The position numbers were made by a program, and so were the translations under genes. Below, one piece after another: positions 1 to 64,000 of a DNA stretch of 64,000 nucleotides; position 1 is the first letter of the stretch; every line of letters starts with the position of its first letter. This DNA is from Alcaligenaceae bacterium (GTDB lineage: Bacteria > Pseudomonadota > Gammaproteobacteria > Burkholderiales > Burkholderiaceae_B): positions 1 through 64,000 of the forward strand of contig JACCEP010000005.1 in the NCBI GenBank assembly GCA_013416395.1, given 5' to 3'. The notes under the pieces were generated by a model. It was not told where the DNA came from and searched no databases. It saw nothing but the letters and a program-made list of their open reading frames with translations.

Positions 1-2152
1 CACCATTGACGAGCTCATCGAGTTCATTCCTGCGCCAGATTTTCCCACTGGCGGCATTATTTATGGGCTCTCCGGCGTGCGCGAGGGCTACCGCACCGGG
101 CGCGGGCGCGTCATTATGCGCGCTAAAACCCACTTCGAAGACATGGAAAAAGGCCACCGCCAGTCCATCGTTGTCGACGCCTTGCCTTACCAGGTCAATA
201 AAAAGACGTTGCAAGAGAAAATCGCCGAGCTCGTCAATGACAAGCGTATCGAAGGTATTTCCGATATTCGCGACGAGTCAGACAAAGATGGCATGCGTCT
301 GGTCATTGAACTCAAACGCGGTGAGGTGCCCGAGGTTATCCTCAATAATCTGTACAAAAACACGCAGTTGCAAGATACCTTTGGCATGAATATGGTGGCG
401 CTGGTCGATGGCCAGCCACGCCTGCTTAACCTGAAACAGATGGTTGAGTATTTTCTGTTTCATCGTCGCGAGGTTGTTACGCGCCGCACGGTGTACCAGC
501 TGCGCAAGGCGCGTGAGCGTGGCCATGTGCTCGAAGGCCTGGCAGTGGCGCTGGCCAATATTGATGACTTTATCGCCATTATCAAGGCGGCGCCCACGCC
601 GCCGGTAGCGCGTCAAGAGCTTATGTCGCGTTCCTGGGACTCTTCCCTGGTGCGTGAAATGCTGCAGCGTGCCGATGAAGGCGACACGCCCGGTGGGCGG
701 GCCGCTTACCGCCCCGACGCACTGCCAGAAAGCTTTGGCTTGCAGGGTGACGGCATGTATCGCCTTAGCGATACGCAGGCACAGGAAATCCTTAATATGC
801 GCCTGCAGCGCCTGACGGGGCTTGAGCAGGACAAGATCTTTGGCGAATACAAAGACATTATGGAGACCATTGCCGATCTGCTTGATATTCTGGCACGGCC
901 CGAGCGCATCACCACAATTATTGCTGAAGAGCTCACGGCCATCAAAACCGATTTCGGCATCAACACCAAAGACGTGCGCCGTTCCGAGATCGAGCGAAAT
1001 GCCACCGAGCTTGATACCGAAGATCTCATTACCCCCATGGATATGGTGGTAACGCTGTCGCAGACTGGTTACATAAAAAGCCAGCCTCTGTCTGAATACC
1101 GGTCCCAGAAGCGCGGTGGACGCGGCAAACAGGCGACGGCGATGAAAGAAAATGACTTCGTCGATCAGCTGTTCATCGCAAACACCCACGATTTCCTGTT
1201 GTGCTTCTCGGATCGCGGTCGTGTTTACTGGCTCAAAGTATGGGAAGTTCCACAAGGTTCGCGCAACTCGCGTGGGCGGCCCATCGTCAATATGTTCCCG
1301 CTGCAAGACGGCGAGAAGATCACGGTTGTGCTGGCCGTTAAAGAGTTCAGCGATGATCATTTCGTTTTCATGGCCACCTCGCGCGGTACGGTCAAAAAGA
1401 CGCCGCTGTCTGACTTCTCCAACCCACGCAAGGCTGGCATTATTGCCGTGGCCCTGGACGAAGGCGACTTCCTCATTGGTGCAGACCTCAGCGACGGCAA
1501 GCATGACGTTATGCTGTTCTCCGATGCTGGCAAGGCCGTACGCTTCGACGAAAATGACGTACGACCCATGGGCCGCACGGCTCGGGGTGTGCGTGGTATG
1601 TCCCTCGAAGAAGGGCAAACCGTAATCGCCATGCTGGTTGCTGGCGATGAGTCACAAACCGTGCTGACCGCCACCGAAAACGGGTTTGGCAAGCGTACTC
1701 CCATCATCGAGTACACCCGTCATGGCCGTGGCACCAAAGGTATGATCGCCATTCAAACTTCTGCCCGTAATGGCAGAGTCGTTGGGGCTGTGCTGGTTCA
1801 GCCTTCTGACGAAATTATGTTGATCACTACTGCAGGTGTACTGGTACGCACGAGGGTCTCCGAAATACGTGAAATGGGCCGTGCAACGCAAGGCGTTACG
1901 CTCATTAATGTTGACGAGAACAGTTTGCTGTCAGGTGTCCGGCGCGTGGTTGAAAGCGATGCTGATGATGAAGACACTGAAATGCTGGAAGAGGGTGATG
2001 GCGGCCAGGGCCTTGAAGGCGAGGTTATTGATGCTGTGCCGGGCAATCCTGAAGCACCACACGTCGATTCTGAAACACCGCAAGTCGATCCTGACGCCGA
2101 CGACAGCAAAGATGCACCGACTAACAAGCCTGACGACGAGGAAGACGCATAA
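1..2152 (+). CDS. gyrA: DNA gyrase subunit A, 3' part (N-terminus outside window)
   Basis: Cleavage and religation subunit of DNA gyrase, the A2B2 enzyme that introduces negative supercoils. The frame is open from base 2 at the left edge and 716 codons remain, so roughly the first 170 residues, with the winged helix, catalytic tyrosine and quinolone pocket, are missing. What remains covers the tower and coiled-coil region and the C-terminal beta-pinwheel. The GyrA box QKRGGRG at 1106-1126 separates gyrase from ParC, which lacks it. The last 65 or so residues form an Asp/Glu-rich tail, as in many GyrA proteins. The stop codon TAA (2150-2152) shares its last base with the ATG of serC, so the two genes are probably translationally coupled. 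Confidence 0.98.
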
Positions 2153-3279
2153 TGCGACCCTGGAATTTTTCAGCGGGGCCGTCGGCGCTTCCCTTTGAGG
2201 TGCTGGAACAAGCCGCAGCAGAGCTTACCGACTGGCATGGCTGCGGCATGTCGGTCATGGAAATGAGCCATCGCGGTAAACAGTTCACACAGATACGTGA
2301 CGAGGCTGTTGCTGATCTACGCGAGTTGTTGGCTATTCCTGACAACTTTGAAATTCTTTTCATGCAGGGGGGGGCGACGGCAGAAAACGCCATCGTTCCA
2401 CTGAACCTCATTGGCCGGGGCGGCGCAGGCAAGGCGGACTACGTGCTTACGGGCATCTGGTCCAACAAGTCGTACAAAGAAGCGCAACGCTATGGCGACA
2501 TAGCTGTTGCGGCCAGCAGCGGCGACGAAACCGTTATCAACGGCTCGAAGCAGGGGCCCTGGACATGGTATCCGCCCGCCGAAACCTGGAAGGTGCGTGC
2601 CGATGCCGCCTATTTGCATATTTGCAGCAATGAGACCATAGGCGGCCTCGAGTGTGCCAATTGGCCTGATCTTGCTGCCCTTGGGGCGCCAGGCGTTCCC
2701 TTGGTTGTAGACGCCTCGTCGCACTTTCTTTCCCGGCCCATCGATTTTTCACATGTCGGCATGGTGTATGCCGGCGCCCAGAAAAACGCAGGGCCGGCTG
2801 GCGTCACCGTCGTTATCATCCGCAAAGACCTCATCGGCCATGCATTGTCCATCTGCCCGTCAGCGTTTGACTACGCCAACGTGGCCGAGGCGGGGTCCAT
2901 GTTCAACACCCCGCCCACGTATGCCATTTATATTGCGGGCCTGGTGTTCAAGTGGCTCAAGCGTCAGGGCGGCTTGGCTGCCATTGAGCAAGCCAATATG
3001 GCCAAGGCGCAGGCCCTCTATTCGTATCTTGATGATTCGGGCTTTTATCTTACGCGCGTTCATCCTGATTCGCGCTCCCGCATGAATGTGCCGTTTTTCC
3101 TGCAAGACGAGTCGCTCAATGGCGAGTTTCTGACGCAGGCGGACGCAGCGGGTCTTTTGCAGCTCAAGGGTCATAAAAGCGTTGGCGGCATGCGCGCCTC
3201 CATTTATAACGCTGTGCCGCTCGAAGCGGTGCAGGCACTTATTTCATTCATGCAGGGTTTCCAACGTCGACATGGGTAA
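2152..3279 (+). CDS. serC: Phosphoserine aminotransferase
   Basis: PLP enzyme (375 aa, usual length about 360) that converts 3-phosphohydroxypyruvate plus glutamate to phosphoserine in serine synthesis; it also serves in pyridoxine synthesis. The N-terminus [14 protein letters not shown] is the family signature. The PLP lysine is K211 in the motif [11 protein letters not shown], preceded by the cofactor-binding segment [12 protein letters not shown]. The ATG overlaps the gyrA stop by one base and the 3' end overlaps pheA by eight bases (3272-3279), so serC is the first gene of an overlapping serC-pheA-hisC-tyrA-aroA-cmk run. The serC-pheA link is common in proteobacteria. Confidence 0.97.
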
Positions 3280-4357
3280 ATCTTTACAAGACAAGCTAAA
3301 GCCATTGCGTGATCGCATTGACTCACTAGATCAGCAGATACTTCAACTCTTTAACCAGCGCGCACAGACGGCGCTTGAGGTTGGTAAAGTCAAAGAAGAG
3401 TTTGATGTTGATGGCCCTATTTTGAAGCCCGAACGTGAAGCCATGGTAATTCGGCGCCTTCAGGCGCTTAACCAAGGGCCGGTTACAGAAGACGCTGTCG
3501 ATGCGGTATGGACGCAAATTATTTCTACCTGTAGGGGCCTTGAAAGTGCACTCACCGTGGCTTTTCTGGGGCCGCAGGGGTCGTTTTCAGAACAGGCCGC
3601 GCTCGAGCATTTTGGGCACGCCGTTACACGCTTGCGCTGTGACTCCTTTGACGAAGTGTTTCGTGCCGTTGAGGCAGGCCAGGCCGATGTGGGCATGGTG
3701 CCTGTGGAAAACTCCACAGAAGGCGCCATCAACCGCACACTCGACTTGCTGCTGAACTCGCCCCTTAAGGTTCTGGGCGAGCGCTCTATCAAAATTCATC
3801 ACAACCTGATGACCAAGACGGGTACGCTTGATGGCATTACCCGCGTCATGGCCCACCCTCAGGCGCTGGCGCAATGTCAGGCATGGCTGACCCAGCATCT
3901 GCCTGACCTGGCGCGTGACGCCGCTTCCAGTAACGGCGAAGCGGCTCGCATCGCGTCGCTCGATCCAACCGTAGCGGCTATCGCCGGTGAAACCGCCGCA
4001 CATGCCTGGGATCTGCAAATCGCGCATGCGGGTATTCAGGATGATCCGCAGAACCGCACGCGATTTCTGTCTGTCGGGGCGATAGAAACCCTTCCTACCG
4101 GCAATGATAAAACCAGCATTATTCTCGCTGTGCCTAACCGCGCAGGTGCCGTCTATGAAATGCTGTCGCCTCTGGCGACTAACGGCGTTTCTATGACGCG
4201 GCTTGAGTCCAGACCGGCACGTACAGGGCAATGGGAATATTATTTCTATGTTGACTTGCTTGGTCATCGCGACGAGCCCGCCGTGGCTCAGGCCCTGGCC
4301 GAGCTGAAGCAGCAGGTTGCTTTCTTCAAGGTGCTGGGGTCTTACCCCCGACAATAG
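3272..4357 (+). CDS. pheA: Bifunctional chorismate mutase / prephenate dehydratase (P-protein)
   Basis: Converts chorismate to prephenate and then to phenylpyruvate for phenylalanine synthesis. The 361-aa protein shows three parts: an AroQ-type helical chorismate mutase domain (about residues 1-90, with [12 protein letters not shown]), the prephenate dehydratase domain (about 95-270, starting [13 protein letters not shown] and containing the catalytic NRTRFLSV segment), and a C-terminal ACT domain with the phenylalanine-binding ESRPAR motif. The frame is open upstream to 3182, but homologues begin at MGKSLQDK, so ATG 3272, which overlaps the serC end by eight bases, is the start. The ACT domain implies feedback inhibition by phenylalanine. 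Confidence 0.97.
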
Positions 4358-4366
4358 GACTTTTCC

Positions 4367-5494
4367 ATGAGCAACACCCATAGCGCCACCACGACAGCGC
4401 CAGACTACGTAACGCATATCGCGCCTTACCAGGCTGGCAAACCCATAGATGAACTGGCACGCGAGTTCAATATTGACCCCGCGTGCATCGTCAAGCTGGC
4501 TTCTAACGAAAACCCGCTTGGCATGCCAGAGTCGGCACGTCAGGCCATGCTGGCAGCTGCCGCGTCGTTGGGGCGTTACCCGGATCCCAATGGCTTTGAG
4601 CTCAAGGCGGTGCTGTCGCGTCGCTATGGTGTGCCTGCCGATTGGGTCACGCTTGGCAACGGTTCCAACGATTTGCTTGAAATCGCATCGCTGGCCTTGC
4701 TGTCACCGGGTGTTTCGGCCGTATATTCTCAGTATGCTTTTACGGTTTATCGGCTGGCAACTCAGGCGCGCGGTGCGCGTCATATTGTCGTACCGGCGCT
4801 TGAGTACGGGCACGATCTCGATGCCATGTTTGACGCGATTAGCGACGACACCCGTCTGCTTTTTATCGCCAACCCAAACAACCCCACGGGCACGTTTTTG
4901 CCTGCCGCTCAGGTCGAGGCGTTTTTAGAGCGGGTATATGCACAGCACGGCCTTGGCGTCACCGTCATGCTTGATGAGGCTTACAACGAGTACCTTGAAC
5001 CTGAGCTGCGTTTTGACAGCGCGCGCTGGGTCGAGCGCTTTCCTAATCTGATCGTGTCGCGTACGTTCTCCAAGGCCTATGGTTTGGCTGGCCTGCGTGT
5101 AGGCTATGCGCTGGCTCAGCCTGGCCTGACCGATTTGCTAAACCGTGTACGCCAGCCATTTAACGTGAATACGCTGGCTCAGGCTGCAGCCATTGCGGCA
5201 CTGCAAGACGACGACTTTTTACAGCAGTCTTACGCTGTCAATAAGGCCGGCAAGCAGCAGCTTGCCGAGGCGTTTGATCGCATGGGGCTCAAGTTTGTGC
5301 CCAGCTATGGCAATTTTTTACTGGTGCACGTTGGTGACGCCGCTCGCGTCAATCTTGAGCTTCTGAAGTGCGGAGTAATCGTGCGCCCAGTGGCTGGAGA
5401 CGGGTTGCCCGAATGGCTGCGTGTCACCATAGGCCTGCCGCATGAAAACTCCCGGTTTATTGAGGCGCTCGAGGCAGTGCGCGGGCAGGCATGA
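4367..5494 (+). CDS. hisC: Histidinol-phosphate / aromatic aminotransferase
   Basis: Fold-type I PLP aminotransferase, 375 aa, of the HisC family. Substrate-site segment KLASNENPLG (about residues 43-52), ANPNNPTG around 168-175, conserved LDEAY, and the Schiff-base lysine K236 in SRTFSKAYGLAGLR are all visible. HisC makes histidinol phosphate from imidazole acetol phosphate. Paralogues placed between pheA and tyrA, as here, are often inferred to serve as aromatic aminotransferases for phenylalanine and tyrosine; that is inference from context. An aggac Shine-Dalgarno precedes ATG 4367. The stop overlaps the tyrA ATG by four bases (ATGA at 5491). Confidence 0.93.
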   Translation: MSNTHSATTTAPDYVTHIAPYQAGKPIDELAREFNIDPACIVKLASNENPLGMPESARQAMLAAAASLGRYPDPNGFELKAVLSRRYGVPADWVTLGNGSNDLLEIASLALLSPGVSAVYSQYAFTVYRLATQARGARHIVVPALEYGHDLDAMFDAISDDTRLLFIANPNNPTGTFLPAAQVEAFLERVYAQHGLGVTVMLDEAYNEYLEPELRFDSARWVERFPNLIVSRTFSKAYGLAGLRVGYALAQPGLTDLLNRVRQPFNVNTLAQAAAIAALQDDDFLQQSYAVNKAGKQQLAEAFDRMGLKFVPSYGNFLLVHVGDAARVNLELLKCGVIVRPVAGDGLPEWLRVTIGLPHENSRFIEALEAVRGQA

Positions 5495-6387
5495 TGCCGG
5501 TAAATGTCGATCGCGCGACACCGCCTGTACTTGCGATCGTCGGCGTCGGCTTGATTGGGGGTTCGTTTGCCGCAGCGCTGAGGCAGGCAAGGGCCACAGG
5601 CCGTGTGCTTGGCGTGGGGCGAAACGCCGCATCGTTGAGTCTGGCATGCCAGTTGGGGCTTATTGACGAGGTCGTCACGCTCGAAGAGGCCGCAGAGCAG
5701 GCCGATATTATTCTTATTGCCACGCCTATCGGGGTAGTAGGTAAGGTGTTGTCTGCGCTCAGGCCGTTGTTGCGCGCAGGCACCCTGGTAACCGACGCGT
5801 GCAGCACCAAGGCAGATGTCGTGGCCACGGCGCGACAGGCTCTGGGCGAACGTATTGGGCAGTTTGTACCTGGTCATCCTATTGCAGGTGCCGAGCAGAC
5901 GGGGCCCGAGGCGGCTTCAGCTGATCTTTATCGTGGCCGCAATATTATTCTGACGCCACTGACAGAAAACGCAGTGGCAGACGTAATGTGTATCAGACGG
6001 CTCTGGGAAGCCTGCGGTGCCCGGGTGCTGACGATGGAGCCTGGTGCCCACGATACCGTTATGGCCTCGGTCAGCCATCTGCCGCATTTTCTTTCTGCCG
6101 CCTATATGTGGCAGGTCGCCTCAGCACATGATTCCACTGTGCGTATGGCTTTGGCAGGTAGCGGCTTTCGCGACTTTACACGCATTGCTGCGGGCTCGCC
6201 CGAGGTGTGGCGCGATATATTTCTCAGTAATCGTGAGGCTGTGCTGCAGGAACTGCAACAGGTGAAGCAGGCCGTAGCGCAGGCCGAGCAGGCCTTGATT
6301 GCCGGAGACGGCCAGGTATTGCAAGATTTTCTCGAACGTGCGGCGCTTGCGCGTCGCTTATGGGCTAGCAGGAGCGGGTTGTCATGA
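5491..6387 (+). CDS. tyrA: Prephenate / arogenate dehydrogenase
   Basis: NAD(P)-dependent oxidative decarboxylase of tyrosine synthesis, 298 aa. The Rossmann loop GVGLIGGS is near residue 18, the [11 protein letters not shown] segment is near residue 128, and the catalytic-region SHLPHF motif lies near residue 190. There is no fused chorismate mutase, which is supplied by PheA, and no C-terminal ACT domain. The gene overlaps both neighbours by ATGA junctions (hisC at 5491, aroA at 6384), so translational coupling across the aromatic run is likely. Whether prephenate or arogenate is the preferred substrate cannot be read from sequence. Confidence 0.94.
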
Positions 6388-7706
6388 GGTCAGGATCAAC
6401 GCTGGATTTGCCGCGCGTTACGTCGGCGGCGGGGCGTTTGCGCCTGCCGGGTTCCAAGAGCATTTCAAATAGGGCCTTGTTGCTCGCGGCGTTGGCCGAT
6501 GGGCAGACAGATCTGGAAGGCATGCTCGACTCTGATGACACACATGTCATGATTGCGGCACTACGCCAGCTAGGGGTCGATATTGACGAAACGCAGCCAG
6601 GCCATTTGCGTGTGCACGGAGGCTATCCCTTCCCTGTAACGGAAGCCAGTTTGTTTTTGGGCAACGCCGGCACGGCCTTTCGGCCTCTGACCGCAGCGCT
6701 TGCCGTCATGGGCGGGCAATATCATCTTTCAGGCGTACCGCGCATGCATGAGCGGCCAATAGGCGACCTGGTCGATGCGCTTAAAACGCTTGGTGCCGAA
6801 ATTCACTATTTGGGCGAACAGGGCTACCCGCCACTCCGCATAGGGCGGGGAGTCATTCAGGCGAACCGTACTGTCAAAATAAAAGCGTCGGTGTCCAGCC
6901 AGTTTCTTACGGCGCTGCTCATGGCCGCGCCATTATGTGCGGCATCCTCCTCTTCAGGGGTGCGCATTGAGGTAGACGGTGATCTCATATCAAAGCCGTA
7001 TATCCTCATTACTCTCGGGCTGATGGAGCAGTTTGGTGTGTGCGTTGAACGTGATGGTTGGCAGAGCTTTACCATACCGGCCGGGGCCCGCTATCGTTCG
7101 CCCGGTCGTGTGGCTATAGAGGGTGATGCCTCAACGGCGTCTTACTTCATGGCGCTGGGGGCCTTGGGTGGTGGGCCCGTGTTTATCGACGGCGTTGGCA
7201 CAGACAGCATGCAGGGCGATATCGCCTTTGCCGACGTGGTGCAAGACATGGGTGCAGTCGTCGTGCGTACACCGACAAGCATAGAAGTCAGCGGCCCTCG
7301 CGTTGCACAGGGCCAGCGGCTGAAGGCTTTTGACCGCGACTTCAACCTTATTCCTGATGCTGCCATGACTGCGGCGGCCATGGCCATGTTTGCTGATGGG
7401 CCCTGCACATTGCGAAATATAGGCAGCTGGCGCGTCAAAGAGACTGACCGTATTCACGCCATGCATACCGAGCTTGAAAAACTTGGTGCGCGCGTAGAAT
7501 CGGGCCCTGACTGGCTTACGGTGCATCCTGTGCAGTCAGCAGACTGGCGACCGGCATCGATTGGCACCTACGATGACCACCGGATGGCTATGTGTTTTTC
7601 GCTGGCCGCTTTTAGTCCGGTTGCCGTTACCATCGAAGATCCTGATTGCGTCAGTAAAACGTTTCCGGCCTATTTTTCTATTTTTAATCAGCTGGTTCAC
7701 GCATGA
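6384..7706 (+). CDS. aroA: EPSP synthase (3-phosphoshikimate 1-carboxyvinyltransferase)
   Basis: Sixth step of the shikimate pathway, joining shikimate 3-phosphate and PEP to give EPSP. The protein has 440 aa, slightly above the usual 427-430. Class I signatures are visible: [17 protein letters not shown] near residue 22, the PEP/glyphosate loop [15 protein letters not shown] near residue 91, [10 protein letters not shown], and the catalytic-region segment [15 protein letters not shown] plus KETDR. In the glyphosate loop, Phe replaces the Met of the E. coli enzyme; the Thr and Pro known for resistance mutations are retained. It starts inside the tyrA stop (ATGA at 6384) and ends in another ATGA overlap with cmk at 7703. 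Confidence 0.97.
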
Positions 7707-8386
7707 GCTTCTCTACATTGACCATTCCGGTTATCGCTATAGATGGTCCCACTGCGTCGGGCAAAGGAACGATTGCGCATCGCGTGGCGCAGGCACTGGG
7801 GTGGTCAGTACTCGACAGTGGCGCGCTCTATCGGCTAACTGCGCTGGCGTTGCTGCAGCAGGATGCCGATGCGGCCGATGAAAATGCCGTGGCAGACATC
7901 GCTCAGGCGCTCGATGTCAGGTTTGATGGTGATCAGGTGTGGCTGAACGGCAACGATGTTGCTGCTGAAATTCGCCTTGAAGATGTGGGCAATCTTGCCT
8001 CACGCATTGCTGCTTATCCTGCTGTAAGGCAGGCATTGCTTGAGCGCCAGCGCGCATTTCGAACCGCTCCCGGCCTGGTTGCCGATGGGCGTGATATGGG
8101 CACTGTGGTTTTTCCTGATGCCCCGCTAAAGGTTTTTTTGGTGGCAGACGTAGCCGCACGTGCCGAAAGGCGTTGTAAGCAGTTGAAGGTAAAGGGCTTT
8201 TCTGCTAATCTAGCAGACTTGCTAAAAGACATGCGTTCTCGCGATGAGCGTGACCGCACTCGGGCTAATGCTCCGCTGGTTGCGGCGGCTGATGCCATAA
8301 CGGTTGATTCGTCTACGTTAACCATAGACGAAACCGTACAGCAAGTACTCGACCTTTGGTCGGGCTTGGGTTTCCCTAAAGCATAG
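7703..8386 (+). CDS. cmk: Cytidylate kinase
   Basis: Phosphorylates CMP and dCMP using ATP in pyrimidine nucleotide recycling. The 227-aa protein has the P-loop [11 protein letters not shown] at residues 13-23, the CMP-binding DSGALYR segment, the [11 protein letters not shown] motif and the lid [10 protein letters not shown], all typical of bacterial CMP kinase. It is the last gene of the overlapping run (aroA overlap of four bases) and is followed by a 97-base leader and rpsA, the usual cmk-rpsA order in proteobacteria. No intrinsic terminator separates it from rpsA, so read-through is likely. Confidence 0.97.
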
Positions 8387-8483
8387 CTGGCGCTATGTTC
8401 GGGAAAATTTTTCTCACTCCACTGGGGCGGTTTATCGACCCTGGTGCGTTATTTAATGGCCATCCTGGCCAATGGATTAATTA
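8387..8483 (+). promoter_or_regulatory. Leader of rpsA with hairpin and weak ribosome binding site
   Basis: The 97 bases between cmk and rpsA contain a short hairpin, GGCCA-TCC-TGGCC, at 8458-8470, just before a start region that lacks a strong Shine-Dalgarno (only GGA in AATGGATT). In gamma-proteobacteria rpsA has a structured, SD-poor initiation region through which S1 represses its own synthesis. The layout here is consistent with that, but this is inference. Confidence 0.4.
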
Positions 8484-10199
8484 ATGTCCACTACTGCAAC
8501 CCCTGTCGCCACTGGCGGCGAAAGCTTTGCCGACCTGTTTGCCGAAAGCATCAAAAGCCAAGACATGAAGTCTGGCGAGGTCATTTCTGCTGAAGTCGTA
8601 CGCATTGACCACAACTTTGTTGTTGTCAACGCTGGCCTGAAGTCTGAGGCACTGATCCCTATTGAAGAGTTCCTGAACGATCAGGGCGAACTCGAAGTTC
8701 AAGACGGCGACTTTGTATCGGTAGCAATTGACTCGCTCGAAAACGGCTACGGCGACACCATTCTGTCACGTGACCGCGCCAAGCGTCTTTCCGCATGGCT
8801 GTCGCTCGAGCAGGCGCTCGAGTCTGGCGAACTGGTCACCGGCACCATCACCGGCAAAGTAAAGGGCGGCCTCACGGTCATGACCAACGGCATCCGCGCA
8901 TTCTTGCCCGGCTCGCTGGTCGATCTGCGTCCGGTCAAAGACACGACGCCGTACGAAGGTAAAACCGTAGAATTCAAGGTTATCAAGCTTGACCGCAAGC
9001 GCAACAACGTTGTGCTGTCGCGTCGTGCTGTGCTCGAAGCCAGCATGGGCGAAGAGCGTGAAAAGCTGCTCGAAACCCTGCACGAAGGTGCTGTGGTCAA
9101 GGGTATCGTCAAAAACATCACCGACTACGGCGCGTTTGTCGACCTGGGCGGTATCGATGGCTTGCTGCACATCACCGACATGGCATGGCGTCGCGTGCGT
9201 CATCCTTCCGAAGTCCTGCAGGTGGGCCAAGAAGTTGAAGCCAAGGTCCTCAAGTTCGACCAAGAAAAATGCCGCGTGTCGCTTGGCGTCAAGCAGCTTG
9301 GCGAAGATCCCTGGATCGGCCTTGCTCGCCGCTACCCGCAAGGCACCCGCCTGTTCGGCAAGGTTACCAACCTTACTGACTACGGTGCGTTTGTCGAGGT
9401 CGAGGCTGGCATCGAAGGTCTGGTTCACGTCTCCGAAATGGACTGGACCAACAAAAACGTCGACCCACGCAAGGTAGTTACCTTGGGTGAAGAAGTCGAA
9501 GTCATGGTTCTCGAAATTGACGAAGATCGTCGTCGCATCTCGCTGGGCATGAAGCAGTGCCGCCAAAACCCATGGGAAGAGTTCTCCATGAACTTCAAGC
9601 GTGGTGACAAGGTGCACGGTGCCATCAAGTCAATCACTGACTTTGGTGTGTTCGTGGGTCTGCCTGGTGGCATTGATGGCCTGGTTCATCTGTCCGATCT
9701 GTCATGGGCTGAAACCGGTGAAGAGGCTGTTCGCAACTTCAAGAAGGGCGACGAAATTGACGCCGTCGTTCTGGGTATCGACACTGACAAAGAGCGCATC
9801 TCGCTGGGTATCAAACAGCTTGAAGGCGATCCTTTCAACAACTTCGTTGCAACCTACGAGAAAGGCGCTGTTGTACCTGGCGTGGTCAAGTCGGTTGAAG
9901 CCAAGGGTGCTGTCGTTACCTTGTCGCTCGATGTCGAAGGCTATCTTCGTGCTTCCGAAATCTCGGCTGGCCGTGTAGAAGATGCCACCACCGCCATCAA
10001 TGTCGGTGACAACGTCGAAGCCATGATCATCAACGTTGACCGCAAAACGCGTTCGATACAGTTGTCGATCAAGGCACGCGATAACGCTGAAACAGCTGAC
10101 TCCATCCAGCGTATGTCTGATGCAAGCGCTTCGTCGGGCACCACTAATCTTGGGGCCCTGCTTAAAGCCAAGCTTGACCAGCAACGCGACGACGGTTAA
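8484..10199 (+). CDS. rpsA: 30S ribosomal protein S1
   Basis: mRNA-binding ribosomal protein that unfolds structured leaders and allows initiation on weak ribosome binding sites. The protein has 571 aa, close to the 557 of E. coli, and six S1/OB repeats can be followed; the recurring pattern is G-x-F-V/DYGAFVxLxGxxGLxHxS, seen for example near residues 210, 297 and 384. The N-terminal about 30 residues ([10 protein letters not shown]) form the ribosome-docking segment that contacts S2. A C-terminal linker rich in Ser, Ala and Gln ends the chain. It is followed after five bases by ihfB, the classical rpsA-ihfB pair. Confidence 0.98.
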
Positions 10200-10204
10200 T
10201 CGGC

Positions 10205-10561
10205 GTGACCAAATCGGAGCTTATCGCGCTCCTGGCCAGCCGCTATCCGCAGCTGGCCGCGCGCGACACAGACTACGCGGTCAAAACGATGCTCGATGCC
10301 ATGAGCGAGGCTCTCGCCAGTGGTCAGCGCATCGAGATCAGGGGGTTTGGCAGTTTTTCACTGTCAGAGCGCCAGCCGCGTATCGGGCGTAATCCGAAGT
10401 CGGGTGAGCAAGTGATGGTGCCTGGTAAACAGGTGCCTCACTTTAAACCCGGCAAAGAGTTGCGCGAGCGCGTCGATTCGGCCTACGACGAAGAAACCAG
10501 GTCTGCCCAGGAAACATCCTCGTTTCCGGGGCAGCTTGATTCACACGTTATGCACGGCTGA
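10205..10561 (+). CDS. ihfB: Integration host factor beta subunit
   Basis: DNA-bending HU/IHF-family protein that pairs with IHF-alpha. The start is GTG 10205 (protein [16 protein letters not shown]). The DNA-intercalating arm is visible as [20 protein letters not shown]. The canonical fold ends near residue 94 (LRERV), but the reading frame continues for about 24 more residues to 118 aa, giving a polar tail with Glu, Ser, Gln and His. Such tails occur in some Alcaligenaceae proteins as far as I recall, and their role is unknown to me. The gene lies five bases after rpsA and is followed by a clear terminator, so it ends the transcription unit. Confidence 0.96.
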
Positions 10562-10597
10562 TCGCTTATTCGCGACGTTGTCTCCAGCAACTCAGTC

Positions 10598-10638
10598 AAA
10601 AGAACAGGCCTCGGTTACCCGCAGGCCTGTTTTCTTTT
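10598..10638 (+). terminator. Intrinsic terminator after ihfB
   Basis: A stem AACAGGCCT (10603-10611) pairs with AGGCCTGTT (10623-10631) and is followed by TTCTTTT. The A-rich 5' flank (AAAAG) would also give a T-tract on the other strand. It ends the rpsA-ihfB transcript before lapA. Confidence 0.85.
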
Positions 10639-10707
10639 GTACTCCACAGGCAAGGATACCGATTCCCCTTACAATTACCACAATCCCGAATAATTGGAGT
10701 GCTTGTT

Positions 10708-11031
10708 ATGCGTTACCTGGTTTGGCTGCTTCGGCTTGTGGTGTTTGTGCTTGTATTGATGTTTGCGCTCAAAAACACCGGGCCCGTCGATGTAAACTTT
10801 TTTGCGGGTTACACGATAACCGACGTGCCTCTTATCGTCGTGATGCTGGTTGTGTTTGTGCTTGGCATCGTGCTTGGCCTTCTGATTGCCCTTCCTTCAG
10901 TTATGCGTAAACGGCGTGAAGTAGCGCGGCTGCGGCGCGATGTGGCCCGTCTTGAAGCGCAGCTTGGCCGCCCAGTGCCTTCTACAGCCGCCGTTGTGCC
11001 AGAAACCGTCACCCCCATGGCCCCGCTTTAA
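10708..11031 (+). CDS. lapA: LapA-family inner membrane protein (DUF1049)
   Basis: Small inner membrane protein of 107 aa with two hydrophobic helices (about residues 1-20 and 38-65) and a basic coiled-coil-like tail (RKRREVARLRRDVARLEAQL), the pattern of LapA/YciS. LapA and LapB couple LPS transport with control of LpxC stability by FtsH. The frame is open to a GTG at 10699, but the GGAG at 10696-10699 sits eight bases before ATG 10708, so the latter is chosen. The C-terminus ends in a short Pro/Thr/Val-rich stretch. The gene is 21 bases upstream of lapB, as in many proteobacteria. Confidence 0.92.
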   Translation: MRYLVWLLRLVVFVLVLMFALKNTGPVDVNFFAGYTITDVPLIVVMLVVFVLGIVLGLLIALPSVMRKRREVARLRRDVARLEAQLGRPVPSTAAVVPETVTPMAPL

Positions 11032-11052
11032 TGTCCATAAAGGTTATTCGTC

Positions 11053-12405
11053 GTGGATTTTGAACCGTGGTGGCTTATTTTTGTGCCTGTCGTATTTGCA
11101 GCAGGCTGGATTGCAGCGCGTGTAGATGTGCGCCAGATGCTATCCGAAACACGCACATTGCCCAATTCTTACTTCAAAGGTCTTAACTTTCTTCTCAATG
11201 AAGAGCCAGACAGGGCTATTGACGCATTTGTCGAGGTGGCAAAGCTCGATCCCGAGACCACCGAGTTGCACTTTGCTCTGGGCAGCCTGTTTCGTCGGCG
11301 AGGCGAAATGGAACGTGCAATACGGGTGCATCAAAGTTTGGTCTCACGTGCCGACCTGCCACAGGCCGATCGCGAAAGCGCGTTGCACGAGCTGGCACAA
11401 GATTTTCTCAAGGCAGGCATGCTTGATCGCGCCGAACAGACGTTTGAGCAAGTGCTTGATACCCGTTTTGCCATACCAGCGGTGCGCGCGCTCATACGTA
11501 TTTATGAGTCTGAACATGATTGGCCACGTGCCATTGAAGCGGTAAAGCGATTGCGCGCCATGGTTGATGAGCCCGTTCCGCAATTGGCGCATTATCAATG
11601 CGAGCAAGCCGAGGCGGCACTAGGCGCCAATCCTCCCGACCTCACTGCTGCCGACCAGGCACTCGATGCAGCTGATCAAGCTGCCGTCGCGCTGCGTGGC
11701 CAGCCGGAAGGGCAGGCGTCTGAGGCCCGTATCGCCATTTTGCGGGCAAACCTAGCCCGGCTGAGCAACAACCCGGAAGGTGAGCGGGCGCATCTGGCGT
11801 CAGTGCTGACGATCGCTCCTGATTACGCCAGCCTGGTGGTGTCAGACCTGCTCGAAAGCTACCGAAGCCTCGGGCAAGAGGTTGAGGGGCTGAATGTGCT
11901 CAGGGCGCACTATGCCCGTTATCCGGCGCTTGACACATTTAATGTCGTGTTTCGTGAGCTGCGTGCGCAGCAGGGTTTGCAACAGGCCTGGGTATTTGCC
12001 CGCGAGTCCTTGCGAGCCCATCCTACTTTGCTCGGTCTTGATCGTGTGCTTGAAACAGAACTGGCCTCACGCAAAAACGATGAGAAAACACCAGGCATGG
12101 CATCTGAGTCTCAAGCAGACGACCACTCTGAAGCCCAGCCTGAGGCGCTCCAGAGGCAGCATCCAGGGGGCTTACACGCCCTTGCAGAAGGCCAGGCTCA
12201 GGCCCTTGCCATCTTGCCGCCTGCTGAGCTGGCGTTGGATGCCGACCTTAGTCTGCTCAGATCGCTGATTCATAAACATACCCAGCGGCTTGACCGCTAT
12301 GCGTGCCGTGTTTGCGGGTTCGAGGCACGACATTTTTACTGGCAATGCCCAGGCTGCAATTCCTGGGAAACCTACGAACCCCGCAGGCTGGAGGAAATTA
12401 AATGA
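11053..12405 (+). CDS. lapB: LPS assembly protein LapB (TPR plus rubredoxin metal-binding domain)
   Basis: Membrane-anchored regulator that promotes FtsH degradation of LpxC, balancing LPS and phospholipid synthesis. The start is GTG 11053. An N-terminal helix (WWLIFVPVVFAAGWIAARVD) anchors the protein, TPR repeats fill about residues 60-345, and a C-terminal rubredoxin-like knuckle has C418, C421, C432 and C435 (CRVC, CPGC). The protein is 450 aa against 389 in E. coli YciM; the extra length is mainly a low-complexity linker of about 50 residues rich in Glu, Gln, Ser and Ala between the last TPR and the metal knuckle. An ATGA overlap couples it to hldA (12402). Confidence 0.95.
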   Translation: MDFEPWWLIFVPVVFAAGWIAARVDVRQMLSETRTLPNSYFKGLNFLLNEEPDRAIDAFVEVAKLDPETTELHFALGSLFRRRGEMERAIRVHQSLVSRADLPQADRESALHELAQDFLKAGMLDRAEQTFEQVLDTRFAIPAVRALIRIYESEHDWPRAIEAVKRLRAMVDEPVPQLAHYQCEQAEAALGANPPDLTAADQALDAADQAAVALRGQPEGQASEARIAILRANLARLSNNPEGERAHLASVLTIAPDYASLVVSDLLESYRSLGQEVEGLNVLRAHYARYPALDTFNVVFRELRAQQGLQQAWVFARESLRAHPTLLGLDRVLETELASRKNDEKTPGMASESQADDHSEAQPEALQRQHPGGLHALAEGQAQALAILPPAELALDADLSLLRSLIHKHTQRLDRYACRVCGFEARHFYWQCPGCNSWETYEPRRLEEIK

Positions 12406-13343
12406 TGCCATATCCGGCGGAGGCAGTAAGCCGCGTCAAAATACTGGTGGCGGGTGACATTATGCTCGACCGTTATTGGTTTGGTGAGGTCGAGCGTATA
12501 TCGCCCGAAGCGCCCGTGCCTATTGTTAAAGTAATGCGTCGCGAGGATCGCCTTGGCGGTGCCGCCAACGTAGCTCGCAATATTGTGGCGTTGGGCGCAC
12601 AGGCCAGCCTGCTGGGTGTGATCGGTGCCGATGAGGCGGGTGCCCGGGTCCGCGACCTGGCGCGCGAATCTGGCATCAACTCGTGTTTGGTGGCTGACGA
12701 AGATACCCCCACTACGCTCAAAATGCGTGTTCTGGGGCGTCAACAACAGTTGCTGCGACTAGACTTCGAAGAGGGGCCGAGCGAGGCTTGCCTTACCAAG
12801 CTCGACGTTCAGGCCAGACAGCTTATGGCCGATCACGATATGCTGGTATTGTCCGACTACGCCAAAGGCGCGCTGGCAAATGTCGAGTCATTAATAGCGG
12901 CAGCGCGTGAAGCGGGTGTTCCAGTGCTGGTAGACCCTAAAGGTGCTTCGTACCGACGTTATCGGGGTGCAACCCTGATCACGCCCAATCGCATCGAAAT
13001 GCAAGAGGCAGTAGGCCGTTGGCGTGATGAACACGACCTTGAACAGCGTGCGCAGGCTTTGCGGGCAGATCTGGATCTCGATGCCCTGCTGGTAACGCGT
13101 TCAGAGCAGGGCATGACGCTGTTTTCTGACGTAGGTCGTGAGCATGTCGATGCTCACGCGCACGAGGTGTTTGATGTGTCCGGGGCTGGCGATACCGTCT
13201 TGGCGACATTGGCTGTCATGCGTGCTGCAGGCCTTGAGTGGTTTGATGCGATGGGTTGGGCCAACCGTGCTGGCGGCATTGTTGTCGGCAAGCTGGGCAC
13301 CTCTACTGTAACGGCTGCAGAATTGGCAGGAGAAACCACATGA
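12402..13343 (+). CDS. hldA: D-glycero-beta-D-manno-heptose-7-phosphate kinase
   Basis: PfkB/ribokinase-family kinase (313 aa) making heptose 1,7-bisphosphate for the LPS inner core. The segments [24 protein letters not shown] and the PfkB signature with [16 protein letters not shown] (catalytic Asp in GAGD) are present. The protein ends after the kinase domain, so this is HldA (RfaE domain I) without the fused nucleotidyltransferase of E. coli HldE; a separate hldC must be elsewhere. GGAGG at 12391-12395 precedes ATG 12402, which lies within the lapB stop; an in-frame ATG at 12405 is an alternative. The 3' end overlaps hldD by ATGA at 13340. Confidence 0.95.
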
Positions 13344-14335
13344 TTATCGTAACGGGCGGAGCGGGCTTTATTGGCAGCAACCTGATCAGAGGCCTTAACC
13401 AGCGCGGCTTCACTGATATTCTTGTTGTTGACGACCTCACCGAGGGTGATAAATTCATAAACTTGGTAGACGGCAAAATTGCCGACTACATGCATAAAGA
13501 CGAATTCCGCCAGCGCGTGGCTAAAAGCCAGTTGGGACGGATCGAGGCGGTGTTTCATCAGGGTGCGTGTTCCGACACCACCGAGCGCAATGGGCACTAC
13601 ATGATGGACAACAACTATCGGGTAACGCTCGAGTTGTTCAGGTATTGCCAGGAAATTAAAGCCCCTTTTATTTACGCTTCGTCTGCGGCAGTTTATGGTG
13701 CCGGCCCCGTGTATGTCGAAGACCCGCTCTACGAGTCGCCGCTAAACGTATATGGGTATTCCAAGTTTTTATTTGATCAGGTCATGCGCCGCCATCTTGA
13801 TCAGCTGCGCGCACCGGTTGTGGGTCTGCGGTATTTCAATGTGTATGGGCCGCAAGAGCAGCACAAGGGCCGCATGGCCTCGGTTGCCTTCCATAATATG
13901 AACCAGTTTCAGGCCGAAGGCCACGTAAGGCTGTTTGGCGGTTGGGATGGTTATGACAATGGTGGCCAAATGCGTGACTTCATTTATGTGGACGATGTGG
14001 TCAACGTTAATCTGCATTTTCTGGATCACGCTGAAAAGTCAGGCGTTTTCAACTGTGGTACCGGTCGTGCGCAGCCATTTAACGATGTGGCCAGTTCCGT
14101 GGTCAATGCGCTGCGCAGTCAGCACCACTTGCCCAATCTGTCGTTAAAAGAACAAGTTAACCAGCAACTAATCCGCTACATACCCTTTCCAGATGACCTG
14201 AAAGGCCGTTATCAAAGTCATACGCAGGCTGACCTGACCCAGTTGCGCGATGCGGGGTACGACAAGCCTTTTCGCGACGTGCAGTCTGGCGTCACAGAAT
14301 ATGTGCAAAAGCTGTTGACGCTCGGACGCATTTAA
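13340..14335 (+). CDS. hldD: ADP-L-glycero-D-manno-heptose 6-epimerase
   Basis: Short-chain dehydrogenase-like epimerase that finishes ADP-heptose synthesis for LPS. The 331-aa protein starts [14 protein letters not shown] (NADP Rossmann loop) and has the family-typical segments [28 protein letters not shown] and the catalytic [10 protein letters not shown]. The frame is open to 13256, but ATG 13340 inside the hldA stop gives the exact family N-terminus. lapA, lapB, hldA and hldD are all overlapping or closely spaced, so LPS-level control and heptose synthesis appear to be co-expressed. Degenerate repeats begin right at the 3' end. Confidence 0.97.
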
Positions 14336-14440
14336 ATTCGGTCAATGGCCGCCGAAGCTTGGGTGCAATTAAAGTCATTCAGAGGACGCTCAAGCTTGGG
14401 CATATTTAAAGTCATTCAGACGCTGCTGGTACGTGGGCGC
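14319..14440 (+). repeat. Degenerate tandem repeats starting at the hldD 3' end
   Basis: The two best copies are 14355-14390 and 14392-14424. Both begin AAGCTTGGG, share TTAAAGTCATTCAG and end in GACGCT. The last codons of hldD and its stop (GACGCTCGGACGCATTTAAA, about 14319-14338) resemble the same unit, and a weaker fourth copy (GACGCTGCTGG) follows. No gene is visible in the spacer up to comEA. Confidence 0.6.
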
Positions 14441-14612
14441 ATCCAAAGAGGTTCATTTGCGCATGGATGAAACCATGCGCCCCGGGTATTGTTTTGGGTA
14501 CAGCCGCGCGATGATGACGCTGGGTGAGCCCGGGCAATAATGCCGGCACAGGTGCCGCAGTTGTTGGCCACGGGCAAGCCCGTGTTTTAAGTCAACCGCT
14601 GCGGAGACCTTT

Positions 14613-15245
14613 ATGAACCCGTTTACTCATTCAACGGTCGCGCGCCCACTCGTCGGCGCCGTCGATCCCTTGCCAACTCCCGCTTCCTCAGGCGTTTTAA
14701 GAGCCTCACTGGCATCAAACGCATCAAGTGCATCAACAGCATCAAGTGCATCAACAGCATCTACTGCCTCTACTGCCTCTACTGCATCAACTGCATCAAC
14801 TGCGTCAACTGCGTCAACTGCGTCAGTGGCGCCAAGGACTTCGAGGACATCAAGAACTTCACGTACCCCAGGGGTTTCAAACGCCTCAGGCTCCCGCCGG
14901 CGCTCCGGCGGAAGCCTACCCCACCGTCTCGTCGCGCGCATGGCGCTGGGTATGCTTGCAGGTGCCTCTGGCCATGCGTCGGCGGTTGCCGTTGATGTTA
15001 ATGTGGCCACTCAGAGCCAACTTGTTTCGGTGCGGGGTATTGGCCCTCGCACCGCACAAATAATTATTGACGAGCGGCGTCGTGCTGGTCCATTTGAGTC
15101 ATTCGAAGATTTGTCAGACCGCGTCAAAGGCATAGGCCCAAGCAAAGCGAACAGGTTGCAAGACGCAGGGCTTACGGTGGGCCGACGTTATTTTGTAGTG
15201 CCCGAGCCTGCCGATACCGCGGGCCACGCAAAGAAACACAAGTAG
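14613..15245 (+). CDS. ComEA-like helix-hairpin-helix protein with expanded Ala-Ser-Thr N-terminus
   Basis: The last 85 or so residues form a ComEA-type helix-hairpin-helix domain: DVNVATQSQLVSVRGIGPRT, DERRRAGPFESFEDL and VKGIGPSKANRLQDAG. ComEA proteins bind double-stranded DNA in the periplasm during uptake; short ComEA-like proteins are common in Alcaligenaceae. A signal-like hydrophobic stretch with an AxA end lies unusually far inside, at about residues 104-127. The first 100 residues are low complexity: 14 Ala-Ser-X triplets (residues 31-72), then Arg-Thr-Ser repeats (75-83). GGAG at 14602-14605 supports ATG 14613; an internal ATG at 14940 could give a shorter form close to the normal family length. 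The total is 210 aa. Confidence 0.8.
   Translation: MNPFTHSTVARPLVGAVDPLPTPASSGVLRASLASNASSASTASSASTASTASTASTASTASTASTASTASVAPRTSRTSRTSRTPGVSNASGSRRRSGGSLPHRLVARMALGMLAGASGHASAVAVDVNVATQSQLVSVRGIGPRTAQIIIDERRRAGPFESFEDLSDRVKGIGPSKANRLQDAGLTVGRRYFVVPEPADTAGHAKKHK
14703..14828 (+). repeat. In-frame 9-bp minisatellite in comEA-like gene
   Basis: Fourteen tandem 9-base units of form GCNTCNxxx encode Ala-Ser-X (X is mainly Thr, also Ser, Asn, Leu, Val). Sub-variants are arranged in blocks (GCATCAAGT/GCATCAACA alternating, GCCTCTACT twice, GCATCAACT twice, GCGTCAACT twice), as expected from repeated slippage. The unit length keeps the frame. Confidence 0.95.
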
Positions 15246-15519
15246 CTGGTATCGCGCCAGCCTGTCAAATGCCCTTGTGGTTGGGGGCAGGCTGGTGAGT
15301 TTCAGGCCCGGCAGAAAAAGCGAAATCATCAATCATGCGACAAAATCTGACGCCGCAACTGTGGCGGGTTGGTTAGCGGCGAGGGCTGAGGGCCCAGCAC
15401 TATGGCAGAACTCCCAGCGGCAATTTACACGAGGTGATCCACATAGCCCGCTCCACGCAGGCAACGGTTGAGGGAAGGGAGGATGTTCACATGCTGTGCT
15501 TGGGTGTATCATTTTCAGC

Positions 15520-16428
15520 ATGAAAAAATACCTCACCGTTGAAGACACGATTGGTTCTACCCCGCTTGTAAGGTTGCAGCGCATACCGGGCGAGGCTGGC
15601 GCCGCCCGAGGCAATGTCATTCTTGCCAAGCTCGAGGGTAATAATCCGGCAGGCTCCGTCAAAGACCGGGCTGCGTACTCCATGATTCGCCAGGCAGAAG
15701 CCAGAGGCGATATCAAGCCCGGCGACACACTCATTGAAGCCACCAGCGGCAACACAGGCATTGCCCTGGCCATGGTGGCAGCAGTGCGCGGTTACAAAAT
15801 GGTGCTAATCATGCCTGACAACCTCACGGTTGAACGGCGTGCGGCCATGACGGCTTATGGGGCTGACCTCATCCTCACACCCGCCAGCAAAGGCGGCATG
15901 GAGTACGCCCGTGATCTGGCTCTTTCCATGCAGGCAGAAGGCAAGGGTAAGGTACTCGATCAGTTTGCCAACGAAGACAACCCACGTGCGCACATTGAAA
16001 CCACGGGGCCAGAAATCTGGCAGCAAACAGATGGGCAGATCACCCACTTTGTAAGTGCAATGGGCACCACAGGCACGATTATGGGTGTAAGCAGCTTTCT
16101 GCATGGCAAAAACAGCAGTATTCGTGTTGTGGGTGCACAGCCAGAAGAAGGCTCACAAATCGCCGGCATACGCAAATGGCCTGAGGCTTATCAGCCTTCT
16201 ATTTATCATGCTGACAAGGTTGACGAATTTGAGTTGGTGTCACAGGCACAGGCCGAAGAAATGGCGCGTCGGCTGGCTTCCGAAGAAGGCATATTTGCCG
16301 GCATTTCGTCAGCGGGTGCATTGATCGCCGCGCTACGTGTTGCACAGCGGGTTGAAAACGCCACTATTGTTTTTATTGTGTGCGACCGAGGCGATCGCTA
16401 TTTGTCTACGGGTGTATTTAACGCGTAG
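15520..16428 (+). CDS. cysM: Cysteine synthase B (O-acetylserine sulfhydrylase)
   Basis: PLP beta-family enzyme making cysteine from O-acetylserine and sulfide, or S-sulfocysteine from thiosulfate. The 302-aa protein has the PLP lysine K48 in NNPAGSVKDR, the substrate loop TSGNTGIAL and the phosphate-binding GTTGTIMG. The NNPAGSVKDR form and the length favour CysM over CysK. The start is not certain: ATG 15520 gives the family N-terminus (MKKYLTVEDTIGSTPL) but has no clear Shine-Dalgarno, while an in-frame GTG at 15496 lies 13 bases after GGGAGG. The upstream 270 bases hold only a weak inverted repeat (CCAGCCTG 15257-15264, CAGGCTGG 15288-15295) and no recognisable riboswitch. Confidence 0.93.
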   Translation: MKKYLTVEDTIGSTPLVRLQRIPGEAGAARGNVILAKLEGNNPAGSVKDRAAYSMIRQAEARGDIKPGDTLIEATSGNTGIALAMVAAVRGYKMVLIMPDNLTVERRAAMTAYGADLILTPASKGGMEYARDLALSMQAEGKGKVLDQFANEDNPRAHIETTGPEIWQQTDGQITHFVSAMGTTGTIMGVSSFLHGKNSSIRVVGAQPEEGSQIAGIRKWPEAYQPSIYHADKVDEFELVSQAQAEEMARRLASEEGIFAGISSAGALIAALRVAQRVENATIVFIVCDRGDRYLSTGVFNA

Positions 16429-16557
16429 CCAACGCTTTAGTCTACGCCCTGATATGCAGGTAGGTGCTGGGGCTGTTGCGCTGGTTGTTGTCTGGGGCCG
16501 TGGGTTGGGGTGGGCCTGCAAGAACAAGCCCGTCTAGCCAGTATCTGTTGGGGCGCC

Positions 16558-16599
16558 AAGCCCGGCCATTCATAAGCCAAAATGGTCGGGCTTTATTGC
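16558..16599 (+). terminator. Intrinsic terminator after cysM
   Basis: AAGCCCGGCCATT (16558-16570) pairs with AATGGTCGGGCTT (16581-16593) with one G-U pair, followed by TATT. The T-rich side is on the + strand, so it ends cysM transcription just before the convergent mltB. Confidence 0.8.
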
Positions 16600-16614
16600 G
16601 CCGTCTACAGGGGG

Positions 16615-17841
16615 TTAAGGCCACCCGTATCCCATGCGATCTGCCAGCGTTTTGGCCAGGTCGGCAACGGCCGTTGCGTAAAAGTAGCTACGGTTATAGT
16701 GCGTGATGGCGAAAAAATTGGGCGTGCCCAGCCGGTATTCAACCCGGTTTTGTGATTCATCTGCCAAGTCAACAACCCCTAATTTATGTTGAGTCCAGCT
16801 GTTTTGGGCGGCGCTGGCGTTTGCCGGCAGAATTTGCGCACCTTCTTGCGTCAATTGTGCCCAGCTGAGTGTGGGGTTTAGGCCACCCGTAACCAGTTGA
16901 CCAGCATTGGCTGGCAGCGTGGCCGGCGCAAAAACCGGTAGGCCGGGTTGCCAGCCATGCAGGCGTAAAAACCGTGCCACCGAGGCAATCGCATCTTTTT
17001 TGCTATTGAGCAGGTCAATGTGGCCGTTATTGTCGCCGTCTGCAGCATAGCGCATGAGGCTGCCGGGCATGAACTGAGGCAGGCCCATGGCACCTGCAAA
17101 TGAGCCTGTTGCAGCCCGTGCGTCAAGTATTTGTTCTCGGTCGAGCTGGATTAAATCGGCCAACTGGTTACGAAACAGCTCGCTGCGCTCGGGGCGGGTA
17201 CTGTCGGGGTATCTGAAGCCCAGCGTTGCGAGCGCATCCAGAACCCGGAAGTCACCGGTAATGCGGCCGTAAACGGTTTCGACGCCGATTATGGCCACGA
17301 TTATGGAGGCCGGTACGCCATACTGTTTGGCGGTTGCGTCCAGAAATGCCTGGTTTTCGGTCCAGAATGTCTGCCCTGCATTAATTCGCACCGGTTCTAC
17401 AAACCGATTTTTATAAGTGGTCCAGCTGCGGCGAATGCGCTTGCCTGTGGGTTTCATCAGGCGTGCCGCCGTAGCGTTGTACTGTGCATCCTTCAACAGT
17501 GCTTCAACGTGGTTGAGCGGCACATTGCGCACACGGGACACCTCAAGCGCATAGGCTTGCAGGTTGGGCGACAGCGATCCGTCGAGGTTGTGCAAGGGGC
17601 TGGCGTCAGCGATCGAAATGCCGGCAGCAATAGAGGCGGGCTCTGCAACGGTTTCGAGTACTGCTTGTGGAGCAAGAGCGCTGGCCCGCGGGGTGGCGGC
17701 GCTTGCGGCAACGGTGCTTGTTTTGTTCGCCGTTGCTTGCGCTGGCTGGCTGTTTTGCGCCACCTGCGACTGGTTGGCGGCACAGCCACCGAGCAGCATG
17801 GAGAGAAACACTGCTTGCACTAACTGGACATGTGTGAACAT
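16615..17841 (-). CDS. mltB: Lytic murein transglycosylase B (lipoprotein)
   Basis: Cleaves the MurNAc-GlcNAc bond of peptidoglycan with formation of 1,6-anhydroMurNAc; acts as an outer-membrane lipoprotein facing the periplasm. The 408-aa protein has a signal peptide with lipobox LLGGC (lipidated C20), a flexible Ala/Gln/Ser-rich linker to about residue 85, and the SLT family 3 catalytic domain. The catalytic glutamate is in IIGVETVYGRITG. GAMGLPQFMPGSLMRYA and DGDNNGHIDL follow, as in MltB. It converges with cysM and is divergent from the deacetylase-like gene, with only 11 bases between the two starts. Confidence 0.95.
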   Translation of the reverse strand: MFTHVQLVQAVFLSMLLGGCAANQSQVAQNSQPAQATANKTSTVAASAATPRASALAPQAVLETVAEPASIAAGISIADASPLHNLDGSLSPNLQAYALEVSRVRNVPLNHVEALLKDAQYNATAARLMKPTGKRIRRSWTTYKNRFVEPVRINAGQTFWTENQAFLDATAKQYGVPASIIVAIIGVETVYGRITGDFRVLDALATLGFRYPDSTRPERSELFRNQLADLIQLDREQILDARAATGSFAGAMGLPQFMPGSLMRYAADGDNNGHIDLLNSKKDAIASVARFLRLHGWQPGLPVFAPATLPANAGQLVTGGLNPTLSWAQLTQEGAQILPANASAAQNSWTQHKLGVVDLADESQNRVEYRLGTPNFFAITHYNRSYFYATAVADLAKTLADRMGYGWP

Positions 17842-17852
17842 AATCTTCCCTT

Positions 17853-18776
17853 ATGGAGACTCTCTATATTACCCATCCCTCATGCCGATTGCATGACATG
17901 GGCGACTGGCACCCCGAATGCCCTGGTCGCCTGGACGCTATTAACGATCAACTTGTTGCCAGTGGCATTATGAGCTTTCTTGATGAAGCACAGGCCCGTG
18001 CCGCGACAGATGCTGATCTTCTTCGCGTACATACGGGTGCGCACATTGATTATTTGCGCAGCCATGCACCGTCAGAAAACCACTTTGCCATTGACGCCGA
18101 TACGCTTATGGGGCCGCATACCCTGGAAGCGGCCATGGGCGCCGCAGGAGCGGGGCTGACCGCCGTTGACGCCATCATGGCCGGGACGCATACCAATGCG
18201 TTCTGCGCCGTGCGCCCACCAGGCCACCATGCGCGGCCCGCGCAGGCAATGGGTTTTTGCTTTTTCAACAATGTGGCCGTTGCAGCCGCTTACGCGCTTG
18301 AAAAGTACAATCTGCAGCGTGTGGCCATTATTGACTTCGATGTTCATCACGGCAATGGTACTGAAGATATTTTCGCCGGTGACCCGCGCGTGCTCATGTG
18401 CAGTTTTTTCCAGCAAACACTTTTTCCCTGGTCGTATCAAGACCCGTCAGCCGAAAACATGGTAAACATACCGGTCGATGCTTACACGCGTGGTCCTGAT
18501 TTGCGCATGGTGGTCAGCGACATCTGGATGCCGCGCCTTTACGACTTCCAGCCTGAGTTCGTTTTTATCTCCGCTGGGTTTGATGGCCATCGTGAAGACG
18601 GTATGGGGCAATTAGGTCTTGTCGAAGCTGATTTTGCATGGATCACCGACCAAATCGTCACCTTGGCGCAAAAAACGGCCTCAGGGCGCCTGGTCAGTTT
18701 TCTGGAAGGCGGCTACAACCTGTCAGCGCTTGGTCGCAGCGCGGTGGCCCATATACGGGCTCTGGCTGCAGTGTAA
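17853..18776 (+). CDS. Histone deacetylase family (acetylpolyamine amidohydrolase-like) hydrolase
   Basis: Zinc-dependent amidohydrolase of the arginase/deacetylase fold, 307 aa. Family motifs are RPPGHHA (tandem catalytic His), MGFCFFNNVAVAA, the metal-binding IDFDVHHGNGT, and SAGFDGHREDGMG carrying the second metal Asp. Bacterial members remove acetyl groups from polyamines, acetoin-related substrates or proteins; the true substrate cannot be read here. In several Burkholderiales this gene sits just upstream of etfBA, as it does here (58 bases), which might link it to fatty acid or acyl metabolism, but that is inference. ATG 17853 overlaps the control region of the divergent mltB. Confidence 0.9.
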   Translation: METLYITHPSCRLHDMGDWHPECPGRLDAINDQLVASGIMSFLDEAQARAATDADLLRVHTGAHIDYLRSHAPSENHFAIDADTLMGPHTLEAAMGAAGAGLTAVDAIMAGTHTNAFCAVRPPGHHARPAQAMGFCFFNNVAVAAAYALEKYNLQRVAIIDFDVHHGNGTEDIFAGDPRVLMCSFFQQTLFPWSYQDPSAENMVNIPVDAYTRGPDLRMVVSDIWMPRLYDFQPEFVFISAGFDGHREDGMGQLGLVEADFAWITDQIVTLAQKTASGRLVSFLEGGYNLSALGRSAVAHIRALAAV

Positions 18777-18834
18777 AATCGAAAGGTTTTGTTTTTTTTA
18801 GCTTGTTTTATATATCCCCCCTGGAGGAAACTCA

Positions 18835-19584
18835 ATGAAGGTCTTGGTACCTGTCAAGCGCGTTGTTGATTACAACGTCAAAGTGCGCGTTAAGTCTGAT
18901 CAGACTGGCGTAGACATCGCCAACGTCAAAATGTCGATGAACCCATTCGACGAAATTGCCGTTGAAGAGGCAACACGCCTGAAAGAAAAAGGTGTCGCTA
19001 CTGAAGTTATCGCCGTGTCGTGCGGCGTGGCTCAAAGCCAGGAAACCCTGCGTACGGCCATGGCCATTGGGGCAGACCGTGCTGCGCTGGTTCAAACTGA
19101 TGTCGAGTTGCAGCCGCTGGCTGTGGCAAAGCTTTTGAAAGCGATTGTTGATAAAGAGCAGCCTCAGCTGGTCATTCTCGGCAAACAGGCTATCGATGAT
19201 GACGCCAACCAGACCGGGCAAATGCTAGCTGCATTGCTGGGGTGGTCGCAGGCTACATTTGCCAGTAAAGTCGAAGTTTCCGGTGATACCGCAACCGTAA
19301 CGCGTGAAATTGACGGTGGCCTCGAAACCCTGTCGCTCAAATTGCCCGCGATTATTACGACCGACTTGCGCCTGAACGAGCCCCGCTATGTCACTTTGCC
19401 CAACATCATGAAGGCAAAGAAAAAGCAGCTCGACGTGTTCACGCCTGAAGACCTCGGCGTTGATGTTACTCCTCGCCTTAAAACACTCAAGGTTGCAGAG
19501 CCACCTGCGCGTTCGGCAGGCATTGTTGTGCCCGATGTGGCAACGTTGGTAGAGAAACTCAAGAACGAAGCGAAGGTGATCTAA
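18835..19584 (+). CDS. etfB: Electron transfer flavoprotein beta subunit
   Basis: Small AMP-binding subunit (249 aa) of the soluble ETF heterodimer, which takes electrons from acyl-CoA dehydrogenases and passes them to ETF:ubiquinone oxidoreductase. The N-terminus [19 protein letters not shown], the segment [11 protein letters not shown] and the ETF-beta signature around [16 protein letters not shown] are typical. GGAGG precedes ATG 18835, and an AT-rich stretch with long T runs lies upstream (18785-18815), fitting a promoter. The stop is directly followed by the etfA ATG with no spacer. Confidence 0.97.
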
Positions 19585-20514
19585 ATGACAATTCTGGTAA
19601 TTGCCGAACACGATAATGCCCAGCTCAAGGGTGCTACGCTTAATACCGTTGCGGCCGCCCAGAAAATCGGTGGCGATGTACATGTACTCGTTGCTGGCAG
19701 TGGTGCGCAGGCTGTTGCAGACCAGGCGGCCAAGGCTGCTGGTGTCAGCAAAGTATTGCTGGCCGACGCGCCTTATCTGGCTGAAGGGCTTGCTGAAAAC
19801 GTTGCTGACCAGGTGCTGGCCGTGGCCAAAGACTACAGCCACATTCTGTTTGCATCGACGGCATCGGGAAAAAATATTGCTCCCCGCGTTGCCGCTCTGC
19901 TTGATGTCGCACAAATTTCCGACATTATCGCTGTAGAGTCTGCTGACACGTTCCAGCGCCCCATCTATGCTGGCAACGCCATTGCGACGGTGCAGTCGGC
20001 TGATGCAGTTAAAGTTCTCACCGTGCGCACCACAGCATTTGATGCCTTGTCCGCTGAAGGTGGCAGCGCTGCCGTTGAAACGCTGACTGCGGCGGCTGAT
20101 GCCGGGCTGTCTTCGTTTGTAGGCCGTGAGGTCGCCAAGAGCGATCGTCCTGAGCTGGCTGGCGCGGCAGTGGTGGTGTCTGGCGGTCGTGGCCTGGGTA
20201 GCGCCGAAAACTTCAAAATGCTCGAACCATTGGCTGACAAGCTGGGTGCAGCGCTTGGGGCTTCGCGCGCAGCCGTTGATGCGGGTTATGCACCCAACGA
20301 CTGGCAAGTTGGTCAAACAGGCAAAATCGTTGCGCCGCAGCTTTACGTGGCTATCGGTATTTCTGGTGCCATTCAGCATCTGGCCGGCATGAAAGACTCC
20401 AAGGTCATTGTGGCCATTAACAAAGACGCTGAAGCACCCATTTTTGGCGTGGCCGACTATGGGCTGGTTGCAGATCTTTTCCAGGCTGTTCCAGAGCTGG
20501 TTGAGTTGCTGTAA
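19585..20514 (+). CDS. etfA: Electron transfer flavoprotein alpha subunit
   Basis: FAD-binding partner of EtfB (309 aa). The C-terminal FAD domain has [14 protein letters not shown], the [20 protein letters not shown] segment and the family signature [19 protein letters not shown]. The ATG at 19585 abuts the etfB stop codon, so the two subunits are probably made in equal amounts by coupling. A strong terminator lies at 20563-20604. The acyl-CoA dehydrogenase that follows is a plausible electron donor to this ETF. Confidence 0.98.
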
Positions 20515-20562
20515 TACTGGCGTCGGGCTATCTGCCAGTCTTAAAGGCTGATGGCTCCGTCC

Positions 20563-20604
20563 AAAAAACCCCGAAGCTGGCATACGCCCGTCTCGGGGTT
20601 TTTT
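20563..20604 (+). terminator. Intrinsic terminator after etfA
   Basis: AAAAAACCCCGA (20563-20574) pairs with TCGGGGTTTTTT (20593-20604). The stem has A-rich and T-rich arms, so it can work in both directions. Confidence 0.9.
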
Positions 20605-20679
20605 GTTGAAAGCAGCTGGCGTAGTTTTGTTCTTGTGCCTGAATCCGGCTGAAATGCGCCAGGGCGCAGAGATGCCTCG

Positions 20680-20791
20680 CTCACAGCACTATCAATGCTG
20701 TGAGCGCAGTACTGTGGACGCCGTAAGCAACAGCACTGTGGGGGGCGGTAAGCACAGCACCGTGGAGGCGTAAGCACAGCTCTGTGGAGGC
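20680..20791 (+). repeat. Hairpin followed by degenerate repeats containing GCAC-GTG cores
   Basis: CTCACAGCA (20680-20688) pairs perfectly with TGCTGTGAG (20696-20704). Then follow four imperfect units beginning about 20701, 20723, 20748 and 20770, with consensus close to GTAAGCACAGCACTGTGGAG plus GCG. Each unit carries a small dyad, CACAG-CAC-TGTG-like. They sit 110-200 bases upstream of the acyl-CoA dehydrogenase start. Confidence 0.65.
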
Positions 20792-20900
20792 GGTTAATAT
20801 ATGAGAAAAATTGCGCAGGCAAAGCCTGGGTTAAATGCTGCCCGTTGTACGCGTGTTCGATTGCGCTTTGACAATTAAATCAATAGATATTGGAGATTCT

Positions 20901-22724
20901 GTGACTTACCGAGCCCCCTTAGATGATATTCGTTTTGTTATTAAAGAGCTTGCGGGCCTGGATGACGTACTGGCAATGCCAGGCTTTGAAGAGGTGTCTG
21001 AAGATCTGGTTGATGCGGTGCTCGAAGAAAACGCACGCTTCGTCGAGCAGGCGCTTGCTCCGTTGAATCACAGTGGTGATACGGATCCGGCCAAATGGAG
21101 CGATGGCAAGGTTGAAACGTCGCCTGGCTTCAAAGAAGCCTTTCAGGAGTTCGCGCAGGGTGGGTGGCAAGGGCTGCAGCACGAGATTAAATGGGGGGGG
21201 CAAGGCTTGCCCAAGCTCGTGGGCGCGCCCACGGGTGAAAACCTTAACGCTGCCAATCTGTCGTTTGCCCTGTGTCCTTTGCTGACTGATGGTGTCATTG
21301 AGGCTCTGACGGCGGTAGGCACGCCCGAACAGCAAAATTTATTTATTCCGCCCATGCTTGAAGGCCGCTGGACGGGCACCATGAACCTTACCGAGCCTCA
21401 GGCCGGGTCAGACCTGGCATTGGTTTCGAGCAAGGCAGTAAAGCAGGATGATGGTACCTATCGTCTGTCAGGCCAGAAAATTTTCATCACGTATGGCGAG
21501 CACGACATGGCCGAGAATATCGTCCATCTGGTGCTGGCCCGCACGCCTGATGCGCCCAAAGGCGTAAAAGGCATATCACTGTTTATTGTCCCCAAGTACC
21601 TTGTCAATGATGATGGTTCGCTTGGTGCGCACAACGACGTGTGGTGTGCTTCTATTGAACACAAGCTGGGTATTCATGGCAGCCCAACCACCGTTTTGAT
21701 GTACGGTGCAGGTAAAGGTGATGTGGGCGAGGGGGCTATCGGGCACCTGGTAGGTGAAGAAAATCGTGGCCTTGAGTACATGTTTATCATGATGAACGCC
21801 GCCCGTTATGCGGTAGGTGTGCAGGGTATTGCACTGTCCGAACGTGCCCTGCAGCACGCCGACGCTTATGCGCGTGACCGCCAGCAGGGGCAGGCGCTTG
21901 AAGGGTCTCAGGGGCCTGTTGCGATTGTTAACCACCCCGATGTGCAGCGCATGCTCATGACCATGAAAGCGCTTACCGAAGGCACTCGTGCTATGGCCTA
22001 TGTGGCGGCGGCGGCCTTTGATAAGTCGCGCCACCATCCAGACGCTCAAGAACAAGCGCGCAACAAGGCCCTGTATGAGTATCTGGTGCCGTTGGTAAAA
22101 GGCCTTTCCACTGAGTCATCTATCGAAGTGGCCTCACTGGGTGTGCAGGTGCATGGCGGCATGGGTTACATCGAAGAAACGGGTGCGGCGCAGTACTATC
22201 GCGACGCCCGCATTTTGACCATTTATGAAGGCACAACGGCGATTCAGGCCAATGATTTTGTCGGGCGTAAGGTATTGCGCGATGGTGGCGCTACCGCCAA
22301 GGCTCTTGCCTCTCAAATGTACGCAACCGTGGCTGAGCTCGAAGAAGCGGCCAACCAGGGCGGCGATGATGCCGGAGGGTTTGCCCTGATGGCGCGCAGG
22401 CTGGCCGCCGCGATAGATGCTAATGAGCAGGCCACTCACTTTGTACTGGCCAATGCCAAAGAGTCACCGCGTGCGGTTTTTACGGGTAGCGTGAGCTACC
22501 TCATGTTGGCGGGCATCGTATACGCAGGCTGGCAAATGGCACGCGCTGCGCTGGCTTGTCACAAGCGTATGGTCGACGGGGCTGCCACGGCATTTCATAC
22601 GCAGAAGCTCGCGACCAGTATTTTTTATGCGGCGTATATTTTGCCGCGAGCTCAAGCCATGTCTACCGCCATCCAGGAAGGTGAACTGGCTGGGCGGTAT
22701 GCGGCAGTGGCCTTGGCAAAGTAA
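20901..22724 (+). CDS. Acyl-CoA dehydrogenase with C-terminal extension (about 600-aa type)
   Basis: FAD enzyme that oxidises an acyl-CoA and reduces ETF. The 607-aa protein belongs to the large acyl-CoA dehydrogenase class (about 600 aa, AcadC/DmdC-like) with N-terminal helical domain, middle domain (MNLTEPQAGSDLALVSSKA near residue 160, GQKIFITYGEHD), C-terminal domain (GVQVHGGMGYIEETGAAQYYRD; YEGTTAIQAND, the catalytic-Glu segment) and an extra helical C-terminal domain. The frame is open to 20835, but GGAG at 20892-20895 and the family start (M)TYRAPLDDIRF fix GTG 20901. Substrate chain length is not readable. The preceding etfBA genes could supply its electron acceptor. Confidence 0.92.
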   Translation: MTYRAPLDDIRFVIKELAGLDDVLAMPGFEEVSEDLVDAVLEENARFVEQALAPLNHSGDTDPAKWSDGKVETSPGFKEAFQEFAQGGWQGLQHEIKWGGQGLPKLVGAPTGENLNAANLSFALCPLLTDGVIEALTAVGTPEQQNLFIPPMLEGRWTGTMNLTEPQAGSDLALVSSKAVKQDDGTYRLSGQKIFITYGEHDMAENIVHLVLARTPDAPKGVKGISLFIVPKYLVNDDGSLGAHNDVWCASIEHKLGIHGSPTTVLMYGAGKGDVGEGAIGHLVGEENRGLEYMFIMMNAARYAVGVQGIALSERALQHADAYARDRQQGQALEGSQGPVAIVNHPDVQRMLMTMKALTEGTRAMAYVAAAAFDKSRHHPDAQEQARNKALYEYLVPLVKGLSTESSIEVASLGVQVHGGMGYIEETGAAQYYRDARILTIYEGTTAIQANDFVGRKVLRDGGATAKALASQMYATVAELEEAANQGGDDAGGFALMARRLAAAIDANEQATHFVLANAKESPRAVFTGSVSYLMLAGIVYAGWQMARAALACHKRMVDGAATAFHTQKLATSIFYAAYILPRAQAMSTAIQEGELAGRYAAVALAK

Positions 22725-22844
22725 AAAACTGAATCTGGCAGGCGGAATAAGTTAATACGTAAAGTCTATTTCCGTTTGCCAGCTTATGCTGTCACACTAT
22801 ATGGCCTAACTTTGTTGTTCAATTGCCTTATAAAGAGAGCTTCT

Positions 22845-23483
22845 ATGACTACTTTGCGTCTGGGCGATATTGCCCCTGATTTCGAGCAGAACTCTTCCGC
22901 CGGAACCATCCGGTTTCATGAGTGGCTGGGTGACAGCTGGGGCGTTTTGTTTTCGCATCCTGCTGACTTCACGCCTGTCTGCACAACTGAATTGGGTTAT
23001 ACGTCTATCGTCGAGGGTGAGTTTGCCAAGCGCAATGCCAAGGTGATTGCAGTTTCGGTAGATGGCGCTGAGTCTCATAAAAAGTGGATCGAAGACATCA
23101 ACGACACTCAGAACACCACTCTGACGTTTCCGATTCTTGCCGACCCAGATCATAAAGTGGCAACACTTTATGACATGATTCACCCTAATGCCAGCACCAC
23201 GGCGACGGTGCGCTCGGTATTCATTATTGACCCAGCCAAAAAGATTCGGCTGACATTAACGTACCCTGCCAGCACAGGGCGCAACTTTGACGAGATTCTT
23301 CGTGTGCTCGATTCACTGCAGCTGACCGACAACTACAGTGTTGCCACGCCCGTCAACTGGAAGCAGGGTGAGGATGTCATTATTGTTCCTTCAATATCTG
23401 ACGAGGTGGCCAAGGAAAAATTTCCTAAAGGATTTAAAGCCTTGCGCCCTTATTTGCGTTTAACCCCTCAGCCTAACAAGTAA
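22845..23483 (+). CDS. 1-Cys peroxiredoxin (Prx6/AhpC-TSA family)
   Basis: Thiol peroxidase reducing hydrogen peroxide and organic peroxides. The 212-aa protein has the peroxidatic cysteine C46 in ADFTPVCTTELG, and the long C-terminal domain (GEDVIIVPSISDEVAKEKFPKG, LRPYLRLTP) typical of the Prx6 class, which lacks a nearby resolving cysteine. ATG 22845 with a GAGAG upstream gives the family N-terminus MTTLRLGDIAPDFEQ; the frame is open to 22776. Upstream, CTGGCA-CGGAA and TTCCG-TGCCAG (22735-22782) form an imperfect hairpin between the two genes. Confidence 0.95.
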   Translation: MTTLRLGDIAPDFEQNSSAGTIRFHEWLGDSWGVLFSHPADFTPVCTTELGYTSIVEGEFAKRNAKVIAVSVDGAESHKKWIEDINDTQNTTLTFPILADPDHKVATLYDMIHPNASTTATVRSVFIIDPAKKIRLTLTYPASTGRNFDEILRVLDSLQLTDNYSVATPVNWKQGEDVIIVPSISDEVAKEKFPKGFKALRPYLRLTPQPNK

Positions 23484-23502
23484 ATCTTAGCGTGTAGAGT
23501 AA

Positions 23503-23527
23503 TCAGGTCGCGATCAGCGCGGCCTGA
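23503..23527 (+). other. Hairpin in peroxiredoxin 3' region
   Basis: TCAGGTCGCG pairs with CGCGGCCTGA around a five-base ATCAG loop (one G-U pair). It is not followed by a T-tract, so it is not itself an intrinsic terminator; it may stabilise the 3' UTR or begin a small RNA that ends at the 23696 terminator. Confidence 0.4.
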
Positions 23528-23651
23528 GTTGGTCTGGAGCACAACCGTAAACTGCCAGTATGCATAAGCGGTACTACCTCAGGGCGTTTTGCAAATCCAG
23601 GTTATGCGCCTAAGGCAGTCGCCCAACTGCCACACTTTTCACCAAGTATGC

Positions 23652-23696
23652 ACACCCCAAATACAGAGCTCCTGCTTTGTATTTGGGGTGTTTTTT
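23652..23696 (+). terminator. Strong intrinsic terminator
   Basis: CACCCCAAATACA (23653-23665) pairs perfectly with TGTATTTGGGGTG (23678-23690) and is followed by six T residues. It closes the peroxiredoxin transcript, or a small RNA from this spacer. Confidence 0.9.
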
Positions 23697-23878
23697 ATTG
23701 TGGATTTACAACAGGCCAAAGCCAGGCTGGTGGTTAGGCGTTAGCTTCCCCCAGAGAGTATATGGAATAGGGCCTGGCTGGTTGCCGACGGGCGCTTCGC
23801 AGGCTTTTGTCGCAGAAGTCTTGAGGTGACGATGTACCGCAAGCCATGCTGCCTGAAGTACTCATTGCAAAAAATCGC

Positions 23879-23924
23879 TTGCAAAGCTAACTGATGTTTT
23901 ATACAGTACTGTTTATGCAGCCAG
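23879..23924 (+). promoter_or_regulatory. Putative promoter overlapped by LexA-like sites
   Basis: A -35-like TTGCAA (23879-23884) and a -10-like TATACA (23900-23905, 15-base spacer) are overlapped by CTGATGTTTTATACAG (23891-23906), which fits CTG-N10-CAG with one mismatch to the CTGT-N8-ACAG LexA consensus. A second CTG-N10-CAG overlaps at 23909-23924. This is consistent with SOS control of the gene at 24030, but rests on motif reading only. Confidence 0.35.
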
Positions 23925-24029
23925 TGTGTTTTGCCGCATTGGCCAGGTGCCCCGTATAGCGGGGTTTGGGCGGGGGGCAAGGTTGCCCTCTTATTGCCAA
24001 GTCATTCCTTTGTCTTATGGGGTTTAATC

Positions 24030-24206
24030 ATGAAATCCATCGCTTCCCGCCACGTTTCTACCAATTGGTCACGTTCTGCCCGCAAGAGGCAGGGCAAATC
24101 TGCCACGCTAACGCGCGGTGCCATGGTGGTTGACGTCGTGCTCGTTCTCGCCTGGGGTGCCACCATACCTGGCCTAATGTGGCTGGGGGTGGCTAGCGGC
24201 TTTTAA
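24030..24206 (+). CDS. Small single-pass membrane protein of unknown function
   Basis: A 58-aa protein that I do not recognise. It has a strongly basic N-terminal half (Arg/Lys/Ser-rich, residues 1-29) and one hydrophobic helix at about residues 31-57 (VVDVVLVLAWGATIPGLMWL), so it is probably an inner-membrane protein with its N-terminus in the cytoplasm. TATGGGG seven bases upstream is a good ribosome binding site for ATG 24030; the frame is open further upstream to 23931, but without support. It has its own putative promoter with LexA-like boxes, about 120 bases upstream, and lies before the rplS promoter. Small membrane proteins under LexA control act as division inhibitors in other bacteria; that role is only a hypothesis here. 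Confidence 0.6.
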   Translation: MKSIASRHVSTNWSRSARKRQGKSATLTRGAMVVDVVLVLAWGATIPGLMWLGVASGF

Positions 24207-24229
24207 ATTGCTGCGGCGCATTGTATAAT
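24201..24229 (+). promoter_or_regulatory. Putative rplS promoter
   Basis: A perfect -10 hexamer TATAAT at 24224-24229 with a weak -35 (TTTTAA, 24201-24206) at 17 bases. It implies a leader of about 115 bases for rplS, containing a small hairpin GGTCTT (24292-24297) / AAGACC (24304-24309). Confidence 0.6.
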
Positions 24230-24350
24230 TGCGGACTTTGCTAACTCATCCTCTGACGGGCCTTATCCGGTTAACAACAAGGTTGGCCAGCGGTCTTGTA
24301 ATAAAGACCAAAAAAACAGCCCGCATCAAGATGAAACCAGGAGCTTTACC

Positions 24351-24740
24351 GTGAACCTAATCGAAACCATCGAGCAGGAAGAAATCGCCCGCCTTACAGG
24401 CGGCGAAGCCAAGCCAGCATTTGCCCCTGGCGACACCGTTATTGTTAACGTTAATGTCGTTGAAGGCACCCGCAAGCGTGTACAGGCATACGAAGGTGTT
24501 GTAATCGCCCGACGCAATCGCGGCCTTAACTCATCGTTTATCGTGCGCAAGATCTCATCGGGTGAAGCCGTTGAGCGTACGTTCCAGCTTTACTCACCGC
24601 AAATTGCCAGCATCGAAGTAAAACGTCGTGGCGATGTGCGTCGTGCTAAACTGTACTACCTCCGTAGCCGTTCGGGTAAAGCCGCTCGTATCAAAGAGAA
24701 GCTGGTTCGCAAATCGGCCAAGGTGGCCGCTGTTAAATAA
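24351..24740 (+). CDS. rplS: 50S ribosomal protein L19
   Basis: Ribosomal protein at the 30S-50S interface, 129 aa (E. coli 115). The signature segments [55 protein letters not shown] and [14 protein letters not shown] are present; the extra length is a basic C-terminal tail. The start is GTG 24351, seven bases after AGGAG. In most proteobacteria rplS closes the rpsP-rimM-trmD-rplS operon. Here the upstream neighbour is an unrelated small gene and rplS has its own -10 box, so it is detached from that operon. A terminator follows at 24765. Confidence 0.98.
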
Positions 24741-24764
24741 GCAGTCACATCTTCGATTACCAGC

Positions 24765-24788
24765 AAGGGCACCCGGCGGGTGCCCTTT
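24765..24788 (+). terminator. Intrinsic terminator after rplS
   Basis: AAGGGCACCC (24765-24774) pairs with GGGTGCCCTT (24778-24787) around a three-base loop, followed by TTGTGTTTT. It ends eight bases before the start codon of the next gene, so nudL-like transcription must begin elsewhere or by read-through. Confidence 0.8.
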
Positions 24789-24795
24789 GTGTTTT

Positions 24796-25542
24796 ATGGA
24801 TTCTATGTCGGAAAGCAAGTCACCTCTTGGGCGCAAACGCGTTGTAGTGACTCCGGGGTTTGATCCCCAAAGTCAGCCTGTTGTCCCCGCAGATTTGCTG
24901 GCGCCGCTTTCACAAGACAGCATCCAGCTCGACTTCATATGCTCGTCGTTTGGTCGCAGCATAGACTGGAAAGTCGAGCCCATATTTACCGAGTCCTTTA
25001 GCGCTGACCTCCTGCATCCTGCGGGTGTGGTTCAGGCGGCCGTGTTCGTGCCGCTCGTTCAACGACCATCTGGCCTGCATGTGCTGTTTACCAAGCGTGC
25101 TTCGCATTTGTATGACCACGCTGGGCAAATTTGTTTTCCAGGTGGGCGTATCGAGCGCACTGATCGCGATGCCGTTGCGGCTGCCTTACGCGAAACCTAC
25201 GAAGAAATCGGGGTTGCGCCAGAGTTCATCCAGCTTATTGGTACTCATCCCAGTTTCTTGACGTCTACCCGCTTTACCATGACGCCGGTTATAGGTGTGA
25301 TACGGCCAGGCTTTACCATTACACCCGATACAACAGAGGTGGCTGAGGTATTCGAGGTGCCATTGTCAGTGCTGCTGGATCCGCGCCTTCATCGGCTGCA
25401 TCAGGCCAATCTGCCAGACGGCGGCCATCGTTTTTATTTTTCGATTACCTGGCAGTCTTACTTTATCTGGGGTGCAACGGCCGCGCTCATCCGAAATATT
25501 TACCACTATTTGTCAGCGGCCGAGCTAAAAATTAAAGGCTAA
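24796..25542 (+). CDS. Nudix hydrolase, CoA pyrophosphatase (NudL) type
   Basis: Nudix enzyme of the CoA diphosphatase subfamily, which hydrolyses CoA and its derivatives to phosphopantetheine and 3',5'-ADP. The diagnostic segment is LFTKRASHLYDHAGQICFPG followed by GRIERTD and LRETYEEIG (about residues 101-145): the UPF0035-type signature plus the Nudix metal-binding REXXEEXG. The C-terminal part binds near VIGVIRPGFTITPDTTEV. The frame is open far upstream through rplS; ATG 24796 is chosen (248 aa), with ATG 24805 as an alternative. No clear ribosome binding site exists because the rplS terminator lies directly before it. Confidence 0.88.
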   Translation: MDSMSESKSPLGRKRVVVTPGFDPQSQPVVPADLLAPLSQDSIQLDFICSSFGRSIDWKVEPIFTESFSADLLHPAGVVQAAVFVPLVQRPSGLHVLFTKRASHLYDHAGQICFPGGRIERTDRDAVAAALRETYEEIGVAPEFIQLIGTHPSFLTSTRFTMTPVIGVIRPGFTITPDTTEVAEVFEVPLSVLLDPRLHRLHQANLPDGGHRFYFSITWQSYFIWGATAALIRNIYHYLSAAELKIKG

Positions 25543-25586
25543 ATGCTAGCGCGTTGCTTCTGGCGGCAGGGCCGCCTTACGGGCTG

Positions 25587-26492
25587 TTAGTATCGGCTTC
25601 TTGCTTCGTTTTCGGCCAGTATGCGCTTATACAAGTCATGACGCTCGGGTGCAATCTTGCCGTCTTTAAGCGCATTGAGCACGCCACAGTCAGGCTCATG
25701 GCGATGTGTGCAGTTGTAAAAACGACACAGGCCAATTACGTCATCAAATTCCGGAAACCCCTGCACGATTTCGTCGGGTGTGAGATGCGATAGCCCAAAA
25801 GCCTGAAAGCCGGGAGAATCAATAATATCGCCCGTGCTGCCGGGCAGATGGTAAAGACGTGTGCTGGTGGTGGTGTGCTTGCCAGCGCCCAGAGCCTGGG
25901 AGTGCTCGCGCGTTGCGGCGGCGGCGTCGGGTACCAAGGCATTCAATAGTGTTGATTTACCCATACCGCTTTGCCCCAGCAGCAGGCTGCATTTGTCTTG
26001 CAGTACGCTACTTAATTCTGCGTTGACTTCAGCCGTTGTAAGCGCACTTAGCTCAATAACTTTGAATCCGGCGGCGACAATATGCCGCAGTCGCTGCCTG
26101 GCCAGCGGCATGCTGCCATGCAGATCTGACTTGTTCAGAATAATAATGGGCTCAATATCGACACTGCGTGCCGCGACCAACGCACGACCCAGTAAGTCGT
26201 CAGAAAATAACGGTTCGGGTGCGACCACAATAAGCAGTTGATCAACATTGGCGGCAAATTGCTTTGTACGCGTGTCGTCAGAGCGGTAGAGTAAATTGCG
26301 ACGCGGAAGAATGCGGTCTATGGAGCCTTCATCATTGCCTTGTGGCGTAAAGGCTACCAGGTCGCCAACCGTGGCCTGCGATTTTTTGCCACGAGGAAAG
26401 CATTTGCGCAGGCTTCCATCGGCCAATTCAACCGTATAGTGACGCCCATGCGCGGCAATGACGCGCCCCTGCGGGACAGGGGTGTTATCCAT
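25587..26492 (-). CDS. rsgA: Ribosome small subunit-dependent GTPase
   Basis: Circularly permuted GTPase that checks 30S maturation. The protein has 301 aa with an N-terminal OB fold (residues 8-70, GRVIAAHGRHYTVELADG), then the permuted GTPase motifs in order G4 NKSD, G5 SALT, G1 GQSGMGKST, G2 TTTS and G3 DSPG, and a C-terminal zinc site CRFYNCTHRHEPDC. The order G4-G1-G3 is diagnostic. The gene is on the minus strand and its start overlaps the end of the M48 protease gene by eight bases (26485-26492), so the two are co-transcribed and probably coupled. Confidence 0.97.
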   Translation of the reverse strand: MDNTPVPQGRVIAAHGRHYTVELADGSLRKCFPRGKKSQATVGDLVAFTPQGNDEGSIDRILPRRNLLYRSDDTRTKQFAANVDQLLIVVAPEPLFSDDLLGRALVAARSVDIEPIIILNKSDLHGSMPLARQRLRHIVAAGFKVIELSALTTAEVNAELSSVLQDKCSLLLGQSGMGKSTLLNALVPDAAAATREHSQALGAGKHTTTSTRLYHLPGSTGDIIDSPGFQAFGLSHLTPDEIVQGFPEFDDVIGLCRFYNCTHRHEPDCGVLNALKDGKIAPERHDLYKRILAENEARSRY

Positions 26493-27729
26493 GTTTGATG
26501 TGTTGTATGCGTATCACGGCGGGCGGGTGGCTATCGTAAAACGCTGAGTGTACCGGATCGGGTGTTAATGTGGCGGCATTGTCGTCATATAGTTTCACCA
26601 GAGCCGAAACCAGCCAGTCTGAAGGGCACTGTGCTGTCGCATAGCGGTCGGCCTGAAACTCGTCACGCCTGGACATCCAGCTGGCCAGAGGTGTGATCCA
26701 GAAGGTAAAAACAGGAACGGCCAGAAACATCAAGATGAGTGCCAGCGCGTCGTTGGAACGGCCCAACTGCGGGATGACGCCAAGCTGTGTATAAAACCAC
26801 ACTTGTTGCGAAAGCCATCCTAGTAGCAAAAAGAACACCAGCGCGGCACCAAAGCTGACGATCATGCGCCGGGTGATATGTTTGTGTTTGAAATGCCCAA
26901 GCTCATGCGCCAGCACCGCTTCGATTTCGTCAGTGCTAAGGCGCGCAAGCAGCGTGTCAAAAAACACGATTCGGCGTGACTTGCCCAGACCGGTGAAATA
27001 CGCATTGCCGTGCGCTGAGCGCCGTGAGCCGTCCATGACAAACAGGCCTTTTAACGAAAACCCGCAGCGTTGTGCCAGCGCATGAATGCGTTTGGCGACG
27101 TCGGGATTGTCGAGTGGCGTAAATTTGTTGAACAAGGGGGCAATAAAACTGGGAAATAGCCACAGAATGAGAAAATTGAAAACAACCCACAGACCCCAGG
27201 CCCACCAGACCCATGCAGGGCCGGCATTGCCCATAACCCACAGCACACAGGCTGCAAGGGGAGTGCCCAGCACCAGTGTCAAACCCAGTGTTTTGGCGGT
27301 GTCAGCAACAAAAAGCTTTGGCGTGACCCGGTTAAAGCCGAACTTCGCTTCTAGCTTGAAGCGCCTCCAGATGGCGAAGGGAAGACCTACCGTGCCTAAG
27401 ATGGCAAGTACGGCAGCAATGAGCGCCAGTTGTCGCAGGATTTCGCTGTCGATCAGCGCACCCAACCATACATCGAGAAACTGCAGGCCACCCAGCAGGG
27501 TAAGGCAAACCAGCACGGCAGCTTCGACAACATGCTCGATCATTGATAACTGCATTCTGGCGACCGTATAGTCGGCAGCGCGCTGGTGGCTGTAGAGGCC
27601 AATGCGGTCGGCGAACTCGGGGGGCACCTGCGCGCGATGGGTACGCACGTGTTTAATTTGGCGCGAAGCGAGCCAAAGACGGGTCAATACGTCGGCGAGC
27701 AGGAAAGCAACAAACAGCAGCGTAAACAT
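26485..27729 (-). CDS. M48 family membrane metalloprotease (Ste24/CAAX protease-like)
   Basis: Integral membrane zinc protease, 414 aa. Several transmembrane helices (N-terminus, about 60-90, 100-125, 150-195, 285-330) frame the cytosol-facing zinc site: HELGH (in [15 protein letters not shown]) with the third ligand Glu in the EFQADRYA segment. An N-terminal Peptidase_M48_N region with Ste24-like organisation (about 400 aa rather than the 290 of HtpX) suggests the CAAX-protease-like branch; bacteria lack CAAX prenylation, so the natural role is probably membrane protein quality control (inference). It is divergent from orn, with 46 bases between the starts, and overlaps rsgA downstream. The pair M48-rsgA next to orn is a known arrangement in betaproteobacteria. 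Confidence 0.92.
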
Positions 27730-27775
27730 AAATAGTGGGTGTGTGCGAAAATCTGTTTTTTCAAGGAAAGATTAT

Positions 27776-28321
27776 ATGGCGGTAAATGACCAGCGTCTGG
27801 TTTGGCTCGATATGGAGATGACCGGGCTAGATCCTGAAAAAGAACGCATTATCGAAGTGGCAATTGTTATCACGGAAGCGGATCTTGCTTTTGTCGCTGA
27901 AGGGCCTGTGCTTGTTATACATCAAAGCAATGAATTGCTTGATGCCATGGATCGGTGGAACACCGCGACACATGGTAAGAGTGGGCTTGTTGATAAAGTC
28001 AAGGCATCTACCTTAACCGAGGAAGAGGCCGAAGACCAGTTGCTTCAGTTCTTATTTCAGCATGTGCCTGCGGGCAAATCACCACTCTGTGGCAACACGG
28101 TCGGGCAGGATCGCCGTTTTATGGTCAAGTACATGCCCCGCCTTGAGGCGTTTTTTCATTATCGCAATCTTGATGTAAGCACGCTCAAAGAGCTGTCGCT
28201 GCGCTGGAAACCCGAGGTTTACCGCAGCTTCGTCAAGCAGAGCAAGCACGAAGCCTTGGCTGATATCTACGAATCCATTGACGAGCTCAAGCACTATCGC
28301 GAGCATTTCATCAAGCTCTGA
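27776..28321 (+). CDS. orn: Oligoribonuclease
   Basis: Essential 3'-5' exonuclease of the DEDDh class that degrades di- and short oligonucleotides, including pGpG from c-di-GMP breakdown. The 181-aa protein has catalytic D12 and E14 ([10 protein letters not shown]), a third Asp in [10 protein letters not shown], and the His and last Asp in KHEALADI. The frame is open to 27602, but ATG 27776, preceded by AAGGAAAG, gives the family N-terminus and length. It is divergent from the M48 gene. Confidence 0.97.
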
Positions 28322-28403
28322 TTGTTTGCGTGGTAACTGGCTTGCATGGGCCGTTGCAGATACCACGCGGCCATGCTTGTGTTTAAATAGTGTGCGATTT
28401 AAT

Positions 28404-28868
28404 ATGGCAAGGATGAAGCAGAAAACCTCGCACGAAAAGACTACCAGCTTGTTGCTTGATGACCAGTTGTGTTTTGCCCTGTACTCCACAGGGCTGGCCA
28501 TGAACAAAATCTATCGTAGCTTGCTGCGCGATCTCGGGCTGACCTATCCACAATATCTTGTCATGTTGGTACTCTGGGAGCGTGATGGCCTGACCGTGTC
28601 TGAAATCGGTGAGCGACTCTTTCTCGACTCGGCGACGTTGACGCCTCTGCTCAAACGGCTAGAAGTGGCGGGTCTTGTGCATCGTCAAAGAGCCCAGGCC
28701 GACGAGCGTCAGGTTATTGTTTCTCTTGCTCCAGACGGCGAAGCGCTCAAGAGCAGAGCAAATGCTGTGCAGCAAGGGGTCGTAGGTGCTACCCAGTGCT
28801 CGGCCGACGAGCTTGTTGCCACCCGCAAAGCCCTTGAAAGCCTGCGTGAGCGCTTGCTTCGGGCTTGA
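28404..28868 (+). CDS. ohrR: Organic hydroperoxide-sensing MarR-family repressor (OhrR)
   Basis: Winged-helix repressor of 154 aa. The reactive cysteine C23 in [20 protein letters not shown] and the segment [16 protein letters not shown] are hallmarks of OhrR; the recognition helix is around [13 protein letters not shown] and the wing contains ADERQ. Oxidation of the cysteine by organic peroxides releases DNA. The likely target ohr lies 650 bases downstream on the same strand, which supports the call. The start is ATG 28404 or 28413; neither has a strong ribosome binding site. Confidence 0.92.
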
Positions 28869-29518
28869 TGAGTTAGGGACGAAATGCTGGCCCAGTGTGC
28901 GGCCAGCTTCGCCAATGAGCGCACAGAAGCAGCACAAACGGCCTTGCTGTGCCTGACGTTAATGCGCAAGGGCAGATGCTGCCCTGACTTGCCACAAGGC
29001 AATGTAATAGGATCACGGCGGCGCAGCGCGTGGTACCCAAGTGGAATAGGCGTTCAGGAAGGAAAGTGGCCATAGTAGGTGTGCCAGCCTTCTTAAATTC
29101 CGTCTGAAAAAGCCAGGCCAGCGAGCTGGCTGCAAAGAACAAAGTGCGGTTTGAAATGAGATAAGTAGCCAGGGATGGTCTGAATAGGTCGATTTTCAGC
29201 TGAACCCGCTGCACTAAGCGATGAATTTTATTGGGCCTGCCTTTTTTGACCGCAGAGTTTCCCTGGCCTACGGTATACTGATTTGCAAAATTAGGTAGTT
29301 TGCTATTTAATAGTACAATATGTTCTTTTAAAACAATTAATGCCTCAAGTTTGCTTCTCGAGGAAATTGCCTGGTTATGCTGGCGCCAAAGTGCCGGTAT
29401 AAACAGTTTTGTTTTTTTATGTGGCGGTACACGCCGCCACACCGGCCACGAGCGGGGCCGTGCCCAACCCGTCAGCTGATACTGTGTATCACTTGAATTC
29501 AACCAACAGGAGATTGCC
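28869..29518 (+). other. 650-base spacer between ohrR and ohr
   Basis: I see no gene that I can support here. The left part is GC-balanced with no repeats. The right part (29240-29350) is AT-rich, with a TTGACC (29246-29251), a TATACT (29274-29279) and TTGCAA (29283-29288) close to TATTTA (29304-29309), and probably carries the ohr promoter and the OhrR operator, though no clean palindrome stands out. The minus strand is open for 215 codons (29520 to 28873) but the translation looks non-coding. Confidence 0.5.
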
Positions 29519-29941
29519 ATGTCTTTAGAAAAAGTTGTTTACCGCGCCCAGGCCACTGCAACTGGCGGCCGTGACGGTCGTGCAGTTTCGTCGGATGGCG
29601 TGCTGGATATCAAACTGGCCGTCCCAACCGAAATGGGTGGAGCAGGTGGTGGCGCTAACCCGGAGCAGTTGTTTGCCGCAGGTTACTCGGCATGCTTTCT
29701 GGGCGCCCTGAAACTAGTGGCCTCGCGTGAGAAGGTTGAATTGCCAGCGAACACCAGCATTGACGGCTTGGTGGGTATTGGCCCTATCCCCAACGGTTTT
29801 GGCATTGAAGTTGAGCTGAAGATTTCCGTGCCGGGGATGGAGCGTGAGCAGGCGCAGGCCCTGGTCGACAAGGCGCACATTGTTTGCCCTTATTCAAATG
29901 CGACGCGGGGCAATGTTGACGTGACGCTGACTGTCGTCTGA
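29519..29941 (+). CDS. ohr: Organic hydroperoxide resistance protein
   Basis: Thiol peroxidase of the Ohr/OsmC fold that reduces organic and lipid hydroperoxides using lipoylated proteins. The 140-aa protein has the two redox cysteines C59 ([12 protein letters not shown]) and C123 ([17 protein letters not shown]). The N-terminal [24 protein letters not shown] is typical of true Ohr rather than OsmC. AGGAG precedes ATG 29519. The last 18 codons plus the stop and trailer are copied in tandem directly downstream (29981-30073). With ohrR upstream it forms a peroxide-response pair. Confidence 0.97.
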
Positions 29942-30075
29942 TTGTTTTGATGCGGCCAAGTAAACGGGGCACCCTAATTAGCCCTTATTTGAACGCGATG
30001 CGGGGCAATGTTGATGTGACGCTGACTGTCGTCTGATTGTTCTGTTACGGCCAGGCAAACGGGGCACCCTAATGG
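29886..30075 (+). repeat. 95-bp tandem duplication of the ohr 3' end
   Basis: Copy 1 (29886-29980) runs from codon 123 region of ohr through its stop and into the trailer; copy 2 (29981-30075) repeats it with scattered substitutions. Both contain GGGGCAATGTTGA, GTGACGCTGACTGTCGTCTG and AACGGGGCACCCTAAT. Copy 2 still encodes a diverged Ohr C-terminus ending [11 protein letters not shown] plus stop. Only copy 2 is followed by the 3' arm of the terminator hairpin. Confidence 0.95.
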
Positions 30076-30090
30076 TGCCCCGTTTGCCTG
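30052..30090 (+). terminator. Long perfect hairpin after ohr
   Basis: Seventeen bases (30052-30068, starting CAGGCAAACGGGGCACC) pair perfectly with 30074-30090 around the loop CTAAT. There is no long T-tract after it, but TTT lies inside the 3' arm. It probably ends or stabilises the ohr transcript; in copy 1 of the duplication only the 5' arm is present. Confidence 0.65.
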
Positions 30091-30154
30091 CACGGCACTT
30101 AAGCAGCGCAGGCACGGTATTATTTGATATTCGGGCGTGTTCTTGGATGTACAA

Positions 30155-30586
30155 ATGGCTATGCGTGAGTTGCCTGCAGCAATAGCAGGTATAGGGGTAG
30201 ATATACTGCGCTTTGAGCGTATCGAGCGTGTTTACGCCCGATGGGGCGAGCAATTCGTGCAACGCATTCTGGGCCCGCAAGAAATTGAGAAATTCCACCG
30301 ACGCTATGCCAGCGACCCCGCGCGCGGGCTGCGTTTCCTGGCTACACGGTTTGCTGCCAAAGAGGCTTTCTCAAAGGCAATAGGCCTGGGCATGCGTACC
30401 CCCATGACCTGGTCTCGTATGCAAACCCTTAATGAGGCCAGTGGCAAGCCGCGCGTGCATTTGTCGGGGCCGCTCGCTGACTGGTATGGTGAGCGGTTTG
30501 GCGCAGCCCATGTGTCTGTTACTGATGAGTCTGATACCGTGGCGGCCTTTGTCGTGGTCGAGGCGCTCCCGGCCCTAACTGTTTGA
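30155..30586 (+). CDS. acpS: Holo-[acyl-carrier-protein] synthase
   Basis: Transfers phosphopantetheine from CoA to ACP. The 143-aa protein has the magnesium-binding [14 protein letters not shown] (Asp) and [14 protein letters not shown] (Glu, Lys) motifs. Compared with E. coli AcpS (126 aa) it has the insertion with [10 protein letters not shown] typical of Bordetella-type enzymes. The frame is open to a GTG at 30137; ATG 30155 is preferred from the family N-terminus ([16 protein letters not shown]), with ATG 30161 also possible. In related genomes acpS sits between pdxJ and nagZ; pdxJ is not present here, where ohr stands instead. It ends 11 bases before nagZ. Confidence 0.93.
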
Positions 30587-30597
30587 GAACCTATTTT

Positions 30598-31656
30598 ATG
30601 AGCGAAAACACGTCACACAGCACTTTGCCGCCCGGCCCTGTCATGGTTGATGTCGAAGGTGCGACGCTTACCGAGCACGAGCGCGCACGGCTGCGCAATC
30701 CATTGGTCGGCGGGGTCATTCTGTTTGCCCGAAATTTTGAAAACCGAGCCCAGTTATCAGCACTGTGCCAGGCCATTCACGAGGCCCGCGCAGAGCCTTT
30801 GCTTATTGCTGTGGATCACGAAGGTGGTCGCGTGCAGCGTTTTCGCAGTGATGGGTTCACCGCAATTCCGGCCATGAGTGTTTTTGGTAATCTGTGGGCC
30901 GAAGACTCGCTGGCGGCTATGCGCCTGGCTTCTGAGACGGGGTATGTGCTGGGTGCCGAGTTGCGCGCCTGTGGCGTAGACCTTAGCTTTACGCCCGTGC
31001 TTGACCTGGATTACGGCGTAAGCCAGGTCATTGGTAATCGTGCGTTTCATCGCGATCCGCGTGTTGTGGCGCTGCTTGCACGTGCCCTGATTCAGGGCCT
31101 GATGCTGGCCGGCATGTCAGCATGCGGTAAGCACTTTCCTGGCCATGGCGCTGTCGAGGCAGATTCTCACCATGAGATTCCGGTCGACGGACGCAGCTTC
31201 GACGAAATCATGCAGGAAGATGCCGCACCCTACGGTTGGCTGGGCGATATGGTATTGCCCTCCGTCATGCCTGCCCACGTTATTTATCGTGAGGTCGATC
31301 CCAACCCGGCCGGCTTCTCTCCTTTCTGGATACAAAAAGTACTGCGCCAAGATCTGGGCTACGATGGGGTGGTTTTTTCAGACGACCTTACCATGGAAGG
31401 GGCTACGGTCGCCGGCGATATTCTTGCCCGGGCCGAGGCCGCATTAACAGCAGGCTGCGACATGGTGTTGGTGTGTAACCGGCCAGATCTGGCCGATGAA
31501 CTGCTGTCCAGGCTCAGACACATGCACGACCAAGACGCTGTGCAACGTATACGTCGTCTGATGCCCTCCGTGCCCGCGCCAGACTGGGATGCCCTGCAAG
31601 CAGATGAACGCTATCAATATGCCCGACGACTTCAATCTCAAATCGTTTCTGCTTGA
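30598..31656 (+). CDS. nagZ: Beta-N-acetylhexosaminidase (peptidoglycan recycling)
   Basis: Cytoplasmic GH3 glycosidase that removes GlcNAc from GlcNAc-anhydroMurNAc peptides; in species with ampC its product feeds AmpR induction. The 352-aa protein has the substrate-binding [14 protein letters not shown], the catalytic acid/base loop [15 protein letters not shown], and the nucleophile Asp in [15 protein letters not shown] 30598 is chosen; the frame opens at 30583 within the acpS end. The 3' end overlaps uvrC by 38 bases. Confidence 0.95.
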
Positions 31657-33445
31657 CCTGCCTCATCTGCCGGGTGTTTACCGGCATATTGATGAAAAAG
31701 GGGAGGTGCTGTACGTCGGCAAGGCGCGCGACCTGAAAAAACGCGTCAGCTCTTACTTCCAGAAAAACCTTTCAAGCCCGCGCATCAGCCATATGGTGTC
31801 GCGGGTAGTAAGGCTGGAGGTGACGGTTACACGCTCCGAAGCCGAAGCGTTATTGCTTGAAAATAATTTAATCAAGCGCCTCAAACCGCGCTACAACATT
31901 TTGTTCAGGGATGACAAGTCGTATCCCTACCTGATGTTTTCGGATCACGCGTTTCCACGCATAGCCTATTACCGGGGCAGTACCAGTGGCAAAGGGCGAT
32001 TTTTCGGGCCTTATCCAAATGCCTGGGCCGTGCGCGAGACCATACAGATCCTGCAGCGCGTTTTTCGTCTGCGCACGTGTGAAGACAGTGTTTTTGCCAA
32101 CCGCTCACGGCCCTGTTTGCTGTATCAGATTGGGCGATGTTCGGCGCCATGCGTCAACCTGATTTCGCAGGAAGATTATCAGGCTGATGTTCAAAGAGCG
32201 ATTAAGTTTCTCGAGGGGCAGGCCGATGATGTGCTGCAGGATATCGGGCAGCGCATGCAGCAGGCTTCCGAAACCCTTGATTTTGAGCTGGCAGCGGTAT
32301 TGCGTGACCAGATGCGGGCGTTGTCCAAGGTGTTGCAACAGCAATCCATGGAAAAAATCGGTAATGACGACGTCGATATTATTGCCGTGTTGGCAATGGG
32401 AGGCCGGGTGTGTGTGAATCTGGCCATGGTGCGTGGGGGGCGGCATTTGGGTGATAAACCCTTTTTCCCGTCCAACACGCATGCCGATTCCAGTCTGGAA
32501 GATGTGCTGGCGGCATTTATAGCACAGCATTACGTAGACAGCGCCATGCCGCCAGTACTGGTTTGTTCGCACCGGCTGACTGATCCTGACTTACTGAGCC
32601 TGCTGGCAGAGCAGACGGGTGTCAAAGCACGTCTGTTGATCAAGCCTCAGGGTGTGCGCAAGACATGGCTGGAGCAGGCACAGCGCAATGCCGAGATGGC
32701 TTTGACACGTATGCTCGGTGAGTCGACGGCGCGGGTTGCGCGTACCCAGGCGCTGGCGACTTCTCTCGATATGGATACGGATGAGGCGGCGCTGGATGCC
32801 ATGCATGTTGAGTGCTTCGACATCAGCCACACTGCTGGCGAAGCCACCCAGGCCTCTTGTGTGGTCTATCGCCACAACGATATGCAGCCGTCACTTTATC
32901 GGCGTTACAACATCGCGGGTATTACACCGGGCGATGACTATGCCGCGATGCGGCAGGTGCTGACGCGGCGGTTTGGCCGTGTGGCCGATGGTGATGCCGA
33001 GATGCCGTCGATTGTGCTTATCGATGGCGGTAAAGGGCAGGTTGAGGTTGCTCGTCAGGTATTTGTAGAGCTAGGTCTGGATACGCACGTACTGGTTGGC
33101 GTCGCCAAAGGAGAAGGGCGACGGGTGGGTCTGGAAACACTCGTGTTTGCCGATGAAAGGCCGCCGGTGGCGCTGGGCATAGAGTCGGCAGCCTTGATGC
33201 TGGTTGCGCAGATTCGTGACGAGGCCCATCGTTTTGCCATTACAGGTATGCGAGCCCGACGGGCGAAGGCGCGTAATGTATCGCGCCTGGAAGAGATCGA
33301 AGGTGTGGGTGCCCGCCGTCGGCAGAAGTTGCTTGCCCGATTTGGCGGGTTTTCGGGCGTGGTCGATGCCAGCATTGACGACTTGCGTTCGATAGACGGA
33401 ATTTCCGATGAACTGGCAGAACGCATCTATCATGCGCTCCGATAG
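31619..33445 (+). CDS. uvrC: Excinuclease ABC subunit C
   Basis: Makes the two incisions in nucleotide excision repair. The 608-aa protein has, in order, the GIY-YIG endonuclease domain (residues about 10-95, [20 protein letters not shown]), a Cys-rich motif ([13 protein letters not shown]), the UVR domain binding UvrB (about 200-235), the RNase H-like C-terminal nuclease ([28 protein letters not shown]) and tandem helix-hairpin-helix motifs ([25 protein letters not shown]). The family start [19 protein letters not shown] fixes ATG 31619 inside the nagZ end. acpS-nagZ-uvrC-pgsA is a conserved Alcaligenaceae run. Confidence 0.97.
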
Positions 33446-33460
33446 AGTAGTATTTCACTT

Positions 33461-34045
33461 ATGCCTATAAATTTGCCCATTGCCCTGACTTGGCTACGCA
33501 TTGCCATGATCCCGTTGATCGTGGCGCTGTTTTATTTGCCCGAACACTGGCTCTCGATGCCGATGCGAGATGCCGTGGCGGCTGCCGCCTTTATTGTTGC
33601 TGCACTTACTGACTGGTTTGACGGCTGGCTGGCACGGCGCTGGAATCAAACTTCTTCATTTGGTGCGTTTCTTGACCCGGTCGCCGACAAGCTCATGGTG
33701 TGCGCGGCCTTGCTTATTTTGCTAAACCTGGGCCGTGTTGATTCATTTATTGCGCTTATTATCATTGGCCGCGAGATCACCATTTCTGCCTTGCGCGAAT
33801 GGATGGCCAAAATAGGTGCCAGTGGTAGTGTGGCTGTTCACCGCTTGGGCAAGTTCAAGACAGCAACGCAAATGGTGGCCATACCTTGCCTGCTGTACTG
33901 GCAACCGCTGTATGGCCTATCGTTACAGTTGCTGGGGCAGATCCTGATCGTAATAGCGGCCATTCTGACGGTTTGGTCTATGTGTTATTACCTGCGTCGT
34001 GCCTGGCCTGAGATCCGGAACAAATCAGATCAGCAACAGGCTTGA
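33461..34045 (+). CDS. pgsA: CDP-diacylglycerol--glycerol-3-phosphate 3-phosphatidyltransferase
   Basis: Inner-membrane enzyme that commits CDP-diacylglycerol to phosphatidylglycerol and cardiolipin. The 194-aa protein has several transmembrane helices and the CDP-alcohol phosphotransferase motif DWFDGWLARR followed by SSFGAFLDPVADK (D-x2-D-G-x2-A-R-x8-G-x3-D-x3-D), complete in all residues. It starts 15 bases after uvrC; the uvrC-pgsA pair is widespread. No regulatory site is seen. Confidence 0.95.
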   Translation: MPINLPIALTWLRIAMIPLIVALFYLPEHWLSMPMRDAVAAAAFIVAALTDWFDGWLARRWNQTSSFGAFLDPVADKLMVCAALLILLNLGRVDSFIALIIIGREITISALREWMAKIGASGSVAVHRLGKFKTATQMVAIPCLLYWQPLYGLSLQLLGQILIVIAAILTVWSMCYYLRRAWPEIRNKSDQQQA

Positions 34046-34066
34046 TCTTTTTTCGGTGATAAAGAT

Positions 34067-35359
34067 ATGACCACCATCGCAGTTGAACAGGCTCAAGCTG
34101 CTGCAATCAAGCGCCAAGACTGGAAGATAATCAGTCTTATCGGAGCGGTGCATGCTTCATCGCACTTTTTTCAGTTGGTGCTGCCCACGCTTTATCTGTC
34201 TCTGGCGCATGAGTATGGCTACGACTTCGTCAAGCTCGGGCTACTGGCATCTGTGTTTTTCTTGGTATCTTGCCTGGGGCAGGCGTCTTCGGGATTTGTG
34301 GTTGACCGCATAGGGCCCGCTCCGGTGCTGCGTTTTGGGCTTAGCTGTTTTGTGGTGGCCGGTATTTTGATCGGGCTGTCCACGGGCTATGCCATGTTAA
34401 TGCTTGCCGCCGTTATAGGTGGCATCGGCAACTCCATCTTTCATCCCGTTGATTACTCCATTATCAATCATCGCGTCAGTGGCGAGCGCCTGGGGCATGC
34501 CTACAGTGCGCACGGTCTAACGGGTAACCTGGGCTGGGCGCTTACGCCGGTATTTATGGCGGCGCTTATCTACGCCGCCAATTGGCGGGTGGCTGCCTTT
34601 GGGGCTGCGGCTCTGGTTGGTTTTATTCTGTTTCTTACCTGGTTGGGCCGAGATCTTCTTGGGGGGCGCAACGAGGCGTTTACGCCACCGGCCGAAGATA
34701 ACGCGCAGAGCAGTGCCGCGCCAGACCTTGCGCGTCAGTCGGTAGGTCAGACCCTGGCAACCTTGCTGGTTCAGCCAGCGCTGTGGGGCGCTTTCCTGTT
34801 TTTTGCCTGTACATCCATTGCCTTGTCTGCGGTGCAGAACTACACCATTCCCATGCTGGGTGATGTCTATGGCATAGCCAAGGTCATGGCGGGCACAACG
34901 CTTTCAGCCTATATGGTTGCCGCAGCGGTAGGCATGGTGGCGGGGGGCTTTCTGGTAGGGACCACGCCCAATACAGAACGCACGGTATTTGTTTCTTTGC
35001 TGCTCGCGGGTGCGCTGCTGGTGGTTCTGGCGCTGGGTATGGTGCCGCCCATGTTTGCCATGGCTTTGGTGGCTTTGGCAGGGTTTTGCTCGGGAGTGTC
35101 CGCCCCGTCGCGTGACATGCTGATCCGGCGTGTTACGCCTAAAGGGGCAACCGGTACAGTGTATGGGCTGGTGTACTCTGGCATGGACGTGGGTTCGTCG
35201 CTGGCACCCGTGAGTTTTGGGCTGCTGCTTGACGCCGGCTTTGGTCGCGGGCCCTGGTATGGCGCGGCCATTGCTTTTGCTGCAGCGGCCTTTCTTGCGG
35301 TGGGTGTTGCCAAGGCAGCAGGCAAATCTGTACCGGTGATGCAACGCGCGCGCGCCTGA
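34067..35359 (+). CDS. MFS transporter, fosmidomycin-resistance (Fsr)-like
   Basis: Twelve-helix major facilitator of 430 aa. The segment SFFQL-type opening (HASSHFFQLVLPTLYLSLAH), GGIGNSIFHPVDYSIINHR and SAHGLTGNLGWALTP match the Fsr-like efflux group; a soluble central loop lies at about residues 200-225 and the second half carries GFCSGVSAPSRDMLIRR. Fsr in E. coli exports fosmidomycin, but the real substrate of most relatives is not known. Start ATG 34067, 21 bases after pgsA, so it may belong to the same transcript. It ends four bases from the convergent queF stop. Confidence 0.85.
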   Translation: MTTIAVEQAQAAAIKRQDWKIISLIGAVHASSHFFQLVLPTLYLSLAHEYGYDFVKLGLLASVFFLVSCLGQASSGFVVDRIGPAPVLRFGLSCFVVAGILIGLSTGYAMLMLAAVIGGIGNSIFHPVDYSIINHRVSGERLGHAYSAHGLTGNLGWALTPVFMAALIYAANWRVAAFGAAALVGFILFLTWLGRDLLGGRNEAFTPPAEDNAQSSAAPDLARQSVGQTLATLLVQPALWGAFLFFACTSIALSAVQNYTIPMLGDVYGIAKVMAGTTLSAYMVAAAVGMVAGGFLVGTTPNTERTVFVSLLLAGALLVVLALGMVPPMFAMALVALAGFCSGVSAPSRDMLIRRVTPKGATGTVYGLVYSGMDVGSSLAPVSFGLLLDAGFGRGPWYGAAIAFAAAAFLAVGVAKAAGKSVPVMQRARA

Positions 35360-35363
35360 CTGC

Positions 35364-36188
35364 TTATTGTCGTATCGTGCGTGCTGGCTGGGGTTGCGCC
35401 GGTTCGCTGCTGCGCCAGGGGTTGATGTCAAGCCCGCCGCGTCGGGTGTAACAGGCGCGCACAAACAAGGCTTGGGGTGCGCAGGCTGCCCAAATATCAC
35501 AAAACATTTTTTCTACGCAATGTTCATGAAACTCTGTATGGCGGCGTAGCGAAACAATGTACGCGAGCAACGCTTCGCGATTGATTTGCGGCCCCGTATA
35601 CCTAACTTGTACGCTGCCCCAGTCCGGCTGCCCGGTTACCGGGCAGTTTGATTTAAGCAAATCAGACACGAGTATTTCAGTAACAACGCTTGCGTTGGCA
35701 AGGCAGGCGAGTAGCCCGGGCATGGGTGAATAGTGTTGAATATCAATATCAGCGGCGTCGATATTTATACCCTCAAGTGGCTGACACTGTTGCCGATCAT
35801 GGCCAGTAAGTGGCTCGAGATGTATCTTTACCTGTTCGCCCGTAGCCTTTTCAAGATCGCGGTGCATGATCGCACTGATAGCGGCTGCATCGACGTAGCG
35901 CTCTTCGCTGAATGAGTTCAGGTAAAGCTTGAAAGACTTGGATTCCACCAAGTTGGGGCTGGAGTGCGGAAAGATAAACTGACCCACGGCTACGATGGGC
36001 TTGCCTCGAGGCGTTAGCCAGGAGAGCTCGTAGGCATTCCAGATGTCGGCACCGAACCAGTTTTCAGGTGTGGCTAGGGTATTGCGATTAGTGGATCGTG
36101 GAATGGGAAAGAGTAATAAAGGGTCGTATGCCTGCGGAAATACGACATCATGCCCGAGCGGGGCATGTTCGAGCATGTTTTCTTGCAT
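35364..36188 (-). CDS. queF: NADPH-dependent 7-cyano-7-deazaguanine reductase
   Basis: Reduces preQ0 to preQ1 in queuosine synthesis. The 274-aa protein is the long, two-module (E. coli YqgS-type) QueF: NADPH/substrate motif NLVESKSFKLYLNSF in the first module, catalytic C182 in LLKSNCPVTGQPDWGS (thioimide former) with the partner Asp 7 residues later, and HEHCVEKMFCDIW in the second. The frame is open to 36272, but homologues start close to the PLGHDV region, so ATG at 36188 (MQENMLEHAPLG) is preferred, with ATG 36176 as an alternative. It is divergent from aceA across an AT-rich control region. queH at 48784 is another gene of the same pathway. Confidence 0.93.
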   Translation of the reverse strand: MQENMLEHAPLGHDVVFPQAYDPLLLFPIPRSTNRNTLATPENWFGADIWNAYELSWLTPRGKPIVAVGQFIFPHSSPNLVESKSFKLYLNSFSEERYVDAAAISAIMHRDLEKATGEQVKIHLEPLTGHDRQQCQPLEGINIDAADIDIQHYSPMPGLLACLANASVVTEILVSDLLKSNCPVTGQPDWGSVQVRYTGPQINREALLAYIVSLRRHTEFHEHCVEKMFCDIWAACAPQALFVRACYTRRGGLDINPWRSSEPAQPQPARTIRQ

Positions 36189-36505
36189 GATAAAAACGAA
36201 TGTATAAGGTGGCGGCGAGATGCCAATGTACGAAGCCTGATTTGATTGTACCTTGAAGCCCTCTTTTTTCACGCTATGAAATGCTCACTTCATAATGCGA
36301 AATGCTCTCGCTGCATTGCACGAATTTTCATTTCATAAAAGAAGAAAGCATTTCACAATACAAAATAAGAACGACAAGTTATTGATTTTTATTGGTAAAA
36401 TTTTCTGTCTTATATAAGACATAAGTGTTAGGTGCAGCGCAGCAACAGCGTACACTTTGTTCATGGATTACCCCTTTATTTCTTTGTCTATTTAAGGATG
36501 TCATC
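36189..36505 (+). promoter_or_regulatory. AT-rich divergent control region queF / aceA with symmetric GAAATGC boxes
   Basis: No gene lies here. Between 36275 and 36356 are two GAAATGC boxes in direct orientation (36278-36284, 36299-36305; 21 bases apart) and two inverted boxes, TCATTTC (36328-36334) and GCATTTC (36348-36354; 20 bases apart). The first forms part of a dyad TATGAA-N8-TTCATA (36275-36294). Such spacing fits a dimeric or tetrameric repressor binding one DNA face. The stretch to 36420 is very AT-rich (TATATAAG at 36411) and probably holds the aceA promoter. Confidence 0.55.
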
Positions 36506-37813
36506 ATGAGCACTCGAGAAAACGAAATACGCGCTTTGCAACGTACATGGGCAGAAGACCCACGCTGGCAAGGCATCAAGCGTGGCTACGGTGCAGAAGA
36601 AGTCGTGCGCCTTCGCGGTTCAATCACGGTTGAACACACGCTTGCCCGTCGTGGTGCAGAAAAGCTCTGGGATCTGCTGCACACCGAGCCTTTCGTCAAC
36701 TCGTTGGGTGCGCTCACGGGCAACCAGGCCATGCAGCAAGTCAAGGCGGGTTTGAAGGCTATTTATCTTTCAGGCTGGCAGGTAGCTGGCGACGCCAATA
36801 TTGTCGGTGAAATGTACCCCGATCAGTCGTTGTACCCCGCCAACTCGGTGCCTCTGGTGGTGCGTCGCATTAACAATTCGCTTACCCGATGCGACCAGAT
36901 TCAGTGGATGGAAGGCAAAAATCCTGGGGACGAGGGCTATATCGATTACTTCGCGCCCATTATTGCAGACGCCGAAGCAGGGTTTGGTGGTGTTCTAAAT
37001 GCTTTCGAGCTGATGAAATCCATGATTGATGCGGGTGCCGCTGGCGTTCACTTTGAGGATCAGCTGGCCTCCGTGAAGAAGTGCGGTCATATGGGTGGCA
37101 AAGTGCTCGTGCCTACTCGTGATGCCGTGGCTAAGCTGGTGGCTGCCCGTCTGGCTGCTGACGTACAAGGCGTTTCTACATTGCTGCTGGCCCGCACGGA
37201 CGCAGATGCGGCTGACCTCATTACCAGCGACATGGACCCTAATGATCAGCCGTTTGTAACCGGTGAACGCACTGCTGAAGGCTTTTTCCGTACACGTCCC
37301 GGTATTGATCAGGCGATTTCGCGTGGTCTGGCTTATGCACCATATGCCGATCTGATCTGGTGCGAAACGTCCACGCCTAATCTTGAGTACGCCAAGAAGT
37401 TTGCCGATGCAATCCATCGCCAGTTCCCAGGCAAAATGCTGGCCTACAACTGCTCGCCTTCCTTTAACTGGAAGAAAAACGTTGACGACGCCACGATTGC
37501 GAAATTCCAGCGCGAACTCGGTGCCATGGGTTACAAATATCAGTTCATCACACTGGCAGGCTTCCATGCACTGAACTACGGCATGTTCGAGCTGGCGCAT
37601 GGCTACGCCCGTAATCAGATGAGCGCTTTTGTTGAACTGCAACAGAAAGAGTTCGCGGCGGCCGATCTTGGCTTTACCGCTGTTAAGCATCAGCGCGAAG
37701 TGGGTACCGGTTATTTTGACGCTGTTACTCAGACTATCGAAGGCGGCCAGTCGTCGACTACGGCACTGACAGGCTCGACGGAAGAAGAGCAGTTTGAATC
37801 AGCCGCGGTCTGA
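36506..37813 (+). CDS. aceA: Isocitrate lyase
   Basis: First enzyme of the glyoxylate bypass, splitting isocitrate to glyoxylate and succinate; needed for growth on acetate or fatty acids. The 435-aa protein has the catalytic cysteine C193 in the signature KKCGHMGGK, the metal-binding VHFEDQ and ADAEAGFGG segments, and a flexible C-terminal Ser/Thr-rich tail. AAGGA eight bases before ATG 36506 fixes the start. Malate synthase is not in the window. The upstream AT-rich region with repeated GAAATGC boxes suggests dedicated regulation, in line with an acetate-responsive repressor, but the regulator is unknown. Confidence 0.97.
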
Positions 37814-37817
37814 GCTT

Positions 37818-37840
37818 GTCGGGCTGAGTGACAGCCCGAC
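37818..37840 (+). terminator. Possible terminator after aceA
   Basis: GTCGGGCT (37818-37825) pairs with AGCCCGAC (37833-37840), four bases after the aceA stop, followed by TCTCTGG. The T-tract is weak, so confidence is moderate. Confidence 0.45.
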
Positions 37841-37947
37841 TCTCTGGTACTGAGGCAGTATAAAGGCTCAAAGCCGGTAAAATACTGTTTTTTTGCAGCA
37901 TTTGGCAGCAAATTAGGTTTAGTCTTTCTGCCAAGATTGGTTTGATT

Positions 37948-37992
37948 TGGTATAGTGGCGCCGCCCGACTCTAAAGAGTTGGGCTGGCGCCA
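37948..37992 (+). promoter_or_regulatory. Extended -10-like element overlapping a 17-bp hairpin
   Basis: TGGTATAGT at 37948-37956 resembles an extended -10 (TGn-TATAAT). Directly after it, 37956-37972 pairs with 37975-37992, 17 base pairs with a single bulged T (outer arm TGGCGCC / GGCGCCA). The hairpin would include the predicted start of any transcript from this -10, so it may instead be an operator or an end structure of aceA read-through. Confidence 0.35.
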
Positions 37993-38052
37993 CACTTATG
38001 TGCAGCCGCCACAATCGCGACAAGTCGGGTTCCCCTAGGGCACACCCGGGCC

Positions 38053-38066
38053 TTGATCTAAATCAA
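38053..38066 (+). promoter_or_regulatory. Perfect FNR (Anr) box
   Basis: TTGATCTAAATCAA matches TTGAT-N4-ATCAA in every position. It is flanked by two direct copies of ACACCCGGG (38042-38050 and 38066-38074). Its centre is 41.5 bases from base 38101, the class II activation distance if transcription starts just before the ATG at 38102. The fnr gene itself is at 44915-45643. Confidence 0.92.
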
Positions 38067-38088
38067 CACCCGGGGTTTCCCCGTATTC

Positions 38089-38094
38089 TATATT
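38089..38094 (+). promoter_or_regulatory. -10 element of the FNR-dependent promoter
   Basis: TATATT at 38089-38094 lies at the right distance downstream of the FNR box for a class II FNR promoter. The predicted start point (about 38100-38102) falls on or next to the start codon of the CcoI-like gene. Confidence 0.6.
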
Positions 38095-38101
38095 TTGGGC
38101 C

Positions 38102-39067
38102 ATGCGCGCCTATTCAATTTTTTCTACGCCTCAAGGGCTGTCCGACGACGATCGCCTCGCGCGACGTCGCATGCTGGCACGTATGGGTCTTGGCTGGTTG
38201 GCCATGATGCAGGTGATGATGTTCGCGTTTCCGGGGTATTTGCGGTCTGAAAGCATGGCGCCCGACAACCTTGCGCTCCTGGATGATGCCATTGTCATGA
38301 TGAATTGGATCAGCCTGGTCATTACGGCTCCCATTATTCTGTATTGCGCAATCCCTGTGTGGCAGGGTGCACTGACACAACTGCGCCGCGGTCGGGTAGG
38401 CATGGACGTGCCCGTAGCCCTCAGCATTGTTGCGGCATTTGTGCCGAGTGTGTATACGACGTGGACGGGGCGCGGTGAGGTCTATTTTGATTCGGCCACC
38501 ATGTTCGTAGCGTTTCTGCTTACCGCTCGTTATCTTGAATTATGCGCACGCCAATCTATTGATGCTGGCGCCAACCATCAGTTGGTCGAACAGTTCAGAA
38601 AGTCGATCTCGGGGCATGCCAACACGCTTGCGTTCTGGTTTGTTGTTATTCAGCTTGCGTTAGCATTTATTGCTGGAGCAACGTGGTACATGCATGCGCC
38701 TGAACGTGCCATCGGCATCATGGTGGCGTTACTGGTCATGAGCTGCCCGTGCGCCATGGCCATGTCTGTGCCCACCGCTACGGCAGCGGCGCATGCCTGT
38801 CTGTCTTCCCAGCCATTGCGCGCCGATGCTGACGTGCAATGCCTCATACAGTCCACAGACCGGGTTGCCCGCCAGAATCTTTATGGTTCCATTGTCTGGC
38901 ACCTGCTCATGACGCCGCTGGCAGCCATAGGGCTTGTGCAGCCCTGGCTTGCTGCCATCAGCATGCTTCTATCGTCGCTGGCCGTTGCAGGCAACTCCTG
39001 GCGGTTGTATCGCCGTCACACGCATTCTGCAGCGGGTGGTTGGCAGGGGGCGCCGGCACAGGGCTGA
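38102..39067 (+). CDS. CcoI-like membrane protein lacking the ATPase catalytic domains
   Basis: A 321-aa protein clearly derived from the copper P1B-type ATPase CcoI/FixI. It keeps the CcoI hallmark AMMQVMMFAFPGY, GRVGMDVPVALSI, GRGEVYFDSATMF and FLLTARYLEL, the copper-binding CPC at 215-217 (MSCPCAMAMSVPTATAAAH), and the final helix pair (RQNLYGSIVWHLLMTPLAAI; PWLAAISMLLSSLAV). Eight helices can be placed near 26-44, 64-86, 103-121, 131-149, 176-195, 203-222, 258-277 and 279-299. Missing are the N-terminal metal-binding domain, the actuator domain (only about 23 residues at 150-173) and the whole phosphorylation and nucleotide domain with DKTGT (only about 30 residues at 226-256). It cannot hydrolyse ATP in the usual way. 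It lies in the normal CcoI place, three bases before ccoS, under the FNR box. Normal length is about 750-830 aa. Confidence 0.85.
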   Translation: MRAYSIFSTPQGLSDDDRLARRRMLARMGLGWLAMMQVMMFAFPGYLRSESMAPDNLALLDDAIVMMNWISLVITAPIILYCAIPVWQGALTQLRRGRVGMDVPVALSIVAAFVPSVYTTWTGRGEVYFDSATMFVAFLLTARYLELCARQSIDAGANHQLVEQFRKSISGHANTLAFWFVVIQLALAFIAGATWYMHAPERAIGIMVALLVMSCPCAMAMSVPTATAAAHACLSSQPLRADADVQCLIQSTDRVARQNLYGSIVWHLLMTPLAAIGLVQPWLAAISMLLSSLAVAGNSWRLYRRHTHSAAGGWQGAPAQG

Positions 39068-39070
39068 TCT

Positions 39071-39262
39071 ATGTCTTCTCTGTTTTTGCTGCTTCCTATC
39101 TCTCTTTTGCTGGTCATCGCAATTGGCGCTGCATTCTGGTGGGCTATTTTTGCCGGCCAGTTTGATGATGCAGGATCGGTCGGAGATTTGATACTGGAAG
39201 ACGATGACCGAACGGCACCGACGGTGCCTGAGCCGACGGACTCGGCCAGGCCCGGAAGCTGA
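39071..39262 (+). CDS. ccoS: cbb3 oxidase assembly protein CcoS
   Basis: Small membrane protein of 63 aa needed for cofactor insertion (heme b and CuB) into CcoN. It has one transmembrane helix (residues 2-28, LFLLLPISLLLVIAIGAAFW) followed by the family motif GQFDDAGSVGDLILEDDD and a Pro/Thr-rich tail. ATG 39071 lies three bases after the CcoI-like stop, so both are in one transcript. ccoI-ccoS adjacency is usual for the assembly operon, and here it directly precedes the structural genes. Confidence 0.92.
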   Translation: MSSLFLLLPISLLLVIAIGAAFWWAIFAGQFDDAGSVGDLILEDDDRTAPTVPEPTDSARPGS

Positions 39263-39331
39263 CAGCTGCGAACAGAACGATCCGAATTGATTTATTTATA
39301 GCGTTAACTTTTTATTGTTTAGGGGAAACTC

Positions 39332-40816
39332 ATGGGCACTTTCGATACTGCGGGGAAGCAGGTCGAAGTCTTCAATTATGGGGTGGTCAGACAGTTCTCG
39401 ATCGCCACCATATTTTGGGGTGTTATCGGCATGGCGGTGGGCGTATTAATCGCTGCACAGCTTATTTGGCCTGAGCTTAATTTTGAAACGCCTTGGCTGA
39501 GCTATGGGCGCCTGCGGCCATTGCACACCAACGCTGTTATTTTTGCGTTTGGTGGTAATGCGTTGTTTGCAACGTCGTACTACGTGGTGCAACGTACCTG
39601 TCAAGTGCGTTTGTTCAGCGACAAATTGTCGGCATTTACCTTTTGGGGCTGGCAATTGGCGTTGGTGGCAGCGGTCATCACGCTGCCCATGGGCTTTACA
39701 AGCACCAAAGAATACGCAGAGCTCGAGTGGCCAATTGATATTCTGATTGCGCTGGTCTGGATTGTGTATGCCATCGTTTTCTTCGGCACGATCGCCAAGC
39801 GGCGCGTCAAGCATATTTATGTGGCCAACTGGTTTTTTGGTTCGTATATTTTGACGATTGCCGTGCTGCATATTTTCAATAACCTGGAAATCCCTGTCGG
39901 TTGGTTCAAGTCATACTCCATATACAGTGGCGTGCAAGATGCCATGGTGCAGTGGTGGTACGGTCATAACGCGGTGGGTTTCTTCTTGACCACCAGCTTT
40001 CTGGGCATGATGTATTACTTTGTGCCCAAGCAGGCCGAGCGTCCTATTTACTCGTATCGTTTGTCAATTGTTCACTTCTGGGCGCTGGCGTTTACCTACA
40101 TGTGGGCTGGCCCGCACCATCTTTTGTACACCTCATTGCCTGACTGGACACAGTCGCTGGGCATGGCGCTGTCGCTTATTCTTCTTGCACCTTCGTGGGG
40201 CGGCATGATCAACGGGGTTATGACGATGTCAGGCGCCTGGCACAAGTTGCGCACTGACCCCATTCTGAAGTTCATGGTGGTGTCGCTTTCGTTTTACGGT
40301 ATGTCCACTTTTGAAGGGTCGATGATGTCGATCCGTACGGTTAATGCCTTATCGCACTACACCGATTGGACCGTGGGTCACGTGCACTCGGGAGCGCTGG
40401 GCTGGGTGGCCATGATTACCTTTGGTTCGCTCTATTACCTGATTCCGCGACTGTATGGCCGTACACAAATGGCCAATATGCGTCTGGTCGATCTGCATTT
40501 CTGGATTGCCACGCTGGGCGTGGTGCTCTATATCGCTTCGATGTGGATTGCCGGTGTCATGCAAGGTTTGATGTGGCGCGCCACCGAGGCAGACGGCACC
40601 CTCACCTACAGCTTTGTTGAAGCCGTGAAGGCAACCTATCCGTTCTACGTAATTCGGCTTGCTGGCGGGTTGATGTTCCTGTCGGGCATGTGCGTGATGG
40701 CGTGGAATACCTGGATTACCGTGCGTGGCCAGACCAGGGTGAATCCTGAAGTGCCTTTGTTCAGCCCTGACGCGATTGATCCCGCGTTGCGCCGCCCGAT
40801 CATGGCTACAGCTTGA
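39332..40816 (+). CDS. ccoN: Cytochrome c oxidase cbb3-type subunit I
   Basis: Catalytic heme-copper subunit of the high-affinity cbb3 terminal oxidase. The 494-aa, twelve-helix protein has the low-spin heme ligand His in [18 protein letters not shown], the CuB ligand region [13 protein letters not shown] and [13 protein letters not shown], and the high-spin heme ligand region [16 protein letters not shown] precedes ATG 39332. The 69-base gap after ccoS is AT-rich and contains one half-site TTGAT (39287-39291) but no full FNR box, so expression probably comes from the promoter at 38089. Confidence 0.98.
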
Positions 40817-40830
40817 GGAGAGCCTGAATT

Positions 40831-41487
40831 ATGTCTAAGAAGTCTAGCGGTTTTTCGCACAAGCTGATTGAAACCAACGTCGGTCTGCTCATTATTTTGA
40901 GCATTCTGGTGATTTCTTTCGCAGGGCTGGTCCAGATCGTGCCGCTGTTTTTCCAGCATTCGATGACCACGCCCACAGAGGGTGTCAAACCTTACGAAGC
41001 CTTGAGGCTGGTGGGGCGTGATATCTATATACGTGAAGGTTGCGTTGGCTGTCACTCGCAGCAAATTCGCATGCTTAGCCACGAAGTGCAGCGTTATGGC
41101 CCTTACTCACTGGCTGGCGAATCCAGCTACGAGTTCCCATTTTTGTGGGGCTCCAAGCGCACCGGTCCCGATCTGGCGCGTGTGGGTCAGCGCTATTCAG
41201 ACGACTGGCACCGTCTGCACCTGCGTGATCCGCGCATGGTTGTAAAGGAGTCGAATATGCCTGCCTATCCCTGGCTGCAGCACAACACGGTAGAAGGCAC
41301 CGCCGTGCAAACACGCATGAGCAGATTGCGCATACTTGGTGTGCCCTATACCGACGAAGAAATTCAGGCAGCGCCCGAAGCGCTTAAAGACAAGACCGAA
41401 GAAGATGCCGTCGTGGCTTACCTGCAGGGGCTGGGCGTGGCGGGGCGTGAGGCCGCAGCCAAGGTTGTTTCGGAAGGGGTGCGCTAA
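40831..41487 (+). CDS. ccoO: Cytochrome c oxidase cbb3-type subunit II
   Basis: Membrane-anchored monoheme cytochrome c of the cbb3 oxidase, 218 aa. One N-terminal helix (residues 15-41) is followed by a periplasmic domain with the heme attachment motif CVGCH at 71-75 and the axial methionine in [10 protein letters not shown]. Typical segments [20 protein letters not shown] and [16 protein letters not shown] are present. GAGGAG upstream supports ATG 40831, and the stop is immediately followed by the ccoQ ATG. Confidence 0.98.
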
Positions 41488-41661
41488 ATGGCTGTCCTGA
41501 ATGCAATCGCGACGCTGCTTGCCATGATCACTTTTCTGGGGATTGTGTGGTGGGCATTCTCGAGAGGGCGTGCGGACGCGAATCGTGAGGCGGCCATGCT
41601 GCCCTTCGCGTTGCCTGACGAGCCCGTGATGAATAAGAAAGAAGGGATCAATCATGAATGA
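41488..41661 (+). CDS. ccoQ: Cytochrome c oxidase cbb3-type subunit CcoQ
   Basis: A 57-aa single-helix subunit that stabilises the cbb3 complex. The helix covers about residues 2-25 (LNAIATLLAMITFLGIVWWA), followed by the family-typical basic and Pro-containing tail (FSRGRADAN..., LPFALPDEP). It starts directly after the ccoO stop (TAA 41485-41487) and its last eight bases overlap the ccoP start (41654), so translation is coupled through all three genes. Position between ccoO and ccoP is decisive, as sequence conservation is low. Confidence 0.93.
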   Translation: MAVLNAIATLLAMITFLGIVWWAFSRGRADANREAAMLPFALPDEPVMNKKEGINHE

Positions 41662-42571
41662 ATTTGTGAGCAGCTTCTGGAGCTGGTTCATTGCGGCCAT
41701 TACGCTTGGCGGTATTGCCTTCTGTTTGTGGCTGTTGTATACGCAACGGGCATGGCTGGGCCGCCAGGTGCCAGCAGTCGAAGATACAGGCCATGTTTGG
41801 GACGGTGACCTGACTGAGCTCAATACGCCTGTACCACGCTGGTGGACGGTGTTTTACATTCTTTTGTGTGTGGCGGCCTTAGGTGTGCTGTTCTTGTACC
41901 CTGGGTTGGGTAGCTACGATGGCCTGTTGGGCTTTTCTGCAGCCAAAGAGGTCAAGCAGCACCAGGAGGCGCTCAGAGAGCGTATCGAGCCCCTGTACGC
42001 GGCCTACCGCGAAATGCCAATTACCGAAATTGCGCATGATGCTGAGGCGCGCCAAATTGGGCAAAGGCTGTTCTTGAACAACTGCGCACAATGCCACGGC
42101 TCAGACGCGCGCGGTGCCGGCAGTTTTCCTAACCTGACGGACGGCGACTGGCTATACGGTGGCGAGCCTGAAACCATTGTGCAGACGATTACCAAAGGCC
42201 GGCATGGCATCATGCCTCCATGGTCGGCACAGATCAGTGCAGCCGAAGCGTCCAACATTGCGCAATATGTACGGTCGCTCTCAGGGCTGGCGGCAGACCA
42301 GCTGAAAGTGGTGCCAGGCAAACGTGGTTTTGACACGTTTTGCGTGGCCTGCCACGGCGTCGAAGGTAAAGGCAACCACCTGGTGGGGGCCCCAAATCTG
42401 ACAGACAATGTGTGGCTGTACGGCAGCTCAGAGGCATCTATTGTTAAGACCATATTGAATGGACGTGAAAACATAATGCCTGCCCAGGAAGGCATTCTGA
42501 GTGAAGACCAGATCCGCATGCTTGCAGGTTGGGTGTGGGGTCTGTCGAATCCGGCATCCGCGGCGAAGTAA
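41654..42571 (+). CDS. ccoP: Cytochrome c oxidase cbb3-type subunit III (diheme cytochrome c)
   Basis: Diheme c-type subunit that receives electrons from soluble cytochrome c. The 305-aa protein has two membrane helices (about 8-30 and 63-82, the latter near the VFYILLCVAALGVLFLYPGL stretch) and two cytochrome c domains with CAQCH (144-148) and CVACH (230-234), each followed by a methionine ligand region (IMPPW; IMPAQ). DLTELNTPVPRWW is the family signature between the helices. It overlaps ccoQ by eight bases and precedes ccoG by 17. Confidence 0.98.
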   Translation: MNEFVSSFWSWFIAAITLGGIAFCLWLLYTQRAWLGRQVPAVEDTGHVWDGDLTELNTPVPRWWTVFYILLCVAALGVLFLYPGLGSYDGLLGFSAAKEVKQHQEALRERIEPLYAAYREMPITEIAHDAEARQIGQRLFLNNCAQCHGSDARGAGSFPNLTDGDWLYGGEPETIVQTITKGRHGIMPPWSAQISAAEASNIAQYVRSLSGLAADQLKVVPGKRGFDTFCVACHGVEGKGNHLVGAPNLTDNVWLYGSSEASIVKTILNGRENIMPAQEGILSEDQIRMLAGWVWGLSNPASAAK

Positions 42572-42588
42572 ACGCATAGAGGCATACC

Positions 42589-44094
42589 ATGAGCAGTAAA
42601 CCCACCGTAAGGCCCGCTGAACCCAAAGCGGATGCCCAGGCCACGCCGGCATGGCGTCCGCCACGTGTTGAAAAGGTCAACGGGGGTTCCTCTCCGCAAG
42701 TTGAGAAAGCGCTTGCCGATGTACGCAACAAGATCTACCCGCGTTCGGTCACGGGGATATTTGCGCGCTGGCGCATCGTCATGGTGTTTCTCACGCAGTT
42801 GGTGTTCTATGGCCTGCCGTGGCTGCAATACAATGGTCGCCAGGCCGTGCTGTTCGATCTTGGGGCGCGCAAGTTTTATATTTTTGGTATGGTCTTGTGG
42901 CCTCAAGACGTTATTTATCTGGCTGTATTGCTGGTTCTGTCAGCCTTTGCGCTGTTTCTGTTTACCGCCATAGCCGGGCGCCTCTTCTGTGGTTATGCCT
43001 GTCCACAGACGGTTTATACCGAAATTTTCATGTGGGTCGAGCGCCGCATTGAAGGCGACAGACTGGCCCGTATTCGTCTGGATGAGGCACCCTGGGGCTG
43101 GCGCAAGCTTCGTCTCAAGGCCACCAAGCATCTTGTCTGGATAGCCATTGCCTGGTGGACGGGGTCTACGTTTATTGGGTATTTTGCGCCAATTCGTGAG
43201 CTTGGCATGGGGTTGCTGCACTTTACCCTGGGGCCCTGGCAGTGGTTCTGGATGGTGTTTTATTCATTTGCCACCTGGGGCAACGCGGGCTTTATGCGCG
43301 AAGCCGTTTGTCAGTATATGTGCCCGTATGCCCGCTTCCAGAGCGTCATGGTCGACGACGATACGTTCGTAGTTACTTACGACCACGTCCGTGGCGAGCC
43401 GCGTGGCGGGCGGTCACGCCGTATTGACCACAAAGAAGCAGGTATGGGCGACTGCGTTGACTGCAGTCTCTGTGTGCAGGTGTGCCCCACGGGTATCGAT
43501 ATCCGCGATGGCCTGCAGTACATGTGCATAGGCTGCGGCGCCTGTGTCGATGCCTGTGATCAAGTCATGGAAAAAATGGATTACGCTCCGGGTTTGATTC
43601 GCTATACCTCGGGTAGGGCCATTACCGACGGGCTGTCGCAACCTCAGGCTCGCAAGCGTTTGTTCAGGCCGCGTGTGCTTATTTATTCTGCGATTCTGAC
43701 CCTGGTTGCCATAGGTTTCGTGGTTTCTCTGGTTACACGTACGACGCTACGAATGGATGTCATTCGAGACCGTGGTGCTCTCGGACGTGAAGTGGCTGGG
43801 GGCGTGATCGAGAACGTATTCCGTCTGCAGTTGATCAATACATCTGAATCACCGCTAACTCTGACGCTCAGTGTTGACGGCTTGCCGGGCTTGTCGGTAG
43901 CGACAGCAGATGAAAACACGGATGTTGTCGAGGTTCCGGCCGCCTCGAATCGACTGGTTCCCATTGTGGTGCGACTGCCGGCCAATAACGCCACGCCGGG
44001 GTTGCATAACATCGAAATCAAGTCGACTGGGCAGTACGATGATGGCAAGACAACCGTTGTTGCTGAAAAATCCAGCTATTTTGTACCAAATTAA
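42589..44094 (+). CDS. ccoG: cbb3 oxidase assembly ferredoxin-like protein CcoG
   Basis: Membrane-bound cupric reductase that helps deliver copper to the cbb3 oxidase. The 501-aa protein has a cytoplasmic N-terminus, transmembrane helices (about 63-81, 105-130, 183-205, 215-240, 365-385), the Cys segments FCGYACPQTVYTE and CQYMCPYARFQ, two 4Fe-4S clusters (CVDCSLCVQVCP and CIGCGACVDAC) and a C-terminal Ig-like domain (about 390-500). All cluster cysteines are present, so this member looks intact, unlike the CcoI-like gene. It is followed after 15 bases by the short ccoH. Confidence 0.95.
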   Translation: MSSKPTVRPAEPKADAQATPAWRPPRVEKVNGGSSPQVEKALADVRNKIYPRSVTGIFARWRIVMVFLTQLVFYGLPWLQYNGRQAVLFDLGARKFYIFGMVLWPQDVIYLAVLLVLSAFALFLFTAIAGRLFCGYACPQTVYTEIFMWVERRIEGDRLARIRLDEAPWGWRKLRLKATKHLVWIAIAWWTGSTFIGYFAPIRELGMGLLHFTLGPWQWFWMVFYSFATWGNAGFMREAVCQYMCPYARFQSVMVDDDTFVVTYDHVRGEPRGGRSRRIDHKEAGMGDCVDCSLCVQVCPTGIDIRDGLQYMCIGCGACVDACDQVMEKMDYAPGLIRYTSGRAITDGLSQPQARKRLFRPRVLIYSAILTLVAIGFVVSLVTRTTLRMDVIRDRGALGREVAGGVIENVFRLQLINTSESPLTLTLSVDGLPGLSVATADENTDVVEVPAASNRLVPIVVRLPANNATPGLHNIEIKSTGQYDDGKTTVVAEKSSYFVPN

Positions 44095-44109
44095 CAAGGG
44101 GGTATTGCC

Positions 44110-44439
44110 ATGTCTCGAGCGGCTCAGCAACATTCAGGCCTGACACAGCAGGCACGCAGCAAACAAGCGTTCACGGGTGTAGATCGTACGCCTGCTCCCA
44201 GACCCTGGTACAAAGAGCCGTGGCCCTGGATCATCATGGCAGGCCCGGCGTTGGCTATTGTTGCGTGTGCCATTACCATTGTGCTGGCCGTGCAAAATTT
44301 CTCTGATGTGGCCATTACCGATGGTGGCGTCAAGCGTGGTTTGGTGGTCGAACGAACCGACGCTACCAAGGCTGTTGGGGCCGAGTCGGAGCAGAAGGCC
44401 GCCTCACAGCAACAAGGGCCTGACGCTGCTGCCCGTTGA
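44110..44439 (+). CDS. ccoH: Short CcoH/FixH-like protein
   Basis: A 109-aa protein with the FixH-family membrane anchor: PWYKEPWPWIIMAGPALAIV followed by the rest of one helix (to about residue 63). Typical CcoH proteins have about 150-180 residues with a periplasmic FixH domain. Here only about 45 residues follow the helix (DVAITDGGVKRGLVVERT, then a Gln/Ala tail), so the domain is mostly missing. CcoH stabilises early assembly intermediates of cbb3 oxidase in other bacteria. GGGGG upstream marks ATG 44110. The family placement is based on the anchor motif and the operon position. Confidence 0.75.
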   Translation: MSRAAQQHSGLTQQARSKQAFTGVDRTPAPRPWYKEPWPWIIMAGPALAIVACAITIVLAVQNFSDVAITDGGVKRGLVVERTDATKAVGAESEQKAASQQQGPDAAAR

Positions 44440-44485
44440 CGCTACAATCGGCCAAAGCAATAACCACAACGGGAGATCAAGTATT

Positions 44486-44740
44486 ATGCGGCGACGTTCA
44501 TGGATGTGGATTTTATGGCCATCGTTTTTGGTGGGGGCGGCAACCAGCGCCACAGTGTTCGCGTTTATCGATCCGCTTGATATCGAGTTTTTAGGCTACA
44601 TCAGTGCAAGCCGCCAGCAGGTCTATGCAGGCGGCTTTTTTCTGTTTTGGCTGATGTCGGCGCTATCGAGTGCGCTGACGCTGCATATGGCGCCGCGCGG
44701 CATTATTCTTGACGAGTTTGGCGACCCGGTCAATGACTGA
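44486..44740 (+). CDS. Small two-helix membrane protein at the end of the cco cluster
   Basis: An 84-aa protein that I do not recognise as a named family. It has two hydrophobic helices (about residues 6-27, WMWILWPSFLVGAATSATVF, and 45-65, YAGGFFLFWLMSALSSALTL) and a short cytoplasmic tail (LDEFGDPVND). GGGAG ten bases upstream supports ATG 44486. The gap to ccoH is 46 bases, same strand, so it is probably the last gene of the cco transcript, perhaps acting in oxidase assembly or stability; that is inferred from position only. Confidence 0.7.
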   Translation: MRRRSWMWILWPSFLVGAATSATVFAFIDPLDIEFLGYISASRQQVYAGGFFLFWLMSALSSALTLHMAPRGIILDEFGDPVND

Positions 44741-44750
44741 AGGTATTGGA

Positions 44751-44910
44751 GCCTTGCCGCGTCCGAGGACGCAGGCAGCGCCTGGCCGTGTTCGAGGGCA
44801 CACTAGGCAAGAGCCTGGCAGTATTCGAGGGCCTCTATGCGACGGCCCAGCCGTGGTCAAGGGCCTCAGGCAAGAGCCCTGCCGTGTTTTAGATCACCAC
44901 AGGCAGCGCA
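44751..44910 (+). repeat. Five degenerate repeats of about 31 bp between the cco genes and fnr
   Basis: Units begin at about 44751, 44780, 44813, 44845 and 44876, with a core near GCCTGGCCGTGTTCGAGGGC and an end near AGGCAAGA or AGGCAGC. Units 2 and 3 are most alike. The block fills the gap between the convergent small gene (stop 44740) and fnr (stop 44915). Confidence 0.75.
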
Positions 44911-44914
44911 GAGC

Positions 44915-45643
44915 CTACCCGCAATCGTTTCCGGACAACTCCTGCAGAGTGCGCATGTCGAGTATATGCACCTCACGCTGCTGAACGCGGATCAGGCCTT
45001 CGCGCGCAAATCTCGAAAATAACCGGCTAATGGTTTCGAGTGTGAGACCCAGGTAATTGCCGATTTCTTCGCGGCTCATACGCAAAATAAATTCGACCGG
45101 TGAGTACCCCAATACCGCCAATCGTTGCGATAGGTTGACCAGAAATGCGGCCAGCCTTTGCTCAGACCGCAAAGCGCCCAAAGCCATGGCCAAGCGGTGT
45201 GATCGGTTGATTTCTTTGCTCATGAGGCGTCGGAACTGCGGCTGCAGGGAGGGTAATTTTTGCCCCAATATGTCCAGTTCATTCAGCGGTATGACACATA
45301 CCTCGCTGTCTTCAAGCGCAATTGCCTGGCATACGTGCGTGTTTTCAAGCAGGCCATCAAGCCCCACGATCTCGCCGGGCAGTAAAAAGCCCGTAATTTG
45401 CATGTGGCCTGATGCGTCTTCAAGCTGCGTCTTCAACGAGCCGAAACGCAGTCCGTATACGGCGTCAGTTTTGTCGCCCAGCTGGAACAATGCCTTGCCT
45501 TTCGGGATGCGTATGCGTTCCTGGACGAGTTCATCAAGTTGAGCTACCTCGTTGCGTGGCATGCCCAGTGGAAGGCATATCTCGCTGAGCATGCAGGTGG
45601 AGCAACGACTTGCTTCCGGTGTAAGGGTAATTCTTTTGGGCAT
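44915..45643 (-). CDS. fnr: FNR/Anr-type oxygen-sensing transcription regulator
   Basis: CRP/FNR-family regulator (242 aa) that carries a 4Fe-4S cluster when oxygen is low and then binds TTGAT-N4-ATCAA. The cluster ligands are C14, C17 and C23 (RCSTCMLSEICLPLG) and C105 (THVCQAIAL), the same pattern as E. coli FNR. The helix-turn-helix with SREEIGNYLGLTLETISRLF contains the E-x-x-S-R recognition residues. A perfect target box lies upstream of the cco cluster (38053) and a near-perfect one lies in its own upstream region (45760). It is convergent with the cco genes. Confidence 0.96.
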   Translation of the reverse strand: MPKRITLTPEASRCSTCMLSEICLPLGMPRNEVAQLDELVQERIRIPKGKALFQLGDKTDAVYGLRFGSLKTQLEDASGHMQITGFLLPGEIVGLDGLLENTHVCQAIALEDSEVCVIPLNELDILGQKLPSLQPQFRRLMSKEINRSHRLAMALGALRSEQRLAAFLVNLSQRLAVLGYSPVEFILRMSREEIGNYLGLTLETISRLFSRFAREGLIRVQQREVHILDMRTLQELSGNDCG

Positions 45644-45755
45644 AAATCTCGACTTGGTGGACAGCTAATAATGACGTTAGCTTGTCGGTACTGCGCAGTT
45701 GCGACAGTACGGTGGGTATTGTAGGCGTTTTCAAACATGTGTTTGTTTCTGCACA

Positions 45756-45777
45756 ATACTTGAGATAGATCAAGTAT
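45756..45777. promoter_or_regulatory. FNR-like palindrome between fnr and clpB
   Basis: ATACTTGA-GATAGA-TCAAGTAT is a perfect 8-base inverted repeat with a six-base centre. Its inner part TTGAGATAGATCAA matches the FNR consensus in nine of ten positions. A -10-like TACAAT on the minus strand (45723-45718) is 45 bases away, so fnr autoregulation is plausible. It lies about 85 bases upstream of the clpB promoter. Confidence 0.6.
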
Positions 45778-45818
45778 ACGAGACACACGACACGATGTGG
45801 CGAAAACAAGGGCTTTTG

Positions 45819-45858
45819 GGTCAAAAGGGCTTGAAATCCTGTGTTTTGACCACACCTA
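45819..45858 (+). promoter_or_regulatory. Putative heat-shock (sigma-32) promoter of clpB within an inverted repeat
   Basis: CTTGAAA at 45830-45836 matches the sigma-32 -35 element; after 14 bases comes CACACCTAT (45851-45859), a moderate match to the CCCCAT-type -10. The inverted repeat GGTCAAAA (45819-45826) / TTTTGACC (45844-45851) brackets the -35. No CIRCE element is seen. Confidence 0.45.
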
Positions 45859-45906
45859 TTGCTTATCCGGGCTAGCGGCCCTTCTTTATTTCGACGTGAA
45901 AAACTT

Positions 45907-48501
45907 ATGCGATTTGATAAACTTACCACTAAGTTTCAGCAGGCCATCGCCGACGCACAAAGCCTGGCCGTAAGGCGTGACAACCCCTACATTGAGCCGG
46001 CGCATGTGCTCTCGGCACTGCTTTCCGATACTGACAGCGGCACAGGCAGCTTGCTCGCTCGCGCTGGCGTGTCAGCAACCCGCCTGACTTCGGCGCTCAA
46101 GACCCAGATCGACGGGTTTCCGCAAGTGCAGGGTGCTGAAGGCAATATTCAGGTTGGTCGTGACCTTCAGGCTGCCTTGGCGCGCACTGAAAAAGAAGCC
46201 GCAAACCGCGGCGATACCTATATAGCCAGCGAGCTGTTTCTGTTAGCCATGGCCGATGACAAGGGCGAAACCGGCCGTATCTTGCGCGAAACCGGCCTGC
46301 AACGCAAGGCGCTTGAGGCCGCAATTGAGGCCGTCCGTGGTGGTGCTGCGGTGTCAGATGCTGAAGACGAGTCCAACCGAGAGGCACTCGCCAAATACAC
46401 CACTGACGTCACAGAGCGTGCGCGGTTGGGCAAGCTTGACCCCGTTATCGGGCGAGACGACGAAATCCGCCGTACCATCCAGATACTGCAACGCCGTACC
46501 AAAAACAACCCAGTACTCATTGGTGAGCCCGGTGTGGGCAAAACAGCCATTGTTGAGGGGTTGGCTCAGCGCATTGTCAACAACGAGGTGCCTGAAACCC
46601 TTAAAGGCAAACGCGTGTTGTCGCTAGACCTTGCTTCACTGCTGGCTGGTGCCAAGTACAGGGGCGAGTTTGAAGAGCGTCTCAAATCTGTGCTTAAAGA
46701 ACTGTCGCAAGACGAAGGGCGTACCATTGTCTTCATTGATGAAATGCACACCATGGTGGGTGCCGGAAAAGCCGAAGGTGCCATGGATGCTGGCAACATG
46801 CTCAAGCCAGCGCTCTCGCGCGGCGAACTCCACTGCATCGGCGCCACTACGCTTGACGAGTACCGTAAGTACATAGAAAAAGATGCTGCGCTTGAGCGCC
46901 GCTTCCAGAAAGTGCTGGTAAACGAGCCCGACGTCGAATCCACCATCGCCATTTTGCGTGGTCTGCAAGAGCGCTATGAGCTGCATCACGGCGTTGCCAT
47001 TACTGATCCGGCCATTGTTGCGGCTGCCGAGCTGTCGCATCGCTACATTACTGACCGGTTTTTGCCCGATAAGGCCATTGACCTCATCGATGAGGCGGCG
47101 GCACGCATTCGCATGGAGATCGACTCCAAGCCCGAAGTCATGGACCGGCTCGATCGCCGTATTATCCAGTTAAAAATCGAGCGCGAGGCCGTCAATAAAG
47201 ACAGCGATGACGCTTCACGGCGACGCCTGAAAGTTATCGAAGACGAGCTGGTCGACTTGCAGCGTGAGTACAACGATTACGAAGAGGTCTGGAAGGCTGA
47301 GAAAGCCGCAGTTCAGGGTTCTCAGGCCATCAAGGAAGAAATCGAGCGTGTACGTGCCGAAATGGGCGAGCTGCAGCGCAAAGGGCAGTACGACAAACTG
47401 GCTGAGCTGCAGTACGGCACATTGCCCGAGCTTGAGGCACGGCTCAAAACGGCAGAGGTGGGCAAGCAGGCGCCTGACCAAGATGACAGGCCGCGTTTGT
47501 TGCGCACAGAGGTTGGAGCCGAAGAGATCGCCGAGGTCGTTTCCCGTGCAACCGGTATCCCTGTTTCCAAAATGATGCAGGGTGAGCGTGAAAAACTGCT
47601 GCAAATGGAAAGCTACCTGCATAAGCGTGTGGTTGGTCAGGACGAAGCTGTCATGCTGGTGTCCGATGCCATTCGCCGCTCGCGTGCGGGCTTGTCTGAT
47701 CCTTCACGCCCCTATGGCTCATTTTTGTTTCTGGGCCCTACCGGGGTGGGTAAAACCGAACTTACCAAGGCACTGGCAAGCTTTCTGTTTGACTCAGAAG
47801 ACCACCTCATTCGCATCGATATGAGCGAGTTCATGGAAAAACACTCGGTTGCCCGACTGATCGGTGCGCCTCCGGGGTATGTAGGCTATGAAGAGGGCGG
47901 TTATCTGACTGAGGCCGTGCGTCGTAAGCCTTACAGTGTCATCCTGCTTGACGAGGTTGAAAAAGCGCACCCTGATGTGTTTAACGTGCTGCTGCAGGTG
48001 CTCGACGATGGGCGTCTCACCGATGGTCAGGGCCGTACTGTCGATTTTCGTAATACGGTCATCATCATGACTTCCAATCTGGGTTCGCATCATATCCAGA
48101 GTATGGCGGGTCAACCTTATGATGTGGTTAAGGAAGTAATCTGGGGCGAGCTTAAACAGTCGTTCAGGCCCGAGTTCCTGAATCGCATTGATGAGGTGGT
48201 GGTATTTCATGGCCTTGAAGCCAAGCATATTGAGTCTATTGCCCGCATACAGCTGGCGCGACTGGGGCAGCGTCTTGCTGACAAAGACATGCGTCTTGAG
48301 GTAACTGACGCGGCCATTGCCCAGCTTGCCCTGGCAGGTTTTGACCCAGTATTTGGCGCCCGCCCGCTCAAGCGTGCAATACAGCAGTACATCGAAAACC
48401 CGGTGGCCAGGTTAATGCTTGAAGGCAAGTTTGGGCCCAACGATGTGGTGCCGGTTGACTGGGTCAACGATGAGTTCGTGTTTGAGCGTACTTTGCAGTA
48501 A
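45907..48501 (+). CDS. clpB: ATP-dependent chaperone ClpB
   Basis: Hexameric disaggregase working with DnaK to rescue aggregated proteins. The 864-aa protein (E. coli 857) has the N-domain (about 1-150), first AAA module with GEPGVGKT and [13 protein letters not shown], the coiled M-domain (about 400-525, [11 protein letters not shown] ... EWKAEK-like region), the second AAA module with [14 protein letters not shown] and [10 protein letters not shown], and a C-terminal helical domain with the [15 protein letters not shown] motif. The frame is open to 45859, but ATG 45907 gives the family N-terminus [15 protein letters not shown] heat-shock-like promoter lies upstream and a terminator at 48534. 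Confidence 0.98.
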
Positions 48502-48533
48502 AACGCTAGAGCATGAGTAACTAAAGCAAGGCA

Positions 48534-48575
48534 AAAGGCCTGGCAAGTATATTAATGCTTGCCAGGCCTTTGTTT
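48534..48575 (+). terminator. Intrinsic terminator after clpB
   Basis: AAAGGCCTGGCAAG (48534-48547) pairs perfectly with CTTGCCAGGCCTTT (48558-48571), followed by GTTTTG. The remaining bases up to the queH stop (48784) hold nothing I can identify. Confidence 0.88.
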
Positions 48576-48783
48576 TGTAATGTGGCCTATTGGGTTGGGC
48601 GCTAAGCGATCAAGCCGTAAATAGCCAAGTTTTTCGCGTTTGTAAAACTGAACCCCTACGCCAGGATACGGATCTTATCGTTGAGGTGTATGTGTTTCTC
48701 ACCAGCACGTTGAGTGGGAGAGGGCCGGGGCAGTAGATCTGCAGAAGCTTGGCTTTTAGCCGCGGGGCTATAGCATGCACGGC

Positions 48784-49449
48784 TCAAGCTTCGCCGCTGT
48801 CTTCCTGGCCGTAGTATTTGACGCCGATCTTGATGCGTTCGCGGCCCTGTGATCTGCGGTAGCGGTTGGTATCGCGCAGCGAGTAGACGCAGCCGCAGTA
48901 TTCTTGCTGGTAAAACGCTTCGCGCTTGCTGATTTCAATCATGCGCGCCGAACCACCGCCCTTGCGCCAGTTGTAGGTCCAGTATATTAAGCCAGGGTAG
49001 CGTGCCGCAGCGCGCTCGCCGCAACCATTGATCTGGTTCATGTCCTTCCAGCGCGAAATGCCCAACGAGCTGGAAATGGTGTCAAAGCCATTTTCGTGGG
49101 CATATAGCGCCGTGCGCTCAAAACGCATGTCGAAGCAGACCGTGCAGCGCTCTCCGCGCTCAGGCTCGTTTTCAAGGCCTTTTACACGCTCGAACCAGTT
49201 GTCGCGGTCGTAGTCGGCATCGATAAACGCAATATTGTGCTTCTCGGCGAAGCGGATGTTTTCGTTTTTGCGGATTTCGTATTCGCGGTCTGGGTGGATG
49301 TTGGGGTTATAAAAGTAAATGGCGTAGTCGATGCCCGAAGCGGTTATGGCCTCCATGACTTCGCCTGAACACGGCGCGCAGCAAGAGTGCAACAGTACTT
49401 TTTTACGGTTTTCGGGCAGGACGAGTTGAGGGCGTTGTAGTTCGGTCAT
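48784..49449 (-). CDS. queH: Epoxyqueuosine reductase QueH
   Basis: Last step of queuosine synthesis, reducing epoxyqueuosine in tRNA; QueH is the cobalamin-independent, non-orthologous replacement of QueG. The 221-aa protein (old DUF208) has the three Cys groups that hold an iron-sulfur cluster and metal: [13 protein letters not shown] (residues about 20-30), [15 protein letters not shown], and [10 protein letters not shown] near the end. It follows glnE on the minus strand after 51 bases. The other queuosine gene in this window is queF (35364). No gene of the earlier steps is present. Confidence 0.93.
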
Positions 49450-49500
49450 AATGTTAGCAGGCGCCAGAGACGCCTGGTAAATTTGGCTAATGGGCTGATT

Positions 49501-52278
49501 TTAGTCCCCAATCACAGCATTCCAAAGTTTGCGTACGGCGTCTCGCTCTTGAACGAGCTGAGTAGCGGGTACTCGGGCCTTTTCTGCCCCCTGCAAACGC
49601 AGGGCGTGCTGACGTTTTCTAAACTCACGGTAGGCGTCGGCTACGGTGCTGGCCAACTCAACGGATATCAGGCCTGCGCGTGCAGCCAGCCCCAACAGTG
49701 CAATATTGCCCAGATTGTCGAGCAAAACCGGGTATTTACGGGCGTGGCACAAGACAAGATACTGTGTAATGAACTCGACGTCGACCATGCCACCTCTGTC
49801 ATGTTTGATGTCAAAGTCCTTACTGCGGTTGGGGTGTCCGGCGCTGATTTTTTTTCTCATGGAGCGTACTTCGTTTTTGAGTTCGTCAAGATCGCGCGGT
49901 AGTAACAGCACGCGTCGACGCACGGCTTCAAAACGTTCTCCAATTGCAGGGTCGCCGGCGACGAATCGTGCGCGTGTAATGGCCTGATGCTCCCAGGCCC
50001 AGGCATGCCGGGTTTGGTACTGCTCGAAGCCGTCTATGGATACGGCGAGAAGGCCTGCATCGCCGTCCGGGCGTAGTCTTAAGTCGATTTCATACAGGCG
50101 GCCCGATGACGTCATGGTGGAAAGCCATGACGCCATGCGTCGCCCAAGCTTGGCATATAACTCGCTGGCGTCGTCATTTGGGTCGTCATACAGAAACACC
50201 AGATCGAGGTCAGACGCATAGCCCAGCTCTATGCCGCCCAGTTTGCCATAGGCGATGATGGCAAAATGCGGTGTGCCTGGGTTGTCGCGCCTGTCGCGCG
50301 GCAAAACCTGGGGCCACACACGATAGATGGTTTCCGTCAGCATGAGGTCGGCCAGCGCAGAAAGCCGGTCAGCCAGCTGCTCAACCGTCAGCACACCTTC
50401 GAGATCCTGTGCCAAAAGCTGGAAACTGATCTGATGCTGCGTGTCGCGCATCAGGTTCATCTGTTGTTCAACATCGGGCTTGCCATCAGGCAACACGCAG
50501 GCATCCAGTTCGCTACGTAGCTGTGTAGCGATTTCCTGAAAGTCTGGCGGCTGCATGAGTGAGTGCCATTCGATGAGACTGTCGAGCAAAATTGGATGGC
50601 GCTGCAGGTACTGCGACGCCCAAGGGCTGGCGCTGACAAGTCGGGCTACGCGCGCCAGGGTCTCTGGATACTCTGCCAGCAGCGCAAGATACGCGCTGCG
50701 CTGCGAAATGTGTTCGACCAGATCGAGTAGAGCGGCGGCGGCGATGGCCGGACGCTCAGTTTTAGCCGCCACGCGTGCGATGGCAGGTAATAGTGCCTCA
50801 ACGCGTTCGCGGCTGGTGGCGGGCAGGCTGCGCACCCGGTGGCTTTCAAGCAAGGCATTCATGCGCTGGCAGACAACGTCAGCATCGTCACCCAGACATT
50901 GGCGCGCCAATTCGTCCAGGCTTGTGCAGGCGTCGTCGGAGCCTGTATCTGCGTCTTCACTGTTGCTGTCGTCGTCGCCTCCCATGCCAGCGATTCGGAA
51001 CGCATCGCGAAAGGTCTGAGAAACAAACTGGCGGTGGGCTGCAAGCGTGTCCTCAAAGGCGGGTCTGGTCATGCCCATGGCACTTGCCAGGCCCTCGCAT
51101 AAGGCGGGATCGCGCGGCAACAAATGTGTCTGTTCATCTTCGCGATATTGCAGCATATGCTCGACGCGTCGTAAAAACATATAGGCCCTGGCCAGGCTCT
51201 CGGCTACGTCTGAAGCGATTACTCCGGCTTTGTCTTGTTTGTGCAGTGCGGATATCAGCGTGCGCTGCTGCAGCGAAGGCTGGCGACCACCGCGAATCAG
51301 CTGGTTAAGCTGTACAACAAACTCGATCTCGCGGATGCCGCCTTCGCCCAGCTTAATGTTGTGTATGGTGTCAACACCACTGCGCGCCAGTGCACGGCGT
51401 TGCCAGTCTTGCCGTATACGTTCGCGCAAACCTCTTAACGAGGCCAGGGCATCGAAGTCAAAGTATTTGCGATATACAAATGGACGACGCAGCGTTTCAA
51501 ACTGCTCGCGTTGCGGGGCGGGATCGCTGTTCGCAAAGGCTTTGCACGGGATGACACGGCCCTTAAGCCAGGCGTATCGCTCCCATTCGCGGCCTTGCAC
51601 AACGAGATAATGTTCGAGCGCATCCAGGCTCCAGGCCAGTGGACCCGCATCGCCGTCAGGACGCAGCCGCAGATCACTGCGGAATACCTGACCATCGGCG
51701 TCGATGTCGGATAGTACTGGCATCATGCGCTGGGTAACTTTGCCATAAAACTCATGGTGACTGATCTTGCGCCGGCCAGTGGTTTCACCTTCTTCGGCGT
51801 AAAGCATGACAAGATCAATGTCGGACGACACATTTAACTCGCGCCCTCCCAACTTGCCCATGCCCACAATAATCATTTCTTGCGGCAACCCGGTTTCGGG
51901 GTCGGTTGGTACGCCATGAATTTCGGCAAGGGCCGTCATGACGCTTTTATACGCCTCAGCCACGGCAAGGTCTGCCAGTACCGTCATGGCGGTGATCACC
52001 TCTTGCAGTGGCGCTTGCCCGTTAATATCGCGTACAAGCAACGTAAAAAACACGCGTTCCCGTAGTTTTCTCAAGACATGACGCACTTGCTCGGGAGACA
52101 TTGCGGCGTCGTCGCTGCTTTGTTTGAGCTCAATAAACCAGTCTTGTATGGTCTTACGAGCGACCGCATCGCTGGCGTGTTCAGCCAGCCACTGACAAAA
52201 TGTAGCGTTGTTGCCAATTTTGCGCCGCAGGGCGCCAGACCAGCGTAGCGCCGACTCTAATATAATGGGTTCAGGCAT
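49501..52278 (-). CDS. glnE: Bifunctional glutamine synthetase adenylyltransferase / deadenylylase
   Basis: Adenylylates GlnA when nitrogen is plentiful and removes AMP when it is short, controlled by PII. The protein has two nucleotidyltransferase domains: the N-terminal adenylyl-removing domain with [20 protein letters not shown] (about residues 140-160), and the C-terminal adenylyltransferase domain with [20 protein letters not shown]. Length from ATG at 52278 is 925 aa; E. coli GlnE has 946. The frame opens at 52317 (MCFFLL...), but [14 protein letters not shown] is a more natural start. It is divergent from the YhdP-like gene with 44 bases between starts. GdhA, another ammonia-assimilation enzyme, is encoded at 56575. 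Confidence 0.96.
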
Positions 52279-52322
52279 GAGGCACACAGAGGGATGGGCT
52301 AACAGAAAAAAACACACGTCCT

Positions 52323-55300
52323 GTGCGAAGTAGCGACAAGACCCAAAAAGATACTGTAAATATAACCGCTCTGGCTAATTACCCTGTGTTTCAATTTTTC
52401 CGTGTTCTATTCCGTTTTCTCTCCACCCTGATCATCCTGGCTGTTTTCCTGGTTGGCGTGGGCATTCTTGCTGCGCGCTATTGGGTGCTGCCGCATATAG
52501 AACAGTGGCGCCCGCAGATCGCTCACTATCTTTCTGCTCAGCTTGATCTGCACATTGACCTGGGCGCCGTGACAGCAGACTGGAAAGGCATCAACCCCCG
52601 AATCGCGCTTCGTGATGTTTCAATTTCTAGCCCAGGCGGGCGCACACTACTTGTCTTGCCTCGTATCAATGCCGAGCTTGGATGGCGCAGTTTTATAACT
52701 TTGCGCCCGACGTTTGAGTATCTTGAAGCCAGCGGCCTCGAGGTTTCAGCGCGACGTGATGCGCAAGGCCAGTTGAGGCTTTTGGGCCGCACGCTTGATC
52801 TGGGGCAGGGCAACGATGATGATGGTTCGGGGCGTCTGTTGCGCTGGCTGGCACAGCAGAAGCGCATTGTGCTGCATGATGCCACGCTTAAATGGTCAGA
52901 TGACACACGTACCGGCGAAATGCTCACGCTCGACGGCGTTTCACTGAGGTTTACGGGCCGGGGTAGTGAGTACCGTTTTGCTCTCAGTGCCACGCCGCCT
53001 GCAAAACTGGGGCGCTTGCTTGACGTGCGAGGTGTTTTCCAGGCTCCTGAAGAAGGGCTGGCAGTGCCTGATGTCACCGCAGAAAGCTATTTTATGCGTG
53101 CCTATCGTGGTCTGGCCTCATGGTTGACGATCAGGCTTGCGCCGATGTCTGATGGCACATCGGCTACTGCTGCGGGAGAGGGCGCGCTGTACATTCACAT
53201 TGATGAGATGCAAACCCTTGGCTGGACGCCCTGGATGGACTTGCCTACAGGGCTGGTTTCGGGCCGGGTGTCGTCCCGAAGTCGTATAGATTTCTTGGGG
53301 GGGCATCCTGAAATCTTCACGTCGGAGGTGCAGGTGGAGCAGGGGGTGTGGGATTATTCTGTACCGGTGCCTGCGCACGATGATCACGACAAGCCATCGG
53401 AGAGGGGGCTGCTGCAGATCAAGGCCGATACGCTGCAGTTATACCTGCACGGCTCGCTGGACGCCTATCGGCGCATGTTGGTAGCCGACAGCACAAAGAC
53501 GCAGCCGCCTGCGTTCACGGTTGATCTGCCTCCTGACTTATTACAGACCGTTATGACAGCGCCGTCGGCCGTAGACTACCGGGTGATTTCTACAGGGGTA
53601 AAAATCGAGGCACAAAATATTATGCCCACGCCTATCGCTATTGACCATTTGGTGCTCAAGGGTGCCCTGTCAATGCCAGCTGGCGAGGCCTTGCATGTTG
53701 CTGCAGACTTCGCGCGTATCAGTAACCGCGATATCGACGCCACCTTGCATGGAAGCTGGCGTCCAGGTGGGTCGAGTGCGGCCGGGGTCATTGATCTGAG
53801 TGGCCATATTCAGCGCGCGCGCATAGCCGCTATTCGTGATTACCTGCCGCTGGTGCTCGATGCAGAGGTGCACAAGTGGATGGCGCACGGTTTGCAAGCG
53901 GGTGAAATTCACAATGCCAGCTTGTTGCTCAAGGGGGATCTCATTCATTTCCCATTTGGAAACGACCAAGTCGCCTTTGGCGATTTTCAGGTTGAAGGCC
54001 CGTATCGCGGCGCCGTCATCGATTATCTTCCCCCAGAAAATGGCAAGCCTGGTTGGCCCGCTCTGGTCGATATGCAGGGTAGGGCAAGCATGCGGCGTAC
54101 ACGCCTGCACGTCACAGCAGACACTGCCCGTGTCCAGCCCGCCAAGGGTAAGTGGGTTGATCTCACTCAGGTCAATGCGCTTATACCTGATCTCGGGCAC
54201 GATCCGGTGTTGACAGTTACAGGTGACACGCGCGGAGACGGTGCGGCTTATCTGGCATTGATGACACATTCACCGTTGGGTAACCTGCTGCATCATACGT
54301 TTGACGATACCCGCGCGGAAGGCAGCTGGCAGGTGCCGCTATCGTTAAACATCCCGCTGACTCATGGCGCAGATACTACCGTGCTTGGTGAAGTGCAGTT
54401 TGATGGAGGCACATTGCGGCTCATGCCCGATATGCCAGAATTCGGACGCGTGGAAGGGGCGCTGGCTTTTACCGAATCTGGCGCTGTAGCCCGGGGGCTT
54501 CACGGCGAGTTTCTTGGTGGCCTCATGAAACTTGACGGCGGTATTGGCCAAGACCATAAGGGCTTGCGGATGACGGGTATCGTCAAGGCTGCCGAGTTGA
54601 TCAAGTTTGCAGGGGCGCCAGCGCTTGGCGAGCGTCTACAAGGGCAGGTTCCCTATGACGTGATGATTAACACGCCGTCAGCGAAGGGTTATACCGTCGT
54701 GATGCAATCCTCACTGGTCGGGTTGGCAATTGATGCTCCGGCCCCATTGGGCAAACAAGCCACCGCAAAACGTATGTTGCGGGCACAGTGGCGGCATGAT
54801 GCCAAAAACCAGAGTGCGCGGCTTGATATCAAGCTGGGTGAGCAAATCAATGCCGTTTTGTTGCAACAAGATGCGGCGGGGCACCCGGCGGGTGGCGGAG
54901 AAGGGCACGCAGACTCATCAGCCCGGCCATTGTTCCATGCAGGTGCTGTTGGCGTAAATCAAGAACCCGTCGTGCCCTCTGCAGGCATGCGGGTCGATGT
55001 CAGCTATCCCGCCGTTGATCTGGACGCCTGGTACGCGCTGATCCAGCGTGCTGATAGCGCATCTGGCAAGAAACCCTTTTTCCCCCCGCTTGAGCGGCTC
55101 CGCTTGCAGACCGACAAAGCGCAAATGCGCGGGCTGGATCTCGATAAACTGACTTTCACCATTCAGCAAGCAAAGCCATCTCTGTGGCGTGCTGATGTCA
55201 GTTCAACACAGACAGCGGGCTCGTTATCCTGGCGGTATGCCAACGACAAAATAGACGGGCCGGTACAGGTTCGTTTTGATCGCCTTGCGATCGGTCAGCC

Positions 55301-56258
55301 CCAAGCAGAAGAGGAAAAAACAGCAGATAGTGCCGCCTCGGCTGTTAATGGCCATGTGGCAAACGACGATATCAATGGCATTGATGATGATCTCGATGTA
55401 CCGGCCATTAATCTGTACGTGCGTAATCTAAGCCTTTACGGTCGCCCGGCAGGCGAGTTGGCGCTGACGGGGTTCAGTCAGGAAAAAGGTCGTTTGTGGC
55501 GCCTTGAGCAAGTCAGGCTTTCAACGCCCGCAGCGAGTCTCGAAGGTAAGGGCATGTGGCGGCTGTCCGGGCCACAGCGAGGCCTTACTCTGGATGCCAA
55601 AGCAACCGTTAAGGATCTGGGTGCTTACCTTGAGCATGCTCAATTCAACGACCTGATGTCAGGCGGAAGCGGGCAGCTAACCGCCTCGCTGGTTTGGCGG
55701 AATATGCCGTGGGCATTTAACCGCGCTGACTTGAGTGGCGCCATAAGCTTTGACCTGAAAAAAGGACGTTTCAGCGGGGTAAATTCCCCCTCGGCCAGGC
55801 TGCTGGAGTTATTGTCGCTGCAGTCATTCAGGCGATTGGCCCGGCTTGATGTCAACCCTGCTAGCGTGGCGGGAGACGGTTTCCCTTTTAATACCCTGAA
55901 AGGTACGTTAAATATTAAACATGGTGTCGTGCATACACACGATTACCGCGTAGTTGGGCCGGCTGGTACGGTGGTGCTGGAAGGCACTGCCAATCTGGTC
56001 AGCAACACGCTCGATATGCAGGCCGCTGTTGTGCCCAATCTGGATGTTAGCGGTGCCGCAATTGCTGCAGGGATAGCGTTAAACCCGATTGTCGGTGTTG
56101 GGGCATTTTTGACCCAGTTGCTGTTGCAGACGCCTCTCGAGAAAGCAATGGCTGCCCGTTACCAGATAACCGGCAACCTTGCGGAGCCGACCATAAGCGA
56201 AATGGCCACTACGACGCATGAACGAGCTAAGCCTGCGCGCCCCGAGCCTGAACACTGA
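52323..56258 (+). CDS. YhdP-family AsmA-like protein (putative envelope phospholipid transport)
   Basis: Very large protein of 1311 aa with one N-terminal transmembrane helix (about residues 26-52, [20 protein letters not shown]) and a long periplasmic part. The N-terminal [20 protein letters not shown] and the C-terminal AsmA-like segment ([23 protein letters not shown]..., [31 protein letters not shown]) identify the YhdP (DUF3971 plus AsmA-like C) family. YhdP, TamB and YdbH build hydrophobic grooves that move phospholipids to the outer membrane in E. coli. Start GTG 52323 has no strong ribosome binding site. An acidic low-complexity insert (about residues 995-1025, [11 protein letters not shown]...) interrupts the last third. 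The 3' end is partly duplicated (56231-56371). Confidence 0.9.
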
Positions 56259-56371
56259 GACCCAGTCTGGTTATTAAGTTGGACTATACAGGGCCACTAC
56301 GGCGCCCGAACGAATCTAGTCTGCGCGCGCCGAACTGGAGCACTGAGATTCGCTTAAATTATTTAGTTGGA
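56231..56371 (+). repeat. Degenerate tandem duplication of the yhdP-like gene 3' end
   Basis: Copy 1 (56231-56283) covers the last nine codons and stop of the YhdP-like gene and a short trailer; copy 2 (56319-56371) lies 88 bases on. They share CTGCGCGC, CCGA, CACTGAGA, TTA and TTAGTTGGA or TTAAGTTGGA, with about two-thirds identity by eye. Confidence 0.65.
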
Positions 56372-56574
56372 TCGCAGAGGGCTAAAATAGAGGCCATGCA
56401 AAGGGTTCAGCTGAAGAGCTCAGCCAAAGACCTTAGTCGTCAAGGCCAATAATTACCCGGGGTAATTGCCAGGCTTAATCACGCGAGCCTATTATCGGTA
56501 ACAGCATCGCCTGAAAACAACTGTGCGGCCTGGCTACCAAGAGCCGGGCCGCACAGTTAAAGCCGCGTTAAGGC
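56259..56574. other. 316-base convergent spacer between the YhdP-like gene and gdhA
   Basis: No gene is visible. It holds copy 2 of the duplication (56319-56371), a 17-bp palindrome AATTACCCGGGGTAATT at 56451-56467, and the gdhA terminator at 56521-56556. Confidence 0.6.
56521..56556 (-). terminator. Intrinsic terminator of gdhA
   Basis: CTGTGCGGCCTGGCT (56521-56535) pairs with AGCCGGGCCGCACAG (56542-56556) with one mismatch. Read on the minus strand the hairpin is followed by TTGTTTTC, so it ends gdhA. Confidence 0.85.
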
Positions 56575-57915
56575 TTAGTAGACGCCTTGCTGCAACATGG
56601 CGTCGGCCACCCGGACGAAGCCTGCGATATTGGCCCCGTTTACGTAGTTGACCCTGTCGCCCTGTGTGCCGTGGAGCACGCAGTTGTCATGGATGTCGCG
56701 CATGATGGCATGGAGCTTGCCATCGACCTGCTCGCGCGTCCAGTGCAGTCGTTGTGAGTTCTGGCTCATTTCGAGGCCAGATACGGCGACGCCACCTGCA
56801 TTGCTGGCTTTACCTGGCGCATAGAGAACACCTGCCTCAATAAAGGCATCGACCGCATCAAGGCTGGTAGGCATGTTGGCGCCTTCGGCAACACAACGTA
56901 CGCCATTGCGAATGAGTGTCTGTGCGTCGTTGAGATCAAGCTCGTTTTGTGTGGCGCAGGGTAGCGCAACATCGACCGGTACGTGCCATGGGCGTTTACC
57001 TGCTTCGTAAACCAGACCCAGACGTTCGGCGTAGGTTTGGACGCGGCCACGCTCTTCGTTTTTGATGCGGATGAGCTCAGCCAGCTTGGCAGGCGTGAAG
57101 CCAGCTTTGTCGATAACTGCGCCGTGCGAGTCGGAAACGGTAATTACCTTGGCACCCAGCTGCATGCATTTTTCAATTGCATACTGAGCCACGTTGCCCG
57201 ATCCTGAAACGGACACCGTAAGGCCTTCGATAGACCGCCCGGCATGTTTGAGCATTTCTTCGGCAAAGTACACGGTGCCATAACCGGTTGCTTCTGGGCG
57301 GATAAGGCTGCCACCAAAGCTTAGGCCTTTGCCTGTAAACACGCATGCTGCCGAGTTGGACAGTTTTTTCATCATGCCGGCCATGAAACCCACTTCGCGA
57401 CCACCCACACCAATATCACCCGCAGGCACATCGGTATCGGGGCCCAGATGGCGGAACAGTTCGATGATGAGGGCCTGACAAAAGCGCATTACTTCGGCAT
57501 CAGATTTGCCCTTTGGGTCGAAATCAGAGCCACCCTTGCCGCCGCCCATGGGCAACGTGGTGAGCGCGTTTTTGAAGGTTTGCTCAAATGCGAGAAACTT
57601 CAGAATAGACAGATTCACCGAGGGGTGAAAGCGCATGCCGCCCTTGAATGGGCCGATCGCCGAGCTGTGTTGTATTCGAAAACCGCGATTGACCTGTATG
57701 CGGCCACTGTCGTCTGTCCAGCAAATACGAAACTGAATGACGCGTTCGGGTTCGACCAGGCGCTCAAGTATGCCGTATTCGGCGTACTGAGGATTTTGCT
57801 CGATGAATGGCCACAGGCTGTGCATTACTTCGCTGACAGCCTGCATGAATTCAGGCTGGTGAGGATCTCGTGCCTGGGTCTGGGATAGGAACTGTTCGAC
57901 TGAGGGTAGTTTCAT
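56575..57915 (-). CDS. gdhA: NADP-specific glutamate dehydrogenase
   Basis: Makes glutamate from 2-oxoglutarate and ammonia with NADPH, in the hexameric class (446 aa, E. coli 447). The substrate site FKGGMRFHPSVN, catalytic lysine region LPMGGGKGGSDFDPKGKSD and the NAD(P) fold starting VSVSGSGNVAQYA are clear. The start is ATG at 57915; a TTG one codon upstream is possible. Its 5' end is 36 bases after the rho stop, so trxA-rho-gdhA may be one transcript, although rho and trxA usually have their own promoters. A terminator at 56521-56556 closes it. Confidence 0.97.
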   Translation of the reverse strand: MKLPSVEQFLSQTQARDPHQPEFMQAVSEVMHSLWPFIEQNPQYAEYGILERLVEPERVIQFRICWTDDSGRIQVNRGFRIQHSSAIGPFKGGMRFHPSVNLSILKFLAFEQTFKNALTTLPMGGGKGGSDFDPKGKSDAEVMRFCQALIIELFRHLGPDTDVPAGDIGVGGREVGFMAGMMKKLSNSAACVFTGKGLSFGGSLIRPEATGYGTVYFAEEMLKHAGRSIEGLTVSVSGSGNVAQYAIEKCMQLGAKVITVSDSHGAVIDKAGFTPAKLAELIRIKNEERGRVQTYAERLGLVYEAGKRPWHVPVDVALPCATQNELDLNDAQTLIRNGVRCVAEGANMPTSLDAVDAFIEAGVLYAPGKASNAGGVAVSGLEMSQNSQRLHWTREQVDGKLHAIMRDIHDNCVLHGTQGDRVNYVNGANIAGFVRVADAMLQQGVY

Positions 57916-57951
57916 CAAGTCTTGCTCTGTGGAAAGTACTAAAAGAGGCGG

Positions 57952-59208
57952 TTATTTTTTCATCATGTCGAAGAACTCAGCATTGGTTTTCGTTGCTCGG
58001 ATTTTGTCCAGGATGAATTCCATAGCCTCAAGCTCATCCATGTCGTGGATGAACTTACGCAGCACCCAAATCTTTTGTAGAAGATCTGGCTTAATGAGTA
58101 ACTCTTCGCGGCGAGTACCGGATCGGTTCAGATTGATTGAAGGGTATACACGTTTTTCGGCCAGGCGACGCTCGAGGTGAACCTCGGAGTTGCCTGTACC
58201 TTTGAACTCTTCGTAAATGACTTCATCCATGCGGCTGCCGGTTTCGACCAGGGCAGTACCGATGATGGTCAGCGAGCCACCTTCTTCGATGTTGCGCGCT
58301 GCGCCAAAAAAACGTTTGGGCCTTTGCAGGGCGTTGGCGTCAACACCGCCAGTAAGCACCTTGCCTGAAGCCGGTACCACTGTGTTGTAGGCACGGGCAA
58401 GACGGGTGATGGAGTCAAGCAAAATGACTACGTCTTTTTTGAGCTCAACCAGTCGTTTGGCTTTCTCGATGACCATTTCGGCCACCTGCACGTGCCGCGT
58501 GGCAGGCTCATCAAACGTGGAAGCTACGACCTCACCGCGCACTGTGCGCTGCATTTCAGTAACTTCTTCGGGACGCTCATCGACCAGCAGCACGATCATG
58601 ACGGCATCAGGGTAGTTGGTGGTGATCGCGTGTGCAATATGCTGCATCATCACCGTTTTGCCTGACTTGGGGCTGGCCACGATCAGGGCGCGCTGCCCTT
58701 TGCCCAAAGGCGCGAAAATATCAAGAATACGTCCCGTGATGTTTTCTTCGCTTTTGATGGGGCGCTCAAGCGTCATGACCTCATCAGGGTGCAGCGGCGT
58801 AAGGTTTTCGAACATGATCCGGTGCTTGATAGCCTCGGGTTGCATGCCGTTAACTTTGTCGACCTTGACCAGCGCGAAGTAACGTTCACCGTCTTTAGGT
58901 GTGCGCACCTCGCCCTCAATGGAATCGCCCGTATGCAGGTTGAAGCGGCGGATCTGGGATGGCGAGATGTAAATATCGTCAGTACTTGCCAGATACGAAG
59001 TTTCGGGTGAGCGCAGAAAGCCAAAACCATCGGGCAGCACTTCGAGCACGCCATCACCGAAAATTTGCTCGCCTTGTTTGGCGCGCTTTTTCATGATGGC
59101 GAACATGAGCTCTTGCTTGCGGAGACGGCTGGCATTGTCGATTTCTAACTCGGCGGCCAGTTCCAGCAGCTTGGACACGTGCTGTGTTTTTAATTCGTTG
59201 AGGTGCAT
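57952..59208 (-). CDS. rho: Transcription termination factor Rho
   Basis: Hexameric RNA-dependent helicase that ends transcription at C-rich, unstructured sites. The 418-aa protein (E. coli 419) has the N-terminal Rho_N domain ([18 protein letters not shown]), the primary RNA site ([19 protein letters not shown]), the Walker [11 protein letters not shown], Walker [17 protein letters not shown] and the C-terminal Q/R loop regions. The frame opens at 59265, but the family start is at MHLNEL (59208). It lies downstream of trxA, the usual trxA-rho order. Confidence 0.98.
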
Positions 59209-59277
59209 GTGAGAAGAGAGGGGAATTTGTACTGGGTGGCGAGCCCAGAAGAGGCTCGCGCGCAATCAATTCAGTAT

Positions 59278-59604
59278 TTAAATGGATTCGTCAAGGAACG
59301 AAGCGAGTTGCGATTTGGACAATGCGCCCACTTTTGTGGCGACGGCTTTGCCATCCTTGAACAACATTAGGGTGGGTATGCCCCGGATACCGAACTTAGC
59401 GGCCGTTTCCGGGTTTGCGTCGACATCGACCTTTGCAATGATAACACGGCCATCGTACTGGGCCGCAGCCTCGTCCAGCAGGGGGGCAATCATTTTGCAG
59501 GGGCCACACCATGCGGCCCAATAGTCAACCAGTACAGGAACGTCTGAGTTGAGTACGTCGGCCTCGAATGAGGCGTCGCTGACGTGTTTGATGAATTCGC
59601 TCAT
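59278..59604 (-). CDS. trxA: Thioredoxin 1
   Basis: Small dithiol-disulfide oxidoreductase of 108 aa with the active site WCGPC (C33, C36) in [17 protein letters not shown], the buried Asp (DYW) and cis-proline segment [11 protein letters not shown]. It supplies electrons to ribonucleotide reductase, methionine sulfoxide reductases and peroxiredoxins. It is divergent from parE, and 69 bases before the rho start on the same strand. Confidence 0.98.
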
Positions 59605-59947
59605 GATAGAAATGAAAAAAGAAGATGGTCTATAAAGGGATTACGCGCCTGTGACACAAGATTGGTGGCGGCCAGGCAAGAGATTCTGGTATTTTTATGG
59701 CGGTTTGAAGAAGCCTATGTCGTTAAGCATACCATTGTAAGGTGCGCTACGCACAGCAAGAACACGCGCTAAAGTACAGGCTGGGTGCACGTTTGTTGCG
59801 TACATGTCGCGTTTTTTCGATCTCGTGGCTGTCCCCGTGTTCCGGCTACACAACAGACTGAAGCTCTGTGGGTCTATTGCGCAACCGTGGCAACATCGGC
59901 ATCTATACGTAAAATACTGCATTCGACACATATCAACTGGGACTAAA

Positions 59948-61909
59948 TTGGCTACACCACGTTACGACGAAGCTTCTATCCGGGTACTGAAAGGATTAGA
60001 GCCCGTCAGGCAGCGGCCTGGCATGTATACCCGTACCGACAACCCCCTGCATATTCTTCAAGAAGTCATAGACAATGCCGCCGACGAGGCCCTGGCCGGC
60101 CATGGCAAGCTGATTAAGGTCAGCCTGCACACGGACGGCAGCGTATCTATCGAAGATGATGGGCGCGGAATTCCCGTAGGCCTGCACCCCGAAGAACTCA
60201 CGCCGGTGGCTGAGCTGGTTTTTACGCGACTGCATGCCGGCGGCAAATTCGACAAAAAGGGCGGAGGGGCTTACGCCTTCTCGGGAGGGTTGCACGGCGT
60301 AGGGGTTTCGGTAACCAACGCATTATCCAAGCGGCTCGAGGTCACTATCTGGCGTGATGGCGGCGCGCACGAAATGGTGTTTGCGGGCGGTGAGGTGCAA
60401 ACCCCACTGCATCAGGCAGATACCGTTGGTCGACGCAAAACCGGAACGCGTGTCCGCGTCTGGCCAGATGCCAAGTATTTTGACACCGCGACCATCCCGC
60501 TGGGCGAGCTGGAACACGCATTACGCAGCAAAGCCGTGTTGCTCAGCGGCATCAAGGTGTCGCTGTTTATTGAAAAAACCGGTGAGCTGCGCGAATGGCT
60601 CTATGAACATGGGCTGCGGGGTTATCTCGACGAGGCGCTCAACGGCGCCGAAAAAATCATTCCACTGTTTGAAGGCAGCCAGTATGCCGGCGATGATGAT
60701 GAGTCGTTTGCACTGGGCGAGGGCGCCCAGTGGGTGGTGGGCTGGACGGCAGAAGGCCCGGTGGTGCGAGAATCTTACGTTAATCTGATCTCCACGACGG
60801 CGGGCGGCACACACGAGGCAGGGTTGCGAGACGGTCTGTTCAGTGCCGTAAGGGCGTTTGCCGAATTGCACTCGCTTATACCCAAAGGCGTGAAGCTGGT
60901 TGCCGATGATGTATTCGCCCGCACCAGCTTCGTGCTCTCTGCCAAAGTGCTTGACCCGCAGTTTCAGGGCCAGATCAAAGAAAAGCTCAACAGCCGTGAT
61001 GCCGTTCGCCTTGTCAGCGGTTATGTAAAAAATGCGCTTGACCTCTGGCTCAATGCCAACGTCGAGCATGGCCGCAAACTGGCTGATATAGCCATTCGTC
61101 AGGCTCAGGCACGTGCGCGCTCGGCGAAAAAAGTTGAAAAGCGCAAAAGCTCGGGGGTTGCCGTGTTGCCGGGCAAGCTTACTGACTGCGAATCCAGCGA
61201 TATTTCGCGTACCGAGTTGTTTCTGGTTGAGGGAGATTCTGCCGGTGGCTCGGCCAAAATGGGGCGCGACAAAGAGTTTCAGGCAATTTTGCCCTTGCGC
61301 GGCAAGGTGCTCAATTCGTGGGAGGTCGATCGCGACCGCCTGTTTGCCAATAACGAAATTCACGATATTGCTGTGGCCATAGGCGTTGACCCGCACGCCC
61401 CGGGAAGCAATGCTGATCTATCCGGGCTTCGTTATGGGCGCATTTGCATTCTGTCCGACGCCGACGTCGATGGCTCTCATATACAGGTGCTGCTGCTTAC
61501 GTTGTTTTTCAGGCATTTTTCAAAACTGGTCGAAATGGGCCATGTGTACGTTGCGCGTCCGCCTCTGTTCCGCGTCGACGTGCCTGCGGCGGGCAAACGC
61601 CCCGCCCGCAAAGTGTATTGCCTTGATCAGGCTGAGCTGGATGCTGCACAAGAAAAAATGCGCAGCGAAGGTGTGCGTGAAGGGTCGTGGAGCATAAGCC
61701 GGTTCAAGGGGCTGGGCGAAATGAGCGCCACACAGCTATGGGACACCACAATGGACCCCGATACACGTCGTCTGTTGCCAGTCAGTTGCGGTGAGGCAGG
61801 TGTCGAAGCCACTGAAAAAATGTTCGATATGTTGATGGGCAAGGGCGAGTCGGCCCAGCGTCGCATCTGGCTCGAAGAAAAAGGCAACCTGGCCGAGATT
61901 GATGTTTAA
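59948..61909 (+). CDS. parE: DNA topoisomerase IV subunit B
   Basis: ATPase subunit of topoisomerase IV, which decatenates daughter chromosomes. The 653-aa protein has the GHKL ATPase signatures ([45 protein letters not shown]), the transducer domain and the Toprim motifs ([35 protein letters not shown]). The frame is open to 59804, but the family N-terminus [20 protein letters not shown] places the start at TTG 59948. The length (about 630-660) and the lack of the gyrase-B insert favour ParE. The parC gene follows after 17 bases. Confidence 0.96.
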
Positions 61910-61926
61910 ACCCACCGAGAATCAAA

Positions 61927-64000
61927 ATGGATAGTACACAAGTAGACCTGTTTGGTCAGGGTGACGGTGGCGATAGCCTTACGCTGGCAAACTATGCCGA
62001 GCAGGCTTATCTCGATTACGCTGTCTCCGTTGTGCGCGGACGCGCGCTTCCCGATGTGACTGACGGGCAAAAGCCCGTGCAGCGCCGCATACTGTATGCC
62101 ATGCAGGCCATGGGTCTGGGCGGCAATGCCAAACCCGTCAAGTCAGCCCGTGTTGTGGGCGACGTACTCGGCAAATATCACCCCCATGGTGACCAGGCGG
62201 CCTATGACGCCATGGTGCGCATGGCGCAAAACTTTAGTCTGCGTTATCCGCTGGTCGATGGCCATGGCAATTTCGGTTCGCGCGATGGCGACAACGCTGC
62301 GGCAATGCGATACACCGAAGCACGCCTGACGCCTTTTGCGCGTCTGCTGCTTGATGAGCTTGACGAGGGCACGGTCGACTTTGCCGCTAACTACGATGGC
62401 AGCCAGAAAGAGCCCGTACTGCTGCCTGCGCGCCTGCCCGTTATGTTGCTCAACGGTGCTTCAGGCATTGCCGTAGGCATGGCCACAGAGATCCCGTCGC
62501 ATAACTTGCGCGAAATTGCCGCAGCATGTGTAGCGATGATTCGTGACCCGAATCTGCCCGATGAAGAGCTGTTCACCCTTATTCCGGGCCCTGATTTTGC
62601 AGGCGGGGGGCAAATCATCTCCTCAGCCGAAGACATTCAACATGTTTACGGCACAGGCAGGGGCTCCATCAAGGCACGTGCGCGCTGGCAGTTTGAAGAG
62701 ATGGCACGCGGGCAGTGGCAACTGGTTGTTAATGAGCTGCCGCCAGGCACCTCTACACAGAAAATTCTCGAAGAAATCGAGGATCGCAGTAATCCCAAGG
62801 TAAAGGCGGGTAAAAAAAGCCTTAGCGCCGAGCAGCAGCAAACCAAGGCTCTTGTTCTGGGCATGCTTGATGCAGTGCGTGATGAATCGGGTAAAGAGGC
62901 GGCCGTCCGTCTGGTTTTCGAACCTAAAACCAGCCGTATTGATCGCGATGAGTTCGTAACCATGCTGCTGGCGCAAACCAGTATGGAAAGCAGTGTTTCC
63001 ATCAACCTGGTGTGCATCGGTACCGATGGGCGCCCCGGGCAGCGGCCGTTGCGCAAGGTTCTGACTGAATGGATAGATTTCCGTGCTCACACCATGACAC
63101 GGCGTACCCAATACCGTCTGGACAAAGTCACTGACCGCATCCATGTGCTCGAAGGACGCATGGTGGTTTATCTGAACGTCGATGAGGTTATCCAGACCAT
63201 ACGCGAGTCAGATGAGCCTCGACAAGCGCTTATGCAGCGCTTTGATCTGTCTGAGCGCCAGGCCGAAGATATTCTCGAAATGCGATTGCGTCAGCTGGCG
63301 CGGCTTGAAGGTTTCAAGATCGAGAAAGAGCTCGCCATGCAGAAGCAAGAACAAGCCAGCCTGAAAGAGCTGCTAGATAACCCGCGCGCATTCAGGCGTC
63401 TGATGATTAAAGAAATCGAGGCCGATGTCAAAACCTATGGCGATGACCGACGCACCCTGATCGAGGCGGCAGAACGCGCCGTGCTAGAGGTGCGGGTAGT
63501 CGAAGAACCGGTTACCGTCATCGTTTCCCAGAAAGGCTGGCTGCGTTCACGCCAGGGGCATGGCCATGACGCGTCACAGTTTGGCTTCAAAACTGGCGAT
63601 TCGCTTTACGACGCTATTGAGTGTCGCAGCACCGGCGATCTGGTGGCCATTTCAAATACGGGGCGTGTATACACCGTGCCTGTAGCCAGCCTGCCTTCGG
63701 CACGTGGTGACGGGCAGCCCATTACCTCGATGATAGAGATCGAGCCAGGTGCCCGCATCGTGCACATGATTGCCAGTGAGGCTGGTCAGCGTTACATACT
63801 GGGCTCGCGCCTGGGCTATGGCTTCATCACTACCTTCAAGCATCTCACAACGCGACAGCGAGCGGGCAAGCAGTTTGTTACGCTCGAAAAAGGCGATGGT
63901 CTGCTTAAACCTCTGGCTTTGCGTGACCGCGACACGCATTTGGCCATGCTTACCAAAAAAGGGCGCTTTTTGGTTGTGCCGCTGCAAGAGTTGAAAACCT
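61927..64000 (+). CDS. parC: DNA topoisomerase IV subunit A, 5' part (continues beyond window)
   Basis: Cleavage subunit of topoisomerase IV; 691 codons are in the window and the frame is open at the right edge. The N-terminal winged helix has [20 protein letters not shown], the quinolone region [19 protein letters not shown], and the catalytic tyrosine in [15 protein letters not shown]. The tower and coiled-coil arms follow, and the beginning of the C-terminal beta-propeller ([18 protein letters not shown]). No GyrA box is seen so far, and parE is directly upstream, so the call is ParC rather than GyrA. Residue 80 (E. coli numbering) is Gln instead of Ser and residue 84 is Asp. Confidence 0.96.

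Follow-up and report, generated by a model that had tools for sequence, protein, structure and literature searches.

The open reading frame at positions 38102–39067 (+) of the window, the 64,000-nucleotide stretch of Alcaligenaceae contig JACCEP010000005.1 analyzed here, encodes a CcoI copper ATPase cut down to its membrane core. The frame is intact over 321 codons, and the product of this short ccoI is predicted to be an all-helical membrane core with, by homology to CopA, eight membrane helices. Short ccoI is under purifying selection, and the retention of an ATPase-less core beside a copper-needing oxidase suggests that copper is handed over and not pumped. With slightly better than even confidence, we read short CcoI as a relay or insertase for Cu(I) that works without ATP and would load CuB of CcoN, with export left to CopA.

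Alignment of the window protein with full-length CcoI revealed three cuts, at which the N-terminal metal-binding, the actuator (A) and the phosphorylation/nucleotide (P/N) domains are missing. TIGR01511 matched the protein in three separate pieces (model positions 4–68, 179–243 and 483–541) and PF00122 by its end alone (positions 105–176 of 181, protein residues 163–232), and a DUF6688 match lay under its cut-off and was disregarded. A scan of GTDB genomes yielded 208 relatives, of which the best 80 were kept; these 80 all encode proteins of 309–330 residues with intact frames (80/80) and the CPC motif, and none of the 80 loci carries the DKTG phosphorylation motif. A family profile (A1) of 49 sequences, comprising the window protein and 48 of these 80, aligned with residues 34–137, 237–302 and 567–633 of the solved CopA structure 3j08, corresponding to its three membrane parts, and skipped its actuator and P/N domains. 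AlphaFold2 run on A1 gave an all-helical model with a mean pLDDT of 84.7 and a pTM of 0.77. The top eight Foldseek matches in the PDB were copper P1B ATPases (4bbj, 7r0g, 8q74 and others), with TM-scores by query length of 0.44–0.54 and rmsd values of 6–11 Å; with two matches alone at E 0.001 or better, the support from the fold comparison is modest.

The missing A domain maps from the alignment to about residues 152–172 (38555–38617, +), where the stretch from R143 to F180 spans 37–44 residues in 81 short proteins versus up to 145 in full-length CcoI. The P and N domains would have stood at about residues 232–252 (38795–38857, +), where C217 to L260 spans 42–44 residues versus up to 317. Likewise, 31–33 residues lead from the start to W32 in the 81 short proteins, compared with up to 305 in the full-length form, showing that the N-terminal CxxC metal-binding domain(s) are absent. 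There is no room for an actuator domain with its TGE motif, and these three letters occur anywhere in only 3 of 80 short proteins (L006, L048 and L081). With A and P/N sites this short throughout the 81 proteins, a frameshift cannot be concealing a domain. The first-pass annotation, made from the letters of the window, had already claimed a CcoI-like membrane domain without actuator and P/N domains and without a frameshift-hidden remainder, and had placed the CPC motif at about 38744 and the next helix near 38873; the intact frame, the pieces matched by the profiles, the 3j08 alignment and the site lengths bear out all of this. Beyond that annotation, the N-terminal metal-binding domains are also gone, and the 'YN' pair of helix M5 has become 'WH'.

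We then compared the copper-site residues of the 81 short sequences with 30 full-length CcoI rows (29 distinct, as L112 and L181 are one gene and both were kept; L111_full, with too few filled columns, was dropped from these counts and from the tree described below). The helix MA motif MMQVMM (residues 35–40; 38204–38221, +) is conserved in both forms and absent from the CopA of the window genome: M35, M36, Q37, M39 and M40 are found in 81/81 short sequences, and in the full-length rows M36, Q37 and M39 in 30/30, M40 in 28/30 and M35 in 24/30. The putative cytosolic entry Met, M101 (38402–38404, +), presumably the counterpart of LpCopA M148, is present in 81/81 short and 26/30 full-length sequences. 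The putative exit acid D130 (38489–38491, +), which we take to correspond to LpCopA E189, is Asp in 75 and Glu in 6 of the 81 short sequences and Asp in 30/30 full-length rows. The CPC copper site of helix M4 (C215-P216-C217; 38744–38752, +) is invariant in both sets (81/81 and 30/30), as is the M6 copper ligand region M288..S291-S292 (38963–38977, +), found in 81/81 short sequences and, at all three residues, in each of the full-length rows with letters at these positions (27 of the 30 rows).

The exception is helix M5, which begins near 38873 and in which W266-H267 (38897–38902, +) replaces the YN of copper ATPases. The first position is W in 78 and F in 3 short sequences and the second H in 81/81, versus Y in 29 and W in 1 followed by N in 30/30 full-length CcoI rows; the CopA of the window genome has Y and N. 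The Cu(I) P1B membrane site of the short form thus keeps CPC, M and S, with Y/N changed to W(F)/H. The Met, Cys, His, Asp and Glu positions invariant in all 81 sequences are M35, M36, M39, M40, M101, M134, C215, C217, H267 and M288. E146 is present in 73/81, and position 174 is D in 60 and N in 21; these two positions, which we take to be the counterparts of CopA's cytosolic-entry acids, are thus conserved less rigorously. W32, R48, L60, W87, Q184 and G262 are further changes fixed in the short clade. In published work, C, C and Y form Site I and N, M and S Site II of Caulobacter FixI (PMC12617631), and N, M and S form TM-MBS2 in Rhodobacter capsulatus (PMC8475189). Since the ligands are conserved and the one specific M5 switch falls on published copper-site residues, the site has been altered specifically, not eroded.

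The genomic setting is that of a cbb3 oxidase operon, as the first-pass annotation had stated in placing the gene before ccoS under an FNR box. The FNR-type box TTGATCTAAATCAA lies at 38053–38066 (+), its first base 49 nt before the ATG, and is the single exact match to TTGATNNNNATCAA in the window, where 0.06 would be expected. Of the 79 loci of short ccoI whose upstream DNA was long enough, 72 have TTGAN6TCAA within 300 bp upstream, starting 40–59 nt before the ATG, as compared with 193 of 4000 random 303-bp windows (4.8%). Downstream follow ccoS (39071–39262, +; PF03597 FixS), detected within 400 bp in 75/80 short loci, and ccoN (39332–40816, +; TIGR00780, E 6.2e-233), encoding the catalytic subunit of the cbb3 oxidase and presumed recipient of the copper (CuB), which is found on the same strand within 1.2 kb in 79/80. 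The operon continues with ccoO, ccoQ, ccoP, ccoG and ccoH (40831–44439, +; Pfam FixO, FixQ below cut-off, FixP_N, FixG_C and FixH), ccoG being present on 72/80 short loci. None of the eight other ORFs of the window operon that were run against Pfam showed an ATPase domain.

Across the window's GTDB family, a match to the A1 profile and ccoN agree in 259 of 268 genomes as tallied by eye (199 with both, 60 with neither). A profile match without ccoN was obtained for G318, G344, G363, G503 and G541; in G318 a contig end falls inside ccoN, and in G344 ccoN is split into several overlapping fragments, as frameshifts would produce. The reverse, ccoN without a profile match, was obtained for G390, G423, G457 and G459. 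Outside the operon, an MFS transporter and aceA-like genes occupy 34067–37813 of the window and also lie upstream of short ccoI in some relatives' loci. An imperfect tandem repeat (44749–44888; unit of 32–33 bp, 2.6–3.7 copies) separates the end of the cco operon from an fnr-like gene (44915–45643, −), about 117 bp upstream of which an FNR-like box, TTGAGATAGATCAA, is located at 45760–45773; its presence suggests that the fnr-like gene may regulate itself.

The short form is widespread within the family. The A1 profile matched 204 of the 268 family genomes at E 1e-15, and classification by E-value (short at 3.8e-60 or better, full-length at 3.8e-47 or worse) assigned 184 of them to the short form and 20 to full-length CcoI, the 184 being an E-value class in which open-frame lengths are known for part of the genomes. 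With 184 of 204 short by this measure, a deletion confined to a single strain can be discarded. The full-length class comprises G402, G403, G435, G444, G445, G446, G448, G474, G478–481, G484, G486, G487, G503, G504, G515, G517 and G528. Renewed searches of 19 of these 20 (all but G487) gave frames of 672–858 residues in 18, and in G517 a frame of 367 residues that is apparently ended by the contig edge. Among the 184, G363, G377, G533, G541 and G551 are fragmentary or unusual: G363, a MAG, has an internal gap within short ccoI, and the loci of G533 and G551 (L176 and L177) show an extended loop where the actuator once stood, with frames of 387 and 360 residues and without ATPase domains.

Beyond the family, the profile matched 203 of 300 genomes in an order-level sample, whose eight family members are all short and whose listed matches outside the family are long-framed or truncated, and 164 of 398 genomes in a phylum-level sample. 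Among the matches listed for these samples of 300 and 398 genomes, no short form was found outside the family. Eight out-of-family matches with frames of 332–637 residues were considered as short forms and rejected, seven being longer ATPases truncated at the edge of a contig, and G170 turned out to be a full-length CcoI split into two frames beside an N. The first-pass annotation had also raised a full CcoI or CopA elsewhere in the genome. The latter exists, as one of five other genes with PF00122 in the window genome is clearly CopA, but no second CcoI was found there at E 1e-15, the window gene being the single A1 match.

To quantify selection, dN/dS was calculated by the Nei–Gojobori method for 3240 pairs, 948 of which had dS values of 0.1–1.2, and 28 non-overlapping pairs were chosen from these, lowest dS first. 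The median for short ccoI was 0.117 over the 28 pairs (range 0.038–0.385) and 0.27 over all 948 (maximum 0.51), and the window compared with its 92% relative gave 0.060. These values are far from 1, and together with the single clade described below they support the earlier claim of a selected protein that no longer pumps with ATP. For the same pairs, dN/dS was 0.040 for ccoN, 0.078 for ccoO, 0.065 for ccoG and 0.045 for ccoS (24–27 pairs each), so that short ccoI evolves at 1.5–3 times their ratios. Across the 81 short sequences 59 residues are invariant. In one genome, G377, short ccoI (locus L174, 7590–9565) is broken at about residue 155 by an insert with a 332-residue ORF that looks like a transposase, and the ccoN match is much weaker than in its kin; because of the insert and the weak ccoN match, this operon may be decaying.

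The phylogeny of the membrane core was calculated from 240 membrane columns of 34 short and 30 full-length sequences, with three further P-type ATPases from the window genome serving as outgroup. All 34 sampled short forms fall into a single clade (100/100), whose stem measures 0.72 changes per column; a clade beside ccoS/ccoN in Alcaligenaceae was what the first-pass annotation had suggested looking for. This clade is nested among full-length CcoI (94/85 and 89/80), near G158, from another family, and genus g159 of the same family, in a tree whose inner branches have modest support and whose outgroup branches are long. The membrane core of the short form groups with CcoI, not with CopA. Judged as an enzyme, short CcoI fails three defining features of CcoI as a CopA2-type P1B ATPase; judged by descent it is a CcoI, both by this grouping and by its place in the cbb3 operon. 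Full-length ccoI directly precedes ccoS or ccoN in 11 of 15 neighborhoods; in L167, L169 and L183 it comes after ccoP or ccoG, and in L180 ccoS is present and ccoN was not seen. As the full-length gene mostly occupies the same slot, the loss of the domains most likely took place in situ, and most simply it occurred once, within Alcaligenaceae. G528 (genus g171) has a full-length CcoI beside ccoS-ccoN (L166, about 7428–9329), its branch in the tree being long and close to the short clade, and many other g171 genomes have the short form; the G528 gene represents either ancestral retention or replacement by transfer.

The strongest functional argument, albeit an indirect one, comes from short-form genomes with cbb3 as the only oxidase found. 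G507 and G508 (genus g167; 1.6 and 1.7 Mb, listed as 100% complete) each encode a single COX1-family protein, which is their ccoN product, and no cytochrome bd match was obtained in either. The DNA of G507 is that of the Taylorella asinigenitalis locus L067, to whose short CcoI that of G508 is 80% identical, and the Taylorella genome paper describes one terminal oxidase, cbb3 (PMC3250509). G510, G513 and G053 have ccoN, no bd and one COX1-family protein of about 750 residues, which from its length and score looks like a quinol NO reductase. With cbb3 the sole terminal oxidase found in G507 and G508, its maturation in these cells presumably does without a CcoI driven by ATP. The sole P-type-sized HAD match in each of these two genomes is one complete CopA-like ATPase; if they respire oxygen via cbb3, their CuB is loaded with the domainless CcoI and this ATPase alone.

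The short form resembles CcoI/FixI/CopA2-type P1B ATPases such as R. capsulatus CcoI in its operon slot by ccoS/ccoN, MMQVMM, CPC and M..SS, and differs from them in the loss of the N-terminal metal-binding, actuator, phosphorylation and nucleotide domains and in the M5 change from YN to W/F-H. With the CopA1-type Cu(I) exporter CopA it shares the CPC and M..SS membrane sites and the fold matches; unlike the short form, CopA is complete, has the M5 Y and N and has its own gene in that genome. MFS copper importers such as CcoA are likewise membrane proteins that serve cbb3 assembly without hydrolyzing ATP; they belong to another protein family (MFS), with motifs MxxxM and HxxxM, and are compared here purely as functional analogues. 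No published description of a domainless CcoI was found among the titles and abstract starts listed, and the term 'ccoi' is absent from the main text of PMC6769254, on beta-proteobacterial copper proteomes, and of PMC11257404.

In the literature, R. capsulatus CcoI is described as performing ATP-driven Cu(I) translocation, an export step, and CcoG as a cupric reductase assisting CcoI (PMC8267372). The published mutants disagree on rescue by copper, which bears on whether CcoI serves cbb3 through export or through the placing of copper in CcoN. Added copper failed to restore cbb3 in Caulobacter without FixI (PMC12617631), and in R. capsulatus without CcoI one assay showed a rise in activity from below 10% to about 30% that the other assays did not show (PMC8475189). 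In the Campylobacter ccoI mutant, added copper rescued oxidase activity partly and growth fully (PMC8267372), which fits plain export. The Caulobacter and R. capsulatus mutants suggest that CcoI does more than supply the periplasm with copper, and a copper-placing role beyond export would fit these two data sets better than that from Campylobacter. Since a CPC mutant of R. capsulatus CcoI loses both transport and cbb3 activity (PMC8475189), the two roles are unseparated in that organism. For Bordetella bronchiseptica, strong transcription of ccoN is reported, but attempts to obtain a strain relying on cco alone among its oxidases failed, for which the authors suggest too little translation, assembly or cofactors (PMC11257404); this result may weigh against a relay.

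Taking these data together, we propose that a former CcoI shed its N-terminal metal-binding, actuator and phosphorylation/nucleotide domains and that the remaining core was retained to bind Cu(I) in the membrane, without ATP, during maturation of the cbb3 oxidase. In the membrane, Cu(I) would be held by CPC, M288/S292 and the newly gained H267 and, together with CcoS and CcoG, would be handed, not pumped, to CuB in CcoN, and the energy-driven export of copper in the same cells would be the job of the separate full-length CopA. In this scheme we infer the binding of copper, the direction of transfer, the contact with CcoN and the independence from ATP supplied elsewhere. A bolder formulation, that a P-type ATPase lineage has become a Cu(I) insertase without ATPase activity, acting as a membrane chaperone whose CPC-His-Met site would deliver CuB straight into CcoN, is tentative, and we rate its chances at a little short of even. 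The relay or insertase ranks first among the readings, followed in order by a passive channel, a copper-free scaffold, a motor supplied in trans and an importer.

A passive Cu(I) channel or carrier, in which copper from cytosolic donors would follow the conserved path across the membrane with periplasmic binding or the membrane potential as the driving force, could draw on the entry Met, CPC, M..SS and exit acid all retained along that path and on ccoG, encoding a cupric reductase described as aiding CcoI, at 72/80 loci. We nevertheless consider it rather unlikely, as the alternating access of P-type ATPases is powered by precisely the lost domains, the new His may grip copper more tightly instead of passing it on, and free cytosolic Cu(I) is taken to be very low. 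Quite improbable is a structural assembly factor for CcoN that has no need of copper: the conserved operon position, the co-occurrence with ccoN and many invariant non-ligand residues (W32, P44, G45 and Y46) would suit such a scaffold, but the copper ligands rank with the most strictly conserved positions, and it is precisely in the metal site that N has become H.

The last of the three roles proposed in the first-pass annotation, a partner of a separate soluble domain, is the least likely of them (the others being channel and scaffold). In a version of this idea the membrane half would be powered in trans, with either CopA's soluble domains or a distinct ATPase protein as its motor; in its favor, 178 of the 184 short genomes have a full match to the Cu-ATPase family model TIGR01511 at E 1e-60. 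No such match was obtained in G364, G533, G538, G542, G549 and G550 (76–91% complete), so that a CopA partner is not seen everywhere. The five HAD matches of G508 include no solitary P-type phosphorylation domain, the four small ones lacking DKTG, the loops of 37–44 residues offer no evident docking platform, and we know of no domain sharing between P-type ATPase chains, all of which makes this arrangement very unlikely. Even less credit can be given to a copper importer that would draw on the periplasm to feed the cytosol or CcoN: although direction is no longer fixed without ATP, the full-length R. capsulatus relative is described as translocating Cu(I) outward with ATP. The notion of a relic in decay that will soon be lost, at which the ccoI insertion and weaker ccoN match in G377 and the internal gap in G363 might hint, is at odds, family-wide, with the 28-pair median dN/dS, the 59 invariant residues and the 80/80 intact frames.

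To our knowledge, a P-type ATPase that has lost all of its catalytic domains and is still under selection is an unusual case. The 184 genomes with the membrane core only beside cbb3, two of them with no other oxidase found, constitute a natural separation of the two roles considered for CcoI, export and the placing of copper in CcoN, and make the question testable through one small gene. If short CcoI is indeed an insertase, the essential act of CcoI would be the hand-over of copper within the membrane, and ATP-driven export would be a separable extra.
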